Assembly (NCBI RefSeq): GCF_000019805.1
Contig: NC_010525.1
Location: 1,054,001-1,118,000 of the forward strand
DNA length: 64,000 nt
Reading direction: 5' to 3'
Source: Pyrobaculum neutrophilum V24Sta
Lineage (GTDB): Archaea; Thermoproteota; Thermoprotei; Thermoproteales; Thermoproteaceae
The position numbers were made by a program, and so were the translations under genes. Below are positions 1-64,000 of this stretch, piece by piece; position 1 is the stretch's first letter; each line of letters opens with the position of its first letter. Below the pieces are notes generated by a model. That model worked only from the letters and a program-made list of their open reading frames with translations. It searched no databases and had not been told where the DNA came from.

Positions 1-2
1 CC

Positions 3-554
3 ATAATCTCGTGGCTGTGGAGCGCCCTTGACGCGGCTAGGCGGATGGTTAGGCCTCACATGGTGTTTCACGCGGGGGCCTCCACGGCCTCCTCGGCGAT
101 TCTCTACCTAAGCCACGCCTCTCTTAAGCCGGCTGCCGCGGTGGTGGCCTTCTCCACAGCGGCGGCGGCGCTTCTGGTCTCCCTGGCTGTGTATACAAGG
201 CTGGAGAGGTCCGTAGGCGGTTGCAGGGGGCCGTGCACGCCGCGGGTGGACCCCGCCGAGCTGGCGAGGGAGGTGGCGAGGTACGTCCACGAGGCTAGGC
301 CCGAGGCCCGGCTACAAGCGCTGAGGGACATAGCGGCGAAGTACCTCCAGCTTGCCTTGAGGTCCTGCGGTCTCGAGCCCAGGGGCGACTTCGAACAGCA
401 GCTGGCCTGCGCGGTTTCGGCGGGGGCTTTGACGAGGGAGGAGGCGGAGAGGCTTAGGAGGGTGTATCAGGGCAGGGGCGCTCCCGGGGAGCTCTGCCAC
501 GAGCTCTCCAAGGTGGTTCCACTGGGGGAGGGGGTATGCGTAGAGATCCCATAA
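3..554 (+). CDS. Hypothetical membrane protein, probably 5'-truncated by window edge
   Basis: Unrecognised protein. The reading frame is open from the first complete codon of the window, so the real start is probably outside; the first internal ATG is at 45. Near the N-terminus there is one clear hydrophobic segment (AAAVVAFSTAAAALLVSLAVY), followed by a soluble Arg/Glu-rich helical part with four or five cysteines. It overlaps the next gene by 19 bases, so the two are probably co-transcribed and may be partners. Function unknown. Confidence 0.55.
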   Translation: MISWLWSALDAARRMVRPHMVFHAGASTASSAILYLSHASLKPAAAVVAFSTAAAALLVSLAVYTRLERSVGGCRGPCTPRVDPAELAREVARYVHEARPEARLQALRDIAAKYLQLALRSCGLEPRGDFEQQLACAVSAGALTREEAERLRRVYQGRGAPGELCHELSKVVPLGEGVCVEIP

Positions 555-1213
555 CCGACCTACTCCAGCGGGCGCAGGCCGAGGCGGTGCGGAGCCAGAT
601 AGCCAACGTGTTGCTGTATATGCTCCAGGAGGGGAGGAGGATGCTCGACGCGCCGGTGGAGGGGAGGCCGGTGTCTATCGTCCGGCAGAGTTTAAACTGC
701 GAGGGGCGGGAGGCTGTGTTCGCCGTCAACGCCGGCGGGGCGCCTCTGACGGCCGTGGTGAGGTGGATCGCGGCGCCTGGCGCGGCGGAGGTCTTCTTCA
801 GCGACGGCGTTAGGTTCGAGGGCAACCTGCTTAGGGACCCCTGCCGCGGCTTGGAGCTGGACCTCGCCCCCCAGCTGAGCTTCGTGGCTCTGTTTCTGCT
901 GGCGTTTATATTCGGCGCGCCTTCTCTACCCCCGCTGGCGCTGGGCGTCCTGCTCGCGGTGTTGGCGTCGGTGATAAAGGCGGTCTACGCCGTGGCGGCT
1001 CAGGGGAGGAGCACGCCGGCTGGCTGGGCGCTGACCCTCGTCTTGTCCTTCATAGCGGGCTTCGCGGCGGGCCTCGTCTACGTCTTCGCTGTGCCTAAGC
1101 CGCTTGCTGATGTGTTTCCCAAGCTCGACCCGGCGGCCGCCGCTGTTTTGCTCAGCCTTCTTGCCGCCGTCTACTACCTCCCCCACGTGGCGTGGAGGAA
1201 GCTGAGGCGCTAG
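536..1213 (+). CDS. Hypothetical protein with C-terminal membrane segments
   Basis: Unrecognised 225-residue protein. The N-terminal half is soluble and has two cysteines. The C-terminal half contains about four hydrophobic segments (LSFVALFLLAFIFG; LALGVLLAVLASVIKAVYAV; WALTLVLSFIAGFAAGLVYVF; AAAVLLSLLAAVYYLP), then a short basic tail. The ATG at 536 overlaps the upstream membrane gene by 19 bases, which suggests translational coupling. Its last 62 bases are overlapped by a minus-strand small gene. No enzymatic motif seen. Confidence 0.65.
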   Translation: MRRDPITDLLQRAQAEAVRSQIANVLLYMLQEGRRMLDAPVEGRPVSIVRQSLNCEGREAVFAVNAGGAPLTAVVRWIAAPGAAEVFFSDGVRFEGNLLRDPCRGLELDLAPQLSFVALFLLAFIFGAPSLPPLALGVLLAVLASVIKAVYAVAAQGRSTPAGWALTLVLSFIAGFAAGLVYVFAVPKPLADVFPKLDPAAAAVLLSLLAAVYYLPHVAWRKLRR

Positions 1214-1385
1214 CGAGGATGTCCCACTCAAGTACGTAGTCGCGGGCGTCGGCGATAAATCTCGCGTGTCTTTTCGCCGAGTCGGCGGATCTGTGCACCC
1301 CCGCCAACCTCCAGCTGGGGTCCGCAATCCGCTCTCTAGTTATCAACACCCTCTGCTTTCTCTTGTTAACGTATACGTAGAACAC
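1152..1385 (-). CDS. Small basic hypothetical protein
   Basis: Unrecognised 77-residue protein with a GTG start at 1385. A TATA-like element (revcomp GATATATAAC, around 1403-1412) lies 20-26 bases upstream, the spacing seen for leaderless genes here. The first 55 residues look like a compact domain with mixed charged and aromatic residues. The last 20 are low-complexity Ser/Gly/Arg and overlap the end of the plus-strand membrane gene, so the C-terminal reading is the least certain part. Confidence 0.5.
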   Translation of the reverse strand: MFYVYVNKRKQRVLITRERIADPSWRLAGVHRSADSAKRHARFIADARDYVLEWDILASASASSTPRGGGSRRRQEG

Positions 1386-1458
1386 AGGTCAAGAGAAGCC
1401 CCCAGTTATATATCCATCAGGTAAAACCGACGCCGCTACGGAGGGTTTTTTAAAGTGG

Positions 1459-1647
1459 ATGTGTGCGGCGTTCGTGGTGGCGGTGGTCCACGTGTTGGGG
1501 GTTCACGCGTATACGCTCGCGAGATACGGCGTAGACCCCAACGACGACGTGGAAACAGCCGTGAAGAAGCTGGAGGCCAAGGCGCCCCACCTAGCCCGGC
1601 TTCTGAGGGAGGTCGCGTCTGGCTCTCCACTCCTCTTCCACGTCTAG
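1459..1647 (+). CDS. Small membrane-associated protein, paralog of the gene at 38472
   Basis: A 62-residue protein with a short hydrophobic N-terminus (MCAAFVVAVVHVLGVHAY) followed by a charged stretch containing GVDP-x-DDVETAVKKLEAKAP. A second gene in this window, at 38472, encodes the same protein with mostly conservative or synonymous changes, which is strong evidence that it is coding. A T6-AAA element at about 1445-1453 is too close to the ATG at 1459 for a leaderless start. A GTG at 1474 or 1477 would fit TATA spacing better. Its 3' end overlaps the convergent radical SAM gene. Function unknown. Confidence 0.65.
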   Translation: MCAAFVVAVVHVLGVHAYTLARYGVDPNDDVETAVKKLEAKAPHLARLLREVASGSPLLFHV

Positions 1648-2400
1648 GCACCTCGCCCCGGCCTCTCTACAGAGCTCTTCTATTGTTTTCTTTACCTGTG
1701 TCCACCACTGTCTGCCGGCTTCTTGTCTGTAGGCGGGGGGTAGCCTCGCGTGGGCTCTGGGCTTGGGCCTGTATCTGTCGTATATGAGCTCGGCGCCTAT
1801 GGAGGCGGCGAGTTTTACAACCTCTGCGATGTCCTGCCGGCTGTCGTTGTAGCCCGGCACCACTGGGCCTAGGTATATCCACACCTTTACCCCCTCCTCG
1901 GCGAGCCTCGCGGCGGCTCTTGCCCTGGCTGTGGGGTGCGGGGCGGCGGGCTCCAACTCCAGGGCTTTGTCTCCCATGGCGGTGATGGTGATGCCCACGT
2001 CTACCGACTCCCTGTATCTCCTGAGGAGGTCTAGGTCCCTCAGCACGAGGGGGGATTTGGTCTGGACCGAGATGTGGAAGCCCGCCTCCGCCAGTATCTC
2101 GATGGAGCCTCTGGCCAGCCTGTATTTGGCCTCGGGGGGCTGGTAGGGATCTGTCACGGTGGAGAGCCCCACGACGCCGGGCTTGAGCTGGGCGGCCTCC
2201 CGCCTGAGGACCTCCAGGAGGTTGGCCTTCACGTAGAGGATCTGGCCCCAGGCGGCGCCGGGCGGCCCCCTGGTGTAGTCCTGGGCGTAGCAGTAGAGGC
2301 AGCCGTGGAGGCAACCGACGTAGGGGTTGAGGGCGTAGTGGTACTCCGGTAGGCCGGAGGGGGTTAGGGCGCGGCGCACCCTGATCTCATATATCTTCAC
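1591..2400 (-). CDS. Radical SAM protein, spore photoproduct lyase-like (SPL family)
   Basis: Radical SAM enzyme of the SPL/Rv2578c-like group found widely in archaea; substrate unknown. The cluster motif CLHGCLYC (CX3CX2C) begins at residue 30 and would bind a [4Fe-4S] cluster and SAM. The motif STVTDPYQPPE, typical of this group, follows. I chose the GTG at 2400 because a TATA element (CATATATATGG, about 2417-2427) lies 20-26 bases upstream; an in-frame ATG at 2439 is also possible. Near full length for the family at 269 residues. It overlaps the small plus-strand gene by 57 bases at its 3' end. Confidence 0.88.
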   Translation of the reverse strand: MKIYEIRVRRALTPSGLPEYHYALNPYVGCLHGCLYCYAQDYTRGPPGAAWGQILYVKANLLEVLRREAAQLKPGVVGLSTVTDPYQPPEAKYRLARGSIEILAEAGFHISVQTKSPLVLRDLDLLRRYRESVDVGITITAMGDKALELEPAAPHPTARARAAARLAEEGVKVWIYLGPVVPGYNDSRQDIAEVVKLAASIGAELIYDRYRPKPRAHARLPPAYRQEAGRQWWTQVKKTIEELCREAGARCLDVEEEWRARRDLPQKPG

Positions 2401-2416
2401 GGCCCCGCCTCGTCTC

Positions 2417-2459
2417 CCATATATATGCCGATTCTGCACGTTTGAAATATCTTTTAAAG
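2417..2459. promoter_or_regulatory. Divergent promoters for SPL-like gene and VKOR gene
   Basis: Two TATA-like elements lie in this gap. CATATATATGG (2417-2427 on the minus strand) serves the radical SAM gene starting at 2400. CTTTTAAAGG (2451-2460, plus strand) serves the VKOR gene starting at 2480. Each is about 20-28 bases from its start codon, as expected for leaderless transcripts. Confidence 0.6.
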
Positions 2460-2479
2460 GGGCGTTGCCGCCCAGTGCC

Positions 2480-2959
2480 GTGGATAGGTGGCTTGTGCTT
2501 CTGGTGGCTTTTTCCGCGGGGGGCCTTGCCGCGTCTCTACTGGTGATCTACCTCTTCTACCTCCTCGGCGCCCTCCCGCCCGGCTGCTACGCAGATGTGG
2601 AGCTTCTGCCGGGGGTGACCATGGACTGCGTAAGGGTGTTGACCAGCCGCTACGCCTACATCGGCCCCCTCCCGCTGGACGCGGCAGCGGCGGTCTGGTT
2701 CGTGGTGAACATAGGGGCGGCTCTGTGGCTGTACAGAACTCTGTCTAGGCGGGCGGCCCGCTTCGTCTTCTGGTGGCGCCTCCTCGGCTTGGCCATACTG
2801 CCCTACCTCGTCTACCTGGAGTTCGCCGTGTTGAAGGCCGTCTGTATCTACTGCACGGTGATGCACATCTTCATCGTGGCGGACTTCGTCGTGATCACCC
2901 TCTTCCTCCGCCGCGTCGGCCCGTCAATTGGGAAGGTGGATGGACGCAAGCCGCTCTAG
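2480..2959 (+). CDS. Vitamin K epoxide reductase (VKOR) family protein
   Basis: Membrane thiol oxidoreductase of the VKOR/DsbB-like family, which passes electrons from periplasmic-side thiols to quinone and so drives disulfide formation. About four or five membrane segments. The active-site CIYC is at residues 122-125, in the last helical region, and the loop cysteine pair is at 36 and 50, the usual VKOR arrangement. The GTG at 2480 fits a TATA element at 2451-2460; a TTG at 2465 is an alternative. No fused thioredoxin domain. Relevant context: the exported proteins encoded at 39.8-46.7 kb have paired cysteines. Confidence 0.88.
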   Translation: MDRWLVLLVAFSAGGLAASLLVIYLFYLLGALPPGCYADVELLPGVTMDCVRVLTSRYAYIGPLPLDAAAAVWFVVNIGAALWLYRTLSRRAARFVFWWRLLGLAILPYLVYLEFAVLKAVCIYCTVMHIFIVADFVVITLFLRRVGPSIGKVDGRKPL

Positions 2960-3820
2960 GTGGTCCGGGGGGAGGGGCTTGCCGTCTGAGGCGGCGGCGT
3001 ACTCCTCCAGCTCGTCGGGGGTGGTGGCAGTTACGAAGACCGTCGTGATGGGGTGCGAGAGGAGGTACTTGACGGCGTATTGGCCGAGGGTCAGCCCCAG
3101 CTCCCTCGCCAGCGGCGCCACCTCCCTCTCCACCACCGCCCGGGCCTTGAGGAGCCACTCCCTCGGCCTCAGCGTTCTGTGGCCCTCCGGCGCCGGGTTG
3201 AACCTGTCTGTGAGCACGCCGGTGGCGTCGGGCACCCTGACCAGGAGCCCCCTGCCCCGGCCGCGGGCCGTCAGCTCTGCTCCTGGGTGCCGCTCCAGTA
3301 TGTTGAAGACGTACATTATGGCGTCTAGGCCCTCCTCCAGAGCCGCAAGCCCCTGCTCTAGGACGTCGGTTTCAGGTCCGAGGGCGGCGCCTACGCAGTC
3401 GGCCACGGCGCCACGCCTGCTCCTCAGCCAGGGCGCGGCCTCCCTCACCTGCCGGGTGGTCGGGTTGTGTATCATGAGGAGGTTGGGCCTCCTGCCCAGC
3501 CTCTCGGCCGACCTCGCGGCGGCCATCTCCAGATACGGTGGGTCGAACCTCCTCTCGGGCTTGCCCCCGCTGTAGAAGTCGTACCCCACCTTCGTCGAAA
3601 TCACCACGTCGTAGCCCGCCAGCCACCTCCCCAGCAGCTCCTCGCTTCTGCCTCTGCCGTAGACGTCGGCTGTGTCGAAGAAGTTTATGCCGAGGTCGAC
3701 GGCCTTCTTGACGAGGGCTCTTGCCGCGTCGTCGTCGAGGGGGTAGAGGTCGCTTCCGACGACCCAGCCGCCGAAGCCGATCTCGGAGACCCGGCGGCCG
3801 CAGAACTCGCGGTACCGCAT
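2924..3820 (-). CDS. Aldo/keto reductase family protein
   Basis: NAD(P)H-dependent oxidoreductase of the aldo/keto reductase superfamily, 298 residues, a usual length. Catalytic tetrad candidates are visible: Asp49 and Tyr54 in FFDTADVYGRG, Lys77 in ISTKVGY, and His in LLMIHNP near residue 118. Substrate unknown. It is the last gene of a minus-strand series FHA, lysJ, phosphoesterase, aldo/keto reductase, with an 18-base gap from the gene upstream. The 3' end overlaps the convergent VKOR gene by 36 bases. Confidence 0.88.
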   Translation of the reverse strand: MRYREFCGRRVSEIGFGGWVVGSDLYPLDDDAARALVKKAVDLGINFFDTADVYGRGRSEELLGRWLAGYDVVISTKVGYDFYSGGKPERRFDPPYLEMAAARSAERLGRRPNLLMIHNPTTRQVREAAPWLRSRRGAVADCVGAALGPETDVLEQGLAALEEGLDAIMYVFNILERHPGAELTARGRGRGLLVRVPDATGVLTDRFNPAPEGHRTLRPREWLLKARAVVEREVAPLARELGLTLGQYAVKYLLSHPITTVFVTATTPDELEEYAAASDGKPLPPDHLERLASIHLPN

Positions 3821-3838
3821 GTGGTGGACCCGACCTGT

Positions 3839-4531
3839 CTATAAAACCATCACCGCCTCCCTGCTACAGAACGCCCTGGGGGTCATCTCGCCGGCGCCCC
3901 TCGTGACGTACATTAGGGCTCCGCCCCTCCGGTAGAGGCCCCAGGTGTATCCAAAGCGGCTGTTGGTATAAAGGGGGACGTTGCCGGGCAGGCAGATGTG
4001 GCCGCCGTGTGTGTGGCCCGCGAGGTAGAGGCCGCCGGCGGCTGTGTGGAAGGCGTCTGGCGAGTGGACCAGCACGACGTCTGCGTCCTTGACCGGGGGG
4101 TAGTCCCTGGGGTCGTCCCTCCAGTCCAGCCCATATATCCGGAGACCCCCTATCTGGACCCAGTCGTCTGCGAGGACGTGGACCCCCGCCTCCTCCAGCG
4201 CCGCGACGCCGCGGCGGAGGGGGATCCAGCGGGAGGCCCAGCGCTCGTGGTTCCCCAATACGGCGATTTTGGGCCCGGGCAGGCGGCGTAGCGTCTCCGC
4301 GACAGCCGCGAGGTCTGGGGTGAGCTCGTCGTAGGTGTCTCCCCCTATCAGCAGGATGTCGTAGGGCGGGAGCTCCAGCCTCCTCTGGGCGTGGATGTGG
4401 AGGTCGGAGAGGAAGGCAACCCGCCTCCCTAGGCCCAGCTCCAGGGTGGTGAGCTCCGTGTGGAACCCGCCGGCGAGTCCGCCGGCCAGAAGTAGGGCGC
4501 CGGCGGCTGTGAACAGCTGGCGCCTCCTCAC
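3839..4531 (-). CDS. Calcineurin-like metallophosphoesterase with Tat-like signal
   Basis: Binuclear-metal phosphoesterase, 230 residues. All core motifs are present: SDLHIH, GGDTYD, GNHE, and GHTHGGH near the C-terminus. The N-terminus MRRRQLFTAAGALLLAGG resembles a twin-arginine export signal, so the enzyme may act outside the membrane; this resembles the YkuE-like group. Its start overlaps the lysJ stop by 4 bases (ATGA), indicating coupling in one operon. Substrate unknown. Confidence 0.87.
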   Translation of the reverse strand: MRRRQLFTAAGALLLAGGLAGGFHTELTTLELGLGRRVAFLSDLHIHAQRRLELPPYDILLIGGDTYDELTPDLAAVAETLRRLPGPKIAVLGNHERWASRWIPLRRGVAALEEAGVHVLADDWVQIGGLRIYGLDWRDDPRDYPPVKDADVVLVHSPDAFHTAAGGLYLAGHTHGGHICLPGNVPLYTNSRFGYTWGLYRRGGALMYVTRGAGEMTPRAFCSREAVMVL

Positions 4532-5673
4532 TGCGCCCTCTTGAGGGCTTCGGAGACCGCGGCGTGTACCAGCTCTATATCCTCCCTAGTTATCATATAC
4601 GGCGGGAGGAACCTCAGGGTGTTGACGCCGGCGGTCAGCCCGAGGACCCCCCTCTCCAGGAGGGGCTGGAGGAACTGGTCGGCTTTGACCCTCAGCTCTA
4701 GGCCCAGCATGAGGCCCATCCCCTTCACCCTAACGGCGAGTCTGCTCTCCACCTCGCCCAGCGCCTTGGCCAACTCGGCGCCGGCCCTCTCGGCCTTGTC
4801 GGGGACGTCCTCCTCCCTGAGGAGGCGGGAGGCGGCCGCGGCGGCCGCCATAACCACGGCGTTTCCGGCGAAGGTGGACCCGTGCTCCCCCGGCTCGAAG
4901 ACGTCGCCGAAGTCCTCCCGGGCCACCGCCAGGCCGATGGGTAGGCCCCCCGCCACGGGCTTCCCCGCCGTGAAGATGTCCGGCTCAACGCCGTATTTCT
5001 GGAAGGCCCAGACGGCGCCTGTCCTGCCGAAGCCCGTCTGCACCTCGTCTATTATGAGGAGGGCGCCCTTCCTCTGGGTCTCCTCCCTGAGGGCCTTTAG
5101 GAATTCGGGGGTGGCGGGGTTGACGCCGCCTTCTCCCTGTATCGGCTCCACCACCACGCAGCAGGTGTCCTCCTGCACCAGCTTGTCCACCTCCGTGGGG
5201 ACGTTGAACTTGCCGAATCTCACGTGGGGGTAGAGGGGCTCGAAGGCCTTCCTGTACCTCTCGTTCCAGGTTATGGAGAGGGAGCCCATGGTCCTCCCGT
5301 GGAAGCTGTTGGTGAAGGCGACGATGGCGGGCCTCCTGGTTATCTTCTTGGCGATTTTGACGGCGGTCTCCACGGCCTCTGTTCCCGTGTTCTGTAGAAA
5401 CACAACGCCGAATTTGGCGGGGAGGAGCCTGGAGAACTCCTCTATGAACCGCTCCCTTGCGGGGGTGTAGAAGTTGAGGGGCACGGCCCACACCTCCTCC
5501 AGCTGCCTCCTCACGGCCTCCGCTATCTTGGGGTTGGCGTGGCCTAGGAAGGCAACGCCGTGGTTGGTGTTGCAGTCTAGGTAGCGCCTGCCCCCGTCGT
5601 CCCAGACGTACTGGAGGAGCCCCCTGACTATCCTCAGGCCGTACTCCCTGTAGTACCTGGCGATCCTCGCCAC
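4528..5673 (-). CDS. lysJ: Class III aminotransferase, LysJ/ArgD type
   Basis: PLP-dependent aminotransferase, 381 residues. The sequence layout (YVWDDGGRRYLD, GVAFLGHANP, QNTGTEAVE, SFHGRTMGSLS, IIDEVQTGFGRTG, PLP-lysine in TAGKPVAGG, HGSTFAGN) matches the archaeal LysJ subgroup. LysJ makes [LysW]-lysine, and in some archaea also [LysW]-ornithine, from the carrier-bound semialdehyde. An acetylornithine/GABA-type role cannot be excluded from sequence alone. GTG start at 5673 with a TATA-like GTTATTAAC at 5692-5700. No other lysine or arginine genes are nearby. Confidence 0.85.
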   Translation of the reverse strand: MARIARYYREYGLRIVRGLLQYVWDDGGRRYLDCNTNHGVAFLGHANPKIAEAVRRQLEEVWAVPLNFYTPARERFIEEFSRLLPAKFGVVFLQNTGTEAVETAVKIAKKITRRPAIVAFTNSFHGRTMGSLSITWNERYRKAFEPLYPHVRFGKFNVPTEVDKLVQEDTCCVVVEPIQGEGGVNPATPEFLKALREETQRKGALLIIDEVQTGFGRTGAVWAFQKYGVEPDIFTAGKPVAGGLPIGLAVAREDFGDVFEPGEHGSTFAGNAVVMAAAAAASRLLREEDVPDKAERAGAELAKALGEVESRLAVRVKGMGLMLGLELRVKADQFLQPLLERGVLGLTAGVNTLRFLPPYMITREDIELVHAAVSEALKRAQ

Positions 5674-5699
5674 GGGTAGGGGTACGGCCCGGTTAATAA

Positions 5700-6011
5700 C
5701 TATTCCTCCTCTACGGCGAACTCCACCACGCCGGCTACGTTGACCACGTCTCCCCTATACAGCTCCACCAGCCCCTCCCCCCTGATGTCCACGCCGTTTA
5801 CGTAGGTGCCGTTGGTGCTGCCCAAGTCTAGGATGTAGAGGGCGCCCCCAGCCCTCTTCAAGGCGAAGTGCCTCCTGGATATGTACATAGCCGCGGGGCC
5901 CAGCCATGCGAAGTGCTCCCTGCCGTAGACCCCCTCCCTCTCTAGAACCACAGGCCCCCTCAGCACCAGCCTCGCAGGGTGGAACACCTCCACCACGTAC
6001 GCCCGCTCCAT
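5700..6011 (-). CDS. FHA domain protein
   Basis: Stand-alone forkhead-associated domain of 103 residues, a phosphothreonine-binding module. Signature residues are visible: GREHFA, ISRRHF (core Ser and His), DLGSTNGTYVNG, and a C-terminal beta-strand region GDVVNVAGVVEF. ATG at 6011 chosen because a TATA box (GCTTATACC, around 6031-6039) is correctly spaced; the frame is open further upstream. No kinase or phosphatase of the Ser/Thr type lies beside it in the window, so its partner is unknown. Confidence 0.88.
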   Translation of the reverse strand: MERAYVVEVFHPARLVLRGPVVLEREGVYGREHFAWLGPAAMYISRRHFALKRAGGALYILDLGSTNGTYVNGVDIRGEGLVELYRGDVVNVAGVVEFAVEEE

Positions 6012-6078
6012 GCTGTAAGCCGCGCTGGAGGTATAAGCCACCAACGGACGGATATGTGGGACGTATACGCTACCGTCT

Positions 6079-6117
6079 GTCCCTAGGCGGTCACTGTCGA
6101 CAGCTCGCGCCTAGGGG
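6079..6117. repeat. Inverted repeat GTCCCTAGGC...GCCTAGGGG
   Basis: GTCCCTAGGC (6079-6088) can pair with GCCTAGGGG (6109-6117) across a 20-base spacer. The same arm occurs as a perfect 10-bp hairpin at 8990-9012. It lies in a 325-base stretch (6012-6336) that has no convincing gene. Confidence 0.55.
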
Positions 6118-6127
6118 CCTTCTCCTC

Positions 6128-6280
6128 GCCCGAGCCGTCGTGGACATCCAGGATGCCTCGGGCGTGGGGCCGGACGGCACACGGCCCTTATCCAGGCCCG
6201 ATTGGGGCACTGCTCCTCATGAGATACAGCCTCTCACCGCTATGACCTCCCTCCCCGCCCTAAGGGGCGGGGCTTTCGGT
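6128..6280. other. Structured non-coding stretch, possible insertion-element relic
   Basis: Contains GCCCGAG (6128-6134) able to pair with CTCGGGC (6157-6163), and a perfect 8-bp hairpin CCCCGCCC-TAAG-GGGCGGGG (6253-6272) followed by CTTTCGG. A strong GC hairpin followed by CTTTCGG resembles subterminal hairpins of IS200/IS605-type elements. No transposase frame is recognisable here, so the assignment is a guess. A transcript on either strand is also possible. Confidence 0.35.
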
Positions 6281-6336
6281 TGTAACACGCATGTATTTAA
6301 GCCCTCCGCCCGCGTAAAACGCAGAACTCTAAGAAG

Positions 6337-6957
6337 TCAGCCCACGCCGGCCAGCCTCTTCGCCAGCTTGAACACCTCGGCGAGCTCCTCCACGGTGGTC
6401 CTCCCTGTGTTTATATTGCGGGGGCTGGGGTGGTAGGCACCCACTAGGTACACGCCGTTTTTCTCCACCACGGCCCCGTGTCTAAATTCCTCCCGAACGC
6501 CGAGGATCTCGGAGAGTGCCCGCCAGGCCACTCTGCCCAGGGCCACCACCACCCTGGGCTTTACGATCTCCACCTCCTCCCTCAGCCACCGGCTGCAGTT
6601 CTTCACCTCCTCGGCGGTGGGCTTGTTGCCGGGGGGCGCGCATTTGACGGCGGAGGTTATGTATACGCCGTGGAGCTCCACCCCGTCGTCCCGCGAGATG
6701 CTGTACGGCCTAGAGGCGAGGCCCGCCTCGTAGAGCGCCCTGAAGAGGTTCTGGGAGCTCCTGTCGCCGGTGAACATCCGGCCTGTGCGGTTCCCCCCGC
6801 GGGCGGCGGGGGCTAGCCCGACCACCATTATGGGGCCGCTCCCCCACGGGGGCACCGGCTTGGCCCAGTAGCCCGGGGGAAAGGAGCTTCTGTACTCGAC
6901 GAGCCGCGAGCATGCTCTACACGCCGTCAGCCTCCTGAGGAAGTCTCCGAAATCCAC
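6337..6957 (-). CDS. Uracil-DNA glycosylase, family 5 (UDGb)
   Basis: Base-excision repair enzyme removing uracil, and in the characterised Pyrobaculum enzyme also other deaminated purines. The motif GLAPAARGGNRTGRMFTGD is the family 5 form, which lacks the catalytic polar residue found in other UDGs. The second motif HPSPRN is near the C-terminus. Four cysteines (13, 16, and those in VKCAPPGNKP and KNCSRW) are placed to bind a [4Fe-4S] cluster. GTG start at 6957; a 25-codon reading frame ends two bases upstream. Confidence 0.93.
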   Translation of the reverse strand: MDFGDFLRRLTACRACSRLVEYRSSFPPGYWAKPVPPWGSGPIMVVGLAPAARGGNRTGRMFTGDRSSQNLFRALYEAGLASRPYSISRDDGVELHGVYITSAVKCAPPGNKPTAEEVKNCSRWLREEVEIVKPRVVVALGRVAWRALSEILGVREEFRHGAVVEKNGVYLVGAYHPSPRNINTGRTTVEELAEVFKLAKRLAGVG

Positions 6958-6959
6958 GC

Positions 6960-7037
6960 TCAGTGGTACTCCACCACGTATATCTTCTGCGCCTTCTCCC
7001 TAAGGAGCTTAACCCAGACGTTCCCCCTTGGGTCCAT
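6960..7037 (-). CDS. Putative 25-codon leader ORF upstream of UDGb
   Basis: Short frame starting MDPRGNVWVK and ending KIYVVEYH, stop two bases before the UDGb start codon. A TATA box (revcomp CTATATATC, 7056-7064) lies about 24 bases upstream of ATG 7037. Either this is a real small protein co-expressed with UDGb, or the mRNA leader only happens to be open. The composition is protein-like, but this is weak evidence. Confidence 0.35.
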   Translation of the reverse strand: MDPRGNVWVKLLREKAQKIYVVEYH

Positions 7038-7092
7038 GCCCATGGCGGCAACCGGAGATATATAGCCAGCGGATAAAGTTATTTTTATACCT

Positions 7093-7761
7093 ATGGTAGA
7101 CTTCGTGGGAGTTGACTTGAAGAGGGAGTTCCTAAGGCTTCTTCGGGAGGATGAGGAGTTTAGGCTGGCTGTAGCCGGCCTCATAGGGCTGGGGGAGGTG
7201 CTACAGGAGCTGAGGAGGCTGAGGGAGGACTTCCAAACCTACATAAAAGAACAGGAGAGGAGGTGGAGAGAAAACGAACGGAGATGGAGGATGTACGAGA
7301 GGCGGTGGAGGGCCAACGAGCGGAGGTGGCGTGAGGCTTTTAAGAGGTTTGAGGCGCTTGAGCGGGGTCTCCAGAGGGTGGATAGGCGGCTTGTCCTTCT
7401 GGGCGCCCGCTGGGGGGTGGAGGCGGAGGAGGCTTTTAGGGAGGCGGTGCGGGGGATCGTGGAGGATGTATTGGGGGTTGGGGAGGTTGTGCGGTGGTCC
7501 TACTTCGACGGGGAGGGGCTGGTGTTCGGCTTCCCCTCGCCCGTGGAGGTGGACGTGTTGGTTAAAGACGGCGTGCATATACTCGTGGAGGTTAAGGCCT
7601 CCGCTACGGACAGCGACGTGGCTAAGCTGTGGCGGATAGGCCAGCTCTACCGCCGCGCCACCGGCGTAGAGCCGAAGCTGGCCTTGGTCACCCCCCACAT
7701 AGACGAGCGTGGTAGAAAAGCCGCCGAGGCGCTGGGCATCCAGGTTTATACCTATTTATAG
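7093..7761 (+). CDS. Coiled-coil protein with PD-(D/E)XK nuclease-like C-terminal domain (DUF3782 type)
   Basis: 222 residues. The N-terminal half is a long charged coiled coil with four near-identical 7-residue units (ERRWREN, ERRWRMY, ERRWRAN, ERRWREA). The C-terminal half has a PD-(D/E)XK-like core: VEVDVLVKDG then ILVEVKAS, with the Asp and the Glu-x-Lys in the usual places. This is a common Thermoproteales family of unknown function, possibly a nuclease or nucleic acid-binding protein. The TATA-like TTTTTATA at 7081-7088 is close to the ATG, so the start could be a GTG at 7105. Confidence 0.75.
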   Translation: MVDFVGVDLKREFLRLLREDEEFRLAVAGLIGLGEVLQELRRLREDFQTYIKEQERRWRENERRWRMYERRWRANERRWREAFKRFEALERGLQRVDRRLVLLGARWGVEAEEAFREAVRGIVEDVLGVGEVVRWSYFDGEGLVFGFPSPVEVDVLVKDGVHILVEVKASATDSDVAKLWRIGQLYRRATGVEPKLALVTPHIDERGRKAAEALGIQVYTYL

Positions 7762-7779
7762 GTCTTCCCCGAGCTCCAC

Positions 7780-8046
7780 GTGGGCAACCCAATGAGGCAG
7801 ATCTTTAACCGGGTTAAGTGGAGCGGCCGGCGGGCCTACTTCTGGTTCATAAGCAGGGGGTCGCCGGGCGGCGAGGAGGTGCTCTCCACCGACGACGTGG
7901 TGGAGGTGGGGGCCAACGGCGTTGTCGTTTCGGTGGGCGGGAGGGAGAGGTACATCCCCTACCACCGAATCGTCGAGATTAGGCTGGAGAGCGGCGAGGT
8001 CCTCCTCAGCCGGAGAGGCGGCCGAGAGCCCTCAGGAGGGCCTTGA
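7780..8046 (+). CDS. UPF0248 (DUF504) family protein
   Basis: 88-residue protein with the family pattern [12 protein letters not shown] near the N-terminus, [11 protein letters not shown] in the middle and [10 protein letters not shown] before the C-terminus. The family is archaeal, often encoded near RNA-related genes, and has no established function. The start GTG at 7780 fits TATTTATAGG at 7752-7761. Its 3' end overlaps the convergent trpF by 41 bases. Confidence 0.82.
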
Positions 8047-8635
8047 CCTTCCCCGGGTCCTTCACCCCCGGCGACGACTCCACGCCGCTTGCCACGTCCA
8101 CCATGTAGGGCCTCAGCGCCGCGACGAGGTGGGCGTTCTCCGGCGTGATGCCTCCGGCGAGCGCCACCTTCCCCATGTGCGCCACCTCCGCAAGCACATG
8201 GAGCGGTATCTTGAGGCCGCCCTCGAACCTCTCCCCGCTCCCCTTCTCCGCGTCTACTAGGACGTACTCATGGGGCTTGGAGAGGAGCTGCGACACGGCG
8301 GCTCTCAGGTCGGCCCCCCGCCTGTACACCGCCACCGGCGCGAGGGCCACGCCCCTCTCCTCCGCGTAGCTGAAGTGGCCGTCGCCCAGAGACCCGTGGT
8401 GCTGGACCACCGGGATCCCCAGCGACGCCGCCAGATCCACGGCCTCGGCAGGCGGGAGAGAAGCCGTCACCAGCACGGGCCTGCTCTCTCTAACCAGCCG
8501 CGCCAGCCCCCCGAGCCGCCTAGGCTCCACCGACCGGGGGCTGGAGGGCTCCACTATAAAGCCGATGTAGTCCACAAGGCCGTCCAGAAGCTCCACATCC
8601 TCCGGCCTCGCCACGCCGCAGATCTTAACCAACAC
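8006..8635 (-). CDS. trpF: Phosphoribosylanthranilate isomerase
   Basis: Third step of tryptophan synthesis, converting N-phosphoribosylanthranilate to CdRP in the cytoplasm. A TIM barrel of about 209 residues. Motifs seen: VKICGV at the start (catalytic Cys), DYIGFI, VQHHG, VLVDA (catalytic Asp), LAGGITPEN and VDVASGVE with SSPGVKD near the end. The start GTG at 8635 is chosen because TTTATAG lies about 23 bases upstream; the frame is open to 8665. It stands apart from the trpBDEGA cluster 4 kb away and is transcribed the other way. Confidence 0.93.
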
Positions 8636-8665
8636 AAGAGAGTGAGAAAATAGGACTATAAACAT

Positions 8666-8941
8666 ATTAAGAATTGCCCCGGCAAGATTTCCAAGACCCT
8701 CCGAAAGGTTTTTAGACGTTAAACTCAGCGACGTTTAATACTGGGCGCTACCGCTGGCGAGACTCGCTAAATTACAAACAACGCGGCCGTAGGCCATGCG
8801 GCGTCGTCTGTCTTAGGCCAATTTCGGTTTCATGGCCATTAATCCGTAGGGGCTTACGTGTACACATGAGTCTCTAGCCGCTGAAGCTCTGCCCCGAGCA
8901 CTGCGTTGAAAGAGGGGGCTGTGCCGTCGTCACCCATGCCC
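8666..8941. other. Gene-poor interval upstream of trpF
   Basis: No convincing gene. It starts with the trpF promoter region, then a TTAAAC/GTTTAA inverted pair near 8718-8738. The remainder has only frame-broken, coding-like fragments; for example a short open stretch at about 8881-8940 ends at a TGA. It could be a decayed mobile element. Confidence 0.4.
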
Positions 8942-9012
8942 CATGACCCCACACTTTAGAGTGCAGAGCCCTCTGTGAAGACATGGGCAGTCCCTAGGCG
9001 TCGCCTAGGGAC
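8942..9012. repeat. Hairpin pair downstream of the DUF4405 gene
   Basis: CATGACC followed by a small hairpin (CACT-TTAG-AGTG), then a perfect 10-bp hairpin GTCCCTAGGC-GTC-GCCTAGGGAC at 8990-9012. The latter shares its arm with the inverted repeat at 6079. Being just downstream of the minus-strand DUF4405 gene it could also act as a 3' processing or termination structure. Confidence 0.5.
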
Positions 9013-9041
9013 AGACCGCGATTTACTCTACAAGGCTGTGT

Positions 9042-9308
9042 TTAGGAAAAAAGTAGTTTTTTTGTGTAGAATAGGAGCGATCTGCGGTTTAGTATCACGT
9101 GCGCCGTCGCTAGGCCTATTATCGAGAAGCCCGTGTAGGTATGTAGGTTGTTCCAGAAGTGTTTTGTGGCGCCTAGTATCACGGCGTTGCCCGACCCCGG
9201 GCCAGAGGGCGCGAAGTACAGCACTACGCCGGAGATGGCCATAATCACGCCGCTCGCTATGAGCAACATTATGACTATTGCTCTTATGAATAGGCTCGGC
9301 CTCATCAT
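9042..9308 (-). CDS. DUF4405-like small membrane protein
   Basis: 88 residues with two or three membrane segments (IVIMLLIASGVIMAISGVVLYF and YTGFSIIGLATAHVIL). Conserved-looking histidines in TKHFWNNLHTYTGF and TAHVILNRR resemble the heme-ligand histidines of cytochrome b-like DUF4405 proteins. Its start overlaps the stop of the upstream small gene by 4 bases (ATGA). Likely part of a unit with the proton ATPase. Heme binding is inferred only. Confidence 0.7.
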   Translation of the reverse strand: MMRPSLFIRAIVIMLLIASGVIMAISGVVLYFAPSGPGSGNAVILGATKHFWNNLHTYTGFSIIGLATAHVILNRRSLLFYTKKLLFS

Positions 9309-9526
9309 GAGCCCCAGCCCTTTCTCTGTCTCTTAGCGGTCTGGTTGCCCACCTCCGTCGTGTGGTTCCCCTGGGACCAGCCAACGTTTTCCACGCCGTG
9401 GTCCACGTGGCTTTCTTCGCCTTGTGACATGTAGTACGAGACGGCCACTAGAAGCCCAACGTAGGCCGCTACCACCGCCGCTGCTATTATCAACGCCAGC
9501 GGTATTTTCCTAGTTTTGGACTCCAT
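9305..9526 (-). CDS. Single-span small membrane protein
   Basis: 73 residues: a basic start (MESKTRK), one membrane helix (IPLALIIAAAVVAAYVGLLVAVSYYM), then a polar tail rich in His, Glu and Asn with possible glycosylation sequons (NHT, NQT). ATG at 9526 chosen because TCTATATA (9547-9554) lies about 25 bases upstream. The frame continues upstream through a duplicated segment. Function unknown; it overlaps the DUF4405 gene by 4 bases. Confidence 0.65.
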   Translation of the reverse strand: MESKTRKIPLALIIAAAVVAAYVGLLVAVSYYMSQGEESHVDHGVENVGWSQGNHTTEVGNQTAKRQRKGWGS

Positions 9527-9548
9527 AGGCGTTTTGAACAACTCATAG

Positions 9549-9583
9549 TATATAGAATACGGCCGGAACCACGTGCGGAACAG
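9549..9583 (-). repeat. 35-bp direct repeat, copy 1
   Basis: Begins TATATAGAATACGG on the plus strand and differs from copy 2 (9644-9678) at two bases. In the minus direction it reads LFRTWFRPYSIY in frame with the 73-residue gene, and its 5' end also supplies that gene's TATA box. Confidence 0.8.
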
Positions 9584-9643
9584 ACCTTCGCAGTGGTTCC
9601 TCCTGTATCCCCGTGTCGGCGGCTGTCTGCCACACGTTACATA

Positions 9644-9678
9644 TATATAGAATACGGCTGGAACCATGTGCGGAACAG
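9644..9678 (-). repeat. 35-bp direct repeat, copy 2
   Basis: Second copy, 95 bases from the first. In the minus direction it reads LFRTWFQPYSIY in frame with the P-type ATPase but after that gene's TAG stop. The two differences are one synonymous and one R/Q change in this reading. Confidence 0.8.
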
Positions 9679-9693
9679 CTCCTGGGGGTTCTC

Positions 9694-12147
9694 CTATCTC
9701 GCAACCCCCTTTTTCGCCAGGAGTACCTTGGCTGGGTCGTTTATGGCGAAGGTTGCGACTGCTGAGTAGAGCGCCACGGCCGCGGTCTGCGCCGGCGTCA
9801 GCGGTTTTAGCAGGTTGGGGATCCCCGCTAGCGCTATGGCCGTGGTGGCGGCGGCGTCTGCCGTCGTTGCAACAAGGAGCCACCTGCCGGGTTTTGAGCT
9901 CCAGAAGGGCCCTCTTTCTCTCACCACTAGTGGCGTAAGTATGCCCGTGTACATTATGGCTACGAAGAAGATGCTGTGTAGAACTCCTGGATCCTCTACA
10001 CCCATGGGGCCTGTGGCTAGGTAGTAAAGCCCAAACATCTCTGCTACGGAGAGACCTCCGAGGATGGCGCCGAGCATCACCAGCTTTTTGAGGTTCCACC
10101 TCTCGGGGATAGAGGAGCCCCTGGCGTTGTCTAACGATATAGATATCGTTACGAAGTCTATCAGGAATAGGAAGAGGGTGACTTCGTTTGCCGTTATCGG
10201 CATGGCCTTCTCCGGGGGTAGGTGATACGCCAGCGTGGCCACGAGGTATGCCACGGCGACGAAGATGGCTATCTGGAAGGTTTTGACGATCTTGTTGAGC
10301 ACCCACGTGACTATCTTCTGGAATGTGGATCGGCCGATACGCACCAACTCGACGATGCCGGCGAGCCCCTCCACCGTTAGAACCGCACTGGCTGAGGCTT
10401 TGGCTACGTCAGTGGCGTTTGCCACGGCGATGCCGACCTCAGCTTGTCTTAGGGCTGGGGCGTCGTTTACGCCGTCTCCGGTCATCCCCACCACGTGTCC
10501 GCGGTCCTGGAGCTTCTTCACTATGTAGTATTTATCCTCTGGATATACCTCTGCAAATACGTCCATCTCATGAGGATCGCCGGCGTCCTTCGCTGTTGCA
10601 ACCCTCTCGCCTATGCCAAGCTCCTTCGCGACCTCTTTGGTTACGGGGGCGGCGTCTCCAGTGAGCATCTTCACGGCGACGCCCATCCTCCGGAGCTCTT
10701 GGATGAGCCGAGGAGCGTCTTCCCTCGGCGGATCGTACAAGGCGGCTACCCCCACCAACTCCCAAGGCCCCTCCTCCACAGATCGGGCCACGGCGATGAT
10801 CCTGAAGCCGCGTGATGCCAACTCCTGTATATGGGGGTCCTCCGCCGCCGTTTTGCAAAGCTCGGCGATTGCTCTAAACGCCCCCTTTGCCACCCTTATC
10901 CTAACGCCAGTCCGTAGATCCACCGCCTCAGCCTCTGTCCTCCTCGTAGTTGGGTCGAACGGCTTAAACTGGGCGATTTTGAAACGGCTGAGGTCTAGGC
11001 CTCTCCGCCTCGCCTCGTTTATGAAGGCAAGATCTATGGGGTCTTGGTTGGCCTCTTGGGAGGCTAGAGCTCCGTAGAGCACAACCTCCTCCTCCCCATA
11101 CGGAGGCCTCGACAGCGTCTGGACCAATGTGAGTTTGTTGTATGTGAGGGTGCCCGTCTTATCTACACACAGGACGGTCATGGTGGCGGCGTCCTCCACA
11201 GCGCTTAGTCTGGTGACCAATACACCCCGTTGCGCCAGCTCCCTTGCCCCCAGGGCCGTTGCCACAGTAAACATAGTTGGAAGAGCCACGGGGACAGCGA
11301 ACACCACCAACATAAGAGCCAGAGGTAGTACATGGGTTAGGAGGAACAGGGGGTCCCCCGTAGATATGTAGGCTACGAAGAAAACCGCCGCCAGAAGAGC
11401 CACCACTACGGCCATGAGAGACGCCACCACCTTAGACACGATCTCCTCCATGTGAAACCTCGGCTTCGCGGTCTGAACCAACTGTGCCGTTTTCCCAAAG
11501 TAGGTGTTGACGCCCGTCTGCGCCACCACGGCGGTGGCCTCGCCTCTCCTCACGACGGAACCTGAATACGCCACGTCGCCCTCCTTCTTCCTAGCCGGGA
11601 GGCTCTCCCCCGTGAGGGCGGATTGGTCGACCTCTATCTCCCCCTCCACTACTACAGCATCGGCTGGTACAAAGTCGCCGGCTCTAAGGCGGATCACGTC
11701 GCCAGGCACCAAAAGCCTTGCCTCGACAACGCGCCATACGCCATCTCGAAGAACCCTCGCCTTTACCTGAAGCTTCTTTTTTAGCAACTCTACCGCCTTT
11801 GTAGCCTTGACGTCGTGTATAAAGCCTACGACCGCGTTTAAAACAAGCAAAGCCACAATTATGACGCCGTTTAGAAGCCGCTGTTGATACAGCTGGGGCT
11901 CCACCGGAAGCGCTCCGTTGCTCCCTAGGTAATACAGAAGGAAGGAGACGGCCGCGGCGGCTTCAAGCATCCACGCCGTAAACCCCCAGAACTTAGCCGC
12001 AAATAGCCTTAGGGGGTGCGGTCTCCTCTCTGGTATCTCGTTGTAGCCGTACCTCCTCAGCCTCGCCTCCGCCTCCTCCTCAGTGAGCCCCCTAGAGAGG
12101 TCTACAGACAGCTGTTTAAGGATATCCTGAGGAGAGAGCTTGGACAC
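9694..12147 (-). CDS. Plasma-membrane type proton-efflux P-type ATPase (P3A)
   Basis: 817 residues, close to archaeal members of the H+-ATPase group. Domains in order: cytoplasmic N-terminus; two helices (about 52-75 and 91-110); actuator domain with LTGES (178-182); helices with the ion-site PVALP (286-290); phosphorylation loop with CVDKTGTLT (Asp329); nucleotide-binding domain; MTGDGVNDAPAL hinge; then about six C-terminal helices. It would couple ATP hydrolysis to cation, probably proton, export. It has no plant-type C-terminal regulatory domain. Stop is TAG; 18 further in-frame sense codons follow. Start ATG at 12147, TATA at 12165-12178. Confidence 0.9.
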   Translation of the reverse strand: MSKLSPQDILKQLSVDLSRGLTEEEAEARLRRYGYNEIPERRPHPLRLFAAKFWGFTAWMLEAAAAVSFLLYYLGSNGALPVEPQLYQQRLLNGVIIVALLVLNAVVGFIHDVKATKAVELLKKKLQVKARVLRDGVWRVVEARLLVPGDVIRLRAGDFVPADAVVVEGEIEVDQSALTGESLPARKKEGDVAYSGSVVRRGEATAVVAQTGVNTYFGKTAQLVQTAKPRFHMEEIVSKVVASLMAVVVALLAAVFFVAYISTGDPLFLLTHVLPLALMLVVFAVPVALPTMFTVATALGARELAQRGVLVTRLSAVEDAATMTVLCVDKTGTLTYNKLTLVQTLSRPPYGEEEVVLYGALASQEANQDPIDLAFINEARRRGLDLSRFKIAQFKPFDPTTRRTEAEAVDLRTGVRIRVAKGAFRAIAELCKTAAEDPHIQELASRGFRIIAVARSVEEGPWELVGVAALYDPPREDAPRLIQELRRMGVAVKMLTGDAAPVTKEVAKELGIGERVATAKDAGDPHEMDVFAEVYPEDKYYIVKKLQDRGHVVGMTGDGVNDAPALRQAEVGIAVANATDVAKASASAVLTVEGLAGIVELVRIGRSTFQKIVTWVLNKIVKTFQIAIFVAVAYLVATLAYHLPPEKAMPITANEVTLFLFLIDFVTISISLDNARGSSIPERWNLKKLVMLGAILGGLSVAEMFGLYYLATGPMGVEDPGVLHSIFFVAIMYTGILTPLVVRERGPFWSSKPGRWLLVATTADAAATTAIALAGIPNLLKPLTPAQTAAVALYSAVATFAINDPAKVLLAKKGVAR

Positions 12148-12164
12148 TAATCTCCTTGGTCAAG

Positions 12165-12178
12165 ATTTATATATCTGT
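12165..12178. promoter_or_regulatory. Shared divergent TATA element for ATPase and trpB
   Basis: AGATTTATATATCT is a near-palindrome centred about 24 bases from the ATPase ATG (12147) and about 31 bases from the trpB GTG (12202). It is the only A/T-rich box in the gap, so one element probably serves both directions. Confidence 0.6.
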
Positions 12179-12201
12179 GACTTTCCCTACGCCATGTCGG
12201 G

Positions 12202-13458
12202 GTGGTAGACCGCTGGTACAACATCGCCGCTGATCTGCCCGGGGTCCTCGCTCCTCCTAAGGATCCTGACGAGGGTGAGAGCAGAATCGCTCTTCTCACC
12301 AGGATCCTGCCCTCCGCGCTGATTGACCAGGAGTTCACCGCAGAGAGGTGGGTGCCCATACCTGAGGAGGTGAGGGGGGTCTATAGGCGGGTGGGCAGGC
12401 CTACCCCCCTTCTGAGGGCGGAGGGGTTTGAGCGGGCGCTTGGGACAAAGGTGCACATTTACTACAAGTACGAGGGGGTTCTGCCGGTGGGTAGCCACAA
12501 GCTCAACACCGCCGTGGCTCAGGCCTACTACGCGAAGGCGGATGGGGCTGTGGAGGTGGCTACTGAGACGGGGGCGGGGCAGTGGGGGATGGCTGTGTCC
12601 CTCGCCGCGGCGCTCTTCGGCCTCAAGGCGACGGTCTTCATGACCCGCTCCTCCTACAACAGCAAGAGGCAGAGGCTGGTCTTCATGAGGGCATACGGCG
12701 CCACCGTCTACCCAAGCCCCAGCGAGGTGACCGAGACGGGGAGGAGGCACTTCCGGCCCGACCACCCGGGGTCCCTCGGCATAGCCATATCTGAGGCCGT
12801 GGAGTACGTCCTCTCGGGGGAGAGGAGGAGGTATCTGCCGGGTAGCGTCCTGGAGTTCGTCCTCCTCCACCAGACGGTCATAGGCCTTGAGGCCATGGGG
12901 CAGTTGCCCGAGGAGCCGGACTACGCGGTGGCCTGCGTCGGCGGGGGGTCCAACTTCGGCGGTTTTACATACCCGATGCTTGGGGCTAAGCTCAGGGGGG
13001 AGGGGTTTGGAAAAACCAAGTTCCTCGCCGTGGAGTCGGCCGCCGCCCCCAAGCTGACGCGGGGGGAGTATAGGTACGATTTCCCAGACGCCACGGGGAT
13101 ACTGCCGTTGATCAAGATGTACACCCTAGGCCACGACTACGTCCCCCCGCCTGTCCACGCGGCGGGTCTGCGCTACCACGGGGCCGCCCCCAGCCTCTCT
13201 CTGCTTAAACGGCTGGGCCATGTGGAGGCGGTGGCCTACGGCCAGGAGGAGGTGATGGAGGCGGCTCTGCTCTTCGCGAGGTCAGAGGGCTTCCTCCCAG
13301 CGCCTGAGTCGGCGCACGCCGTGAAGGCCGTGGCGGATCTCGCGAGGAAGCTGCCGCCGGGGTCCGTGGTGGTCTTCAACATGTCCGGCCACGGGCTTCT
13401 AGACGTCGACTCGTACGAGAAGGCGTTGAGCTGGGATAAACTTTATAAACAGGGCTAA
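12202..13458 (+). CDS. trpB: Tryptophan synthase beta chain, TrpB2 type
   Basis: PLP enzyme joining indole and serine to make tryptophan. 418 residues, with the long N-terminal region (about 60 residues before RPTPLLRAEGFERAL) typical of TrpB2. PLP lysine is Lys100 in VGSHKLNTA; the phosphate-binding loop is CVGGGSNFGG; VFNMSGHG lies near the C-terminus. It leads the trp cluster and is followed directly by trpD with no gap. GTG at 12202 fits the shared TATA element. Confidence 0.94.
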   Translation: MVDRWYNIAADLPGVLAPPKDPDEGESRIALLTRILPSALIDQEFTAERWVPIPEEVRGVYRRVGRPTPLLRAEGFERALGTKVHIYYKYEGVLPVGSHKLNTAVAQAYYAKADGAVEVATETGAGQWGMAVSLAAALFGLKATVFMTRSSYNSKRQRLVFMRAYGATVYPSPSEVTETGRRHFRPDHPGSLGIAISEAVEYVLSGERRRYLPGSVLEFVLLHQTVIGLEAMGQLPEEPDYAVACVGGGSNFGGFTYPMLGAKLRGEGFGKTKFLAVESAAAPKLTRGEYRYDFPDATGILPLIKMYTLGHDYVPPPVHAAGLRYHGAAPSLSLLKRLGHVEAVAYGQEEVMEAALLFARSEGFLPAPESAHAVKAVADLARKLPPGSVVVFNMSGHGLLDVDSYEKALSWDKLYKQG

Positions 13459-14469
13459 GTGGAGGGCTATGGCTTCGGGGTGGCTGACTTGTTAAAGAGG
13501 TTGGCCTCGGGCGGCTCTCTAAACGCCGAGGAGGCCTACGCCCTCTCGCGCGAGATCCTCTCCGGGGGGCTAAACGACGTCGCCGTGGCGGCGGCTCTCA
13601 CGGCGATGAGGTGTAGGGGGGAGACGGCGGAGGAGGTGGCTGGTTTTGTGAAATCGGCTAGGGAGGCGGCTGTTAAGGTGCCGCTTAGGGTCGAGGCTAT
13701 AGATACGGCGGGGACGGGGGGCGACGGGGCTGGTACTATAAACCTGTCCACGCTCGCCGCTGTGGTCGCCGCGGCGGCGGGGGCCAGGGTGTTGAAGCAC
13801 GGGAACAGGTCGGCGTCGGGGTTCTTCGGGAGCGCAGACTTCATGGAGGCTGTGGGGTACAACCTCGAGGTGGGGCCTGAGAAGGCGGCTGACATGGTTG
13901 AGAAGATCGGCTTCGCCTTCGTCTTCGCCCCGCGGTACCACCCGGCTTTTGCGAGGGTCGCGCCGGTGAGGAGGCAGTTGCCCTTCCGCACCGTCTTCAA
14001 CATCGTGGGGCCGCTGGCGAACCCAGGACTGGTCAAGCGGCAACTGATCGGCGTGTCGGAGAGGAGGCTGCTGGACGTGGTGGGCGGCGTCGCCTCCCTC
14101 TTGCTGGACCGCGCCCTTGTGGTGTACGGCTCCGGCGTGGATGAGGTTAGCACGGAGGGCCCCACCGAGGTGGTGGAGGTGAGGGGCGGGAGGACCGAGC
14201 GCTACGTCCTAGAGCCGGAGGACTTCGGCGTTGGGAAGACGCCTCTTCCCCGGGCCTCGACTAGGGAGGAGGCGGTGGGCCTCGCCCTGGCTGGGCTCAG
14301 GGGGGAGCGTAGGGAGGCCGAGATCGCCATAGCCGTCAACGCCGCTGCGGCGCTGTATGTGGCCGAGGTGGTGAGGGACTTCAGAGACGGCTTCGAGCTC
14401 GCCGTTAAGGCAATTAGGGAGGGGGCCGCGTATAGGAAGCTGAGGGAGGCTGTGGAGGCGTCGAGATGA
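13459..14469 (+). CDS. trpD: Anthranilate phosphoribosyltransferase
   Basis: Transfers phosphoribosyl from PRPP to anthranilate. 336 residues, a usual length. Motifs: DTAGTGGDGAGTINLST (PRPP pyrophosphate site), KHGNRSASGFFGSADFMEA, FAPRYHPAF, RTVFNIVGPLANP and VYGSGVDEVS. GTG start directly follows the trpB stop. Overlaps trpE by 4 bases (ATGA). Confidence 0.94.
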   Translation: MEGYGFGVADLLKRLASGGSLNAEEAYALSREILSGGLNDVAVAAALTAMRCRGETAEEVAGFVKSAREAAVKVPLRVEAIDTAGTGGDGAGTINLSTLAAVVAAAAGARVLKHGNRSASGFFGSADFMEAVGYNLEVGPEKAADMVEKIGFAFVFAPRYHPAFARVAPVRRQLPFRTVFNIVGPLANPGLVKRQLIGVSERRLLDVVGGVASLLLDRALVVYGSGVDEVSTEGPTEVVEVRGGRTERYVLEPEDFGVGKTPLPRASTREEAVGLALAGLRGERREAEIAIAVNAAAALYVAEVVRDFRDGFELAVKAIREGAAYRKLREAVEASR

Positions 14470-15734
14470 AGATCCCGCTGTCTAAGCTCCCGCCTCCGAG
14501 GGATCTGGCCCACGGGCTGTACCAGTCGGGGGAGGAGTTCGTGGCTCTTCTGGAGTCGGGCCAGGGATTCGCGGAGAGGGCGAGGTTCACCCTCGTGGCG
14601 TGGGGGGTGGAGAGGGCGTACGTCTCCTCTGGGCCCGACCTCCAGCAGGTGCTCTACTCGGCGCAAAGGGAGCTGAGGGCGGACGGGGGGCCCTTCGGCG
14701 GCGACGTGTTAATCGGCGCCTTGACCTACGAGGCGTCCTACTACGTGGAGCCTCTGTTGCTTAGGTACAACAAGGTGGACCGGTCTATCCCGGCGGCGTT
14801 TCTGGTTAAGCCCAGGGGGTACATCCTGTACGACAAGATGCTGGGGAGGGGCTACCTGAGGGGCGAGATGCCGAGGGTCTCCGTGGGGCGGGGGGAGGCC
14901 AGGGTGAGGGGGCCGGTGGCCATGACCGACCCGGGCCGCTTCAAGAGCTGGGTGGCGGAGGGGAGGGAGAGGATCGCGGCTGGGGAGATCCTCCAGGTGG
15001 TGCTCTCCAGGTGGGTGGACTACAGGGCGGAGGGGGACCTCTTCCCTCTGTACAAGGCGCTGGCGGAGGGGAACCCCTCGCCGTATATGTACTTTGTAAA
15101 ATACGGCGATATCCACTTGATTGGGACGTCGCCTGAGCTGTTGGTGAAGGTGCAGGGCGGCCGCGTGGAGACCCACCCCATCGCCGGGACTAGGCCGAGG
15201 GGCGCCACCGAGGAGGAGGACCTGGCGCTGGAGGAGGACATGCTCAGCGACGAGAAGGAGCTGGCTGAACACATCATGTTGGTGGATCTGGCTAGGAACG
15301 ACATCGGGAGGGTGTGCCAGCTCGGGTCTGTCAAGGTGGAGGAGCTGTTCGCCGTGGAGAAATACAGCAGGGTGCAGCACATAGTGTCTAGGGTCATGGG
15401 CGTTATGGACAGGCGGTTCACCCCCGTCGACGCCCTCTTGGCCACCCACCCGGCGGGCACCGTGTCGGGCGCCCCCAAGGTGAGGGCTATGGAGATAATC
15501 GCCGAGCTTGAGGACGAGCCTCGGAGGTTCTACGCGGGAGCCGTGGGCTTCATGTCGCCTTCTCTCCTGGAGTTCGCCATAGTCATAAGGACCATGGTGG
15601 CCGTGGGCGACTCCCTCCGTATACAGGCGGGGGCGGGGGTTGTGTACGACTCCACGCCGGAGCGGGAGTTTAGAGAGACCGAGTCTAAGCTGGCTGCGCT
15701 TAAAGCGGTCGTGGAGGGTGGGCCATGGACCTAA
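14466..15734 (+). CDS. trpE: Anthranilate synthase component I
   Basis: Chorismate-using subunit that, with TrpG ammonia, makes anthranilate. 422 residues. The C-terminal chorismate-binding domain is clear: GEILQVVLSRW, SPELLVKVQGG, THPIAGTRPRGAT, LSDEKELAEHIMLVDLARND, GTVSGAPKVRAMEII and IQAGAGVVYDSTPE. The N-terminal region, where feedback inhibition by tryptophan usually occurs, is short. Starts inside the trpD stop and overlaps trpG by 10 bases. Confidence 0.94.
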   Translation: MKIPLSKLPPPRDLAHGLYQSGEEFVALLESGQGFAERARFTLVAWGVERAYVSSGPDLQQVLYSAQRELRADGGPFGGDVLIGALTYEASYYVEPLLLRYNKVDRSIPAAFLVKPRGYILYDKMLGRGYLRGEMPRVSVGRGEARVRGPVAMTDPGRFKSWVAEGRERIAAGEILQVVLSRWVDYRAEGDLFPLYKALAEGNPSPYMYFVKYGDIHLIGTSPELLVKVQGGRVETHPIAGTRPRGATEEEDLALEEDMLSDEKELAEHIMLVDLARNDIGRVCQLGSVKVEELFAVEKYSRVQHIVSRVMGVMDRRFTPVDALLATHPAGTVSGAPKVRAMEIIAELEDEPRRFYAGAVGFMSPSLLEFAIVIRTMVAVGDSLRIQAGAGVVYDSTPEREFRETESKLAALKAVVEGGPWT

Positions 15735-16306
15735 CGCTGATCGTCGACAACTACGACAGCTTTGTCTACAACATCGCCCACTACGTCGGCGAGCTGGGCA
15801 GCCGGCCGCTTGTGTTGAGAAACGACGAGGTGACCGTCAAAATCGTCGAGAGGATTAGGCCGGACAGGATAATAATTTCGCCAGGTCCTGGACATCCGGC
15901 TAACCCCCGCGACGTGGGGAACTCGCCCGACATCGTGAGGGAGTTCAGCGGGAGGATACCCATACTTGGCGTCTGCCTAGGCCACCAGATCATAGGACAC
16001 GTCTTCGGAGCGAAGATCAGGAGGGCGAAGACTATAAAACACGGCAAGACCAGCCAGGTGCGCCACCTCGGCGGGCCGCTGTACAGGGGCGTGCCAGAGG
16101 TTTTCCAAGCCGCCCGGTACCACAGCCTCGTGGTAGACGAGCTCCCCCAGGTTCTGGTCGCGGAGGCCTACTCCCTAGACGACGGGGAGGTCATGGGGCT
16201 TCGGCATGTGGAACACCCCGTTTACGGGGTCCAGTTCCACCCCGAGTCCGTGGCGACGCCGCTTGGGAAGAGGATTTTAAAGAACTTCCTAGACCTGGCC
16301 ATATGA
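15725..16306 (+). CDS. trpG: Anthranilate synthase component II (glutamine amidotransferase)
   Basis: Class I glutamine amidotransferase supplying ammonia to TrpE. 193 residues. Motifs: VDNYDSFVYN at the N-terminus, SPGPGHP, catalytic Cys in GVCLGHQ, RYHSLVV, and the His-Glu pair in GVQFHPES. Overlaps trpE (10 bases) and trpA (4 bases). Confidence 0.94.
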   Translation: MDLTLIVDNYDSFVYNIAHYVGELGSRPLVLRNDEVTVKIVERIRPDRIIISPGPGHPANPRDVGNSPDIVREFSGRIPILGVCLGHQIIGHVFGAKIRRAKTIKHGKTSQVRHLGGPLYRGVPEVFQAARYHSLVVDELPQVLVAEAYSLDDGEVMGLRHVEHPVYGVQFHPESVATPLGKRILKNFLDLAI

Positions 16307-17010
16307 GGAGGCCCGGCCTCGGCGTATATATACTGGCGGGCTGGCCCAACGCTGAGGTTTTCAAGAGGGCGCTTACCGCCGTGGGCGAGGTGGCCGACTT
16401 CGTGGAGCTGGGTCTACCGAGTAGAAACCCGAAGTACGACGGTCCCTACATCAGGCGGGCGCATAGGGAGGCGGAGCCCTCTGCGGTGGAGGCAGCGCCC
16501 GGCGAGACGTACGTAATGGCCTACTGGGAAGACTTCGCCGGGGAGCCCCAGAGGCTTTTCGATGCGGCGCGTGCGGCGGGGGCTAGGGGGGTCCTCGCCC
16601 CGGATCTCCTCATCGACTTCCCCGGCGATCTAGACCGCTACGTGGAGCTGACCAGGAGGTACGGGCTGGAGCCGGCCTTCTTCATACCCAGCAAGTTCCC
16701 CTACGCGTTGCTTAGGCGCCTCGCCTCTCTAAAGCCGGCCTTCATATACCTCGGGCTGTACGCCGCAACCGGCATAGAGCTACCGGTCTACGTCGAGAGG
16801 AACATAAAGACTGTTAGGGAGGTGGCGCCCGATGTCTACCTCGTGGCTGGCTTCGCCATAGACAGCCCTAGGAAGGCCGCCGCCGTGGTGGAGGCGGGGG
16901 CAGACGCCGTGGTGGTGGGGACGGCCTTCCTAAGAAGGCTTAGAAACTCGGTGGAGGAGGCCATCGCCTTCCTCAAGGAGATAAGGGGGGCGTTGTACCT
17001 ACAGCAGTAG
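16303..17010 (+). CDS. trpA: Tryptophan synthase alpha chain
   Basis: Cleaves indole-3-glycerol phosphate to indole. 235 residues, slightly short for the family. Catalytic Glu in DFVELGLPSRNP (about residue 36) and Asp in LAPDLLIDFP; phosphate-binding VVVGTAF near the C-terminus. The family's usual PF(S/T)DP loop is SRNPKYDG here. Last gene of the cluster; overlaps the convergent transporter by 12 bases. Confidence 0.93.
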   Translation: MRRPGLGVYILAGWPNAEVFKRALTAVGEVADFVELGLPSRNPKYDGPYIRRAHREAEPSAVEAAPGETYVMAYWEDFAGEPQRLFDAARAAGARGVLAPDLLIDFPGDLDRYVELTRRYGLEPAFFIPSKFPYALLRRLASLKPAFIYLGLYAATGIELPVYVERNIKTVREVAPDVYLVAGFAIDSPRKAAAVVEAGADAVVVGTAFLRRLRNSVEEAIAFLKEIRGALYLQQ

Positions 17011-18261
17011 GAAGGGGAGGTAGATCGCTATATTTACGGCGGTGATCGCCGCGCCGTATTTGAGAAACTCGGCGAAGGAGACCGACGTGTGGTACCTCTT
17101 TTCGAGGACCTCCAGGATTATAATGTTCGACGCGGCGCCGAGTAGAGTGAGGTTGCCGGCGATGGTGCTGGCCATGGCGAGGGTGAGCCACGCCCTCTCG
17201 TCTGCGCCGGCCTGCGTCAGGTAGGCCGAGAAGAGGTTGACGAAGGGCACGTTGCTCAGGATCTGGCTGAGGCCGAGGGAGAGGGCGGTTATGGCTAACA
17301 CGTCGTGGACCGTGCCTTGGTAGGTGGGGAGGGCGGCGGAGATGATCGGCTGGAGGACGCCGCCGTCCCACACGGCCTTCATGGCGATGAACATGGTGGT
17401 GAAGAAGAGTATCGTGCCCCAGTCCACCCTGGAGAGGAGATCGCGTGGGTCGCTTGCTAGGAAGTAGACGAAGGTCGCCACGACGAAGGGTATCAGCCCT
17501 ATGTTGTGTATATGGGGGGCTCCGCTTACGGCGGCTACGTCGTTTGCCACCATGGCCGCCACAGCCGCCGCCAGCCCGGCGGCGGCCACCGCCGCATCCC
17601 TCTTGTTTTTAACGGCCTCCCATGGGCTTGCGGCTATCGCCACCCTGCCGTTTTCCACCCCCATCATCTTGGCCAGGAGTAGCGGCGTGACGACTAGGTT
17701 TATGAGGGTGGGCAACGCCAGCGTTTTGAAAAAGGCGATGAAGGGCGCTTGTATGCCGGAGGTGACCGCGATTAGCATGTTCTGGGGGTTGCCCACCGGC
17801 GTCATAACCGACCCGATGGTCAACGAGTAGGCCAGGAGGAGGAAGGCGAACTTGGGCGGTAGCCCCGCGGCGCGGGCGAGCACAGCGGCTATGGGGGGCC
17901 CCATCAGCGCCACCGTGTCGTTTACGGCCACAGCCGCCAAAAGGCCGAAGAGGAGGGAGGACCCCACGGCGAGGCCGTATCTAGACTTGAAGAGGCTGAG
18001 GAACCAGTAGGCCGCCGCGTCTAGCAGCCCGCTGGACTCGGCTAGGGCGACTATGGAGAACATCCCCACGAGGAAGAAGAGGACCTCGAAGTTCACCACA
18101 GACGGTATTTGGTCGATGGAGAGGGGCCCCGGCACAATGGCTATGAAGGCGGCGAGCGACATGAGAGACCAAACCGGTAGCTTGGGGTACAACGGGCGGA
18201 GGAGCATGCCGATTACCACCACCGCTATTATGGCTATGGAGTAGACCTCGCCGAGGTACAT
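16999..18261 (-). CDS. ArsB/NhaD-like (ion transporter superfamily) permease
   Basis: About 420 residues with ten or more membrane segments, typical of the SLC13/ArsB/CitM superfamily. Hairpin-like repeats are visible: AVNDTVALMGPPIAA with SVMTPVGNPQNML in the first half, and SQILSNVPFVNLF with NLTLLGAASNIIILEV in the second half. The substrate (arsenite, anion or sodium/proton exchange) cannot be told. ATG at 18261, with a GTG one codon earlier. An A/T-rich promoter shared with the divergent TauE-like gene is at 18272-18288. Confidence 0.82.
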   Translation of the reverse strand: MYLGEVYSIAIIAVVVIGMLLRPLYPKLPVWSLMSLAAFIAIVPGPLSIDQIPSVVNFEVLFFLVGMFSIVALAESSGLLDAAAYWFLSLFKSRYGLAVGSSLLFGLLAAVAVNDTVALMGPPIAAVLARAAGLPPKFAFLLLAYSLTIGSVMTPVGNPQNMLIAVTSGIQAPFIAFFKTLALPTLINLVVTPLLLAKMMGVENGRVAIAASPWEAVKNKRDAAVAAAGLAAAVAAMVANDVAAVSGAPHIHNIGLIPFVVATFVYFLASDPRDLLSRVDWGTILFFTTMFIAMKAVWDGGVLQPIISAALPTYQGTVHDVLAITALSLGLSQILSNVPFVNLFSAYLTQAGADERAWLTLAMASTIAGNLTLLGAASNIIILEVLEKRYHTSVSFAEFLKYGAAITAVNIAIYLPFLLL

Positions 18262-18302
18262 CACCTCTACAAACTTTAATACTTTAAGCTGTTGCCCCGT
18301 AT

Positions 18303-19154
18303 ATGAACGCCGCGTTGCTTTTCGCCGCCCTCTTTACGACAAGCGTCTTCGCAGGCTTCGTGGGGGCTCTCACGGGGTTGGGCGGCGGGGTGGTGTTGGT
18401 GCCTATTTACGTCCTCGCCCTTGGGGTGCCTGTGGAATACGCCGCAGGCGCAAGCCTCGTCTCTACCATAGCCACCTCTCTCGCCACCAGCGCCGCGTAT
18501 GTGAGAGATAGGCTTACCAACGTCAGAATAGGCATGTCTCTAGAGATCTCCACCACCCTCGGCGCTCTGGCGGGCTCCCTCACAGCCGCCTGGATCTACG
18601 CCTCGGGTCTGCAGAGGGTGGTGTATTTGGTGTTCGGCGCCGTGCTCATTTTCTCTTCCTACATGCAGTGGGCCGTGGCTAAGCTAGGCGAGCGGCCTAG
18701 GCCTCCGCCGGACCGCTGGACTTCCTTTCTAAAGCTTAGGGGTAGGTATTACGACGTGGTGCGGAGAGAGACTGTGGAGTACTACGGGGTGAGGTGGTGG
18801 CTCGGCGCGCTGATCATGTTCGGGGCGGGTCTCGTGTCTGGCTTCTTGGGCATAGGGGGAGGGGCGCTCAAGGTGTTGGCCATGGACTGGGCGATGGCCC
18901 TCCCCATCAAGGTGTCCACCGCCACTAGCAACTTCATGATAGGCGTGACCGCCGCCACGGGTACGGCCGTCTACTGGGTCCACGGCTACATACAGCCCTT
19001 CCTAGCCGCCGCCACAGCCCTCGGCGTACTCGCCGGCGCCTACGTCGGTAGCAAGGTACTGCCGCGCCTCAGGGGCAGATCGGTCCGGCTCTTCTTCGCC
19101 GCCGTGGTGCTCCTGTTGGGGGTTCAGATGATGTTGAGGGGGATATGGAGCTAG
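18303..19154 (+). CDS. TauE/SafE family sulfite/anion exporter
   Basis: 283-residue membrane protein of the TauE/SafE (DUF81) family. The two family repeats are visible: GFVGALTGLGGGVVLVPI near the N-terminus and SGFLGIGGGALKV in the second half, each followed by STIATS or STATSNF. About eight membrane segments. The direct pairing with a DUF1634 gene is common in archaea and suggests a two-component transporter. ATG at 18303; TATA near 18277. Confidence 0.87.
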   Translation: MNAALLFAALFTTSVFAGFVGALTGLGGGVVLVPIYVLALGVPVEYAAGASLVSTIATSLATSAAYVRDRLTNVRIGMSLEISTTLGALAGSLTAAWIYASGLQRVVYLVFGAVLIFSSYMQWAVAKLGERPRPPPDRWTSFLKLRGRYYDVVRRETVEYYGVRWWLGALIMFGAGLVSGFLGIGGGALKVLAMDWAMALPIKVSTATSNFMIGVTAATGTAVYWVHGYIQPFLAAATALGVLAGAYVGSKVLPRLRGRSVRLFFAAVVLLLGVQMMLRGIWS

Positions 19155-19504
19155 AGGACGCGATCGTTGTCGTGATGAGGGTGGGGCTCGCCGCCAGCGT
19201 CGCCCTTCTACTCGCCGGCCTGCTCCTCCTGGGGGCGGGGCCGGATGCCTCGGCGGTGGCGAGCCTCCGCTCTCCCGTCAACTCCTCCCTGTACCCCCCG
19301 GCCCGCCTCGCGGCGAATCTGCCGTCTCACCCCGCCGTAGCGCTGTTGTTTATGGGCCTGGCGGTGCTGTTGATCACCCCGCTGGTGCGGGTGGCGCTCG
19401 CCGTGGCGGAGTTCGTAAGGGAGAGAGACGTCATATATACGGCGCTGACCATATTCGTGTTAGCAATGTTAATAATCTCGCTTGTTCTACCGGGGCATGT
19501 ATAG
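19145..19504 (+). CDS. DUF1634 family membrane protein
   Basis: 119 residues, three membrane segments (VGLAASVALLLAGLLLLGAG; AVALLFMGLAVLLITPLVRVALAV; YTALTIFVLAMLIISLVLPG), matching the family layout. It overlaps the TauE-like gene by 10 bases and the next gene by 8. Likely an accessory subunit of the exporter. Confidence 0.82.
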   Translation: MELEDAIVVVMRVGLAASVALLLAGLLLLGAGPDASAVASLRSPVNSSLYPPARLAANLPSHPAVALLFMGLAVLLITPLVRVALAVAEFVRERDVIYTALTIFVLAMLIISLVLPGHV

Positions 19505-19916
19505 CGTTGTGCCGATTGGCCACGTGCGGCACGGCTACTCCGACGACGAGGTTAAGAGGAGGGGGGCGGTGGACGCCGTGATAGAGGTTTTGCCCGAGTT
19601 CGAGGCCGGCCTCGCGGGCGTCGAGGAATACAGCCACATCATCATGGTGGCGTATCTCCACAAGTTCCGTGGGAGGCCCCTAGTGGTGAGGCCTAAGAGG
19701 GTGCAGGGCGCGCCTGAGGTAGGCGTCTTCGCCACAGACAGCCCCGACAGGCCCAACCCCATCGCGGTGACGGTGGCTAGGCTGGTTAGAAGGGAGGGCC
19801 GCCTCCTCTACGTGGAGGGGGTCGACCTCTTCGACGGAACGCCGGTGCTCGACATAAAAGGCTTTTCGCCGAAGAGGTGCCCCGAGGGCGCGAGGGCGCC
19901 TTGGTGGGCCGACTAG
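19497..19916 (+). CDS. trmO: TrmO (TsaA/YaeB) tRNA t6A-methyltransferase-like protein
   Basis: S-adenosylmethionine-dependent enzyme of the TsaA/VirR/TrmO family, which in bacteria N6-methylates t6A37 in tRNA. Motifs: [69 protein letters not shown]. About 139 residues from the ATG at 19497. The archaeal target may differ. Kae1, which makes t6A, is encoded 10 kb away. Confidence 0.85.
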
Positions 19917-19947
19917 AAAGTTTTTAAAGGGAGGCGTTTCTAGGGAT

Positions 19948-20115
19948 ATGCCGTCTCACGGGTCGTTGACCAAGGCCGGCAAGGTGAGGAACCAGACGCC
20001 TAAGATACCTGCTAAGCCGAGGAAGAACCTCACCCCGAGGAGGAGGAACATCAGAAACTACAGGAGGAGGGTTCTCTACGCCTCCTCCCAGTCCACCCCG
20101 GCGGCCGAGGCATAA
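19948..20115 (+). CDS. rps30e: 30S ribosomal protein S30e
   Basis: 55-residue basic protein ([20 protein letters not shown], then a run of Arg/Lys). The family signature [16 protein letters not shown] is complete. TTTTTAAAGG at 19920-19929 lies about 24 bases upstream of the ATG, so the transcript is probably leaderless. Easily missed because of its small size. Confidence 0.95.
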
Positions 20116-20119
20116 CTAG

Positions 20120-21256
20120 ATGTTGCTTGCTTTTTTGCTTTCCGTCCTAATAATCATAGCCGGCACCCTGTCCCGCAAGCTCGACGTCTCGGCGTCTCTC
20201 GCGGCTGGGGCTCTCCTCTACGGGGCGGCCGCGCTTGGGCCGAGGATGCCGGCGGCGACGGCGGCCGCCTTCAACGAGTCTATGGCGTACGTCATATCGT
20301 CGCTTGTCTTCGCCATGGCGCTTGGCTACCTGCTGAAGGAGCGGGGGGAGAGGCTCGCCAGTGGGCTAAGCGCGCTGGGGCCGAGGGCCGCCGCCTTTTT
20401 GATCCCGGCGTCTATAGGCCTTCTGCCTATGCCCGGCGGCGCCTATGTAAGCGCCGTGGTTGCGGAGCCTCTGTACGAGAGGATGGGGCTGGGCCGGAAC
20501 GAGAGGACGTTCCTCAACTACTGGATGCGCCACATATGGATCTCCGTCTGGCCGCTTTTCCAGGGGGTTTTGATCACCTCGGCGGTTTTGGGGGTGCCGG
20601 TGTGGCAGGTCGTCGAGTGGGCTTGGCCGGCGGCGGCGTTTGCGGCGCTTGCCGGGGTGGCCGTCGGAGCCCCTATTGTGAAGAGGGCGGCGGCGTCGGG
20701 GAGGGCGAGAGATCTCGCCGCCCTCTGGCCGCTGGCTGCGGTGGCTGTTCTCTCCTTTACGGCGCCTCTTCCGCTGGCCGTCGCTCTTGTGTATCTGGCG
20801 TATGTGGCTCTCTACCGGGTGCCCAGGCGGCAGGTGGCGGCGTCGTTTAGATACGCCTTGAGTCCCCGGATCTTGGCGATTCTGGTGTTCTCCCTCGTGT
20901 TTTCGCAGTACATCAAGGAGAGCGGCTTGAGCCGCCAGCTACTGGAGATCCTCGCCGGCTACGCCGGTCTAGCCGTCTTCCTGATACCGTTCGCCATCGG
21001 CTTAGCCACGGGGGTGGAGTTCGCCTTCGCCGGCTTGGCCTTTCCCCCCATTTCGCCTCTGATCCACGGGCCCGCGCTCGCTCTAGCCTTCGCCGGCGGT
21101 TTTGTAGGCGTGATGCTGAGCCCGGCCCACTCCTGTCTAGTCCTCACCTGTGAGCACTACCGGTGCGAGGCGGGGGGCACCTACAGGCTTTTGGCCAAAG
21201 CCGCCGCGGTTGTGGCGGCTCTCTCGGCTCTATATTACGCGTTGGCGATTTATTAG
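20120..21256 (+). CDS. DUF401 family membrane protein
   Basis: 378 residues, about ten membrane segments. The family signature LLPMPGGAYVSAVV occurs near residue 100, followed by NYWMRHIWISVWP. The C-terminal half repeats the fold and has GFVGVMLSPAHSCLVLT. DUF401 belongs to the ion transporter superfamily; the substrate is unknown. It starts four bases after the S30e stop, so it may share that transcript. Confidence 0.82.
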   Translation: MLLAFLLSVLIIIAGTLSRKLDVSASLAAGALLYGAAALGPRMPAATAAAFNESMAYVISSLVFAMALGYLLKERGERLASGLSALGPRAAAFLIPASIGLLPMPGGAYVSAVVAEPLYERMGLGRNERTFLNYWMRHIWISVWPLFQGVLITSAVLGVPVWQVVEWAWPAAAFAALAGVAVGAPIVKRAAASGRARDLAALWPLAAVAVLSFTAPLPLAVALVYLAYVALYRVPRRQVAASFRYALSPRILAILVFSLVFSQYIKESGLSRQLLEILAGYAGLAVFLIPFAIGLATGVEFAFAGLAFPPISPLIHGPALALAFAGGFVGVMLSPAHSCLVLTCEHYRCEAGGTYRLLAKAAAVVAALSALYYALAIY

Positions 21257-21272
21257 AGGGGGGCGTAGCTAC

Positions 21273-21827
21273 GTGCTTGTGGCAATCGTCGGGCCCATGT
21301 TCGCTGGGAAGACCACCGAGCTCATTAGGAGGGTGGAGAGGTACGTCATCGCTGGCCGGCGCGCTGTTGTTTTCAAGCCGTCGATCGACGCGCGGTACGA
21401 CCCCGCAAGCGTCGCCGCCCACAACGGGCTGAAGCTCAACGCCGTGGTGGTCCCCCCAGACGAGGGGGGCGTCAAGGCAATATATAAGCTGGGCCAGCGC
21501 TACGACGTAGTGGCTGTTGACGAGGTGCAGTTCTTCCCGCCCGCCCTTGCGGACGTCTTAAACAAGCTCGCCGACGGCAGAGTGGTCATCGCGGCGGGCC
21601 TCAACCTAGACTTCAGGGGGGAGCCCTTCGAGACCACCGCGAGGCTGATGGCCTACGCAGATAGGGTCATAAGCCTGACGGCTGTCTGCAAGATATGCGG
21701 TAGGCCGGCCACCAGGACGCAACGGCTGGTGGCCGGGAAGCCGGCGCCTAGGGATAGCCCCCGTATCGTAGTCGGCGGTGTAGAAACTTATGAAGCCCGT
21801 TGTAGGTTACACCACAGAGTGAACTAA
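21273..21827 (+). CDS. tdk: Thymidine kinase (type II)
   Basis: Salvage enzyme phosphorylating thymidine. 184 residues. P-loop GPMFAGKTTELI at residues 7-18; VVAVDEVQFF (Walker B); LNLDFRGEPF lasso; zinc-binding cysteines in CKICGRP and near the C-terminus (CRLHH). GTG at 21273 chosen: GATTTATTAG (21247-21256) is correctly spaced. The frame is open further upstream inside the DUF401 gene. Confidence 0.93.
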   Translation: MLVAIVGPMFAGKTTELIRRVERYVIAGRRAVVFKPSIDARYDPASVAAHNGLKLNAVVVPPDEGGVKAIYKLGQRYDVVAVDEVQFFPPALADVLNKLADGRVVIAAGLNLDFRGEPFETTARLMAYADRVISLTAVCKICGRPATRTQRLVAGKPAPRDSPRIVVGGVETYEARCRLHHRVN

Positions 21828-21878
21828 TTTACAATTTTTGAGAACCAAAATTTATATAGCGCAATCAAGTGTGGGCCT

Positions 21879-22205
21879 ATGGCAGAACTGGCGAAATACG
21901 AGAGGGTGGTGATTGACCAAGACACGTGCATCAGCTGCGGCGCCTGCGTGGCCACGTGCCCCTACCAGGCTTTAGAGCTCGACGACAACGGCAAGTCGAG
22001 GCTGATCTGGGACAAGTGTAGAGACGACTACTCCTGCGTCGCCGTCTGCCCCGTCAAAGCCATCTCGAAAACCAGCGAGGCCACGCCTGAGGCTAAATCC
22101 AAGAAGGGCTGGTACAGATTCGGCAGACCTCTGTCGCCAGACGAGCAGAAGGCCTACGAGGAGTGGAAGGCCAAGTTCGGCATCACAGCGCCGCCGGCGG
22201 CGTAA
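21879..22205 (+). CDS. Ferredoxin, [4Fe-4S] plus CxxDxxC cluster
   Basis: 108-residue electron carrier. First cluster motif CISCGACVATCP is a full [4Fe-4S] site. The second reads CRDDYSCVAVCP, where the middle cysteine is replaced by Asp (CxxDxxCxxxCP), as in Pyrococcus ferredoxin, so this cluster may be [3Fe-4S] or Asp-ligated [4Fe-4S]. A 45-residue charged C-terminal extension is present. TATA-like TTTATATAG at 21850-21858; ATG at 21879. Confidence 0.9.
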   Translation: MAELAKYERVVIDQDTCISCGACVATCPYQALELDDNGKSRLIWDKCRDDYSCVAVCPVKAISKTSEATPEAKSKKGWYRFGRPLSPDEQKAYEEWKAKFGITAPPAA

Positions 22206-22258
22206 CGCGGGAAACTCCTTTTTTCCTCCCGGTTCTCGCTATTTCTCCCCCTCCACAT

Positions 22259-22625
22259 ATGCGCCTAAAAACGGCGGTATACGCGGTTGCGGATCTCGCC
22301 GACGCGGCGACCACGGCAGTTGCGCTACAAGGGGGCTTCGCCGAGGCAAATACGCTTTTCACCGGCGAGCCTCGCCGTGTGGGCCAACGTCGTAATAGCC
22401 GCCGTCTTGCTCGCCTTGGGCAATGCCGCCGCAAAAGCGGCGAGGGCGCTCGGCGTTGAGAGGCACGTTGCGGCGGTCTTCGCCGCCGCTAGGCGAAAGC
22501 CGTCTTGGGCCTACTCGCCGGCGTTATACTCCGCCCCACGCCTTCATACCGGCGATACCCATTGCGGCATTGGCGGCGCTCACGGCGATAACCGCCATAA
22601 AACAAGCCCGTGCCCGCCCGGGTCT
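22259..22625 (+). pseudogene. Decayed small membrane protein gene
   Basis: Protein-like text is spread over three frames. It begins MRLKTAVYAVADLADAATTA (from 22259), passes into LAVWANVVIAAVLLALGNAA (from about 22372), then AVLGLLAGVIL (about 22499), then AFIPAIPIAALAALTAITAI (about 22542). The hydrophobic helices are in the order expected of one three- or four-span protein, so at least three frameshifts have occurred. Sequencing error is less likely given so many breaks. Confidence 0.6.
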
Positions 22626-22719
22626 CTTACCGCGGCAGAAAAACGCTACCACAGACACGCGCCTCTTTCTACTTCTTCGGTTCATCTGCCCGACGTCGTC
22701 GTTGCCAGGTAGGTGAGTG

Positions 22720-23213
22720 AAATGGACATCTCTCTGGCTCCCCCCGCCCTTTACGCACATGGGCCAAACGTACAGAGTGCGTTGGGAGACAGGCGGCCAG
22801 CTTGCCCTACATCTCTTGGACAGGGCTGTCGACATTTCGCTTAAGTCGGGGGCATCGTGAATTGACCTAAAGGCGTTTACGCCCAGTGTATACAAGGCAC
22901 TTACCGACGGGGAGGTGGACGTGGCGTTTCAAGGCGGCGGCTCGGCGTTTTAGAGAGCGGCGCGAGGCCCCCCTTGTGGTGGCCTCCATCCTCCTGGTCC
23001 CTGGCTACGTCGACGAGATCGAGGTGGATCTGCTTACTAAGTTCACCGCCCGGGTGGAGCCGGAGGTGCCCACGAGGCTTCTGGCCTTTCGCCCCGACTA
23101 TCTTCTTGACGATCCACCGCCCACCTCTAGAAGACACGCGGAGGCGGCCCTGAAGACAGCAGGAGAGAGCGGCCTCGCGGATGTGTCTCTGGGGGACGAG
23201 TGGCTTTTAACTA
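22720..23213 (+). pseudogene. Decayed radical SAM (PflA-like activating enzyme) gene
   Basis: Fragments in successive frames follow the order of PflA-like radical SAM proteins. VRWETGGQLALHLLDRAVDI starts near 22767, IDLKAFTPSVYKALTDG from 22861, then ILLVPGYVDEIEVDLL, LLAFRPDYLLDDPPPTSRRH and LADVSLGDEWLL up to about 23205. The N-terminal part with the cysteine motif was not found, and at least two frameshifts are present. Start of the relic is approximate. Confidence 0.6.
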
Positions 23214-24347
23214 CTACTGACGTCTGCAGTGGGGCTTTATGTACCTGTACACGTCCTCAAGCCGCGGCCTCCCCTTGTACAGCACGACGTTGGGGAGGAG
23301 CTGCTTCCAGGTGGACATGGCGAGCTCCTCGTCTACTAGGACGAGAAGGGGCTTGCCGACTTTCACAACCTTTTCATACTTCCTCCTCAGGTAGTCGGGC
23401 GTCCAGAACCCCACAACCTCTATGTACAAATCGCCGATTTTGAAATCCGGAATGTAGACCCTGCCCTCCACCACCAGCACCTCGGGCTCCCTCTCCACTG
23501 GGCACACCCTGGACACTTGGCGGTAGAACTCCTGCTCCACGTAGCTGTCGAACTCGTCGGCGGTCGGCGGCTTGCTGGCTAGAGGCGGCGCGGTCTGGGA
23601 GCTCTCTCTGAAGTGGTAGATGCGGTCGCCCAGCTTCACCTCGGCCTCCAGGCTCCAGCTAGACGCCGCCGCGATGTATGGCACGAGCTTGGCGAGCCTT
23701 GTGCCGTAGCGCTCTGTCTGCCTTAGGGCGGAGGCCGGCCCGTCGAAGTGGAGCGCCAGCTGGCCCCCGGCCTCCTCCGCCGTGTACATAAGCCTCAGCC
23801 CCTTCACGGCCCTCACGAGGGTTTTCACGAGCGGGGGGTCGTTGGGCAACTTCGCCCTGACCCACAGCGATTTGAAGAGGAGGGTCTGGATGAGGGAGAG
23901 GTTGTAGAGGCGGAGGAGGTCCCCGGGGGTTAGGTCGGGCGGCTGGAGGATGGCCCTGTTTTCCTCGTAGGCCTTGGAGAAGAGCCGCTTCACCTCGGCC
24001 ACGTCCATCCTCAGCTTGGCGGCCGCCGCCTGGAACACCCTCTCCCGGTCCTCGGGCGCTAGGGCGTAGCCCGCGGCGGCGGAGGCCTTGAACACCTCCA
24101 GCCTCACCTTGGCCACTAAGCGGGTGTCCACCTCCTCCACCTTGGCGAGCTGCTCCACTATGTGGGCTAGGCCCCCCGCCAGCTTCCGGTCCCAGCCCAG
24201 CGCCTCAACCGCCTTCCTGAACTCGCCCAGGGTGGCCGACCTTCTTACGGCCTCTAGCACCGCCGCGGCTGGGGACTCGTCGCTTAGGTAGAGGGGCTTC
24301 ACCTCGCCTCTCCTCCTGACGGCTCTTAGGTAGTCCAGGGGGATCAC
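23214..24347 (-). CDS. bax1: Bax1-like nuclease (DUF790), XPB partner
   Basis: 377-residue DUF790 protein. Bax1 binds archaeal XPB and is a structure-specific nuclease thought to replace XPG in archaeal nucleotide excision repair. The C-terminal nuclease core is seen in VYIPDFKIGDLYIEVVGFW, followed by RKYEKVVKVGKPLLVLVDE. The N-terminal half (MIPLDYLRAVRRRGEVKPLYL) is the usual family start. Its ATG overlaps the XPB stop by 4 bases, as expected for the conserved xpb-bax1 pair. Confidence 0.9.
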   Translation of the reverse strand: MIPLDYLRAVRRRGEVKPLYLSDESPAAAVLEAVRRSATLGEFRKAVEALGWDRKLAGGLAHIVEQLAKVEEVDTRLVAKVRLEVFKASAAAGYALAPEDRERVFQAAAAKLRMDVAEVKRLFSKAYEENRAILQPPDLTPGDLLRLYNLSLIQTLLFKSLWVRAKLPNDPPLVKTLVRAVKGLRLMYTAEEAGGQLALHFDGPASALRQTERYGTRLAKLVPYIAAASSWSLEAEVKLGDRIYHFRESSQTAPPLASKPPTADEFDSYVEQEFYRQVSRVCPVEREPEVLVVEGRVYIPDFKIGDLYIEVVGFWTPDYLRRKYEKVVKVGKPLLVLVDEELAMSTWKQLLPNVVLYKGRPRLEDVYRYIKPHCRRQ

Positions 24348-25699
24348 GCCAGGCCCCTCTTCCTCCTCCTGGCCGCCCCGACCTCCCTGGTGCTGGCGGT
24401 CACCACCTCGTATATCTTGGCCTTGTGCGGCTTTAGCCTGAGGGCGCGGCCCATCCTCTGTATGAACTGTCTTGTACTGGAGGTTCCGCCTAGGATTACG
24501 ACCACGTCTACGTCGGGGACGTCCACCCCCTCGTCTAGCACCTTCCCCGTCACTATTGCCTTGAATTCCCCCCGCCTGAAGGCTGACATGACCAGCTCTC
24601 TCTCGTAGGGCGTGGTGTCGTGCGCCACAAGGGGGATGAGGTAGCGCTCCGACACGGCTCTGGCAAGGGAGGTGTATTCGGTAAATATGATCACCTTGGA
24701 GTCTCTATGTTTCGCCAGTATGTCCCCCACGGCGTCGACCTTTGCCTCTGTCTCGAAGATGAGCCGCCTCATGCCGTGCCAAGCGGCGAGGGCCCTCCTC
24801 GCCTCGGGGTCGCGGCCGGCGAGAACGACGAGTTTTTGGAAGTCAGACGGCGATCTGAACCTCAGACCCCTCTTCCTGAGGTAGGCGAGGTACCGCCTCT
24901 CCAGCTCCTTATACAGCGCCCTCTCCTCCTCCCTCAGCTGCACCTTTACAACCTCCACCTCGTAGTCCGCCGTCCACAAGCCCCTCACCTCGGCGGCTGA
25001 TAGCCTATACACCACGGGGCCCACCAACCAGTCCAAATCTACGTGTAGCCCGTCTGCCCGCTCCGGCGTCGCCGTAAGCCCCATGCGGTAGGGGGCTGGG
25101 CTCAGCTCCGCGATCTGCCGGTAGGACTGGGAGGGTAGGTGGTGCACCTCGTCGAACACGAGAAGCCTAAACCTGTTTCCTATGGTCTCAACCGCCGCGT
25201 AGGCCGAGTCGTAGGTTATGACGGTGACGCAGCTCTCCCTCTTCTCCTCGCCGTACCACACCCCCACTCTCCCCGGGAAGTAGTGGGATAGGCGGGTCCT
25301 CCACTGTTGAACCAGCTCCACCGTGGGCACCACCACCAGCGCGGGCTCCCCAAGCTCTGCTATTGCCGCAATCGCCACGTGTGTTTTGCCGGCGCCCGTG
25401 GGCATGACCACAACGCCCCGTTTTGTCCTCATCCAAGCCGCGAGGGCCTCCCTCTGGTAGCTCCTGAGCTTGACCTCGGCGGCTGGCCTAACCTCTCTGC
25501 ACTGGGGGGCCCAGACCCTGTCCTCCACCTCCGCCCCCGCCGCCTTTGCGGCGGCTAGAATCCTCTGGTAGTATATGGCGAGAGCTCTGTATCTGCCCAC
25601 CCTGGGGTCCAGTTTTACGAAAGATAGCCTTCTGAGCTCCTCGGGGAGCTGGCCCTCCAGGAGTATAGTCCCCCTGTCCCAGAGGAGCGTCAGTCCCAC
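24344..25699 (-). CDS. xpb: XPB-type DNA helicase
   Basis: Superfamily 2 helicase of the archaeal XPB group, about 451 residues. Motifs in order: N-terminal damage-recognition-like domain; LRSYQREALAAW (Q-like); MPTGAGKTHVA (motif I); LLVFDEVHHLPSQ (II); MGLTATPERADG (III); DSKVIIFTEYTS (IV); VLDEGVDVPDVDVVVI (V); QFIQRMGRALR (VI). GTG at 25699 chosen because homologs start close to the LLWDRGTI segment; a longer upstream frame is low-complexity Gly/Arg antisense to the next gene. Coupled to bax1. Confidence 0.92.
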   Translation of the reverse strand: MGLTLLWDRGTILLEGQLPEELRRLSFVKLDPRVGRYRALAIYYQRILAAAKAAGAEVEDRVWAPQCREVRPAAEVKLRSYQREALAAWMRTKRGVVVMPTGAGKTHVAIAAIAELGEPALVVVPTVELVQQWRTRLSHYFPGRVGVWYGEEKRESCVTVITYDSAYAAVETIGNRFRLLVFDEVHHLPSQSYRQIAELSPAPYRMGLTATPERADGLHVDLDWLVGPVVYRLSAAEVRGLWTADYEVEVVKVQLREEERALYKELERRYLAYLRKRGLRFRSPSDFQKLVVLAGRDPEARRALAAWHGMRRLIFETEAKVDAVGDILAKHRDSKVIIFTEYTSLARAVSERYLIPLVAHDTTPYERELVMSAFRRGEFKAIVTGKVLDEGVDVPDVDVVVILGGTSSTRQFIQRMGRALRLKPHKAKIYEVVTASTREVGAARRRKRGLA

Positions 25700-26559
25700 C
25701 GCACCTCCACCCCCGCCCCCGCCCTCTTGGCCTTCTCCAGCAAGTAGTTGGCCATGGCGGCGTCGAAGAGCGGGTTGCCCACCGATTTGTAGACCTTTAT
25801 CTCGCCGAATCTGCACTCCCTCCCCCTTAGGAAATCCCCTATATACACCCAGCTACCGCCCACGTCGTCGGTCTCCTCAGCCGCGTGCGGATTGTCCACA
25901 AGCATGCAGCCGGCCCTCCTCTTGACCTCGTCGTCTAGCTCCCTCACGGGCCGGGGCGCCCCTATGGAGATAACCGCCGCCCCCTCCCTGAGCTCCCTCC
26001 CGGCCACAACCGGCGTTTTGGATGTGGTGGCCGCTATCACCAGGTCGCTCCTCAGCGCGGCCGGCAAGCTCGCCGCCTCTCCTCCCCACTTCGCCGCCAC
26101 CTCCCTGGCCCTTTCCTCCGACACGTCGTATATCTTGAACCGCGCGTGGGGGTACAGGGCCTTGAACACCCTAATGTGGTACTCCCCCTGGACGCCGGCT
26201 CCCACGACCCCCACCTCCGCGGGCCTGGCGCCTAGGGCCTGGGCCGCCACGGCGCTTGCCGCCGCCGTGCGCCAAGCCGTCAGCTGGGTCCCGTTTATCA
26301 ACGCCTGGGGCGTGCCGGTCTCCGGGTCGAAGACCATGACCACGGCCTTGACGGTGGGCCTCGCCTTGGGGTATATCCCCACGAGCTTCACCGTGATTCC
26401 CTGGCCCGCGATGTGCCCCACCATGGGGGCGAACCAAGTCTCGCCTACTGTCAAGGCCTGCCTCGGCAGAAACTTGGCCTCTGCGAAGTAGGCCCTTCTT
26501 ATGGCCTCCACAGCCTCGGCGGGGTCGACGAGGAAGTCGATATTTGGCAGAACTAGCAC
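25690..26559 (-). CDS. Ornithine cyclodeaminase / mu-crystallin family protein
   Basis: NAD(P)-dependent enzyme of the OCD/alanine dehydrogenase (AlaDH archaeal type) family, 289 residues. Motifs: KLVGIYPKARPTVKAVV, INGTQLTAWRTAA, dinucleotide-binding VGVVGAGVQGEYH, VISIGAP, and MLVDN. The reaction (ornithine deamination, alanine dehydrogenase or imine reduction) cannot be fixed from sequence. GTG start at 26559 with TATA AATTTAAAAAG at 26578-26588. Overlaps XPB by 10 bases, so the three genes form one unit. Confidence 0.85.
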   Translation of the reverse strand: MLVLPNIDFLVDPAEAVEAIRRAYFAEAKFLPRQALTVGETWFAPMVGHIAGQGITVKLVGIYPKARPTVKAVVMVFDPETGTPQALINGTQLTAWRTAAASAVAAQALGARPAEVGVVGAGVQGEYHIRVFKALYPHARFKIYDVSEERAREVAAKWGGEAASLPAALRSDLVIAATTSKTPVVAGRELREGAAVISIGAPRPVRELDDEVKRRAGCMLVDNPHAAEETDDVGGSWVYIGDFLRGRECRFGEIKVYKSVGNPLFDAAMANYLLEKAKRAGAGVEVRWD

Positions 26560-26582
26560 GTCTGCCTCAGGGCACCACCTTT

Positions 26583-27224
26583 TTAAATTTTATTCAGTAG
26601 GTAGGCGAAGGCCAGGGTGGATGCGGCCAATATGGCGAAGACCGCCGGGGGGCTGTCCGCCAGGGGGAGCCACTTGAGGTTCATGCCGTATATGCTGGTT
26701 ATGAGGAGCGCCGGAAGCGCCACAGTGCCCAGCCATGTGAGCTTCTTCATCGACGCGTTCAGCGACACCTGTACCATCGTGGCGTAGAGGAGACGCAGAT
26801 CTCTCGCGTATCTCCTCAAGACGAGCGCCTTCCGGTAGAGCGCCCTCGAGTAGTTCTGCGCCCTGTGGCCCACCAGCCCCCTCCTGCCCAGCTCTCTGCC
26901 GAAGTTGTACAGCTGCGACGCGACGTAGTAGAGGTGGTGCGCTAGGTAAGACGCCGTGTATATCTCGCCCGGCCGCACCGCCTCCTCCATCTCAAGCCTG
27001 TACTCCAGCTGGTCGAGGAAGCTCTCCGTCTGGTGGAGAGCCGCAGAGAGGCTCTCGAGCGCCCTCTGGAAGGCCTCCTGGACAGTTGCGTAGGGCCCCT
27101 TCGCCACCCTCCCCTCCCGATCCACGACGAGCTCTATCTGCTCCTCCTTGACCTCCCCCTCCTCCACCTTCACAAGGGGGAGCTGGACGACCGTGGCCCC
27201 GCCCTCTTCAAATATATAGACCAT
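26583..27224 (-). CDS. CorA-like divalent cation transporter, short form
   Basis: 213 residues. The C-terminus holds the CorA hallmark: helix TVALPALLITSIYGMNLKWLP with the GMN selectivity motif, followed by a second membrane helix (AVFAILAASTLAFAYLL). The N-terminal cytoplasmic part is much shorter than in classical CorA (about 310 residues), though its long helices (EAFQRALESLSAALHQ..., SRALYRKALVLRRYARD) are in place. ATG at 27224; TATA at 27243-27251. Confidence 0.82.
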   Translation of the reverse strand: MVYIFEEGGATVVQLPLVKVEEGEVKEEQIELVVDREGRVAKGPYATVQEAFQRALESLSAALHQTESFLDQLEYRLEMEEAVRPGEIYTASYLAHHLYYVASQLYNFGRELGRRGLVGHRAQNYSRALYRKALVLRRYARDLRLLYATMVQVSLNASMKKLTWLGTVALPALLITSIYGMNLKWLPLADSPPAVFAILAASTLAFAYLLNKI

Positions 27225-27251
27225 GTCTCCCCAACCTACGTGGCATATAAG
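27210..27251. promoter_or_regulatory. Reciprocal divergent promoters lying inside each other's genes
   Basis: AAATATATAGA (27210-27220) is 20-30 bases before the plus-strand start at 27240 but lies inside the CorA-like coding region. GCATATAAG (27243-27251) is 19-27 bases before the minus-strand start at 27224 but lies inside the CPBP gene. The two start codons are 15 bases apart. Confidence 0.65.
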
Positions 27252-27743
27252 GCTGACCTCGGCGTTGCCGGCGCGGCGGCGCTCGCCGCCATGTTGACGG
27301 CGCTGGCGCTGGTGCCGAGGCCATATGGGGAGCTGGCCGTGTTGGCGGCGGCCCCCCTCCTGCGGAGGCGTGTGGCGTGGGTTAGGTTTTCGCCCACCCA
27401 CATCGCGGCCTCCCTCGCCGTCTACGCCGCCGCCTTCGCCCTGGATTATGTCACCGTGGGTCCTCCGGCGTATGTCCCGACGTGGTGGGACGCCGCTGTT
27501 TTGACCCCCTTCGCAGAGGAGCTGGTCTTCAGGGCAGCGGCCTTCGCCCTCCTCCCCCCGCCCGCTTCCTGGATATTCGCAGTGGCGGTCTTCGGGGCGT
27601 TGCACCCCGCCAACCCCCTCCTGGCGTCTCTCTACGGCCTCGCCTTGGCGTTGATGTACCGCGGCGGGGGCTACGCGGCCTCGGCGGGTCTACACGCCGT
27701 CAACAACCTGGTCTGGCTTACGCTAGCCGCAGGCCGCCTCTAG
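27240..27743 (+). CDS. CPBP family intramembrane protease-like protein
   Basis: 167-residue polytopic membrane protein of the CAAX-protease/bacteriocin-processing family. Motif 1 FAEELVFRAAAF (EExxxR), motif 2 FGALHP (FxxxH) and motif 3 LHAVNN (HxxxN) are all present, so it may be an active metalloprotease. GTG at 27240 chosen from TATA spacing; the frame is open upstream as antisense of the CorA gene. Overlaps the convergent radical SAM gene by 21 bases. Confidence 0.85.
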   Translation: MAYKADLGVAGAAALAAMLTALALVPRPYGELAVLAAAPLLRRRVAWVRFSPTHIAASLAVYAAAFALDYVTVGPPAYVPTWWDAAVLTPFAEELVFRAAAFALLPPPASWIFAVAVFGALHPANPLLASLYGLALALMYRGGGYAASAGLHAVNNLVWLTLAAGRL

Positions 27744-29159
27744 GTAGCGGAGGTACCGCCTCTTCAGCTCGCCGTGTGGGTGGTGGCCCTCTACATGGCC
27801 CCAGGGGAGCGGGTCGTCCCTCGGGGCGAAGACGTAGCCGAAGGCGCCCTCCCTTAGGAGCCGCTTTAGGTAGCCCACGGGGGAGGGGGCCCCCGCGGCC
27901 TCCTCTATATGCCCAGCGACCTCCCTCCCGCCTAGGGCGAGCGCCGCCTGTACCGCGCCTAGCTCCGGCTCGTAGTAGGTGAACTCGTCGTGGGGGGCCC
28001 TCCTGAGGAGGGCTATCTTCTCCCTGAGCCTCCTGGGCTTCTCCATGGCGCTGTATTGAAGCGGGGTCTGGGGCTTGGGGATGAAGGGGTTGACGCTTAG
28101 CGCTAGGCGGGCGCCCCTCCTCTTCGCCTCGGCCGCAAGCTCCGCGACCTCCTCTAGGTCGTCGTCTCTTTCGCAGGGGAGTCCCACCATCAGATACATC
28201 TTGATCTTTAGGCCTAGAGACGCCGCCTGCTCCGCCACCCTCAACACGTCTCTGTCAGAGATGTCTTTGCCCAGGGCCTTCCTAAGCCTTTCGCTGGATT
28301 CCGGGGCTATGGTTAAGGTCCTCTGCCCAAGGGCCGCGATCAGCTCCAGCGTTTCGCCGTCGAGGAGCTCCGCCCTAAGCGAGGGCAGAGATAGGGGCAC
28401 GCCTCTGCCCAGGGCCTCCCTCAGGAGATCTTTGAAGTGGGGGTGGGCGTTTGCGGTGAGGGCGACTAGGGAGGGCCTTATGCCGTATTTCCCGTAGAGC
28501 TCCTCCGCATCCCGGAGCGCCGCCTGCCAGTCCCTCGGCCTATACGGCTTAGTTATGTAGCTCTCCATGCAGAAGAGGCAACTGTAGGGGCAGCCCCTCG
28601 CCAGCTCCACCGAGAGGCTGAAGGCCGCCTCGGGCTCGGGTATACGCCTGTAGTCGTAGGCCGCGTCTGCGGCGTGGGCGATCTTAACCCTGTGGGGGCC
28701 GCGCGCCGGGTAGTAAAGCCCCTCGGCCTCCTCCCCCGTGGCTATGTATCGCACGAGGGCTCCCCAAAGGGGCTCCAGCTCCCCCACGGCAACGGCGTCG
28801 GCGAATTCGGCCAGCGGCTCCGGGTTGGCGGAGACGGGGGGCCCGCCGACCACCAGCCGCGGCTTTTCCCTCCCGGCCGACCTGGGCGAGAGGCCGGCCT
28901 CCCTCAGCATCTTCACCAGGTTGACGTAGTCAAGCTCGTAATGTACCGTGGCTACGACGTAGTCGAAGTGGGAGAGGGGGGTGCCGTCTTCTACGCCCCT
29001 GGGGCCTCGATCCGCCGTGAACCGCTCGACGTAGAACCCCTCGTCTTGAAGCTTGAAGTAGAGCATGTGGAAGACCGCGGAGGACATGGCCACCGCGTAG
29101 GTGGAGGGGTAGAGGAGGGCGACCTTGATAGCGTTTTTCCTATACGCGACGCGTCTCAC
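27723..29159 (-). CDS. Radical SAM protein (B12-binding-like N-terminus)
   Basis: 478 residues. The N-terminal part (VALLYPSTYAVAMSS, then DYVVATVHYELDYVNL, LVVGGPPVSANPEPLAEFAD) resembles the cobalamin-binding-like domain of archaeal radical SAM proteins. The cluster motif is CPYSCLFC. LTIAPESSERLRKALGK, MYLMVGLPCERDDDL and NPFIPKPQTPLQ mark the methylthiotransferase-like barrel. Substrate unknown. GTG at 29159; TATA CTTATATATC at 29175-29184. Confidence 0.85.
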   Translation of the reverse strand: MRRVAYRKNAIKVALLYPSTYAVAMSSAVFHMLYFKLQDEGFYVERFTADRGPRGVEDGTPLSHFDYVVATVHYELDYVNLVKMLREAGLSPRSAGREKPRLVVGGPPVSANPEPLAEFADAVAVGELEPLWGALVRYIATGEEAEGLYYPARGPHRVKIAHAADAAYDYRRIPEPEAAFSLSVELARGCPYSCLFCMESYITKPYRPRDWQAALRDAEELYGKYGIRPSLVALTANAHPHFKDLLREALGRGVPLSLPSLRAELLDGETLELIAALGQRTLTIAPESSERLRKALGKDISDRDVLRVAEQAASLGLKIKMYLMVGLPCERDDDLEEVAELAAEAKRRGARLALSVNPFIPKPQTPLQYSAMEKPRRLREKIALLRRAPHDEFTYYEPELGAVQAALALGGREVAGHIEEAAGAPSPVGYLKRLLREGAFGYVFAPRDDPLPWGHVEGHHPHGELKRRYLRYLEAACG

Positions 29160-29160
29160 A

Positions 29161-29184
29161 GCTTAAATACCGCAGATATATAAG
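29161..29184. promoter_or_regulatory. Interleaved divergent promoters
   Basis: CTTAAATACC (29162-29171) serves the plus-strand gene starting at 29190. CTTATATATC read on the minus strand (29175-29184) serves the radical SAM gene starting at 29159. Each box lies between the other box and its start, so factor binding at the two is likely mutually exclusive. Confidence 0.55.
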
Positions 29185-29189
29185 AGGCT

Positions 29190-29609
29190 ATGGACCTTGT
29201 GAGGGGGTTGCGCCAAGGCGAATACCTGGTCTACTTCATGATCCTGATCCTCACGGCTGTTCTACTCGCCGTTTCTCTATACCTATCTGTCTTGAGGATC
29301 TACGAGCTGTTCGCCCTCTCGTACAGCACAGATAAGCTGGCGCAGGCCATCTACATCGCGCTCTCCGACATATTCCTAGCCGTCGTATTTGTGGAGCTCA
29401 TCGACACCTTCGTGACGTACATAGAGCGTAAGAAGATCGTGGTGTATAAGATCATCGACGTGGCCTTGGTAGCCCTGGCTAGAGAGCTCTTCGTCTACCT
29501 AGCTCCCGTCAACAAGGAGTTCCAGATCGAGAAGGCGGCCGCCATCGTCGCCGCCACCCTCGTAGTCGGCATAATAGACTTCCTCCAGAGAAAAACCTCT
29601 AGACGTTGA
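29190..29609 (+). CDS. PsiE-like small membrane protein
   Basis: 139 residues with about four membrane segments (YLVYFMILILTAVLLAVSLYL; IFLAVVFVELIDTFVTYI; VVYKIIDVALVALARELFVYL; AAAIVAATLVVGIIDFL), the layout of the phosphate-starvation-inducible PsiE family. Function of that family is not known. ATG at 29190 with a well-placed TATA box. Confidence 0.75.
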   Translation: MDLVRGLRQGEYLVYFMILILTAVLLAVSLYLSVLRIYELFALSYSTDKLAQAIYIALSDIFLAVVFVELIDTFVTYIERKKIVVYKIIDVALVALARELFVYLAPVNKEFQIEKAAAIVAATLVVGIIDFLQRKTSRR

Positions 29610-29694
29610 CCTTCTCCGCGGGCGGCCGCCGCCTGCTGACGTCTGGTAGGCGGTGGGGGCGGTAAAGTTTATTAACACGGCCCTTTTCCATCCC

Positions 29695-30060
29695 GTGTCT
29701 GCGCCGGCATTCAACATAGTTTCAGTGCGTGAGAACAAGCTCCTCGGCAGGAGGGAGTTGGTGGTGGAGGCCCTCCACAGGGAAGCCTCTACACCCACGA
29801 GACAGAGCGTTAGGGAGTGGGTGGCGCAACAGCTTGGGGTCGACGTCGTCAACGTCTTAGTGAGGAAGATCAAGACCGAGTTTGGAGTTGGGAGGTCTAT
29901 CGCAGAGGTGCACGTATACAGCGACTCCAAGCTGGCGCGTGCTGTGGAGCCGCTCTACGTACTTGCCAGAAACCTCGGAGAGGAGGGCAAGAAGCTCGTC
30001 GAGGAGGCCAAGAAGAGGAGGAGCGCCAGGAGGGAGAAGAGGAGGAAGAGGAAGAAGTAG
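29695..30060 (+). CDS. rps24e: 30S ribosomal protein S24e
   Basis: 121 residues. NIVSVRENKLLGRRELVVEA and TRQSVREWVAQQLGVD are family signatures; the tail is a run of Lys/Arg. GTG at 29695 chosen (protein starts VSAPAFNIV) because GTTTATTAA at 29668-29676 is correctly placed; the frame is open upstream to 29653. Followed two bases later by S27ae. Confidence 0.95.
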   Translation: MSAPAFNIVSVRENKLLGRRELVVEALHREASTPTRQSVREWVAQQLGVDVVNVLVRKIKTEFGVGRSIAEVHVYSDSKLARAVEPLYVLARNLGEEGKKLVEEAKKRRSARREKRRKRKK

Positions 30061-30062
30061 CT

Positions 30063-30254
30063 ATGTCTAAGAAGGCGCCTGCACAGAAGAAGCTCCCCCG
30101 CGCCGCGGCTTGGTACGAGATCGATATGCAGAAGGGCGTCTTTAGGTTTAAGAACAAGCTCTGCCCGAAGTGCGGCTCCGTCATGGCCTTCCACAGGGAG
30201 CCAGTGCCGAGGTGGCACTGCGGTAAGTGCGGCTTTACCCAGTTCCAGAGGTAG
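30063..30254 (+). CDS. rps27ae: 30S ribosomal protein S27ae
   Basis: 63 residues with a zinc-ribbon: CPKCGSVMAFH then CGKCGFT. No ubiquitin fusion, as usual in archaea. Its TAG stop shares the final G with the GTG start of kae1 (TAGTG), a tight translational coupling. Confidence 0.95.
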   Translation: MSKKAPAQKKLPRAAAWYEIDMQKGVFRFKNKLCPKCGSVMAFHREPVPRWHCGKCGFTQFQR

Positions 30255-31264
30255 TGCTGGTCCTCGGCGTTGAGTCGACCGCCCACACCTTCAGCATAGG
30301 GGTCGTTAAAGACGGCGTGGTGCTCGGCCAACTGGGGAAGACCTACATCCCGCCGGGGGGCGGGGGGATACACCCCCGCGAGGCGGCTGAGCACCACGCC
30401 AGGGTGGCCCCCTCCATACTCCGCCAGCTCCTGGGCCAGCTGGGGGTGGGGCTGTCGGACATCGGCGCGGTGGCCTACGCCGCCGGCCCAGGTCTAGGCC
30501 CCGCCCTCAGGGTGGGGGCCGTACTGGCGAGGGCCTTGGCCATTAGGCTGGGCGTGCCGGTTGTGCCCGTGCACCACGGCGTGGCGCACATCGAGGTGGC
30601 CCGCTACGCCACCGGCGCGTGCGACCCGCTGGTGGTTCTGATCTCCGGCGGCCACACGGTGGTGGCGGGGTACTCCGATGGGCGCTATAGGGTTTTCGGC
30701 GAAACCCTCGACGTGGCTATCGGAAACGCCATTGACATGTTTGCGAGGGAGGTGGGGCTGGGCTTCCCGGGGGTGCCGGCGGTGGAGAAATGCGCCGAGT
30801 CCGCGGAGACGGTGGTGCCCTTCCCCATGCCGATAGTTGGGCAGGACCTCTCCTATGCGGGGCTCGCCACCCACGCGCTTCAGCTCGTGAAGAGGGGGGT
30901 CCCCCTCCCCGTGGTCTGCAGATCGCTTGTGGAAACCGCCTACTACATGCTTGCGGAGGTGGTGGAGAGGGCGCTGGCCTATACGAGGAAGAGGGAGGTG
31001 GTGGTGGCGGGGGGCGTCGCGAGGAGCAGGCGGCTGAAGGAGATCCTGCGGGCCGTGGGCGAGGAGCACGGCGCCGTTGTGAAGGTTGTCCCCGACGAAT
31101 ATGCGGGCGACAACGGGGCCATGATAGCCCTCACCGGCTACTACGCCTATAGACGCGGCGTATACACCACGCCGGAGGGCAGCTTCGTGAGGCAGAGGTG
31201 GAGGCTAGACAGCGTGGACGTGCCCTGGTTCCGCGACCTCTGCCCGGTCACAACGTATATATAG
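30254..31264 (+). CDS. kae1: KEOPS subunit Kae1 (tRNA N6-threonylcarbamoyltransferase)
   Basis: Catalytic subunit that attaches threonylcarbamoyl to A37 of ANN-decoding tRNAs. About 336 residues, no Bud32 kinase fusion. Motifs: LGVESTAHTFSIG, GIHPREAAEHHA, AAGPGLGPALRVG, metal-binding HHGVAHIE, LISGGHT, GETLDVAIGNAIDMFAR, VAGGVARS, YAGDNGAMIA. The GTG start overlaps the S27ae stop by one base. Cotranscribed with S24e and S27ae. Confidence 0.95.
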   Translation: MLVLGVESTAHTFSIGVVKDGVVLGQLGKTYIPPGGGGIHPREAAEHHARVAPSILRQLLGQLGVGLSDIGAVAYAAGPGLGPALRVGAVLARALAIRLGVPVVPVHHGVAHIEVARYATGACDPLVVLISGGHTVVAGYSDGRYRVFGETLDVAIGNAIDMFAREVGLGFPGVPAVEKCAESAETVVPFPMPIVGQDLSYAGLATHALQLVKRGVPLPVVCRSLVETAYYMLAEVVERALAYTRKREVVVAGGVARSRRLKEILRAVGEEHGAVVKVVPDEYAGDNGAMIALTGYYAYRRGVYTTPEGSFVRQRWRLDSVDVPWFRDLCPVTTYI

Positions 31265-31283
31265 CTCTCCCCGGGGCGGGGCG

Positions 31284-31607
31284 ATGAAGCTGGCTCTGGC
31301 GTTGATAGGCGCCGGCGCCGCCTTGGTGGCCTTCGCGCTGGCGAACGCCCTATACCTCTACTTCTCTGCTGTGCCTAAGACCGCCCTAAACGTCACCGCG
31401 CCCCTTATAGGCCAGGTCAAGATCTCGGGGGTGCCCGACCCCTACCACGTGGGGGTCGGCGTGTTGAGGGGGGTCCTTCTGCTGGCCATAGGCCTTATTG
31501 GGGGGAAGCTGATAGACACGGGCCTCGCCGAGCTTAGGGAGAGGAGGCGGGAGGAGGCCCTCAGGAGGTACTACGAGCAGTATGGATATCAGTACCAGCA
31601 GTATTGA
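31284..31607 (+). CDS. Hypothetical two-span membrane protein
   Basis: 107 residues: two hydrophobic segments (LALALIGAGAALVAFALANALYL and VGVLRGVLLLAIGLIGGKLI), then a charged helix and a C-terminal Tyr/Gln-rich tail (YYEQYGYQYQQY). Family not recognised. It follows kae1 by 19 bases and its end overlaps the next gene by 26 bases. Confidence 0.65.
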   Translation: MKLALALIGAGAALVAFALANALYLYFSAVPKTALNVTAPLIGQVKISGVPDPYHVGVGVLRGVLLLAIGLIGGKLIDTGLAELRERRREEALRRYYEQYGYQYQQY

Positions 31608-31902
31608 CGAGCTTGTCCTCGAGTACTTTAGACGTCTGGAGGAGAGGGGGCTGGGCCGGTGGGTCGACGAGGTCTTCCCAACGTCGTCTAGACTCGACCG
31701 CGTTAGGGAGCTCGCCGGCCGCTCCGCCGAGGACGCCGTGGAGGCGCTGGCGGGCGAGATAGCGGGCAAGATAGTTGCGGAGGTGGCGGCTGAGGTCGTG
31801 GGGGCGCCGGCCGAAACCGCCGTGTGGCTTCTGGCGCGGAGGATCGCCCTGTGGTATCTTCAGCTGGCGGTGGAGCTCGGCGTAGTGCGCGCGCGTAGGT
31901 AG
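31582..31902 (+). CDS. Hypothetical protein, alanine-rich helical
   Basis: 106 residues, unrecognised. Predicted helical: a charged N-terminus with SIDELVLEYFRRLEERGL, then a long Ala/Glu/Val-rich helix (AGEIAGKIVAEVAAEVVGA) and a more hydrophobic C-terminal helix (TAVWLLARRIALWYLQLAVEL). It overlaps the upstream gene by 26 bases and the convergent radical SAM gene by 43 bases. Confidence 0.6.
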   Translation: MDISTSSIDELVLEYFRRLEERGLGRWVDEVFPTSSRLDRVRELAGRSAEDAVEALAGEIAGKIVAEVAAEVVGAPAETAVWLLARRIALWYLQLAVELGVVRARR

Positions 31903-33098
31903 ACGTCGAGTTCTCTGTAGGTCTCCACTATCCTTCTGCTGAGCTCGATCTGCTCCCTCCAGTAGCCCTCCACCTTCCTCCTATGCCTCTTTATGAATTG
32001 TTCGTAGAGGGGGTGGGGCGGCGCGGGGCGGCGGCCCCACAGCGGGGTGCCGGGAAGCGGTATGTAGTAGTGCATGCGGATGTTGGCGCCCATGGCCACC
32101 AGCTTCTCCATCTCTCTCACGGTCTTCACGACGTCGTCTTCCTCCTCGCCCGGCAGACCCCCTATTACGTCGACCACCGGCTTGAACCCCATGGACACCG
32201 CCGTCTTGACGGCCTCCTCCACGGCGGCTACGTCGTGATCCCTCTTGGTCAGTTTGAGGAGCTTGTCTGAGGCGGTCTGGAGGCCGAAGGAGATGCGGCG
32301 GTTTGCCACGTAGGGCTTCACCGCCTTGAGGACGTCCCGGGTTACGGTCTCCGGCCGCGTCTCTGAGGGGAACGTGCCGAGGTGGGGGACCCCTCCCACC
32401 TCTCTGACGGCCTTAAGTAAGGCCGCCAGCGCGTCTGGGCTTGGGGTTCTGCCGTCTGGCGAGCCGTAGAGGAAGCCCACCGGCGCTATAAATCTGATGG
32501 CCCGGTGGCCGGCGGCTACGTAGGCCTTGGCCAGCTCCACGACGTTCTCCAGCGGCCTGAAGCGGACGCGGCCTTGGGCCCACGTCTGGCAGAAGGCGCA
32601 TCTGTAGACGCAGGACCTCATTATTTCGATGGGTGGATAGACCTCCAGCGATCTGCTGTATGTCCTATGGACAAGCTCCACATATACCCTGCGGCCGGCC
32701 CTCGGCCTCCCATCCACGGCGGTTATCGTGTTTGGGGGCGGCTCCTCTCCCCCCTCGGCTTCTCTCTCGACGATGGCGGGGAGGGCGGCTTCCCCGTCGC
32801 CGACAACTACGTACTTCACCCCCAGCTTCAACAGCGTCAGCGGGTCGCCCACCGCGTGGGGTCCGCCCGCCACGACGGGATATCTAGAAGCCACCTCCGC
32901 GATCTCGCGCCACTGTTCTATAAACACCGGCGTGGAGAGGCTGTACAAAACCAGGACCCTCTCCCCTTTTTGAGACAGCGCCGCTGCGTCGGCTAGGGGG
33001 TCGCGCGTGGGCAACACCCGGTACCTATCCTCCACCGGAGCGACGGCGTACGCCATGCCGTTGTTCGGACCCTCGTACAGCCTCGCCAGGAGGATCAC
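31860..33098 (-). CDS. B12-binding domain / radical SAM protein (TIGR04013-like)
   Basis: 412 residues. The N-terminal 110 residues resemble a cobalamin-binding fold (VLVLYSLSTPVFIEQWREI, PVVAGGPHAVGDPLTLLKLGV, VVVGDGEAALPAIVE). The cluster motif is CVYRCAFC near residue 165. IRFIAPVGFLYG and SFGLQTASDKLL mark the barrel; VVDVIGGLPGEEEDDV and YYIPLPGTPLW follow. Substrate unknown. GTG at 33098; a T/A-rich box at 33114-33124 is well placed. Confidence 0.86.
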   Translation of the reverse strand: MILLARLYEGPNNGMAYAVAPVEDRYRVLPTRDPLADAAALSQKGERVLVLYSLSTPVFIEQWREIAEVASRYPVVAGGPHAVGDPLTLLKLGVKYVVVGDGEAALPAIVEREAEGGEEPPPNTITAVDGRPRAGRRVYVELVHRTYSRSLEVYPPIEIMRSCVYRCAFCQTWAQGRVRFRPLENVVELAKAYVAAGHRAIRFIAPVGFLYGSPDGRTPSPDALAALLKAVREVGGVPHLGTFPSETRPETVTRDVLKAVKPYVANRRISFGLQTASDKLLKLTKRDHDVAAVEEAVKTAVSMGFKPVVDVIGGLPGEEEDDVVKTVREMEKLVAMGANIRMHYYIPLPGTPLWGRRPAPPHPLYEQFIKRHRRKVEGYWREQIELSRRIVETYRELDVYLRARTTPSSTAS

Positions 33099-33100
33099 GA

Positions 33101-33124
33101 TTTATTTATTCTCTGTTTTTTAAA
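33101..33124. promoter_or_regulatory. Interleaved divergent promoters
   Basis: ATTTATTTATTC (33101-33112) is 18-29 bases before the plus-strand ATG at 33130. The minus-strand box CTTTTTAAAAA (33114-33124) is 16-26 bases before the GTG at 33098. Same interleaved arrangement as at 29161-29184. Confidence 0.5.
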
Positions 33125-33129
33125 AAGCC

Positions 33130-33822
33130 ATGCCTCTGGCCTACGTCGGGGGTCCTCCCGTGGCTGTTTTCGCCGGCTCCTGGCTCTGTTCCAAATCTCC
33201 CATCGACGGAACGCCGATAGCCCTGGGGGAGCCCTTCGGCGACTGCGACCCCTCCGTGGCGCGGCTCATGTCCATCGCCACCTCCGTCAGGTTAGCTAAG
33301 CAGGCCGGCGCCAGGGTTTTTGTGAGCAGAGAGCTGGGGGAGGACGGCGTAGACGCCGCTTTCGCCGGCGGGGCCGACGGCGTGTTGGAGGAGCTGGACT
33401 ACGAGGTGGGGAGGTACCGCGAGGGGGCTAAGTTCGTGCTTTTCGAGGGCCGCGACGTCGCGGAGGTGGTGAACGCCGTTCGGAGGACGGCCGAGGAGGC
33501 CCGTAGGCCCTTCGACGTGCTTGTGGCCGTCGACTTAGGGCAAGTGGGGGTGTTCGCCCCCTACGTCGACGGGGTGGTTCTTAGGGGCGGGTGGGTGGAG
33601 GTGGAAGTGGGGGCTACCGAGGTTCTCCCCGAGGTTGGAAGATGTGTACACTGCGGCGTTGACTACCTAATGTACAGCGGGGCGCTCCGCAGATGTCTAT
33701 ACTGCGGTAGAAGGCTGGCTAGGGTTGTGACCTCGGTGAGACCTCCTAGGTCTAGGGCCGTGTTCCGCTCTATATATCGAAAATATGCAAGTTTGCCAAA
33801 GATACGACTTAAAATTGTTTAA
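33130..33822 (+). CDS. Hypothetical protein with C-terminal zinc-ribbon
   Basis: 230 residues, not recognised. The first 170 residues look like an alpha/beta domain (VAVFAGSWLCSKSPIDG, VRLAKQAGARVFVS, PFDVLVAVDLGQVGVF, YVDGVVLRGGWVEVEVG). The C-terminal part has a probable zinc-ribbon CVHC...CLYC followed by a basic tail. The zinc-ribbon and the basic tail suggest nucleic acid or protein binding. It diverges from the radical SAM gene. Confidence 0.6.
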   Translation: MPLAYVGGPPVAVFAGSWLCSKSPIDGTPIALGEPFGDCDPSVARLMSIATSVRLAKQAGARVFVSRELGEDGVDAAFAGGADGVLEELDYEVGRYREGAKFVLFEGRDVAEVVNAVRRTAEEARRPFDVLVAVDLGQVGVFAPYVDGVVLRGGWVEVEVGATEVLPEVGRCVHCGVDYLMYSGALRRCLYCGRRLARVVTSVRPPRSRAVFRSIYRKYASLPKIRLKIV

Positions 33823-33942
33823 ACTAGTCGGCGGAATCCGCCGGATGTATACCCCTCGGGCTCATAAATGTACTTATCTATAATAATAATAGTTTTCCCT
33901 ATATAGCGAGTTATACTTATATAACCGGGTATACTCAGCCGT
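33823..33942 (+). promoter_or_regulatory. ppsA upstream region
   Basis: A 120-base A/T-rich gap. It starts with an inverted repeat GGCGGAATCCGCC (33830-33842), a possible 3' structure for the preceding gene. CTTATATAACC at 33916-33926 is about 22 bases before the ppsA ATG and is the likely TATA box. Several other A/T tracts (33870-33910) have no obvious role. Confidence 0.5.
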
Positions 33943-36375
33943 ATGCGGTTTATTAAGTGGATTAGCGAGGTTGGGAAAAACGACATCGTGTTGGTGGGGG
34001 GCAAAGGCGCTAACCTCGGCGAGGTGGCGCGCATAGCCCAGGTACCCCCGGGCTTCGTAGTAACCTCGGAGGCTTTTCGCTACTTCCTAGAGGCCACGGG
34101 GCTTAGGGAAAGGATCAAGGGGGTGCTCTCCGAGTTTATCACTAAGGGCGAGCCTGAGGAGTACGAGAAGGCGAGCGCCGAGATCCGCAAGATGGTGGAG
34201 AGCTCCCCGCTCCCCGCCGACTTGGAGAAGGAGATAGCCGAGGCGTACGCGAGGCTGTGTGAAATCACCGGGGTGAAGAACGTCGCTGTCGCCGTGAGAA
34301 GCTCAGCCACGGCTGAGGACATCCCCGAGGCCTCCTTCGCGGGCCAGCAGGACACCTACCTCAACGTGCGGGGGGTTGAAAACGTGGTGACGTACGTCAA
34401 AAAGGTCTGGAGCTCCCTCTACACGGCGCGCGCCTTGTACTACCGCGAAAAGATGGGCATCCCCCACGAGAAGAGCCTCATGGCCGTCGTCGTGCAGAAG
34501 CTCGTCAACGCCAGATCCGCCGGCGTTATGTTCACCCTCGACCCCACCAACGGCGATAGGTCGAAGGTGGTGATCGAGGCGAGCTGGGGCCTAGGCGAGG
34601 GGGTAGTAAGAGGCATCGTAACCCCCGATGAGTACGTCGTCGATAAGGCCACGATGAAGATCGTCGAGAAGAGGATATCGACTAAGAAGGTAGCCGTCGT
34701 GAGAGACGACGGCGGTCTCACCAAGGAGGTGGAGCTTCCTCTAGACAAGGCCCAGGCACCGGCTCTCGAAGACAGCGAGGTGGTTGAGCTGGCGAAGATG
34801 GCCGTCAAGCTGGAGCAACACTACGGCCACCCCGTGGATATCGAGTTCGCCGTAGATGCAGACATGGCGTTTCCACAAAACCTCTTCATACTGCAGGCTA
34901 GGCCTGAGACCGTGTGGTCGAGGAAACAAGCCGAGGTTAAGAAGGAGGAGGGGGCGCCGGCCGGCGCTGTGGTTGTGAGGGGTATCGCCGCCAGCCCGGG
35001 CGTTGCCGTGGGAGCCGCCAAGGTGTGTCTCACCCTTGACGACGCTAAGAAGAAGCTGAAGAAGGGCGACATCTTGGTCACGAAGATGACGGACCCCGAC
35101 TGGGTGCCTTACATGCGTCTGGCGGCCGCCATCGTGACGGACGAGGGCGGTCGGACGTCGCACGCCGCTATCGTGAGCAGAGAGCTGGGCATACCGGCGG
35201 TGGTGGGCACTGGAAACGCCACCTCGGTGTTGAAAGACGGCGAGATCTACACGGTAGACGGGAGCAGAGGCGTGGTGCTCGCGGGGGCGGCGGCTGAGAA
35301 GGCTGAGGAGAGGAAGCCTGCAGAGGGGGCGGCGGTGGCGCCTAAGGAGATAATCCTCCACATATACCGCTCCATCCCCACCGGGACCAAGGTCTATATG
35401 AACCTAGGCGAGCCGGACAAGATAGACGAGTACAAGGACTTGCCCTTCGACGGAATTGGCCTCATGAGGATTGAGTTCGTCATCTCCAGCTGGGTGGGGC
35501 AACACCCGCTGTACCTCCTCTCCATCGGGAAGGAGGACAAGTTCGTCTCGAAGATGGCGGAGGGCATCGCTAAGGTGGCCTCGGCCATATATCCAAGGCC
35601 CGTCGTGGTGAGGTTCAGCGACTTCAAGTCTAACGAGTACAGGGGGTTGGAGGGGGGCGAGAAGTTCGAGCCCGAGGAGCGCAACCCGATGTTGGGCTGG
35701 CGCGGCGTATCGCGCTACATCTCGCCGCAGTATGAGAAGGCGTTTAGGCTGGAGCTGAAGGCCATAAAGAAGGCGAGGGAGGAGATGGGCCTCACCAACG
35801 TCTGGGTTATGGCGCCCTTTGTGAGAACGGTGTGGGAGGCTGAGAGGTTCGCCAAGCTCCTCGAGGAGGAGGGCCTCGTCGGCGACCGCGACTTCAAGGT
35901 GTGGGCTATGGCGGAGGTGCCGTCTATCGCCTTCATGGTAGAGGAGTTCTCCCAGTACTTCGACGGCTTCTCCATAGGGTCTAACGATCTAACTCAGCTC
36001 GTGCTCGGCGTAGATAGAGACAACGACATCTTGGTGCGCATCAACCCGAAGTACTTCGACGAGCGGGAGGCGCCAGTGCTGAGGGCTATATACGAGCTCA
36101 TCAGGAGGGCCCACAAGATGGGCCGCACAGTCTCGATATGCGGCCAGGGCCCCTCCGTCTATCCGCAGCTCGTGGAGTTCCTGGTGAGAGCTGGCATAGA
36201 CAGCATCTCTGTAAACCCCGACGCCGTGTTGCAGACCAGGGTACAGGTGGCGTCTGTGGAGCTCAAGGTCTTGAGGGAGAGGCTTGACGCTATATACAGC
36301 GCTTTATACAAACACGACGAGCAGGCCGAGTTCTACGAGATTTTGAAGAAGGTATTTGGGAAGGTTAACTACTAA
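33943..36375 (+). CDS. ppsA: Phosphoenolpyruvate synthase
   Basis: Makes PEP from pyruvate and ATP, a gluconeogenic step. 810 residues, normal length. Domains in order: ATP-grasp nucleotide-binding domain ([60 protein letters not shown]); swivelling phosphohistidine domain ([21 protein letters not shown], catalytic His near 406); TIM-barrel PEP domain ([28 protein letters not shown], and catalytic Cys in [10 protein letters not shown]). Confidence 0.96.
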
Positions 36376-36404
36376 AATTTTATTTTACCGGCTCTTTACC
36401 CCCT

Positions 36405-36518
36405 ATGGATCTCGCTCTTGTGAGCCTTATTTCGGCCTCCTTAGCGGCTGCGACCTCCTTTCTGGTGCTTCTCTTCTTTGTAAAGAGGATCTTTTCCAGG
36501 CTACTCTCTAGGGAGTAG
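36405..36518 (+). CDS. 37-codon single-span membrane ORF, in frame with the MscS-like gene
   Basis: Reads MDLALVSLISASLAAATSFL, then VLLFFVKRIFSRLLSRE and TAG. One membrane helix with a basic cytoplasmic end. TTTTATTTTACC at about 36378-36389 is placed as a TATA box for ATG 36405. The stop TAG is followed by three sense codons and then the GTG of the MscS-like gene in the same frame, so this may be the missing first transmembrane helix of that channel. Confidence 0.55.
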   Translation: MDLALVSLISASLAAATSFLVLLFFVKRIFSRLLSRE

Positions 36519-36527
36519 CTATACCTC

Positions 36528-37112
36528 GTGGAGGTTTTGGCGTCTCTGTTCTCCTTTTCGCTTTTTCTAGCTATTGTGTCCCCGGTGGCGCAACTCCACT
36601 TCCTATTCTATCTCGTCTTTGCTGTTTTCGTGATCGCCATGGGGGTGTTGGCTCTCGGCACGAGGAGGATACTGGAGCAGTTTCTGACTGGGCTGTTTGT
36701 GGCTAGAGTTGTGGATCTACACGTGGGCGACTACATAGAGCTTGGCGACATGAGGGGCTACGTGACGGCGCTTGAGGACGCGTATATAGTGCTGAAGGAC
36801 CCGCGCCGGGAGTACATCTACATCCCGTACACTGTGCTTCTCCAGAGCCCCTTTAGGCGGGTGAGGTCGCCCGAGGGCCACGAGGTGAGAATTAGGCTTT
36901 TCATCCCGCACGGCCGCGACCTTAGGAGGATACGCGAGGTGGTTTCAGAGACGGCGCGGGATTTCGGCCTCGACAAGCTTAGCGTCGACGTCGAGAGGAT
37001 CGGGATAAGGGGGGTGTTGCTGGCTGTGCGGGGGCTGTTGAGGGACCCGCGTCAGGAGGACGAGCTGAGGTACGCCATTTTGGATAGGGTTTACGCCGAA
37101 CTACAACGCTAG
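36528..37112 (+). CDS. MscS-like mechanosensitive channel family protein, short
   Basis: 194 residues: two membrane helices (VLASLFSFSLFLAIVSPVAQL and FLFYLVFAVFVIAMGVLAL), then the MscS beta domain (VGDYIELGDMRGYVTALEDAYIVLKDPRREYIYIPYTVL) and an alpha/beta C-terminal domain. Bacterial MscS has three helices; here the first seems to be encoded by the 37-codon frame before the TAG at 36516. No separate promoter is visible for GTG 36528. Confidence 0.75.
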   Translation: MEVLASLFSFSLFLAIVSPVAQLHFLFYLVFAVFVIAMGVLALGTRRILEQFLTGLFVARVVDLHVGDYIELGDMRGYVTALEDAYIVLKDPRREYIYIPYTVLLQSPFRRVRSPEGHEVRIRLFIPHGRDLRRIREVVSETARDFGLDKLSVDVERIGIRGVLLAVRGLLRDPRQEDELRYAILDRVYAELQR

Positions 37113-37264
37113 GGCGGCCGCGCCCCGGTGGGCGCCCCCGGCGTCTCTACGAGTTCGGGTATGTATGCGGGGAGCCTGGGCGGCCGCTGTCGGCGCCTCC
37201 GCCGGCGTCGATGTCGTATAGGGAGGCCGGATAAATATAAAAAGGGGTGGTGTCTGGCTGGTTC
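37113..37264 (+). promoter_or_regulatory. Upstream region of rps5
   Basis: GC-rich gap with GGGCGGCCGC-type text twice (37111-37121 and 37179-37189) and no convincing gene. GATAAATATAAAAAG at 37230-37244 is the TATA region for the S5 start at 37265. Confidence 0.5.
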
Positions 37265-37873
37265 GTGAGCGTCGTCGATTTAAGTATTTGGGAGCCAAGG
37301 ACAGAGCTTGGGCGTCTGGTGAAGGAGGGGAAGATAAGGACTATAGACGAGGTCTTTGCCAATAACTACATCATCAAGGAGCCTGAGATAGTGGACGTGT
37401 TGGTGCCTGGGCTGAAGCAGGAGCTCTTGAATGTGAACTTGGTGCAACGCCAGACGCATGCCGGTGAGCGCAACCAGTTCCAAGCCGTGGTGGTTGTTGG
37501 AAACGAAGATGGCTATGTTGGTGTTGGGATCGGCAAGGCTAGGCAGGTGAGGCAGGCTATCGAGAAGGCCACTAGGGAGGCGAAGCTCAACTTGACCCCG
37601 GTTAGACGCGGCTGCGGCTCCTGGAAGTGTTCCTGTGACGAGCCCCACAGCGTGCCTATCGTGGTGAGGGGGAAGTCGGGGAGCGTAGAGGTGACGTTGA
37701 TCCCAGCGCCGAAGGGCGTGGGTCTTGTGGCTGGAGATGTGGCGAAGGCTGTCTTGAGGCTTGCTGGCGTTAGGGACGTCTGGACAAAGACGCGTGGGGA
37801 TACTAGGTCGACTCTTAACTTCGCCATGGCGGTCTACAACGCTCTGAGAAACACCTACTACTTCAGGGTATGA
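37265..37873 (+). CDS. rps5: 30S ribosomal protein S5
   Basis: 202 residues. [52 protein letters not shown] and [18 protein letters not shown] are hallmarks of archaeal S5. GTG at 37265 chosen since TATA spacing fits and the protein then starts [16 protein letters not shown]. Overlaps L30 by 4 bases. Confidence 0.96.
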
Positions 37874-38397
37874 TAGCCAAGGTCGTATACCCGAGATACG
37901 CCGTAATACGGCTGAGGGGTATACCCACCACGCCCCGGGACATCGCCGCAACCCTCGACCTCCTCCGCCTTAGGAGGAAGTTCACAATGACCGTCGTGGT
38001 GGGGTCCCCCGACGTGTTGGGCATGATAGAGAAGGCCAACGACTGGATCACCTGGGGCGAGATAGACGCCAACACCCTGGCCGAGGTGTTGAAGAGGAGG
38101 GGGCGGCTCGTGGGCGATAGGCCTCTTACGCTGGAGCATCTGCAGAGGTGGGGGTGGAGATCCTTCGAGGAGGTGGCTCTGGCCTTTGTAGCCGGCGAGA
38201 TTGACCGCCTCTCCTGCGGCAGGAAAGTCCCCGCGAGGGAGGGCCAGAGGGCCCCGTGTATACCATACCTAAAGCCCTTCTTTAGACTGCACCCGCCGCG
38301 GGGAGGCTTAAACAGCCTAAAGCTACACTTCTCCGTGGGCGGAGATCTGGGATACAGAGGACCTTTGATAAACGACCTAATCAGGAGGATGCTCTAG
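37870..38397 (+). CDS. rpl30: 50S ribosomal protein L30 (L7e-type)
   Basis: 175 residues, archaeal L30 with the C-terminal extension shared with eukaryotic L7. [20 protein letters not shown] and [14 protein letters not shown] are typical. It is coupled to S5 by an ATGA overlap, the usual S5-L30 order of the spc operon, but the next spc gene (L15) is not here. Confidence 0.95.
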
Positions 38398-38471
38398 GCG
38401 CAAGCGCCTGCGCGCAAAACCCTGCCCGGCACCTGCCCATCCTCGCCGCTACGGAGGGTTTTTTAAAGTGG

Positions 38472-38645
38472 ATGTGTGTGGTGTTCGTGGTGGCGGTGAT
38501 CCACGTGTTGGGGGTCCACGCGTATTCGTTTGTGAGGTACGGGGTAGACCCCCACGACGACGTTGAGACTGCCGTGAAGAAGCTGGAGGCCAAGGCGCCC
38601 CACCTGGCCCAGTTTCTGAGGGAGGCTAGCTACTACCTACATTAA
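38472..38645 (+). CDS. Small membrane-associated protein, paralog of the gene at 1459
   Basis: 57 residues, reading MCVVFVVAVIHVLGVHAYSF followed by VRYGVDPHDDVETAVKKL. Most differences from the copy at 1459 are synonymous or conservative until the last nine residues, where the C-termini diverge. About 34 bases around the start (CGCCGCTACGG then AGGGTTTTTTAAAG and on) are identical in both copies. Too short for ordinary gene-length cutoffs. Function unknown. Confidence 0.7.
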   Translation: MCVVFVVAVIHVLGVHAYSFVRYGVDPHDDVETAVKKLEAKAPHLAQFLREASYYLH

Positions 38646-38664
38646 CCTCTGTTTGTATTTTTCC

Positions 38665-39801
38665 GTGTCTATCTGTGTGAAGTGTGGCGGGCGTAAGCTC
38701 TTATGCGGCCTTCGGCGCTGTCCTATCGAGGATAGGGTGGCTGCGTTTAAGATAGCCTTGCGTAGAAGCTGGGGGCTTGAGGTGTTTGGCTCCACGCCTC
38801 CTGCGGCTGTGGTGGGGGAGGCGGGGTGGCCAGCTGTATCGGTGTATTTTGGGGAGCCGCCCGATGTGTTTGGAGAAGAGGCTAGGTTCTACGACGACCC
38901 GACATCGATGTGGGGGCTTCCGCTTGAGGAGATAGCGCGTCGGAGGAGCTATATGGCCTTCGGCGTGAAGAGGGCCAAGTCGCCTTGGGAGCTGGGGGAG
39001 TTGCCCTACGTGTATATCTCCGCTAAGCCCGTCGACGTGGAGATGAGGTTCGCCAAGGCCCCGCTACCGCAGATACGGTTTGACCTGTTTGAGAAGCCTA
39101 TGGGGCCGAGGGCCCCCCTTGAGCGGGCTAGGGTTGTTGAGAACCCATCGGTGCCTCCTCCCCTCGACAGGCTTATCTGGGACGACGTATCTGCTTCTGA
39201 GGCGGCGGTGGAGCTCTACGCGAGGGGTGTCGACATCTATACAATCCAGAGGGCCTTCTCCCTCGGCCTACTGGGCGCTAGGCACAGGAGGCGGCTTGTG
39301 CCGTCGAGGTGGGGGATTACGGCGGTGGACGTGGCCGTTGGCAACTGGCTCGCCGGCAGGGTAAGGACGTTGCCGGAGGTTGGGGGGATCTTATACGGCT
39401 ACGGCGAATACCTCGACAACCGCTATCTTGTGGCCGTGGTGCCGGGTCCGCTGAGGTTTGTCTACCTTGAGCGTTGGCAGTCGGGGGGCGAGGTGGCCGA
39501 GATCTTGGTAAAGGAGGACGTGAGGGGGGCGCGCTCTGCCATGGACGGGGGGTTCGAGGCGGCTAGAGTTGCCCTTTTGGAGAAGCTGGCTTCCATGGGC
39601 CGGAGGGGCTCCGTCGCGGTGGTGAGGTGGATAGGGGAGGGCTACTACGTCTCCGTGGGGAACTGGCAGATTAGGGAGACGGTTAGGAGGATCCAGCTGA
39701 GGCCTATGGACGAGGAGTATAGGCGGTATGTGGAAAGAGTTGGGAGAGACCCCCTCGACCTTTTGCCGAGGGGGAGAGCCCTAACCGACTTTCTGTCCTA
39801 G
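38665..39801 (+). CDS. nre: Nre family DNA repair protein
   Basis: Archaeal Nre (NreA/NreB) protein, about 378 residues; in Haloferax NreA takes part in DNA-damage repair and binds PCNA. N-terminal zinc finger CVKCGGRKLLCGLRRCP is clear. PPAAVVGEAGWPAVSVYFG, DDPTSMWGLPLEEI and RRRLVPSRWGITAVD are family motifs. The C-terminus RALTDFLS is a weak match to a PCNA-binding box. The start is uncertain: GTG 38665 or TTG 38653. Confidence 0.87.
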   Translation: MSICVKCGGRKLLCGLRRCPIEDRVAAFKIALRRSWGLEVFGSTPPAAVVGEAGWPAVSVYFGEPPDVFGEEARFYDDPTSMWGLPLEEIARRRSYMAFGVKRAKSPWELGELPYVYISAKPVDVEMRFAKAPLPQIRFDLFEKPMGPRAPLERARVVENPSVPPPLDRLIWDDVSASEAAVELYARGVDIYTIQRAFSLGLLGARHRRRLVPSRWGITAVDVAVGNWLAGRVRTLPEVGGILYGYGEYLDNRYLVAVVPGPLRFVYLERWQSGGEVAEILVKEDVRGARSAMDGGFEAARVALLEKLASMGRRGSVAVVRWIGEGYYVSVGNWQIRETVRRIQLRPMDEEYRRYVERVGRDPLDLLPRGRALTDFLS

Positions 39802-40097
39802 CCTATGTAGAGTCTTCCATCGGCCGTGGAGCCTATTTTCAGCAGGCCCTCGGTCTTGTTTATATAGAGGATGCGGCTTCGGGGAAGCGTCAGGCCGCAG
39901 GAGAGGAGGACCGCTTCGCCGTCGTAGGCGATATTGACTCGGCCGTAGACGTGGATCTCCGACCCTGGGTTTTCCAGCGCTATCTTGGCCGCCTGGCATA
40001 CCGCCGGCGTGCTGGGGGCATGCTGGGCGATAAACGCGGCGAGGGCGGCTATCGCGAGCGCGTTTACCGCCGCGAGGTGGATGACGTCGTCTACCAT
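39798..40097 (-). CDS. Exported/anchored small protein, filament locus
   Basis: 99 residues, unrecognised. N-terminal hydrophobic helix (VIHLAAVNALAIAALAAFIA) followed by a probable beta-rich domain with two cysteines (VCQAA and LSCGL). One sequon, NKT. Last gene of the 17-gene minus-strand locus; overlaps the gene before it by 7 bases and the convergent nre by 4. Confidence 0.65.
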   Translation of the reverse strand: MVDDVIHLAAVNALAIAALAAFIAQHAPSTPAVCQAAKIALENPGSEIHVYGRVNIAYDGEAVLLSCGLTLPRSRILYINKTEGLLKIGSTADGRLYIG

Positions 40098-40360
40098 GGG
40101 CTAAAGCGGCAGCTTAGGTTTAACGCCCTGTATGCAACGCCCGGAGGCGCCTCTATGGGCCCAGACGCAGAGCAACGGACCAAGCCGGTGACTCTATACA
40201 CGGCTGTGGGATCGCCCATCTCGGCGTAGCGCAGTGCCTCGGGCCAGTATATGAAGAGGGGTGAAAGGTCGACTCTGTATATCTGGATGGGCTTTATAAA
40301 CGCCAGCGTTGACACGGCAACGGCGAAGATCATGGGGATTAGGGCCAGCTCTAGACGCAT
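40091..40360 (-). CDS. Exported/anchored small protein, filament locus
   Basis: 89 residues, unrecognised. Starts MRLELALIPMIFAVAVSTLA, a single hydrophobic helix, then an outside domain with two cysteines (VRCSA and LSCRF). It is preceded by a TAA-NN-TTTTT-C linker of 30 bases, and overlaps the next gene by 7 bases. Confidence 0.65.
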   Translation of the reverse strand: MRLELALIPMIFAVAVSTLAFIKPIQIYRVDLSPLFIYWPEALRYAEMGDPTAVYRVTGLVRCSASGPIEAPPGVAYRALNLSCRFSPW

Positions 40361-40390
40361 GGCTGTGGTGCGCCGCGCGGGAGAAAAACC
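40361..40390 (-). promoter_or_regulatory. 30-base T5 linker
   Basis: Minus strand: after the upstream TAA stop, GGTTTTTCTCCC..., ending at the next ATG. T5 tract at 40384-40388, 24-28 bases before ATG 40360. One of six alike in this locus. Confidence 0.6.
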
Positions 40391-40891
40391 TTAACACCAG
40401 ACCAGTACTGCCCTTATTTTGACGGTCATGTTGGCGTAGATGTAGGACTCCTCCGCCGTCTCAGGTCTGAAGTCTGTGCCCACGTCGCACATGGGAACTA
40501 CGTGGGTAAACACCGTGGTGTTCCCCCGCGCCTCCGCCGTTGGGAAAATTATGGAGCACCTCGTGAGATATACCGTGTTGTTCCGCGCCGTAAACGTCTT
40601 GTTCAACATTTCCCATATGGGCGGACACTGCCCAATGGCCACCGCGTAGAGGGGGAGGCCCGGTCCGCCTCCTTCCACGATCCAGCGTCCTCCTCTGTAG
40701 ACGTAGTAGACAGTGTAGGCCCGAATAGACAGGGGCGTCTCCGCCTTCGCCGGCTTTCCGCTTGCTATGGAGGAGGCAAGCGCCCGTAGTGAGAAGTCGG
40801 CGGAGGCAACGGCGTTGATCGTAGAAGTCGCCACAAGCGCGGTGGCTACTACAGCCGCCACCAACGCCAGGAGGTACCTCGCCGTCAACAT
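40391..40891 (-). CDS. Exported/anchored protein, filament locus
   Basis: 166 residues from ATG 40891. Signal or anchor helix LLALVAAVVATALVATSTINAV, then an outer domain with four cysteines (GQCPP, TRCS, PMCDV and a C-terminal WC) and several sequons (NKT, NTT, NMT). Unrecognised; its layout suggests a minor filament or surface subunit. The start overlaps the stop of the 991-residue gene by 7 bases. Confidence 0.7.
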   Translation of the reverse strand: MLTARYLLALVAAVVATALVATSTINAVASADFSLRALASSIASGKPAKAETPLSIRAYTVYYVYRGGRWIVEGGGPGLPLYAVAIGQCPPIWEMLNKTFTARNNTVYLTRCSIIFPTAEARGNTTVFTHVVPMCDVGTDFRPETAEESYIYANMTVKIRAVLVWC

Positions 40892-43860
40892 CTCTTCACG
40901 GCCGAGAGGGAGCTGGGCCTCCCCCTGGGGAAGCCGGATGGATCTGCCCACGTCTTGTACAATAGGATGGGTTTCGGCCGCCAGAGCTCAACGACGTCTC
41001 CAGGCCTCGCCTGGGCCTCTTCCCTAACTATGGGGAGTATCAACACCGGATCCCACGGGTAGGTGGCGGTGGCGTTTACCACCACGCATCTCCCACGCCA
41101 CTCGCCTGCTTTAGTCCACGCGCCGCCTCTCATTAGGTAGAACGCGAACCCGACGGCGGGGGCGTCCACCGAGATCTTGACGAGGGAGCGGCTTGGGTCA
41201 ACCAACTCCACCTTCGGCTCCACGTAGCGGTCAACCATCCTCAACCCGCCCAGGAGATGCACTTCGCCCCAGAAATCCCCGCTGGCGGCCAGCTGGGAGC
41301 TGTATTCAACCCCCCACCGCGACTCCGAGGCCGCGACGACGCATAAGCTTCTCCCCAGCCTACCCCCCTCCCCCACGGCGTAGTAGCCGTGGAAGTAGGG
41401 TACCCCGCCCGCTGTGAGATAGATAGTCGTGTTTAAGTGGAGGGATGTCAACGTCTGAGGCGCTGCCGAGCTGGCCTCGATCTTGTAGGAGACGTCTCGC
41501 GTGACGAAGAAGACGTAGCTGTAGCGCTTAGACGACCCCTCTGCCTCCACCTCAAGAGTCACCGCGATTGGCCCGGTCCAGTTAGCCGGCGTGATGTACA
41601 CGGGCCTTTGGCCTATGTGGATCGAATGACAAGCCCCGAGAGGCGTGTAGCCGATCCACCAGCCCGGCCCCACGTAAACGCCGTCGAGAGGTCTCCACGT
41701 CTTTCTCACCTCTGCCAGGGGTGTCCCCCCGACGTCTCGGTACCTCAAGCCGCCCGGCTCGGCGACCTTGCCCATCTCCACGTACAACCTCAAGGTGGCG
41801 TTGATCTCGCTGCCTGTGTAGATCACGAGGAAGGTATAGCCCGCGTTGGGCAACGCCACGTCGGGGATGGGGCCGGGGGCGGGGCCCCAGATGCGGGCGT
41901 CTACGGCTGTGCAAATCGGCGCGTCACACAGAGTCGTTGGCGCCAGGTAGACGAGCCACGGGCCTGTTGAGTTGGACACCATCGAGGGGAGGCCTAGGGG
42001 CAAGGCGTCTGTCCAGCCCGCGGGGTATTCATTGCCCGCAACGCCCTCGAAGAGGTAGTTGTAGAAGGCCCCGCCCTCGGCTGTTTGGAAATAAAGCCTT
42101 TCGAAACCCCTGGTGGTGTTGCGGTAGGCGGAGGCGCCGTAGACGGCGCTGAGCATGGACACATGGTGTGGAGGCGGCCGGACGCAGACCTCTGGTATAT
42201 CCCAATCCCCCGTGTTGGGGTTGAAGGCGTAGGCCCTAAGCCTGTAGACGTGCCAGAAGTACAGGACGGGGTCGCCCGCCGTCAACTCCATGAAGTCTCT
42301 GTATCCATCGCGTCCACATACACCCTGCTGGGGGATAAGCCAATCCACCAGGGGCAATCTGGCGATCGGCCACTTCGCAGATGTGCCAACTCTCGAGTAG
42401 CCGACCCACGTGCCGTTCACCTTTGAATAGACGTGTTGAGAGTATACGCAACTCAAGATCTCCTCGGGCCACTGTCGACAGGGATTGGGCGGCGAGAACC
42501 AAGCCGTTTTTATCTCCCTCAGCGCTGGGTCCACGGCCGCGTTGAAGCTTGCCCACTTTATGCCCGGCTGCGTTGAGGCGGGCACCGCTCTGTAGCTGAG
42601 CTTCCCCAGCGCCCCGGCTTTTTCGTAATCAACAAGCTTCCCCGCGTCATCCACGGCGCGGAGATAGGTGCCCGGCGTTGAGTCTATCCACACGGCTCTC
42701 CCGCCAGCATCTAGACGCCAGACCACCGCCGCGTCGAACGTTGCGGCGGAGCCCAGCGGCGCGTAGACGGATAGAGCTCGCGACAGCGCTGAGGAGTTGG
42801 CCTCGTGTTGCCACCTCACCGCCACGTACGGCGTTAGGAGATAGGGGCTTTTCACGGCCACCGAGGCTAGAGTCCAGTTCCACGCCCAACTTCGCCCCGC
42901 CCACGTGGCGTTGCCCGCCGTAGCCACGGTGAAGCAGTCGGGGGGTTGGCAACTCAGCCCCCTCATCTGCACCACTCTAGAGACGTAGAGAGGTACCTCC
43001 CTCGGAGGCCTAAGCTCGATTTTTCCCCACGCCAGAGGCGCCGCGACAGCCGCGAGCTCCACCTTGTAGGAAAAGGGAATGTTCTGTGCCGCGCCCGCCG
43101 GCGCTACACCTGCGTCCGTGGCCAGGGTAGATCTACAACCCAGCATGTCGCAGTCGCCGTATAGCCACGGGTCGGGGATCCTAGCATATACGCCGCCTAT
43201 CTCAACCACGTCGCCTGGTCTCTTCCCAGCGATCTCTAAAGCCCTCCACACGCCGGGTGTGGAGACCCTCAACACCAGGTTGTCCCCCGTGTAGTACGTC
43301 CGGCAGCTGGGCCAGCTGGAGGCATCCGGCAGGTCTACACACAGCGGGGTCATCCAGCTGAAGAGGCGGTCGGGGCGTAGAGACAGCCGTATTTCCCTCG
43401 TCTCCCTATAGGAGGAGCTTGATCGGGGGACTACGAAGGCGACCTCCTCCAACTGCCTCGGGGGCTCCTCCTCGACTTTGTAGTACACGCCCTCCACCTC
43501 CGCTCCGTTGTCGAACCTCGCCCTACAGAGGTACTGGGCCACGGACCACAGGCCGGGTCTGAAGTAGCTCAGCTTGATGGCGTACTTCAAGTCTCTATCC
43601 CACAAGCTGGAGGTGGCTCTAGAGGCCACCGCCACCTCTGATGCGTTTAGAAACCGCTCGCCCCAAACCTCCGTCGGCTGGCTGAGGGCGGTGAAGGCGA
43701 CCACGCCTCTCCCAACGCCTAGAGGCGCCAGCGATGTGAAGGTGAAGGCGATGTGGGCATACGTCGACGTGTCTATGCGAAAGTCCCAGGTTTTTATACA
43801 CGTCACGGAGACGGCGGCTTGTGCTAGCGCCGGCAGGATTAGCCAGAGGAGCAGGCGCAT
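40885..43860 (-). CDS. Large secreted protein (991 aa), filament locus
   Basis: Signal peptide MRLLLWLILPALAQAAV then about 970 residues predicted to be mostly beta-strand with many aromatic residues. No C-terminal membrane anchor is obvious, so it is probably released or held by partners. I count 18 cysteines, most in close pairs (LSCQPPDC, LCDAPIC, GDCDMLGC), suggesting disulfides, and several sequons (NAT, NWT, NTT). Family not recognised. It may be an adhesin, filament tip or large surface component. Preceded by a T5 linker. Confidence 0.75.
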   Translation of the reverse strand: MRLLLWLILPALAQAAVSVTCIKTWDFRIDTSTYAHIAFTFTSLAPLGVGRGVVAFTALSQPTEVWGERFLNASEVAVASRATSSLWDRDLKYAIKLSYFRPGLWSVAQYLCRARFDNGAEVEGVYYKVEEEPPRQLEEVAFVVPRSSSSYRETREIRLSLRPDRLFSWMTPLCVDLPDASSWPSCRTYYTGDNLVLRVSTPGVWRALEIAGKRPGDVVEIGGVYARIPDPWLYGDCDMLGCRSTLATDAGVAPAGAAQNIPFSYKVELAAVAAPLAWGKIELRPPREVPLYVSRVVQMRGLSCQPPDCFTVATAGNATWAGRSWAWNWTLASVAVKSPYLLTPYVAVRWQHEANSSALSRALSVYAPLGSAATFDAAVVWRLDAGGRAVWIDSTPGTYLRAVDDAGKLVDYEKAGALGKLSYRAVPASTQPGIKWASFNAAVDPALREIKTAWFSPPNPCRQWPEEILSCVYSQHVYSKVNGTWVGYSRVGTSAKWPIARLPLVDWLIPQQGVCGRDGYRDFMELTAGDPVLYFWHVYRLRAYAFNPNTGDWDIPEVCVRPPPHHVSMLSAVYGASAYRNTTRGFERLYFQTAEGGAFYNYLFEGVAGNEYPAGWTDALPLGLPSMVSNSTGPWLVYLAPTTLCDAPICTAVDARIWGPAPGPIPDVALPNAGYTFLVIYTGSEINATLRLYVEMGKVAEPGGLRYRDVGGTPLAEVRKTWRPLDGVYVGPGWWIGYTPLGACHSIHIGQRPVYITPANWTGPIAVTLEVEAEGSSKRYSYVFFVTRDVSYKIEASSAAPQTLTSLHLNTTIYLTAGGVPYFHGYYAVGEGGRLGRSLCVVAASESRWGVEYSSQLAASGDFWGEVHLLGGLRMVDRYVEPKVELVDPSRSLVKISVDAPAVGFAFYLMRGGAWTKAGEWRGRCVVVNATATYPWDPVLILPIVREEAQARPGDVVELWRPKPILLYKTWADPSGFPRGRPSSLSAVKRC

Positions 43861-43890
43861 GGAAGATCTCCGAGGCTCCGGGGAAAAAGG
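43861..43890 (-). promoter_or_regulatory. 30-base T5 linker
   Basis: Minus strand: TAA then CCTTTTTCCCC..., ending at ATG 43860. T5 at 43884-43888, 24-28 bases upstream of the ATG. Confidence 0.6.
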
Positions 43891-44541
43891 TTAGGCAAAG
43901 GCTGTTGGACAAGCTATGGGGAGCTTCAGCGGGTAATCAACGATATATATAAGGGGAGACGGCGCTTCGACGTACAGCGTAGCCACGTCCCCCGTCGCGT
44001 TGTAGACAAGCGCCTTGGGGACTAGCACGTACGTGGCGTTGGGAGGGGGCGGCACGCCGAGCACAGGAGGCCGCTTCTGCTTAAGCCACAGCTGGCGGTA
44101 GAATCCTAGATCCAAGCCAACCGGCGCCTCCACCTCTATCCAAGGCAGAACGTCCACCGAGTGCCTCAGCTCGATCGCGTAGAGGTATGCGGAGCCGCCG
44201 CTCGGCAACGGCGCCCTCTTGCAGAAGATGAGGTTTACGTAGATCTGGTAGAGGATGGGGCCTCCGCGGCCCTCCGCCTTGTATCCAAGGGGCAACGCCG
44301 CCGGGAATAGGCCAGAGCTGGTGGTGATGTTCACAACGAGCGCCCTCGCGACGTTGCTCCCCTTCTGGAAGACCTCCTCGTCTTGCGTATAGTTGAAGCC
44401 TCTGGCGCCAATGCTGGCCTTGGCAAAGTAGAGCTGATCGGCCGTGTTAACCCCGGCGATATACGGCGTGTGGGACGCGGCGTATAGCAACGCAAAAGCG
44501 ACTAGCGCGGCGGCTATTACGCCGTAGGCCGTAGACCACAT
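43891..44541 (-). CDS. Exported/anchored protein, filament locus
   Basis: 216 residues with N-terminal helix VIAAALVAFALLYAASHT, then a predicted beta-rich outer domain containing two cysteines (IFCKR and IACPT) and four sequons (NYT, NIT, and two NAT). Unrecognised. Starts one base after the preceding stop. Confidence 0.7.
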   Translation of the reverse strand: MWSTAYGVIAAALVAFALLYAASHTPYIAGVNTADQLYFAKASIGARGFNYTQDEEVFQKGSNVARALVVNITTSSGLFPAALPLGYKAEGRGGPILYQIYVNLIFCKRAPLPSGGSAYLYAIELRHSVDVLPWIEVEAPVGLDLGFYRQLWLKQKRPPVLGVPPPPNATYVLVPKALVYNATGDVATLYVEAPSPLIYIVDYPLKLPIACPTAFA

Positions 44542-44542
44542 A

Positions 44543-44887
44543 TCACCAAAGCCTTCTGCCTATTACCACCTCCTCTCCGCAACTCACGTAGGCGAGCCCC
44601 GCGGCCAGATATAGATACATGGGGTCGCAGACGACTCTATCTCCTACGCTCAGCGGCCTCCCCCTATAGTAGGCCCACCCAAGCCTAGCCACCTCCCTCG
44701 TGCCTAGGTAGAGCACCGCCGAATCCCCCTCCTGCACCACCGCGTAGCCTCCCCTCAGCTTCAGCAGACAGTCCGTGCAGGCTGGGACGTCGGAAACCCC
44801 CTCCCTGGCCGGGAAGAGAGAGGCCACCACGGCCGCGGCTAAGGCCATCAAGCCGGCGAGGATCAGAACATCTCTAGCGAGGTACAT
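44543..44887 (-). CDS. Exported/anchored small protein, filament locus
   Basis: 114 residues. N-terminal helix DVLILAGLMALAAAVVASL, then four cysteines (ACTDC, VVCDP, VSCGE). Short beta-like repeats LRGGYAVVQEGDSAVLYLG and YLAAGLAYVSCGEEVVIG. Unrecognised; one base from each neighbour. Confidence 0.65.
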   Translation of the reverse strand: MYLARDVLILAGLMALAAAVVASLFPAREGVSDVPACTDCLLKLRGGYAVVQEGDSAVLYLGTREVARLGWAYYRGRPLSVGDRVVCDPMYLYLAAGLAYVSCGEEVVIGRRLW

Positions 44888-44888
44888 A

Positions 44889-45326
44889 CTACGGGCAACG
44901 GTACTGTGCCACCAACCAGCGGCCTCTAGCCGCGATGGCCACCGGCACGCAGTCCGGATCCACGTGGGGGCGAAACGGCGGAGGGCACCACAAGCCGGTG
45001 TACGGGTCGGCGCCTAGCCTCACTGCGCGGCTCCCGTAGAGGCTACATCTGTACCCCCCGGGGTAGACCTCAAACACGGCGACGAGATCGCCAGGCACTC
45101 CCAGCGAGCGCCTAAACTCCTCCACGCCGGCCCCCTCGTACTCAACGGCGTAAAGGCCTGAGGACGAGTTGTATACATATATGTGCCTAACAGGCGCGTC
45201 GCGCGCCGGCGCGATAGGCGCTTCCACAACCGCCGCAGGCATAAACGGCTTTAAAACGAGGGCTGTATAGACGGTCAACGCGGAGAGCGCAACTATAAAC
45301 GCCGAGGCGGCGACGAGGTCCTCCAT
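44889..45326 (-). CDS. Exported/anchored protein, filament locus
   Basis: 145 residues. N-terminal helix AASAFIVALSALTVYTALVL, then an outer domain with four cysteines (RCSLY, LWCPP, DCVPV and a C-terminal RCP). One sequon (NSS). Unrecognised. Starts one base after the coiled-coil protein gene ends. Confidence 0.65.
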   Translation of the reverse strand: MEDLVAASAFIVALSALTVYTALVLKPFMPAAVVEAPIAPARDAPVRHIYVYNSSSGLYAVEYEGAGVEEFRRSLGVPGDLVAVFEVYPGGYRCSLYGSRAVRLGADPYTGLWCPPPFRPHVDPDCVPVAIAARGRWLVAQYRCP

Positions 45327-45327
45327 G

Positions 45328-46242
45328 TCACTCCGCCGAGCGCCTCTTATACACGAGGAGGGCCGCGCCCACGGCGGCGACGGCGGCGATCAACGCCAGG
45401 TGGATGGGCCAACCGCCCGCTTGTCCGCCTTCCGCCGACGTGACGGCGGGCGCGGCCGCGGACGTGTTCACAATCCTGGCGGCTAGCTCCCTGTTGCGCC
45501 TCTCCAACTCCTCCAATCTGTTCCTCAGCGCCTCGTTGTCGGCGAGGCAGGCGCGCAGGTTGGCGGAAAGCGCCGAAAGCTCGCCGTCTTTCTGCCTTAG
45601 GAGCTCGGCCAGCCTCTCCTTCTGCATCTCCAGCGCCTCCAGCTGGCTCCTCAGTTGCGCAGCCACGTTGGCCAACTCCTGGCGTTGAGCCGAGTATTTT
45701 TCCAGCTCCGACTTGAGGCTTTCCACAGTCTTTTGAAGCTTGTCGACCTCCTCCACTATAGCGGCGGTGGAGCTGGGCAACCTCACCACGGCCTTAGTCG
45801 CTCTGTCGAGGTACCACCCCGCCGGCACGTAGCCTGAGTAGACGCCGATCGGCGTAGCCACTGTGAGGTTCTCCCTTACGAACTCGACGTAGCCTCTATA
45901 TGCTGCGAACCGGAGAGGCAACCACCTAAGCCAGAGCCAAGAGGTGCCGTCTTTAGTGCAGTATATATCCCCCATCCATTCCCCACTCGTGGCGTTGTGG
46001 ACGTCAAAAGCCACGTATCTACATTGGGCCATGAGGTACTGCACCGCGGCTTGGGCCTCCGCCTTAGAGCCGTTGAAGACGAGCCCCACCTGGGTTAGGT
46101 AGATCGGCCTCCCCTCTAGATACAGGACGAAGTGGGTTGCGTTGTAGATGTAGATCTGTCCAAGTTGGGCATGGGGAGGGACCCAACTGACGAGTTGCCC
46201 CCAGACCAGCGCCGCCAGTAGGAGTAGGGGGAGTTTACGCAT
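45328..46242 (-). CDS. Secreted coiled-coil protein with C-terminal membrane anchor
   Basis: 304 residues. Signal peptide (LPLLLLAALVWGQLVSW), an N-terminal globular domain to about 150, a long coiled coil at about 160-250 (VDKLQKTVESLKSELEKY, LRSQLEALEMQKERLAELL, LRNRLEELERRNRELAARI), a short Ala/Ser/Thr linker, then a membrane helix (HLALIAAVAAVGAALLVY) and basic end KRRSAE. This architecture suits a surface stalk or spacer anchored in the membrane. Three cysteines. Preceded by a T5 linker. Confidence 0.75.
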   Translation of the reverse strand: MRKLPLLLLAALVWGQLVSWVPPHAQLGQIYIYNATHFVLYLEGRPIYLTQVGLVFNGSKAEAQAAVQYLMAQCRYVAFDVHNATSGEWMGDIYCTKDGTSWLWLRWLPLRFAAYRGYVEFVRENLTVATPIGVYSGYVPAGWYLDRATKAVVRLPSSTAAIVEEVDKLQKTVESLKSELEKYSAQRQELANVAAQLRSQLEALEMQKERLAELLRQKDGELSALSANLRACLADNEALRNRLEELERRNRELAARIVNTSAAAPAVTSAEGGQAGGWPIHLALIAAVAAVGAALLVYKRRSAE

Positions 46243-46272
46243 GAGGGTGGGAGACGCGGCGGGGGAAAAACC
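46243..46272 (-). promoter_or_regulatory. 30-base T5 linker
   Basis: Minus strand: TAA then GGTTTTTCCCCC..., ending at ATG 46242. T5 at 46266-46270. Confidence 0.6.
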
Positions 46273-46731
46273 TTAGGAGATTCCTACTGTGACTACGCCC
46301 TTAGCGATCTGGACAGCCTTGCCGCTTGTGGCGTCTACGGCGTAGACAACGTAGGTGTATTGTGCGCCGGGCTCCAGCTCTCCTCCGAATCTACAGGTTG
46401 CGGACTGGCCCGCCACGAGGGGCGGCTGTATGTTGGCCGAGTCGACTGTGAAGACGCCGGAGTTTGCAACTATGCACCGCCCAGTGACCAAGTCGGCGCC
46501 TGGTGAGCCCGACTTGCCGTATCTGATGTAGACCCCCGAGGTTTTGCCGTTAAGCACCTCTATGGTTACGTCGAAGCCGCCCCGGTCAGCGGTCACTATG
46601 GCGTTTGCCCTCAGCGACTCCGCGGCGGATTTCCCAATGCCCTGGAACGTCAAAACGCCTATTACGCCCACGATTATAAACGCCGCTGCTATCAGCAGAG
46701 ACTCCACCGTTGTAAGCCCTCTCGCCCTCAT
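46273..46731 (-). CDS. Type IV pilin-like protein with class III signal peptide
   Basis: 152 residues. The N-terminus MRARGLTTVESLLIAAAFII has the archaeal prepilin pattern: a short basic leader (RARG), then a hydrophobic helix carrying Thr-Val-Glu near its start, so cleavage after Gly5 by a PibD-type peptidase is expected. The rest is beta-rich with two cysteines (GRCIV and ATCRF). Likely the major or a minor filament subunit. No peptidase gene is in the locus. T5 linkers flank it on both sides. Confidence 0.78.
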   Translation of the reverse strand: MRARGLTTVESLLIAAAFIIVGVIGVLTFQGIGKSAAESLRANAIVTADRGGFDVTIEVLNGKTSGVYIRYGKSGSPGADLVTGRCIVANSGVFTVDSANIQPPLVAGQSATCRFGGELEPGAQYTYVVYAVDATSGKAVQIAKGVVTVGIS

Positions 46732-46762
46732 GGATCTACGGCGTTTGCGCTGGGGAAAAAGT
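46732..46762 (-). promoter_or_regulatory. 31-base T5 linker
   Basis: Minus strand: TAA then ACTTTTTCCCC..., ending at ATG 46731. T5 at 46756-46760. Confidence 0.6.
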
Positions 46763-47959
46763 TTAGATGAGTATCTGGAGGGCGTGTTGTAGCGCCAAGC
46801 CCGCCGCCCCTCCCAACGCGGTGGACCTGTGGAGGCCCAGCGGGCTTAAGACCACCGCCACGTACCCAGCTGCGACCAGCGACATGGCCGTGGACAAAAC
46901 CTGCCGTATCTCGTCGTAGGGCGGCGGGGAGAAGAAGGGGTTGTAGCCGGTCTCCACGGCCGAAAGCTGCTTGACAGCGGAGGAGGTCGCCATGGCGAGG
47001 ACGAAAACCGCCGCTATAAACAGGGAGAAGTAGGCGGTGGAGAGCTTCGCGACGCGCTTAACCGAGGCCGACTCTATGTCGATGAGGGCTTGTATGTACT
47101 CCACGGCCTTTGAGGCGGCGGCGCCTCCGGCCTCGACGATGGCCTTATACATCGCCTTCGCCAACACGAAGTAGCGCGACGGGACGAAGTACCCGTACGC
47201 TATCTTGGCGGCTGTCTTGTAGCTCCCCACAAGGCGGCCTAAGATGACGTCCGGCGGAGCCCCCTCCTTCAACATAGCCGCCACCGAGCGCAACATGGGC
47301 GGAACCTCCCTCCTAATGGAGAACCACCAAGCCCTATCTCTAGCCCTTAGCCAAAGCCAGGTGGTTACCCCAAAGGCGATAAACGCCGCGGGCGGGCTTA
47401 TAAACGCCGCTAGCGCGGCGGCGCCGGCGCCCAGGACCAGAGACCACTCGTAGGTCCTCCAGAGGTCTAGGTCGTGAGGAGCCGCCGCCACCGCCACAGC
47501 ACCCAGTGCCGCTGTTACGCCGTATATCAACGCCAGGAGGAGCAAGGGCTCCACGGATAGAACACCAACAGCCCAGAGAAAGAGCAGGAACAGGGGCAGT
47601 AGAAAGACGGCGCCCAAGGAGGAGGTTATCGACTCGTAGAGCCTCGCCCTCGCCTCCACCTTGGCCACAGCCAGCGCCCTCATGCCCTCTAGGTATGAAT
47701 AAACCAGCACGGACCTATCTACGCCGGCCTCTTCCTGGGCTAGGGCATAGCCCATCTGCCGGGCGGCCTCCTCCTTCTCCTCTAGAAACGCCGCCGACGG
47801 CGAAGGCATTAGGGATGAGACGAAAAGCCTCCGCGCCTCGACCTCGTCTAGCTCAGCGGCGTTGAAGGAGGTGTACTTAAGCGCCTCTGCTCCCGAGACA
47901 GCCCCTAGGTAGGTGGCGAAGATGGGGGCCGCCGCGATGTAGAAATCCTCTCTACGCAT
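46763..47959 (-). CDS. TadC/GspF-like polytopic membrane protein
   Basis: 398 residues, about seven hydrophobic segments in three groups (residues about 108-160, 170-205, 310-398). Two cytoplasmic helical regions resemble GspF/TadC folds (LDEVEARRLFVSSLM..., then VPPMLRSVAAMLKEGAPPDVILGRL and ASKAVEYIQALIDIESASVKRVAKLS). In type IV filament systems this protein is the membrane platform that the secretion ATPase acts on. The family assignment rests on layout and neighbours. Downstream of a T5 linker. Confidence 0.72.
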   Translation of the reverse strand: MRREDFYIAAAPIFATYLGAVSGAEALKYTSFNAAELDEVEARRLFVSSLMPSPSAAFLEEKEEAARQMGYALAQEEAGVDRSVLVYSYLEGMRALAVAKVEARARLYESITSSLGAVFLLPLFLLFLWAVGVLSVEPLLLLALIYGVTAALGAVAVAAAPHDLDLWRTYEWSLVLGAGAAALAAFISPPAAFIAFGVTTWLWLRARDRAWWFSIRREVPPMLRSVAAMLKEGAPPDVILGRLVGSYKTAAKIAYGYFVPSRYFVLAKAMYKAIVEAGGAAASKAVEYIQALIDIESASVKRVAKLSTAYFSLFIAAVFVLAMATSSAVKQLSAVETGYNPFFSPPPYDEIRQVLSTAMSLVAAGYVAVVLSPLGLHRSTALGGAAGLALQHALQILI

Positions 47960-47988
47960 GTGGAGGCCCTACACCGGCGTGAAAAAGG
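47960..47988 (-). promoter_or_regulatory. 29-base T5 linker
   Basis: Minus strand: TAA then CCTTTTTCACG..., ending at ATG 47959. T5 at 47982-47986. Confidence 0.6.
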
Positions 47989-48327
47989 TTAGATGAGGTT
48001 CGAAACCACCTCCCTGATGTGGGACAGCCTCCCGGCCTTTTCCACGGCCTTCGGTAGCTCCTCGACGGCCTGTGCCGGCGGGATGCCCGAAGAGACGCGG
48101 CGGATCACGTAGTCCACCGCCATGTCCAAGTGCCTAGTTAGATCTAGGGAGCGGGCGGCGACGCGCCAGTCCTCCTCCTCAAGCCAAATTCCGTGTTTCG
48201 CCAGCTTCATAACCGCCTTCAGCATCTCCCGCTCTCCGACGCCCAGCTCCTTCGCCAGCTCCTCAAGCCATCTGGCCGTCGACGCCGTGAGACCCCTCTT
48301 AACTGCCTTCTTCTCAAGTCCCCTCAT
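47989..48327 (-). CDS. Small helical protein, filament locus
   Basis: 112 residues from ATG 48327, which overlaps the stop of the preceding gene by 4 bases. Soluble and helical: LTASTARWLEELAKELGVGEREMLKAVMKLAKH looks like a small DNA- or protein-binding helical bundle, followed by YVIRRVSSGIPPAQAVEELPKAVEKA. Unrecognised. The longer open frame upstream is low-complexity antisense and is not used. Confidence 0.65.
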   Translation of the reverse strand: MRGLEKKAVKRGLTASTARWLEELAKELGVGEREMLKAVMKLAKHGIWLEEEDWRVAARSLDLTRHLDMAVDYVIRRVSSGIPPAQAVEELPKAVEKAGRLSHIREVVSNLI

Positions 48328-48560
48328 CTCCTCGCCAGGAGGAGAAGCGCCAGCTTTAGGTAGGGGTCGTCCCGGCTCTGGAGGGCGCTCATAAGCACGT
48401 CCTTTGGGAGGGCTGACAGCACCTTTTCCGAAAGCTCCGGAGGCATCTCCACAAGGGCCTTGACGAGGCAGTCCTGCCACCCCTCCGCCTTTGTCTCAAC
48501 GCCGTTGTCCCCCGCCGGCATCTCCAGCGCCTCCTCGAGGGACCTCCTCTTAAGCACCAT
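48324..48560 (-). CDS. Small protein, filament locus
   Basis: 78 residues, unrecognised. Charged N-terminus, one cysteine, then amphipathic helices (LVEMPPELSEKVLSALPKDVL and PYLKLALLLLARR). Starts after a T5 linker and is coupled to the next gene by ATGA. Could be a regulator or assembly factor of the ATPase. Confidence 0.6.
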   Translation of the reverse strand: MVLKRRSLEEALEMPAGDNGVETKAEGWQDCLVKALVEMPPELSEKVLSALPKDVLMSALQSRDDPYLKLALLLLARR

Positions 48561-48591
48561 GCGCCAAGGGCGTCTTCAACCCGGAAAAAGG
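48561..48591 (-). promoter_or_regulatory. 31-base T5 linker
   Basis: Minus strand: TAA then CCTTTTTCCGG..., ending at ATG 48560. T5 at 48585-48589. Confidence 0.6.
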
Positions 48592-50121
48592 TTATACATA
48601 TCCAAAGCGGGACGCCTCCTCCTTCACAGCCGTCTTGAGGTCAAGCCTCTTGAGCCACAGCAACTCCTCTATGGTTTTCCTCGCCGATATGGGGTCCTCC
48701 ATCTCTGCCGCTTTTACCAAGGCCTCCATCCTCAGCGCAAGCTCCTTCTTGAGGTCAACGCCGTACATCTCCTCTACGTAGCTAGACACAGCCGGCGTAA
48801 GCGCCGAGACCTCTGCCACCTGCGCCCTACCCCCCTCGACGACGACCGCCTTCGCCTCTTTTACAAATCGGGTGCCGCCTATCGCAGATAGCTGGATTAT
48901 CAACATGCCGTGTAGACCCTCGGGGGGAGCCTCGGCCTCCACTATGCGCAAGACGGCGTCTTTAACCGTGTCGGCGTGCATCGTCGTCAACGCGCCGTGT
49001 CCAGTGAGCTTGTAGTTGACCAGGGTCCTGAGCTCCGCCGGCGTTCTCGCCTCGGCTAGGGCGACGACGGTGTGCATCGTGCCGTACCTCAGGGCTTGAT
49101 CCAGCGCCGCCCACAGCTTCTCCTCCCCCGGCACGGAGATGTGGAGGAGTTGCCCATCTAGGGGGGCCCAGATCTCCCTAGCCCCCCTCTCCACCACAAC
49201 GACCTGGAACCACGGCGGGGTGAGGTAGAGGAGCTGGTTTAGCTGCGTCGTTTTTCCGGAGCCCATACCGCCTGAGAACACCACGCCCCCTTTAGTCTCC
49301 AGGACAAGAGAGGCCAGAGCCAACAGCTCCAGCCCCTCTGGGCTGTAGGCGCTGGACACCCGCTCCGTCTCGAGCCTTGGCCTTGAGAGATACGGCCTCA
49401 GCAACGCCTTGGAGGGCTTGGGGTAGGCGGACGTCTTCCTGATGTTGACGTTGTACTCGATTAGATCTGCGGCTATCCTCGCCTTGTGCACCGGGTCCTC
49501 CCGCGTCAACATGGGCTTGTCCATGGTGAGAGAGGGGAGAAGCTGCTTCACTACCACATACATCAGGGGCTCGGGTATGGTGATGTTGGTGGGGAGGCGG
49601 ATCTCGTTTCTCACCGCGACGACTCGCCTGTACCTCCCCAGCTCCACCACCTGGAACCTGAGGTACTCCAGCTGCTCCCGTAGGTTCTTGGGGACGTATG
49701 TGTATTTGGCGGCCGGCGCCGTGGCTTGGGGAATAACTATCTCGGTCAGCAGGGGGTCCTTCATCATGGCCTCCAACGCGCCGTATCCCATGTAGTCCCG
49801 CGCGCCTGACCACCGGTCCAGGAGGTAGTGGACCACCTCTCTGTAGTCTCTGTACAAAGCCCAGATGGCCCTATCGCGGAGGCCCTCCGCTATAGATTTA
49901 ACCACCTTTGGGTACTCCTTCTCGTCGGGGGGCACGGCGCCTCTAAGCATCACGAGCAGAAGCGCCGTCTGTAAATCGTCGGGGAGATCCGGATCGATTA
50001 CGACGTACATGAGGTCCTCGGTTATGCAGACGTCTGTCCTAAGCCCTCTGTCGACGATCACCCCCTCCCTCCTCAGCCAACACCTAGATCTAAGGCTTTT
50101 GTCGGCGTGGGCGTAGATCAT
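48592..50121 (-). CDS. Type II/IV secretion-type ATPase (TadA/VirB11/FlaI-like)
   Basis: 509-residue hexameric motor ATPase for filament assembly or secretion. N-terminal domain to about 260 with LTEIVIPQATAPAAKYTYV, typical of the family's N2 region. Walker A SGGMGSGKTTQLNQLL at about 283-298; Asp-box-like region around WFQVVVVERGAREIWAP (the usual IED-like glutamate); His-box TTMHADTV (GALTTMHAD) near 410. It starts inside the stop of the ParA-like gene (4-base overlap). Confidence 0.9.
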   Translation of the reverse strand: MIYAHADKSLRSRCWLRREGVIVDRGLRTDVCITEDLMYVVIDPDLPDDLQTALLLVMLRGAVPPDEKEYPKVVKSIAEGLRDRAIWALYRDYREVVHYLLDRWSGARDYMGYGALEAMMKDPLLTEIVIPQATAPAAKYTYVPKNLREQLEYLRFQVVELGRYRRVVAVRNEIRLPTNITIPEPLMYVVVKQLLPSLTMDKPMLTREDPVHKARIAADLIEYNVNIRKTSAYPKPSKALLRPYLSRPRLETERVSSAYSPEGLELLALASLVLETKGGVVFSGGMGSGKTTQLNQLLYLTPPWFQVVVVERGAREIWAPLDGQLLHISVPGEEKLWAALDQALRYGTMHTVVALAEARTPAELRTLVNYKLTGHGALTTMHADTVKDAVLRIVEAEAPPEGLHGMLIIQLSAIGGTRFVKEAKAVVVEGGRAQVAEVSALTPAVSSYVEEMYGVDLKKELALRMEALVKAAEMEDPISARKTIEELLWLKRLDLKTAVKEEASRFGYV

Positions 50122-50822
50122 GAGAGCTTTATCCGCGTAACGATGTGTTCAACCGACCTCCGGTTTTCCCTATCCCGTAGCACGGAGCTGGCCACGGACT
50201 CGCCGTAGTACTCGCTTATGGCAACCCGCTTCAGCACCACAGGCGCGATCTTTCTAGCCAACTTCACCTCGTCCTTTTCCACCATGTTGACCACCACCAG
50301 CGCTGAGTAGGCCATATAGCGGCGGTACTGCTCCGCCTTTATGTCGGAGATCCTCGAAATGAGGCGGCGGTCCGCCATGAATATGTTGTACACCCCGGCG
50401 CTCTGGAGCTTCGACAGCAGCTCGGCCCTGAGAGCCGCCGTGGTGTCTACGACCACGGTGTCCACCGGGATCCTCAGCTTTGTGACAAACTTCGGCATGT
50501 AGCTCATCCACTCGAGCATCGCCTCGCCGAAGTCCTTCACCACGTCCTCCCCCAGCCGCTGGTACAGCTCGAAGGCTTCGTAGCCCGGCATGAGGTAGAG
50601 GACGGGGGATATCCTGTGGACGTAGGGCGCGCCGCCCTTTAAGAAGGGCGCCAGCCAACCCGGCCTCCTTGGCGCTCTGAACAACTGCGATAGGTCTGCC
50701 TTCTCCCAGTCCATGTCTACCAACAACGTGTAGCCCTTGGCCACAGCCAACACGCTCGCCAGCGTGGTCTTCCCAACGCCCCCGTCTAGCGACGAGATCA
50801 GGACCAGCTTTATGGGTCTCAC
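50118..50822 (-). CDS. ParA/MinD-like P-loop ATPase (TadZ/CpaE-like position)
   Basis: 234 residues. P-loop SLDGGVGKTTLASVLA near residue 12: the deviant Walker A usually reads KGGxGK[TS]T, but the signature lysine is Asp here. VVVDTTAALRAELL contains the Walker B region (VVVDT). Located beside the secretion ATPase as TadZ/CpaE is in Tad loci, where it places the machine at the pole. Overlaps both neighbours by 4 bases. Confidence 0.8.
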   Translation of the reverse strand: MRPIKLVLISSLDGGVGKTTLASVLAVAKGYTLLVDMDWEKADLSQLFRAPRRPGWLAPFLKGGAPYVHRISPVLYLMPGYEAFELYQRLGEDVVKDFGEAMLEWMSYMPKFVTKLRIPVDTVVVDTTAALRAELLSKLQSAGVYNIFMADRRLISRISDIKAEQYRRYMAYSALVVVNMVEKDEVKLARKIAPVVLKRVAISEYYGESVASSVLRDRENRRSVEHIVTRIKLS

Positions 50823-51118
50823 AGCCTCTCCGCCAGCCTCCGGTATACCAAGGCTGCCGCCGCTCTCTTTAAACTTTCGCCGTCTGTCACAGGGCCGACC
50901 TCCCTTCTAATTTCCCTCAAGACGTATGAGGCGGCCTTTTTGTCGGATAGGCTCTCCAACCTCAAGAGGGAGGGCCTCAGCTTGACCCCGCCTCCTTTTA
51001 CGTTAAGCAGGGCGAGGCGCGCCGCGATGCATATATCCCTGTGGGCTCTGTAGAACGCCTCATCTCTACAAGCCTCGGACACCTTCTTGAGCAACTCCGA
51101 GGCGGCTCCGTCAAGCAT
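50819..51118 (-). CDS. Hypothetical protein, filament locus
   Basis: 99 residues, helical, soluble, unrecognised. Two cysteines near the N-terminus (EACRD and DICIA). ASYVLREIRREVGPV and AAAALVYRRLAERL are amphipathic. It overlaps the upstream gene by 8 bases and the ParA-like gene by 4. Confidence 0.6.
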   Translation of the reverse strand: MLDGAASELLKKVSEACRDEAFYRAHRDICIAARLALLNVKGGGVKLRPSLLRLESLSDKKAASYVLREIRREVGPVTDGESLKRAAAALVYRRLAERL

Positions 51119-51704
51119 AGCACATCCTGAGCCTTTCGGGGTCCTCCGCCACCTTTTTCACCACCTCTGCGAAGGCGGCGTCTAGCTCGATCTTCTCCCT
51201 CAGCACCTTCACCAACTCGTCCAACGCCCACCCGCCCCCCCTCGGCTGTACAACCTGGGGGTTGCCCCTCCGCCCCAGCCGCCTCCTCAAGGCCTCAACC
51301 ACGACGTCGGGCTCTTCACATAGCAACGGGTACTCGCCGCAGAGGCCCGCGTATCGCACCACCTCTGGGTTTATCTGAAAGAGAGGCACCTTATCCACCT
51401 TAAGCGCGAACTCCACAAGCGTCTTGACGGCCTCGGCCGCCTCTCCCCACCTAAACCTCCGGATAAAGGTGGCGGTTGGACAGCTCGTGACTCTGGGCTT
51501 CACCCTGCCGTATATGACGTTTAGATCCTCCACCGAGGCGACGATATATACAACGACCGCCTCTCCCCGTCTGCACAAGGGCTCCACCTCCGCCGGATCC
51601 GCCATGTGGAACTCCTTAAGCAGGCTCACCCCCCTGGGCGGGGGGCCCCACCTCATCTCCCACCCCTCCCCCAGCCAACTCTTTACCTCTGTCAGCGTCG
51701 TCAT
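51111..51704 (-). CDS. Hypothetical protein, filament locus
   Basis: 197 residues from ATG 51704 (MTTLTEVKSWLGEGWEMRWG). Soluble, mixed alpha/beta; VVVYIVASVEDLNVIYGRV and PLFQINPEVVRYAGL give the look of a globular domain, followed by a charged helical tail. Unrecognised. ATG overlaps the preceding TGA by 4 bases, so a longer upstream frame is not used. Confidence 0.65.
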   Translation of the reverse strand: MTTLTEVKSWLGEGWEMRWGPPPRGVSLLKEFHMADPAEVEPLCRRGEAVVVYIVASVEDLNVIYGRVKPRVTSCPTATFIRRFRWGEAAEAVKTLVEFALKVDKVPLFQINPEVVRYAGLCGEYPLLCEEPDVVVEALRRRLGRRGNPQVVQPRGGGWALDELVKVLREKIELDAAFAEVVKKVAEDPERLRMCYA

Positions 51705-52366
51705 AACGCCGAGATGTACAAACCTTCGGAGCTTGGGTTTTTTGTACAAGACGGCGAGGTGCACATCCTCCCCAATAGGGCGTCTATATGCGCCAACCTG
51801 CCCGTGTCTAGCCAATACAGCCACTCAGCCAGGTGCCTATTTCTCCTATCTCTCCACCTAGTCCACGCAACCCATGCGTACCCCCTGCTATGGGCCAGCT
51901 CCCTAAGCTCTGCGGGAAAAGCGCGTCTAAAGACCTCAAGCGGCTGCAGACGCGGCACCTCCGACACCCAGCGGAAAATCGTGGAAGCCCTGTTCCGCCA
52001 GGTGTACCTCACGCCGGGTTTATCAAGCGACGACAGGAGAAAACAAGGCGAAACCTGAACCCTCACGTCAAGACGCTCACCAGTCTCCACGTAGAGCCAC
52101 CTCGCTCTGGCGTGAGGAGCTACGTAGCCTCCCTCGACAAACAGCGTCCACTCATTCCTGAAGGGCCCCCCCACCTCGAGCCCACGTAGACCCACCCACA
52201 ATATCCCCGGGTTATCGGCAACCAACTGCACCAGGTCGTCCACGTCGCGCGCAAGATGCCTAAACCTCCTCACCAACTCGCCGCTGAGCCTCTCCCCCAG
52301 CAGGAGTAGCCAGTCGTCGGGGGAGCTGTGGAGGAATATACATGGGTCCGCCCTAGGCTTAAACAC
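51701..52366 (-). CDS. Hypothetical protein, first gene of the filament locus
   Basis: 221 residues, unrecognised. Rich in Trp and Arg (WLLLLGERLSGELVRRFRHL; WVAWTRWRDRRNRHLAEWLYWL), soluble. GTG at 52366; GCTTTTAAAGAG at about 52379-52390 is a canonical TATA box, apparently the main promoter of the 12.5-kb locus. This is the only canonical TATA box found before a gene of the locus. Confidence 0.65.
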   Translation of the reverse strand: MFKPRADPCIFLHSSPDDWLLLLGERLSGELVRRFRHLARDVDDLVQLVADNPGILWVGLRGLEVGGPFRNEWTLFVEGGYVAPHARARWLYVETGERLDVRVQVSPCFLLSSLDKPGVRYTWRNRASTIFRWVSEVPRLQPLEVFRRAFPAELRELAHSRGYAWVAWTRWRDRRNRHLAEWLYWLDTGRLAHIDALLGRMCTSPSCTKNPSSEGLYISAL

Positions 52367-52399
52367 GTATGAAATCCCTCTTTAAAAGCACGTCCAGGG

Positions 52400-52474
52400 T
52401 GGTGGACCGGCCGGGATTCGAACCCGGGATCTCCCGCGTGCAAGGCGGGCATCCTTCCGCTAGACTACCGGCCC
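52400..52474 (-). tRNA. tRNA-Ala (anticodon UGC)
   Basis: Full cloverleaf on the minus strand: 7-bp acceptor GGGCCGG/CCGGTCC containing the G3:U70 identity pair of tRNA-Ala, D arm, anticodon stem CCCGC/GCGGG with loop CTTGCAC (anticodon TGC), T arm CCGGG-TTCGAAT-CCCGG. Discriminator A73 at 52403 and an encoded CCA (52400-52402). No intron. TATA AGTTTTAAGG at about 52494-52503. Confidence 0.97.
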
Positions 52475-52618
52475 CGCCACACACCAACCAACACCTTAAA
52501 ACTTTTCCGCCACCCATCAAGCCCCGGAGTCCTCAGACGCCTTGTGGTCTCTCCAACGGCTGCGAAAGGAGGCGCCCGCTGGCGGGAGGAGAGGGCGTTG
52601 TATTACAACAGAGCCCCC
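52475..52618. other. Gap upstream of tRNA-Ala, no gene seen
   Basis: Contains the tRNA-Ala promoter near 52495-52503. The rest is GC-rich with no supported gene. Confidence 0.4.
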
Positions 52619-53221
52619 TTAGGACGGGGAGGCGGTCGTGTTTTCTTCGTTTAGCCAAACGGGCGGTGGGTGGGCCTTCTGGGGCTTCACCACGGTGTAT
52701 CCGCTTGCTGTTTTCACGGCGTGGTGACGGGTCCTCATAAGCTCGAACAAAAGGCTCCCTAGGTGGTTGAGGACGAATATAGCCTCCCTCCCCTCCTCTA
52801 CCGCCGCGAGCCTCCGCTCTACCCACCTAACCCAGACTCTCGCGTTGTTGATGGTGGCGCAACAGCGATCTAGGCATATCAACCAACCCAGCGGCGTGTC
52901 GGACAACATGGGGTAAACGCACCTAACCGCCTTCTGCAACATGGAGACGCTTTTGGTGTAGTACTTCTCCGCGCCAGTGGATAGGTAAAAGCCAAGGTAG
53001 AAGAGAGACCAGTAGGCTCTCATGAGGCACTTCCTCTGCCTTCTACATAGCACCGCCGCGGCGTTTATATAGCTTAGGGCGGTCTCCAGGGCCCCGAACA
53101 CCTTGATGATCCCCGACGCCTTAGAGACGCAGAGCTGTCTTCCAAACCAAAGAACTTCCGTGTCTCCAAGGTCGCCTGGGCACGTTCCAGCGTATATACA
53201 AGGCTTGCTAACTACCGGCAC
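52619..53221 (-). CDS. Cysteine-rich hypothetical protein
   Basis: 200 residues with ten cysteines, not recognised. Helical core (YINAAAVLCRRQRKCLMRAY, SMLQKAVRCVYPML, WLICLDRCCATINNARVWVRW), ending in a polar tail. No standard zinc or Fe-S spacing, though CRRQRKC and CLDRCC are close pairs. It follows the 72-residue gene by 15 bases and is probably co-transcribed with it. Confidence 0.6.
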   Translation of the reverse strand: MPVVSKPCIYAGTCPGDLGDTEVLWFGRQLCVSKASGIIKVFGALETALSYINAAAVLCRRQRKCLMRAYWSLFYLGFYLSTGAEKYYTKSVSMLQKAVRCVYPMLSDTPLGWLICLDRCCATINNARVWVRWVERRLAAVEEGREAIFVLNHLGSLLFELMRTRHHAVKTASGYTVVKPQKAHPPPVWLNEENTTASPS

Positions 53222-53236
53222 GTAGTCTCCCGGCCC

Positions 53237-53455
53237 CTATTTTAAATCTATGCTCGTAAAAACAGCGGGCGGCAAGCTCTTCACCACATGCCACACGGCG
53301 CTACGCGTCTCCTCGGTGTATGGAATCACGATCTTGTTGCCCTCTACCCTTGGGGCAACGACGTAACCCCTGGCCCTCAGCTCCCCCACGATCCTCCTAT
53401 AGACTTGCTCCACCAGATACGGCGTGTTGAGGGTTATAGAGATGGCCTTCTCCAT
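53237..53455 (-). CDS. Small hypothetical protein
   Basis: 72 residues from ATG 53455 (MEKAISITLNTPYLVEQVYR). Alpha/beta text with VYRRIVGELRARGYVVAPRVEGNKIVIPY. ATG chosen because GTTTATATTT (53473-53482) is 18-27 bases upstream. Unrecognised; likely partner of the cysteine-rich protein just downstream. Confidence 0.62.
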   Translation of the reverse strand: MEKAISITLNTPYLVEQVYRRIVGELRARGYVVAPRVEGNKIVIPYTEETRSAVWHVVKSLPPAVFTSIDLK

Positions 53456-53539
53456 ATATAGACCCCCCAACTCGAAATATAAACTTTTTCCGCCCATCTC
53501 CAGCGAAAAAGATTAAAACGTGGGTGTATAAACACGGCG

Positions 53540-53648
53540 AGCCCGGTCGTCTAGCGGCCAAAGGACAACCCGGCTTGGGATGCGGGGCTTTGGACAGTGC
53601 CGCCGGCACCCACAACCCGTGGCCCGGGTTCGAATCCCGGCCGGGCTA
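53540..53648 (+). tRNA. tRNA-Gln (UUG), probably with two introns
   Basis: Acceptor AGCCCGG/CCGGGCT (53540-53546 with 53641-53647), D arm GTCT/GGA(C or T), T arm CCGGG-TTCGAAT-CCCGG, A73 at 53648, CCA encoded after it. The middle is about 35 bases too long. Removing about 53566-53580 and about 53596-53615 leaves stem CGGGG, loop CTTTGGA and stem CCCCG, a normal tRNA-Gln(TTG) anticodon arm. The second insert holds a GTGCC/GGCAC hairpin. Splice points are accurate to about one or two bases; I could not show both bulge-helix-bulge motifs. A tRNA-Pro reading (loop CTTGGGA) was rejected. Confidence 0.8.
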
Positions 53649-53752
53649 CCACCGCCCTCACCCCTTCATACGTAGCCGTAGTCCTGCCGAGCACTGCCTC
53701 TTCGGTAGTTGGGACGCGGGAAAAATCTATATTGACCACCCCCTTGTCTATA

Positions 53753-54163
53753 GTGCTCGCCCGGGATTTTGCAAAAAGGCCGGTGGTGACCTCTACGCCC
53801 GACGCCTCAATTAGGGAGGTGGCGTCGATTATGTCGAGCCGTCGGATCGGCCTCGTAGTTATCGTTGATAGGCGCAATCCCGAGTTGGTGGTCGGCGTTG
53901 TGTCTGAACGCGACATAATTAGGGCCGTGGCCCAAGGGCTAGACCTGGGCAGGCCTGTGGAGGAGGTCATGTCGGCCCCCGCCATCGCCGTTGAAGCGGA
54001 GGAGCCGGTTTGGAGGGTGGCCGAGATCATGCAGAGACACGGGATAAGACATGTGGTTGTGACAAGGGGAGGCCGTCTTTATGGCGTCATCTCCATAAGG
54101 GATCTCCTCGCCGAACGCGCCGCGTTGAAAACGCTAGCTGAACACGCCAGAGAAATATTTTAA
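53753..54163 (+). CDS. CBS-pair domain protein
   Basis: 136 residues, two CBS motifs forming one Bateman module: residues about 8-60 (PVVTSTPDASIREVASIMSS, LVVIVDRRNPELVVGVVSERDI) and about 70-125 (APAIAVEAEEPVWRVAEIM, HVVVTRGGRLYGVISIRDL). Such modules bind adenosyl compounds and act as sensors. GTG at 53753 fits ATCTATATTG at 53726-53735. Followed by a UspA gene. Confidence 0.88.
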   Translation: MLARDFAKRPVVTSTPDASIREVASIMSSRRIGLVVIVDRRNPELVVGVVSERDIIRAVAQGLDLGRPVEEVMSAPAIAVEAEEPVWRVAEIMQRHGIRHVVVTRGGRLYGVISIRDLLAERAALKTLAEHAREIF

Positions 54164-54183
54164 ATAACTACTTCGGCATAAAC

Positions 54184-54597
54184 ATGGATAAGATCGTGGT
54201 CGGCTACGACGGCTCCGTGCAGGCAAAGAAGGCGCTCAGCAAGGCGAAGGAGCTGGCGGAAAAGTTCGGCGCTAAGATATATATAGTTCACGTCATCGAT
54301 ACGGCTGTCCTCTCCCTATCTGACGTCTTCTCTTCTCCAACCGTGTTGGCAAGCCTTAGGGAGAAGGCTGAACAGCTAGTCAAGGAGGCCGTCCAAACGG
54401 TGGGGGGCAACGCCGAGGGGAAGATACTCGAGGGAGATCCGGCCCACGAGATCGTGAAATTCGCCAGGGAGGTAAACGCCAGCTTGATCGTGCTAGGCGC
54501 AAGAGGCCTTTCAACCATAAGGCGGGTTCTCATGGGTAGCGTATCTTCTAGGGTAGTCCAGGAGTCTCCCATCGACGTTCTGATAGTCAAGGGCTAG
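54184..54597 (+). CDS. UspA family universal stress protein
   Basis: 137 residues. IVVGYDGSVQAKKALSKA at the start and LIVLGARGLSTIRRVLMGSVS with the ATP-binding G-x2-G-x9-G(S/T) motif near the C-terminus, so probably ATP-binding. Could act with the CBS protein upstream. Overlaps the convergent MFS gene by 11 bases. Confidence 0.92.
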   Translation: MDKIVVGYDGSVQAKKALSKAKELAEKFGAKIYIVHVIDTAVLSLSDVFSSPTVLASLREKAEQLVKEAVQTVGGNAEGKILEGDPAHEIVKFAREVNASLIVLGARGLSTIRRVLMGSVSSRVVQESPIDVLIVKG

Positions 54598-55780
54598 CCA
54601 GCCTCCGCAATAGCGGTAGAGACGCGGCCGCGAGGGCTATCCCAGACGCCAGAAAGGCCAGGTGGGGAGAGGCGGCGTATAGGTGTGCAATAGAGACGCC
54701 TCCGGCTATCGACCCCATATATTCAAGCGCAAGCGTGGAGCCCATAACCCGCCCCCTGTTTTCCGGCGTGATTAAGTCGCCTACCAACGCCCTTCTAATA
54801 GACATGGCGACCTCGCCGCCTACCCCCACGATTATCGCCGCTGTAACGAGCGATACGATGTTTTTCCAGAGCCCGAGCATGAGGTAGCCCACCGACATGA
54901 GGAGAAGCCCCGAAAACAGCGCGGTGACCCGAGGCGCTTTATCTATGACAGACATCAGGACAAGGCCGAACAAGATCCCAACGGCAGTCGCGGCGCTCTG
55001 CGTCACTCCCCACGACGTGTTGTCGATGCCCACCACGTTTACGGCATACAACACGCCGAAAGTCTGTAGAGCCGTTCCAGCAAACGACGTCACAAACCCA
55101 AGGAAGGCGACGTACGCCATAAAGGGAGACATGAGGCGGACCCCCCTCCAGATGGCGTAGGACCTCACGACCTCGCGCAGTAGCCGTCTCCCGTCCAACG
55201 GACGTACCTCTATCGTCTCCTCCAACGCCCTCATCCGTAGCACGGCCACAGTCACCGATACAAGGCCGGACAGCACGAAGGAGAGACGCATGCCGAGTAG
55301 CCCCATGTGATCCAACAGATAGCCCCCCACCGGCGGCAGAAAAAGCCACGGCACCTGGGGGAGCACTGCCGTCAACATCATGCCGCCGCCCCTCCTGTGG
55401 GGCGGCAGGGAGTCCAGCAGTATGGCGGTTAACGCCGGTTGGTAGAAGTGAAGAGCCCAGTCCACCACATACACCACGGCGAACTGCCTCCAGTCCTGCA
55501 CCACCGCGTAGAGGAACTGCACAGCCGCTATGCCCCAGGTCCCCACCACGATAGACCTCTTCCTCCCCACCACGTCCGTTAAAACACCCCCTGGGAGTAT
55601 TGTGAGAAGCACCGCCAGAGACCCCAAGGATCTCACCAGCCCTATCTCGATGTCGGAAGCGCCAAGCATGTGGAGGTACATCGACATGTATGGCTGAGTC
55701 AGAGAGCCGGAGATCGCGAACAGAAACCACGACACCACCATAGCTCCGACGTTCCCCCTAAGCCAATATGAGAGGCCCAC
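54587..55780 (-). CDS. Major facilitator superfamily transporter
   Basis: 397 residues with about twelve hydrophobic segments. MFS motif A-like GGVLTDVVGRKRSIVVG between helices 2 and 3, and GDLITPENRGRVMGS in the second half. Substrate unknown. GTG at 55780; promoter within the palindrome at 55802-55819. Confidence 0.87.
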   Translation of the reverse strand: MGLSYWLRGNVGAMVVSWFLFAISGSLTQPYMSMYLHMLGASDIEIGLVRSLGSLAVLLTILPGGVLTDVVGRKRSIVVGTWGIAAVQFLYAVVQDWRQFAVVYVVDWALHFYQPALTAILLDSLPPHRRGGGMMLTAVLPQVPWLFLPPVGGYLLDHMGLLGMRLSFVLSGLVSVTVAVLRMRALEETIEVRPLDGRRLLREVVRSYAIWRGVRLMSPFMAYVAFLGFVTSFAGTALQTFGVLYAVNVVGIDNTSWGVTQSAATAVGILFGLVLMSVIDKAPRVTALFSGLLLMSVGYLMLGLWKNIVSLVTAAIIVGVGGEVAMSIRRALVGDLITPENRGRVMGSTLALEYMGSIAGGVSIAHLYAASPHLAFLASGIALAAASLPLLRRLASP

Positions 55781-55801
55781 GTTGCCGCCTCATACAAACC
55801 G

Positions 55802-55819
55802 CTTTATAAATTTATAAAG
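55802..55819. promoter_or_regulatory. 18-bp perfect palindrome, bidirectional TATA
   Basis: CTTTATAAATTTATAAAG is a perfect palindrome holding two overlapping TATA boxes. The left one is 22-29 bases from the MFS start (55780), the right one about 20-28 from the plus-strand start (55839). Confidence 0.7.
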
Positions 55820-55838
55820 TGGGGCCTACGGACGCGCT

Positions 55839-56498
55839 ATGAACAACTGGCTTATAATGGCGATAGCCTTCGCCGCCACCGCGGGTCTGCTCTTTGCCAC
55901 CTTGGCTACGGGAGCCTATGGCAGAGAACCCCTGTTTAAGCCCTACTGGGAGGACCAAGCCAAGCGGCAGGAAATCCTGGGCAAAGCGGCTCAAATCGGC
56001 GTTCTAGCCCAGAGGGGCTCCCAAGGCGTCGTCGTTGTGGGGTACCGCGACCAACTAAACGCCACGAACCGCCAGGAGCTGCTAGCCACGTTAAACGAGC
56101 TCCTCAAGGCCGCCGACGGCTACACCGTCTACCTCGCCCCGTGGGCCACAGACAACGCCACCAAGCGCTACCTCTCCCTCCTCTACAGCGGGAAGATAGC
56201 CCTCCAAGACTACCTACGGGGGAGGGTGGAGACCTCCACTTTATACGACCAACGTGTGGATCAAGCGCTGGACCTCGCGACGCTGGTGGCTAATACATAT
56301 GGACAGTACAGACCGCTCGGCGGCTCTCCGGTTTCACAGACGCCGCCTATATACGTCGCCATATTCCGCAACGACACCTCATACGTCGTGTATGAGCCCT
56401 TCACAGTCGGCAGAGACCGAACCTACGCCGACTGGTTCAAGTGGGTGAAGACCGCCATCGTGAACCTAGGTCAGGAACAGGGCAAGGTAACTCCATAG
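55839..56498 (+). CDS. Hypothetical secreted or membrane-anchored protein
   Basis: 219 residues. N-terminal hydrophobic helix (LIMAIAFAATAGLLFATLATG), then a soluble domain with sequons (NAT, NAT, NDT). No cysteine. The centre VVVVGYRDQLNATNRQELL and TVYLAPWATDNATKRYLSL is unrecognised. Divergent from the MFS gene; 3' end overlaps the convergent TauE gene by 33 bases. Confidence 0.65.
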   Translation: MNNWLIMAIAFAATAGLLFATLATGAYGREPLFKPYWEDQAKRQEILGKAAQIGVLAQRGSQGVVVVGYRDQLNATNRQELLATLNELLKAADGYTVYLAPWATDNATKRYLSLLYSGKIALQDYLRGRVETSTLYDQRVDQALDLATLVANTYGQYRPLGGSPVSQTPPIYVAIFRNDTSYVVYEPFTVGRDRTYADWFKWVKTAIVNLGQEQGKVTP

Positions 56499-57194
56499 AT
56501 AGTAGACCCCAACAGCGTATACATAGCCGACGAAGAGCCTCCTGACCGCGTCCCGCCTCAACTTCCCCATGATATAGCGGCTTGATATGTAGGATCCCAC
56601 GAAGCTACCCGCCACCGTTGCGGCCGCCAGAGAGACGTCGAGAACCCCCAGCGCGGCGTACGTCGCAACCGAGGAGACCGCCGTCGGGAAGATAATCCCC
56701 ATGCTCATGGCGGCCGCCCTCTTTGCGTCAAGGCCGGAGGTCAACATGAGGGTTGGCACAAAGACCGTCCCCCCACCCACTCCGAAAAGAGAAGAGGCGA
56801 ACCCCCCTATAAACACAAGTGGAGGGCCGAGCCAAGGCGCATTTCTACGCGGTTCCACGTTTTTCAGAAGCACACTCCCCACAGACACTAGATATAGGCC
56901 GTACGCCAGCTTAACCCACGGCCCTGAATATTTGACAGAAAATGCGGCGCTTACCGCAGCAGCCGCGAGGGACAAAGCCGCGTAGCCCGCCAAAGACTTG
57001 AAGTCAATCGCCCGCCTGTAGTTGTACACTGCAGTCGCCGATGAGACCACTATGGAGAACATACTCGCCGCAGCGGCCGCTTGAAAAGGCACCCCCCAGA
57101 GGTTCAACAAAGGGACAACGATCACGCCTCCGCCCACCCCAATAAGAGGGCCAAGAAGGCCGCCGAGCAAGCCTGCCAAAGCCGCGGCCCACAC
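56466..57194 (-). CDS. TauE/SafE family permease
   Basis: 242 residues, about eight membrane segments. Family repeats GLLGGLLGPLIGVGGGVIVVP and GFASSLFGVGGGTVFVPTL. A second member of this family in the window (the other is at 18303), without a DUF1634 partner. TATA CTTTATATATC at about 57210-57220. Confidence 0.86.
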   Translation of the reverse strand: MWAAALAGLLGGLLGPLIGVGGGVIVVPLLNLWGVPFQAAAAASMFSIVVSSATAVYNYRRAIDFKSLAGYAALSLAAAAVSAAFSVKYSGPWVKLAYGLYLVSVGSVLLKNVEPRRNAPWLGPPLVFIGGFASSLFGVGGGTVFVPTLMLTSGLDAKRAAAMSMGIIFPTAVSSVATYAALGVLDVSLAAATVAGSFVGSYISSRYIMGKLRRDAVRRLFVGYVYAVGVYYLWSYLALFLT

Positions 57195-57284
57195 AACATC
57201 CGCAACAACAGATATATAAAGCCGCAGACCTACGATCCGTCTCTGTATAATCGTTTAGTCGCTGTACAGGCTCTGGGCTCGGCC

Positions 57285-57331
57285 ATACCGGCACCCTGAG
57301 AGGTCCAACCCTCAGAGAGGCCGGTTGTGGA
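57285..57331. other. Imperfect hairpin in a gap, function unknown
   Basis: ACCGGC (57285) can pair with GCCGGT (about 57326), and inside them CTGAG with CTCAG. It sits between the TauE promoter and the C/D sRNA, in a 200-base stretch with no supported gene. It could be a structured RNA or insertion relic; the direction of any transcript is not known. Confidence 0.35.
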
Positions 57332-57423
57332 GACCGGCTTCGTAGGGGGCTTGCCGCCTGCGTGGTTGAGGGCGCCAGGGGAATATAGGCGGCATGTTTA
57401 AAGAATCTGCAGAGAGAAGCCAT

Positions 57424-57478
57424 ACTGTGATGTCGCCTCAATAGCCGGAGGCGTGAAGAGACTCGCATGGGCTGATAA
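57424..57478 (+). ncRNA. Candidate C/D box sRNA
   Basis: Box C-like GTGATGT (57427-57433), 12-base guide (57434-57445), box D'-like CGGA (57446-57449), 3-base spacer, box C' GTGAAGA (57453-57459), 12-base guide (57460-57471), box D CTGA (57472-57475). This is the standard archaeal spacing, though C and D' deviate at one or two bases. TATA GTTTAAAG (57394-57401) lies about 26 bases before the RNA start. The D guide matches archaeal 16S text CCATGCGAGTC, pointing to 2'-O-methylation of the U. Confidence 0.65.
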
Positions 57479-57507
57479 GCTTTTTAAATCAGTTGTATGT
57501 TGCTACC

Positions 57508-57681
57508 GTGGCGCGGAGGAGGAGGTACGAGGGCTTGAACCCCTTCGTGGCGGCTGGGCTTATAAAATTCAGCGAGGAGGGAGAGCTCGAACGCATCAAG
57601 CTCACCCCTAAGTCGGCCGTCGTAATTTCTGTGGCTCTCATAGCGGCTATACTGGTGCTAAACCTCATACACCCACTGTAG
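57508..57681 (+). CDS. Sec61-beta/SecG translocon subunit
   Basis: 57 residues from GTG 57508 (VARRRRYEGLNPFVAAGLIK). Cytoplasmic basic N-terminus, then one C-terminal membrane helix (AVVISVALIAAILVLNLI), the archaeal Sec61-beta layout. TATA TTTTTAAATC at 57481-57490. Non-essential third subunit of the SecYE translocon. Confidence 0.9.
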   Translation: MARRRRYEGLNPFVAAGLIKFSEEGELERIKLTPKSAVVISVALIAAILVLNLIHPL

Positions 57682-57719
57682 CGGAAAAATTTTAATTCAC
57701 CAACATACTGCGTCTCTAG

Positions 57720-57804
57720 GCGGGGGTGCCCGAGCCAGGTCAAAGGGGCAGGGTTTAGGTCCCTGTGGCGTAGGCCTGCGTGGGTTCAAATCCCACCCCC
57801 CGCA
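57720..57804 (+). tRNA. tRNA-Leu (anticodon UAG)
   Basis: Class II tRNA with a long variable arm. Acceptor GCGGGGG/CCCCCGC, anticodon loop TTTAGGT (anticodon TAG) on stem CAGGG/CCCTG, long variable arm GGCGTAGGCC, T arm GTGGG-TTCAAAT-CCCAC, A73 at 57804. CCA not fully encoded (ACCT). TATA-like AAATTTTAATTC near 57687-57698. No intron. Confidence 0.96.
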
Positions 57805-57876
57805 CCTCCATTATAATTTACTATCACAGAAGCTCATGGTAAATAGGCTTATTAGACATCGCAGGCCGCCTTTCCC

Positions 57877-59223
57877 ATGTCGGAGATGTTAAGGAGGGAT
57901 CTGCTGAAGATAGGCGGCGGCTTCATAGTTGGTCTCGCCGCCGGCTACGGAATCGGCAAGTTTTTCCAGCCCGCCACGGTGGAGGTGGTGAAGCCGGGCG
58001 GCACCGAGACCATCAAGGCCGCCACGACCACCACGGCAACAAAGGCGCGGCCAAAGACGTTTAAACTTGCGGTTGTGGCTTATCAATCCGGAGCCGCCTC
58101 TGTCTTCGGAGTTCCAGCCGTCAACATGGCTAAGCTCTTAGTCGATAGGATAAACGCCGGAGGCGGCATAAACGGGGTCCCCGTGGAGCTGGTGGTTAGA
58201 GACGAGGCTGGGGGGCCTGACCAGATGGTGGCCTTGTACAGACAACTCACTCAGCAGGAGGGCGTCGACGCCTATGTGGGCCTCATCTCCAGCGCCGACT
58301 GCCTCGCAGTGGCGCCTGTGGCGGAGCAACTTGGGACTGCCCTCACTGTGTTTTTCGACTGCGCCACGAAGCAGCTGGTGGATAAGGGCATCATGAAGAA
58401 GGTCACCTTTAGAACCGCCACGACCACCGCCCAAGACAACGTGGCGCTTGTGAAGTACCTGCTGGAGGTGAAGCCGGATTTCAAGACCGTTGTTGGGATT
58501 AACCAGGACTACGCCTACGGCCGCGACAACTGGGCGGATTTCACGGCGCTGCTGAAGCGCCTAAAGCCCGACGTGCAGATCCTGAGCGAGCTGTGGACGC
58601 CCCTCTTCACCACCGACTACTCAGCTCAAATCGGCAAGATACTGGATCTAAAGCCCGACCTCGTATACACATCCTTCTGGGGACCCGACCTCGCCAACTT
58701 CGTCCAACAAGCGTCGGCGAGGGGGCTCTTCAAGGTGACCACCGTAGCCTTTACACGGGGAGAGTCCATGCTACAGGATCTAAAGGGGTCTATGCCGCCC
58801 GGCCAGATAGTACAGGCGCCCCACTACTTCGAGTATCCGGACCCAAGACTCAACCTCCTGAACCGGGAGATAGCCGGCGAGTATAGGAGACGCTACGGGT
58901 CGTGGCCTCCCTACCCGGCGTACCACATGGCAAACGCCATCCTCGGCGTGAAATACGCGTACGAGGCGGCGGCCGCCGTATACGGCGTAGACTGGCCGGA
59001 CGTGGGGCTGGTGGCCAAGGTCTTCGAAAGGCTGGCCTACCCGTCTCCAGGCGACTACATCATGATGACGCCTGTACACAACGCCGCGAAGGGCGTGGTT
59101 GTGGGGACCACGGCAGAGGTCCAGGGATACGACTTCAGACTCCTAAGGCCTTACAGATATATGCCGCCGGCTGAGATAACCCCAACGTGGCCTAGCGAGG
59201 AGTGGTATAAGCAGATAGGCTAA
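57877..59223 (+). CDS. ABC transporter substrate-binding protein, branched-chain amino acid type
   Basis: 448 residues. N-terminus MLRRDLLKIGGGFIVGLAAG has a twin-arginine-type signal with hydrophobic helix, suggesting Tat export or anchoring. A Thr-rich linker (about residues 50-60) precedes the periplasmic-binding fold (LLVDRINAGGGINGVPVELVVRDEAG, TALTVFFDCATKQLV, INQDYAYGRDNW). LivJ/amide-binding family; ligand unknown. First gene of a five-gene cassette; TATA CTTATTAG at 57849-57856. Confidence 0.92.
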   Translation: MSEMLRRDLLKIGGGFIVGLAAGYGIGKFFQPATVEVVKPGGTETIKAATTTTATKARPKTFKLAVVAYQSGAASVFGVPAVNMAKLLVDRINAGGGINGVPVELVVRDEAGGPDQMVALYRQLTQQEGVDAYVGLISSADCLAVAPVAEQLGTALTVFFDCATKQLVDKGIMKKVTFRTATTTAQDNVALVKYLLEVKPDFKTVVGINQDYAYGRDNWADFTALLKRLKPDVQILSELWTPLFTTDYSAQIGKILDLKPDLVYTSFWGPDLANFVQQASARGLFKVTTVAFTRGESMLQDLKGSMPPGQIVQAPHYFEYPDPRLNLLNREIAGEYRRRYGSWPPYPAYHMANAILGVKYAYEAAAAVYGVDWPDVGLVAKVFERLAYPSPGDYIMMTPVHNAAKGVVVGTTAEVQGYDFRLLRPYRYMPPAEITPTWPSEEWYKQIG

Positions 59224-60066
59224 ATGATCGAGTTTTTCCTCGCCGTGTTGACTTTCTGGACACACCTCGTGCTCCTATCCGTCGGGCTTCAGTTCATCTA
59301 CAGCTCCGCCAAAACCCTCAACCTGTCCCACGGCTCCTTCTTCGTGCTGGGGGGCTATGTAGCGTCTTGGGCGTTCGCCGCCTTAGGCAACTTCGGCATC
59401 GCGGTTTTCGCGGCCGTTGGGGTTGCGGCGTTGGCGGGCGCCGCTTTCTACATAGGCGTATCTAGGCTCGCCCGTGATGAGACGTCGCAGCTGTTTTTCA
59501 CCTTCTCCCTATTCTGGATCTTCGAAGGGATCTACCGCACCGTCTTCGGAGTCGGCATATACAACGCCTACGCCTTCGCCGAGAGCTTGGGGAGGGCAGC
59601 GGGCATCCCCTGGGCCTACATACTAGGCGCAACCGCCGCCGCGGCCGCCCTCACCGCTGTGTACCTCCTCTTGTATAAAACCCCGTGGGGTTTGTACCTC
59701 AGGGCAGCGGGCGACAATCCCCTGATGGCCGAGGCCTTGGGGGTGAAGAGCGGGCTTGTCCACGGCACCGGCGTGGTGTTGGGCGTAGCTCTAGCCGCGC
59801 TAGGTGGCGCCGTATCCTCCATGTGGCAGAGCTTCACGCCGGGCTTGGCGGGGGTGGCGCTGGTGTACGCCTTCGCCGTTGTGGCCATGGCTGGGCTGGG
59901 CAACGTGATGGGGGCCTTGGTGGCCTCCCTGATTATATCCCTCATAAGAACGGCGTCTGTGTTCTACGCACCGGAGCTGGAGCTCTTCAGCATCTACATA
60001 GCCGTGTTGGCGGTGCTGGCGGTGAAGCCAAGCGGCTTGTTCACGCGCCATGAGAGACGGGTATAA
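59224..60066 (+). CDS. livH: ABC permease, LivH-like
   Basis: 280 residues, about eight membrane segments. LivH family text: LNLSHGSFFVLGGYVASW near residue 32, LYKTPWGLYLRAAGDNPLMAEALGV in the loop, SMWQSFTPGLAGVALVYAFAVVAMAGLGNVMGALVASL. Starts one codon after the binding-protein stop. Confidence 0.92.
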   Translation: MIEFFLAVLTFWTHLVLLSVGLQFIYSSAKTLNLSHGSFFVLGGYVASWAFAALGNFGIAVFAAVGVAALAGAAFYIGVSRLARDETSQLFFTFSLFWIFEGIYRTVFGVGIYNAYAFAESLGRAAGIPWAYILGATAAAAALTAVYLLLYKTPWGLYLRAAGDNPLMAEALGVKSGLVHGTGVVLGVALAALGGAVSSMWQSFTPGLAGVALVYAFAVVAMAGLGNVMGALVASLIISLIRTASVFYAPELELFSIYIAVLAVLAVKPSGLFTRHERRV

Positions 60067-60955
60067 GGCCCTCCTCTTCCTAGCCGCATACGGCCTGGCG
60101 TACATATTGGCCCCAGGCGCCTACCTCAGATACGAGGTCGTCTACTTCGGCGCTGTATCTCTAGCCGTCTTGGGGGTGACGAAGCTGTTGGACGCCGGCT
60201 TGGTGAACTTCGGATACGGCATGTATGTGGCAGCTGGCGCCTACGCGGCGGGCCTGCTGTATAAACACTTGGGCGTATCCGACGTAGCGGCAGGCGTCGC
60301 CTTAGCCGCCGCCGCCGGCGCCGCCTTTGGATACGCCGTGGGAAAGGCCACGGCCAGATTCCGGGGGATCTTCTACGCCCTGCTCAACCTCTCTGTATCC
60401 ATGGTGCTCTACGGGGTGTTGGTCAAGTTCTACACAGTCACCGGGGGCTCCGACGGCATCACGATACCGACCTACCTCCTCTTCGGCTTTCCAGCCGGGA
60501 CAGACGCTATAGCGGGTTTAACCGCCGCCTTGGCGGCGACGGGCCTCTATATGAGGTCTAGATATCTGAGGAGCGCCCTGTACTACAACGCTTTGGGCCT
60601 CCGAGAAAACGAGCTGAGGATGAGGGCTCTGGCGGTCAGCCCTGAAGCCGCCGTGGTGAAGCTCACCGTGTTCTCGGCGGTCTTCGGCTCCGTCTCCGGC
60701 GCCTTATTGGCCTACCTGACCAACCACGTGTCGCCGGACCTATCGTTCTGGTCCGAGTCATCCATCATGGTGATCGGGGGCTTAGCCGGCGGCTTCATAT
60801 CGCCTATGTACGGCTTTCTAGCGGGCGCCCTGGTGTTGAGAATCTTAGACATCTTGGCGAGCTACTACGTGTACGAGCTGGTCGTGGGCGTGGGCCTCAT
60901 GCTTATATTCGCCCTAGCCCTAGCTAGGTCGTATGTCGGCGGTGCTAGAGGTTAG
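60050..60955 (+). CDS. livM: ABC permease, LivM-like
   Basis: 301 residues, about nine membrane segments. LVNFGYGMYVAAGAYAAGLLY and LRENELRMRALAVSPEAAVVKLTVF, SGALLAYLTNHVSPDLSFWSESSIMVIGGLAGG are family text. Overlaps livH by 17 bases and livG by 23. Confidence 0.92.
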   Translation: MRDGYKALLFLAAYGLAYILAPGAYLRYEVVYFGAVSLAVLGVTKLLDAGLVNFGYGMYVAAGAYAAGLLYKHLGVSDVAAGVALAAAAGAAFGYAVGKATARFRGIFYALLNLSVSMVLYGVLVKFYTVTGGSDGITIPTYLLFGFPAGTDAIAGLTAALAATGLYMRSRYLRSALYYNALGLRENELRMRALAVSPEAAVVKLTVFSAVFGSVSGALLAYLTNHVSPDLSFWSESSIMVIGGLAGGFISPMYGFLAGALVLRILDILASYYVYELVVGVGLMLIFALALARSYVGGARG

Positions 60956-61625
60956 AGGCGTCTACAAGAGATTCGGCGGAGTGGTAGCGCTGGAGGACGT
61001 GAGTCTCGCGGTGGCCCCGGGGGAGGTGGTCGCCGTAGTGGGCCCCAACGGCTCTGGGAAAACGACCTTGGTGAACGTGATAAGCGGATACGTAGCTCCA
61101 GATAGGGGGAGCGTGTTGCTGGAGGGCAGAGATATAACGAGGTGGAGCGCGGAGAGGAGGGTGAGGGCAGGCGTCGTGAGATCCTTCCAATTCCCCCTAC
61201 TGTTCCCCAACCTCACCGTCGAGGAGAACCTCCGGGTCGCGGCGTCGGGCCTCAAGCCTTACACCCTAGGCGAGGTGGATAGGCGGGTTGTGGAGGAGGC
61301 GCTCCACCTCTTCGACCTAGAGGCGGTGAGGAGGAGACGCGTTACGGAGCTTTCCGAGGGCCACAGGAAGTTGCTCGACGTAGCGCTGGCCTTCGTATTT
61401 AAGCCGAAGGTCGTGCTACTAGACGAGCCCACCAGCTCCGTCAGCTCCCAGGAGAAGTTCGCAGTTATGGAGAAGATCGTAGAGGTTGTGAAGAAGAGCG
61501 GAGCCTCCGCAGTCGTCGTTGAACACGACTTGGAGGTTGTGAAGAAGTTCACAGATAGGGTGGTGCAGATGATGGCGGGTAGGGTGGTGAAGGTCGCTAA
61601 GACCGCTGAGTGGAGCCATGATTAA
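60933..61625 (+). CDS. livG: ABC ATPase, LivG-like
   Basis: 230 residues. Walker A GPNGSGKTT (about 37-45), VRSFQFPLLFPNLTVEENL (Q-loop), Walker B VVLLDEPTSSVS, switch His in VVVEHDLEVV. The signature reads LSEGHRKLLD instead of LSGGQ, a shift known in LivG-type ATPases. The start overlaps livM. Confidence 0.93.
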   Translation: MSAVLEVRGVYKRFGGVVALEDVSLAVAPGEVVAVVGPNGSGKTTLVNVISGYVAPDRGSVLLEGRDITRWSAERRVRAGVVRSFQFPLLFPNLTVEENLRVAASGLKPYTLGEVDRRVVEEALHLFDLEAVRRRRVTELSEGHRKLLDVALAFVFKPKVVLLDEPTSSVSSQEKFAVMEKIVEVVKKSGASAVVVEHDLEVVKKFTDRVVQMMAGRVVKVAKTAEWSHD

Positions 61626-62259
61626 GGCTGAGAGGCTCGAGGTCAAGCTCGGGCCGCTACACGTGGTCAGAGGCGTCACTCTGGAGGTGGGCGACGGCGA
61701 GGTGGCGGCGTTGGTGGGGCCCAACGGCGCCGGGAAGACCTCCACCCTGCGCGCCATAATGGGTCTTTACCCCCACGGCGGGAGTGTGCTGTTGGACGGG
61801 CGAGATATAAGCGGCCTTAAGGCATACGAGAGGGCCCGCCTTGGGATAGGCTTCAGCCCCGAGGACGGCGGGCTCTTCCCCTCCTTAACGGTGAAGGAGA
61901 ACCTCCTCCTGCCCATGAAATCGCTACGCCTGCCCGAGGAGAGGCTGGAGGTGGTCTACGGCCTTTTCCCCATGGTGAAGGAGCTACTGGGGCGCAAGGC
62001 CTACACCCTCTCGGGCGGACAGAGGAAAATAGTGTCACTAGCTAGGGCCATACTGGTGGGGCGCAGGGCGTTGCTCCTAGACGAGATCTTCGAGGGAGTA
62101 TCGCCCAAGTTCGCAGACGACATAAAGAAGGCGGTGACCGACTACGTGAAGGGAGAGGGGGTGTCCCTCCTACTGGCAGAATCCTCCACACAGTACATAG
62201 CCGGCTTCTACCACAGAATATACAAGATAGAGAGGGGGGCGGTGCTAGAACACCAGTAG
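61618..62259 (+). CDS. livF: ABC ATPase, LivF-like
   Basis: 213 residues. Walker A GPNGAGKTS, Q-loop IGFSPEDGGLFPSLTV, signature LSGGQRKIVSLA, Walker B ALLLDEIFEGVSP (Glu present), then LLLAESSTQY where the usual switch His (VEQN-type loop) is Ser or Thr. Overlaps livG by 8 bases. Confidence 0.92.
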   Translation: MIKAERLEVKLGPLHVVRGVTLEVGDGEVAALVGPNGAGKTSTLRAIMGLYPHGGSVLLDGRDISGLKAYERARLGIGFSPEDGGLFPSLTVKENLLLPMKSLRLPEERLEVVYGLFPMVKELLGRKAYTLSGGQRKIVSLARAILVGRRALLLDEIFEGVSPKFADDIKKAVTDYVKGEGVSLLLAESSTQYIAGFYHRIYKIERGAVLEHQ

Positions 62260-62434
62260 ACCACATCGCCTTGGCCACCCTACGCCAGGTGTCCCCGACG
62301 ACGCGGCTCCTAGTTGGCCCTCGCCGCGTGTCAGCCGCCTCCCTGCCGACGCCGGAGATGCCCTCCCCGTGCCAGGCTCCGCGGCCGACGCTAGAAGGGG
62401 GTAGCTGTTTTTAAATAAGCCGTCTAGAGCGGCC
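62260..62434 (+). promoter_or_regulatory. Gap between livF and MoaD-like gene
   Basis: About 175 bases, GC-rich, no supported gene. A TATA box TTTTTAAATAAG at 62409-62420 precedes the next start. Confidence 0.5.
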
Positions 62435-62719
62435 GTGAAGGTGGTGGTGAAGATCTACGGGCCTAAGTACTTCGGCATCGACAGATACGACGTGGTGACC
62501 GAGGTGCTCGAGGTAGATGGGGAGCCGACGGTTATGGACGTGCTGGATAAGCTGGAGGGCAGATATCCGGGTCTGAAGAGGAGGTTGTTGTCGGGCGACG
62601 TGGTGGCCCCCATGCACGACGTTTTGATAAACGGCAGATCGATAGCCTTCCTCAGGGGGTTGACCACAGCTTTGAAAGACGGCGATGTTGTACAGATAGT
62701 GCCTCCCTTCGGCGGCTAG
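62435..62719 (+). CDS. MoaD/ThiS-like ubiquitin-fold sulfur carrier protein
   Basis: 94 residues, beta-grasp fold, ending in DVVQIVPPFGG with the C-terminal Gly-Gly needed for adenylation and thiolation or conjugation. LNGR-type loop seen as VLINGRSIAFL. May serve molybdopterin synthesis or protein modification (SAMP-like); no partner gene (MoaE or E1-like) is nearby. Confidence 0.87.
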   Translation: MKVVVKIYGPKYFGIDRYDVVTEVLEVDGEPTVMDVLDKLEGRYPGLKRRLLSGDVVAPMHDVLINGRSIAFLRGLTTALKDGDVVQIVPPFGG

Positions 62720-62746
62720 ACGCGAACAAATAAAACCGGGTTGTCC

Positions 62747-63448
62747 ATGGCGCATGTGTGTCTTCCGCTGGATGAGCCCGACGCCCGCGGCGTCTTCAAG
62801 AGGCGGCTAAACAGGTTCGTGGGCGTGGCCGAGATAGGGGGAGCCGACGAGCTTGTACACATACACGACCCTGGTAGGCTGGCTGAGCTGCTCTACCCAG
62901 GCTCGGTCATTTGGGCGAGGCGGAAGAAGACGGGGAAGACCCGATACTACTTGACGGCCGTCGAGCTCGCCGACGAGCTTGTGTTTGTGGACTCCGCAAA
63001 ACACAACAAGATCGCCTCTTGGCTCATAGAGTCCGGGGTCCTCCTCCCCGGATATAGGGTTGAGAGGCATGAGCCGGCATATGGGAAAGGCCGCTTCGAC
63101 CTACTCCTCCGCGGCCCAAAGGGCGAGAAGGCGCTGGTGGAGGTCAAAGGCGTAACGCTCGAGGTCGGCGGCAGAGCGCTCTTCCCAGACGCACCCACCA
63201 CGAGAGGGGCGCGGCATATGGAGGAGCTAGCTAGGGCGGCGGCGGACGGATTTGAGGCGCATGTGGTATTCCTAGTCTTAAGGAAGAAAGCCGCCGTGTT
63301 TTCGCCGAACTGGGAGATGGACAGAAGATTCGCCGAGGCTCTAGCGAGAGCCTATAAAAGCGGCGTATATGTACACGCAGTGAAGCTGGAGACGTCTAGG
63401 TGGTGTCTGAAGTACGTAGAAAAACTCCCTATCGATTTACAGCTCTAA
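62747..63448 (+). CDS. sfsA: SfsA family protein
   Basis: 233 residues. SfsA signature [16 protein letters not shown], with [26 protein letters not shown], a nuclease-like PD-(D/E)XK core (DLL...EVK). Called sugar fermentation stimulation protein; function in archaea unknown, possibly a DNA-binding or nuclease role. ATG 62747 chosen; GTG 62756 is also possible from TATA spacing. Confidence 0.9.
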
Positions 63449-63574
63449 TAAGAGCTCTTGAGGTTGCTACCATTCAAACCCTTCAGAGTTCTCGCCCAGT
63501 TCGCCCTCCACGCACCCCGAGTTGCTACTACCCAAAGATACGCAACTACTAAATAGGTAGACGACGTCAACATC

Positions 63575-64000
63575 ATGGAGCTTAGAAAAGGTATAAAACT
63601 GCTCAGGGGATCGCCCAACACCCTCATAGCGGGGGTATATGTGGTGGATCCGGGTCAGCCGGAGACGAGGGCTCTGGAGATTGTGTCCCAGGTCGGAGGT
63701 CCTCCCACTGTACTCCTCACACATTTCCACGCAGATCACCTCTCGGCAGTTCCAGACGGCTCAACCGTCTACGCACCATGGGGAGAGGAGCTTTTTGTCG
63801 CAAGCGTTAAGGCGCGTCTGTTTTTAACCCACGGCGTATACGTCGACAAGGCAGTCTACAAGGGGCGCGACTTGAAGGTAGATGGCGTGGTGAAGGCGGG
63901 CGACAGGGTAGGCCCCTTCGAAGTTGTCCACCTGCCGGGCCATACCTTTGGACACGTGGGATACTACGCCGACGGCCTGCTCTATGCCGGCGACGCGATA
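63575..64000 (+). CDS. MBL-fold metallo-hydrolase (3'-truncated by window edge)
   Basis: 142 codons open to the end of the window. Metal-binding motif LTHFHADHLSAVP (HxHxDH) and downstream His in LPGHTFGHVGYY, then LLYAGDA, the usual Asp site. Metallo-beta-lactamase superfamily, substrate unknown. ATG at 63575 with TATA ACTAAATAGG at about 63547-63556. Confidence 0.9.
   Translation, partial: MELRKGIKLLRGSPNTLIAGVYVVDPGQPETRALEIVSQVGGPPTVLLTHFHADHLSAVPDGSTVYAPWGEELFVASVKARLFLTHGVYVDKAVYKGRDLKVDGVVKAGDRVGPFEVVHLPGHTFGHVGYYADGLLYAGDAI

Follow-up and report, generated by a model that had tools for sequence, protein, structure and literature searches.

Which machine is encoded by the seventeen genes at 39798-52366 of the window, the whole 64,000-nucleotide stretch of the Pyrobaculum neutrophilum V24Sta genome analysed here, and what could it do for the cell? 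The initial annotation took the locus for a lineage-specific filament, adhesion or secretion machine with a surface set that it did not recognise. All 17 open reading frames were found on the minus strand at the positions annotated before, with intergenic gaps of -8 to +31 bp, in agreement with the co-directional, tightly packed set described there, and comparison with orthologues suggested better start codons for g2 (51704, 197 aa), g7 (48327, 112 aa) and g15 (40891, 166 aa). The 17-gene order is repeated in other Pyrobaculum genomes at ~30-80% protein identity, and in Thermoproteus the core and most of the tail are present in rearranged order. Since the gene order recurs in this way, the arrangement is not due to chance; relatives also keep the eight-gene tail and the core in linkage, which is the synteny that the annotation had proposed to look for. 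A tRNA-Ala gene immediately upstream of g1 was observed only in this genome among the loci scanned, and the tRNA as an integration site was rejected.

Table 1. Genes of the operon and upstream motif copies (window positions).
Feature	Position	Strand	Description
g1	51701..52366	-	221 aa, GTG start, soluble; head-module protein; invariant DPCIFLH; homologues in Ted islands
g2	51111..51704	-	197 aa, soluble, five invariant Cys; head module
g3	50819..51118	-	99 aa, soluble; head module
g4	50118..50822	-	234 aa ParA/MinD-like ATPase
g5	48592..50121	-	509 aa T2SSE/VirB11-family secretion ATPase; Walker A and His box intact
g6	48324..48560	-	78 aa, soluble; head module, common to Ted islands
g7	47989..48327	-	112 aa, soluble; head module, common to Ted islands
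g8	46763..47959	-	398 aa diverged TadC-like membrane platform; arCOG05611 from the main text of PMC4858521
g9	46273..46731	-	152 aa major pilin candidate, class III signal peptide
g10	45328..46242	-	304 aa secreted coiled-coil, C-terminal membrane anchor (S-layer-like stalk)
g11	44889..45326	-	145 aa, N-terminal membrane helix, 4 invariant Cys; minor pilin-like
g12	44543..44887	-	114 aa, N-terminal membrane helix, 4 invariant Cys; several relatives 265-396 aa
g13	43891..44541	-	216 aa, N-terminal membrane helix
g14	40885..43860	-	991 aa secreted Cys-rich protein; predicted beta-strand-rich domain chain; adhesin-like
g15	40391..40891	-	166 aa, N-terminal membrane helix, 4 invariant Cys
g16	40091..40360	-	89 aa, N-terminal membrane helix, 2 invariant Cys
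g17	39798..40097	-	99 aa, N-terminal membrane helix, 2 invariant Cys
TAANNTTTTTC motif before g6	48584..48594	-	
TAANNTTTTTC motif before g8	47981..47991	-	
TAANNTTTTTC motif before g9	46755..46765	-	
TAANNTTTTTC motif before g10	46265..46275	-	
TAANNTTTTTC motif before g14	43883..43893	-	
TAANNTTTTTC motif before g16	40383..40393	-	

Judged from its proteins, the operon almost certainly encodes an archaeal type IV pilus (T4P). The secretion ATPase that had been proposed was recognised in g5, which matches T2SSE (E 7.9e-10), has 2OAP, CpaF and FlaI as nearest PDB entries and keeps the motifs GxMGxGKTT and TGHGxLTxxHA invariant; its scores lie far below the curated cut-offs of the TadA model TIGR03819 (29.5 bits, cut-off 373) and of the FlaI-type archaellum model NF058587 (29 bits, cut-off 550). 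The class III signal peptide also stood in g9 (RARG/LTTVE), and in Pyrobaculum RG/LTTVE and the following hydrophobic helix are conserved, E5 included; the top PDB profile match of g9 is an archaeal T4 pilin (E 0.019). For g8, no Pfam match was obtained and hhalign to TadC reached at most 42%, and because neither gave a firm TadC assignment the protein was modelled with AF2. The model (pLDDT 88.6) consists of two helical bundles with hydrophobic helices after each, and PilC (3JC8) was top in both TM-score and probability among the 50 matches listed, a weak match at E 0.83. A prepilin peptidase may be encoded elsewhere, as suggested by a weak A24 match below the cut-off (G000:C1:601154, E 0.002) with counterparts across the order. 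A literature search found no experimental work on any component of the operon.

The surface tail was likewise borne out, as an N-terminal hydrophobic segment is present in eight of the eight proteins g10-g17 and in none of the five small proteins (g1-g3, g6 and g7) that had been annotated as soluble. The 991-residue cysteine-rich protein, g14, contains 18 Cys residues, and in 11 Cys columns conservation reaches 80% or more; no structural relative of the whole chain was found (query TM at most 0.09).

The claim that the surface set is unrecognised and the locus novel did not survive comparison with the literature. Archaeal T4P subclade 4G of the Pyrobaculum-Thermoproteus group was described from genomes by Makarova, Koonin and Albers in 2016 (PMC4858521), the main text of which lists a diverged ATPase (arCOG05609), a diverged TadC (arCOG05611), a PilA-like pilin (arCOG05612) and a FleN/MinD ATPase (arCOG05608) as its core, along with small helical proteins (arCOG05610 and arCOG07479), two larger surface proteins and Cys-rich minor pilins. 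The ATPase, TadC, PilA pilin, MinD-like protein, small helical proteins and Cys-rich subunits of 4G all have counterparts in the window locus, to whose genes the arCOG numbers are given by description and order rather than by arCOG search. By sequence, then, the operon matches 4G and is already catalogued. The annotation had held that novelty would fall away if the core belonged to a known system with the same accessory proteins, and this is largely the case, since the core of 4G as set out in that main text is the same and its accessory proteins are of the same kinds. The g1-g3 triad, the upstream motif and a link to DNA transfer are not mentioned in the main text on 4G, and what appears to go beyond that description is a head module common to the Ted DNA-exchange system, a pilus-Ted join and an operon-specific motif.

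Other pili of the same kind help to place the locus. Bacterial Tad pili resemble it in having a ParA-like TadZ, a TadA-like ATPase and a TadC-like platform. They differ in that g9 is long, whereas the Flp pilins of Tad systems are short, and in the TadA score of g5 given above. The Pyrobaculum pilus of PDB 8FK7 is a filament of an archaeal class III pilin and is close in sequence to a pilin of this genome; that pilin is not g9 but is encoded in the other T4P locus of the genome (L064, with two TadC genes).

The head of the operon comprises the five soluble proteins and g4, the ParA-like ATPase proposed earlier (CbiA, E 1.3e-5). In its SxDGGVGKTT box an invariant Asp replaces the signature Lys of the deviant Walker A box, and the protein is arCOG05608-like, a family related to TadZ by the profile matches of Denise et al. 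2019 (PMC6668835). Homologues of g1-g3, ParA, g6 and g7 were found in islands of Ted (Thermoproteales exchange of DNA; PMC9905601), a T4SS-derived system (VirB2/B4/B6) with a pilus, TedC, of solved structure. We had regarded these HerA-like islands as unidentified conjugative elements, a view replaced once TedC, which corresponds to PDB 8DFT (E 7.5e-64), and TedA homologues were recognised in them. Comparison of the islands with plasmids, phages and viral contigs gave no useful match, and PADLOC gave generic HerA/STAND matches only.

The ParA profile retrieves Ted islands at E ~1e-100, and hhalign of pilus-operon with Ted-island homologues gave 98.9% for g6, 99.7% for g7 and 98% for g1. Homologues of g1, g2 and g3 adjoin TedB in G012 (g2, E 2.3e-18), and a g1 homologue is present in the P. 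calidifontis Ted locus. The six proteins form a module common to the pilus operon and Ted; it is not a part of the pilus as such, because Ted islands that lack the pilus ATPase also carry it. In the Ted islands the triads are hypervariable and multi-copy. The conflict between the g1 and ParA trees suggests that cassettes have been exchanged between pilus loci and Ted islands. A module swap is seen in the two pilus copies of P. oguniense, where the ATPase and TadC are 95% and 94% identical but ParA only 71%, and the triad is replaced; the published coordinates of inversions in this species do not coincide with the two copies. The Thermoproteus triad X1-X3, which is similar to g1-g3 in size and position, may or may not be orthologous to it; the profiles do not match (at most 24%).

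The two systems are also physically joined. In P. oguniense a complete Ted system directly follows the pilus operon (L038 and L184 are contiguous), and the same join was found on contig C15 of the metagenome bin G007. The window operon lacks TedA (VirB6), TedB (VirB4) and TedC (VirB2), and at E 1e-8 TedB was found neither in this genome nor in several other 4G carriers (G001, G004 and G006); therefore, the pilus must function without Ted too. Ted is also found without the pilus. A further connection comes from the motif AAGGTTTTTCC, which marks six genes of the operon ~31 bases upstream of the start codon, a promoter-like position. All of its 34 matches in 11 Pyrobaculum genomes fall in these pilus operons or in Ted islands, and in the P. 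oguniense island it occurs mainly in the pilus half and is nearly missing from the Ted half. Neither the Ted link of the soluble proteins nor the operon-specific motif could have been seen in the initial annotation.

In the mechanism that we propose, the hexameric ATPase g5 would power the platform g8, which would polymerise g9 once a PibD-like peptidase, with its gene outside the operon, has cleaved it. The proteins g10-g17, as anchored subunits or minor ones, would take the fibre across the S-layer and display the large, disulfide-rich, adhesin-like g14. The cytoplasmic head module (g1-g3, the ParA/TadZ/VirC1-like g4, g6 and g7) would place the machine and choose its partners, and such a positioning and specificity role is somewhat favoured. 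Taken together, the T4P core, synteny, common module, physical join and common motif, all established by sequence, make it probable that the operon encodes a pilus, directed by ParA, through which cells make contact and which is able to partner Ted as Ups partners Ced. In the latter pair, from Sulfolobales, a T4P likewise goes together with a T4SS-like machine that imports DNA. Ups itself is small, with four genes that lie apart from those of Ced, and has neither a ParA head nor a large adhesin. The head common to Ted, the Ted joins and the same motif are the reasons for suggesting that the pilus forms specific cell-cell contacts for DNA exchange, a role that, by analogy, we advance tentatively.

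An ordinary Aap-like adhesion pilus, serving attachment to surfaces or biofilm and not dedicated to DNA exchange, is a serious possibility, if short of an even call; Ted islands would then have borrowed a generic ParA positioning set. Within the family 4G is more widespread than TedB, which this genome itself lacks, and evolution is fast in g14 and the minor subunits, as it is in surface adhesins. Such a pilus would account less readily for the two physical joins to Ted, the apparent exchange of cassettes and a motif restricted to pilus operons and Ted islands. It is improbable that the head module is the remnant of an integrated element, a partition system of plasmid type that an insertion happened to place in the pilus operon and that does nothing for the pilus. 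ParA family membership agrees with this, and the multi-copy, hypervariable Ted-island triads would suit partition-type incompatibility, but in nearly all Pyrobaculum loci the head-module genes stay in register with the pilus genes and there are overlaps of 4 bp, in Thermoproteus the module is held positionally beside them, and the ParA-ATPase-g6-g7 order is constant between genera.

Filament and secretion had been left side by side in the initial annotation; the type IV filament locus stood, and for protein secretion nothing was found in support. A machine exporting g14 or other proteins without a pilus might be expected from the common ancestry of T4P and T2SS and from the large secreted protein within the operon. 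We dropped this reading as very improbable because g14 bears a Sec-type signal peptide of its own and the operon includes a pilin, of class III and with conserved E5, next to the platform; moreover, these archaea lack an outer membrane of the bacterial kind that would have to be crossed.

Taken further, 4G would supply the contact pilus for a system of DNA exchange, and pilus, ParA head and Ted could be swappable modules of one island family in which the hypervariable g1-g3 triad sets the machine or partner that each ParA serves, the window holding a pilus-only form fixed in the chromosome; this wider picture is offered with some reserve. The link with Ted also shows a cytoplasmic ParA module passing from one kind of machine to another, a T4P and one derived from T4SS. 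Makarova and colleagues (PMC4858521) called it "a major enigma" that pili are so abundant and diverse in hyperthermophiles, and the Ted paper names no pilus partner for Ted (PMC9905601). A pilus operon joined to Ted, with the same control module and motif, gives one pilus type a concrete, testable candidate role.

The 17 genes constitute a type IV pilus (T4P) operon that matches subclade 4G, known from Pyrobaculum and Thermoproteus, the components of which, as far as the description in Makarova et al. (2016, PMC4858521) goes, are the same as those found here. The order from arCOG05608 to arCOG05612 given there (ParA, ATPase, helical protein, TadC and pilin) is also that of the window operon, the arCOG numbers being assigned to its genes from that description and not via an arCOG search. 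The NCBIfam models of TadA and of the archaellum ATPase scored far under cut-off against the T2SSE ATPase, g5. With the g9 profile, the top match in the PDB was an archaeal T4 pilin (E 0.019) and no close match was found, while the pilin of the other T4P locus of the genome matches PDB 8FK7 (E 4.9e-33); g9 is therefore a different pilin. That second locus contains two pilins, two TadC genes, an ATPase and a KaiC-like ATPase. The AF2 model of the putative platform protein g8 is confident (pLDDT 88.6) and comprises two helical bundles and membrane helices; among the 50 PDB matches listed, PilC of a T4aP machine was highest in TM-score and probability, at a level that is not significant. The model of the 991-residue g14 (pLDDT 74.5) is a multidomain chain rich in strands, for which no whole-chain structural relative was found. 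A weak prepilin-peptidase match is located ~16 kb away from the 4G ATPase gene in the three genomes G014, G015 and G016, which are Thermoproteus-like, but at other places in Pyrobaculum.

The window (G000:C1:1054001-1118000) belongs to a genome of 1,769,823 bp. Consecutive genes from g1 to g17 either share 4-8 bp or lie 1 bp or 29-31 bp apart, and three starts were revised from orthologue alignments. The ParA-like protein is g4, and g9 carries a class III signal. Every one of g10-g17 has an N-terminal hydrophobic helix, with an additional C-terminal membrane helix in g10 and an ordinary, apparently cleavable signal in g14. A tRNA-Ala (TGC) gene 33 bp upstream of g1 has no counterpart at that place in the other loci scanned. 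The g12 product has 114 aa here and is similarly short in G004, versus 265-396 aa in several relatives, so a C-terminal part has been lost or gained.

Coordinates of the operon and related features (bare numbers are window positions)
Feature	Position	Strand	Content
Operon	g1 (52366) to g17 (39798)	minus	17 genes
Revised start of g2	51704	minus	
Revised start of g7	48327	minus	
Revised start of g15	40891	minus	
tRNA-Ala (TGC)	52400-52474	minus	
g12	44543-44887	minus	
Second T4P locus	L064:3701-12542 (about G000:C1:1644700-1653541)		
ParA fragments	L150 (G004:C1:602449-602702)		related to g4
Interrupted 4G ATPase gene	L047/L048 (G014:C1:865436-874536)		~7.5-kb interruption

A profile search with the 4G ATPase covered 45 Thermoproteales genomes and gave clear orthologues in 14, all from the family of the window genome; one orthologue is split, and a 15th match was remote. 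G007, G011, G012 and G013 are fragmented assemblies. In the other complete loci of Pyrobaculum, all or nearly all 17 genes stand in the same order, and the mean pairwise identity of their proteins falls from 78% (ATPase) to 40-42% (g15, g14). Thermoproteus retains ParA-ATPase-g7-platform together with g9 and most of the tail, in changed order. In the Thermoproteus-like G014, the insertion near residue 141 of the ATPase includes a TnpB-like gene, and both ATPase pieces are open frames. Pyrobaculum sp. WP30 (L041) has two copies of the coiled-coil gene g10 (327 and 385 aa). In G013 (L040), a Pyrobaculum-type operon adjoins a Thermoproteus-type remnant (ParA, small gene, g7) without ATPase, which suggests replacement.

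ParA has a deviant Walker A box (SxDGGVGKTT), Asp standing in place of the signature Lys in 14/14 orthologues, and its arCOG (arCOG05608) is matched by bacterial TadZ profiles (Denise et al. 2019, PMC6668835). The head of the operon behaves as a portable unit. P. oguniense TE7 (G005) has two 4G copies, in which the ATPase and platform are 95% and 94% identical but ParA only 71%; DNA identity rises from roughly 55-88% over ParA to 93-98% just within the ATPase gene. In copy 2, g1-g3 are replaced, the replacement genes being distant relatives of g1 and g3. The ParA profile search also revealed loci without any pilus ATPase in G003 and G009, most of which carry a g1-like gene, two more small genes, ParA and g6-like and g7-like genes, followed by genes for two ATPases (a HerA/VirB4-like membrane ATPase and a TrwB-like one), a SWIM protein and a RadA-like protein. 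Comparison of operon and island head proteins by hhalign gave 98% for g1, 98.9% for g6 and 99.7% for g7.

These head-bearing islands without a pilus ATPase are Ted, the Thermoproteales DNA-exchange system. In G002, the island gene set lies directly upstream of an ORF matching all 112 residues of the P. calidifontis TedC chain (PDB 8DFT, E 7.5e-64), with the TedA gene next. Homologues of TedC and TedA were found in loci of G003, G009, G005, G011, G012 and G014. A g1 homologue is present in the P. calidifontis Ted locus (E 1.8e-24), and beside TedB of G012 stand homologues of g1 (5.8e-33), g2 (2.3e-18) and g3 (3.4e-11). G003 and G009 (L142-L149, L186) hold eight or so Ted islands with similar machine genes, several opening with genes for a STAND-type NTPase (1327-1405 aa) and a winged-helix-like protein, and their g1-g3 triads differ strongly even within one cell. 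Within G009, island ParAs are 91-96% identical and g1-g3 mostly 24-57%, the 95-98% identical pair in the triad comparison being between genomes.

The g1 tree places the pilus proteins of copy 2 with island proteins (support 100/100), whereas for ParA the copy-2 pilus sequences form a group separate from those of the islands. This conflict indicates that the cassette moved between pilus loci and islands. ParA fragments in G004 may be what remains of a Ted island or of a pilus head.

A short upstream motif is also shared. TAANNTTTTTC with an ATG 14-24 bases downstream occurs 8 times in the window genome, 6 of these being the six 30-bp gaps of the operon. At orthologous starts in 9-10 Pyrobaculum loci, the T5 motif precedes g6, g8, g9, g10, g14 and g16 in 7-9 loci and g2, g3, g5, g7, g12, g13, g15 and g17 in none. 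Across 11 genomes, AAGGTTTTTCC-N14-22-ATG gave 34 matches, 18 in 4G operons and 16 in Ted island regions, with none outside them. Its position ~31 bases upstream of the start would fit internal promoters of leaderless mRNAs.

The two systems also meet physically. The second pilus operon of P. oguniense (ending at 507.6 kb) is followed by one opposite-strand ORF and then, at 509.1-519.2 kb, by genes for a TedB-like ATPase, TrwB-like, SWIM and RadA-like proteins, TedC and TedA; the two sequence stretches compared here overlap exactly. The 485-530 kb block is among the largest absent from P. arsenaticum and is associated with paREP2 (PMC3558965). On contig C15 of the metagenome bin G007, g10-g17 are followed by a g6-like gene and TedB.

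ATP hydrolysis by g5 would drive the pilin g9 through the platform g8, the fibre would be decorated by minor subunits and g14, and the ParA head would determine the site and partner of the machine's action. The chief fact against a role in DNA exchange is that no TedB was found at E 1e-8 in the window genome or in several other 4G carriers. Since Ted is served by this head as well, and two genomes show a join of pilus and Ted, our best single guess is that the pilus provides cell contact for DNA exchange.
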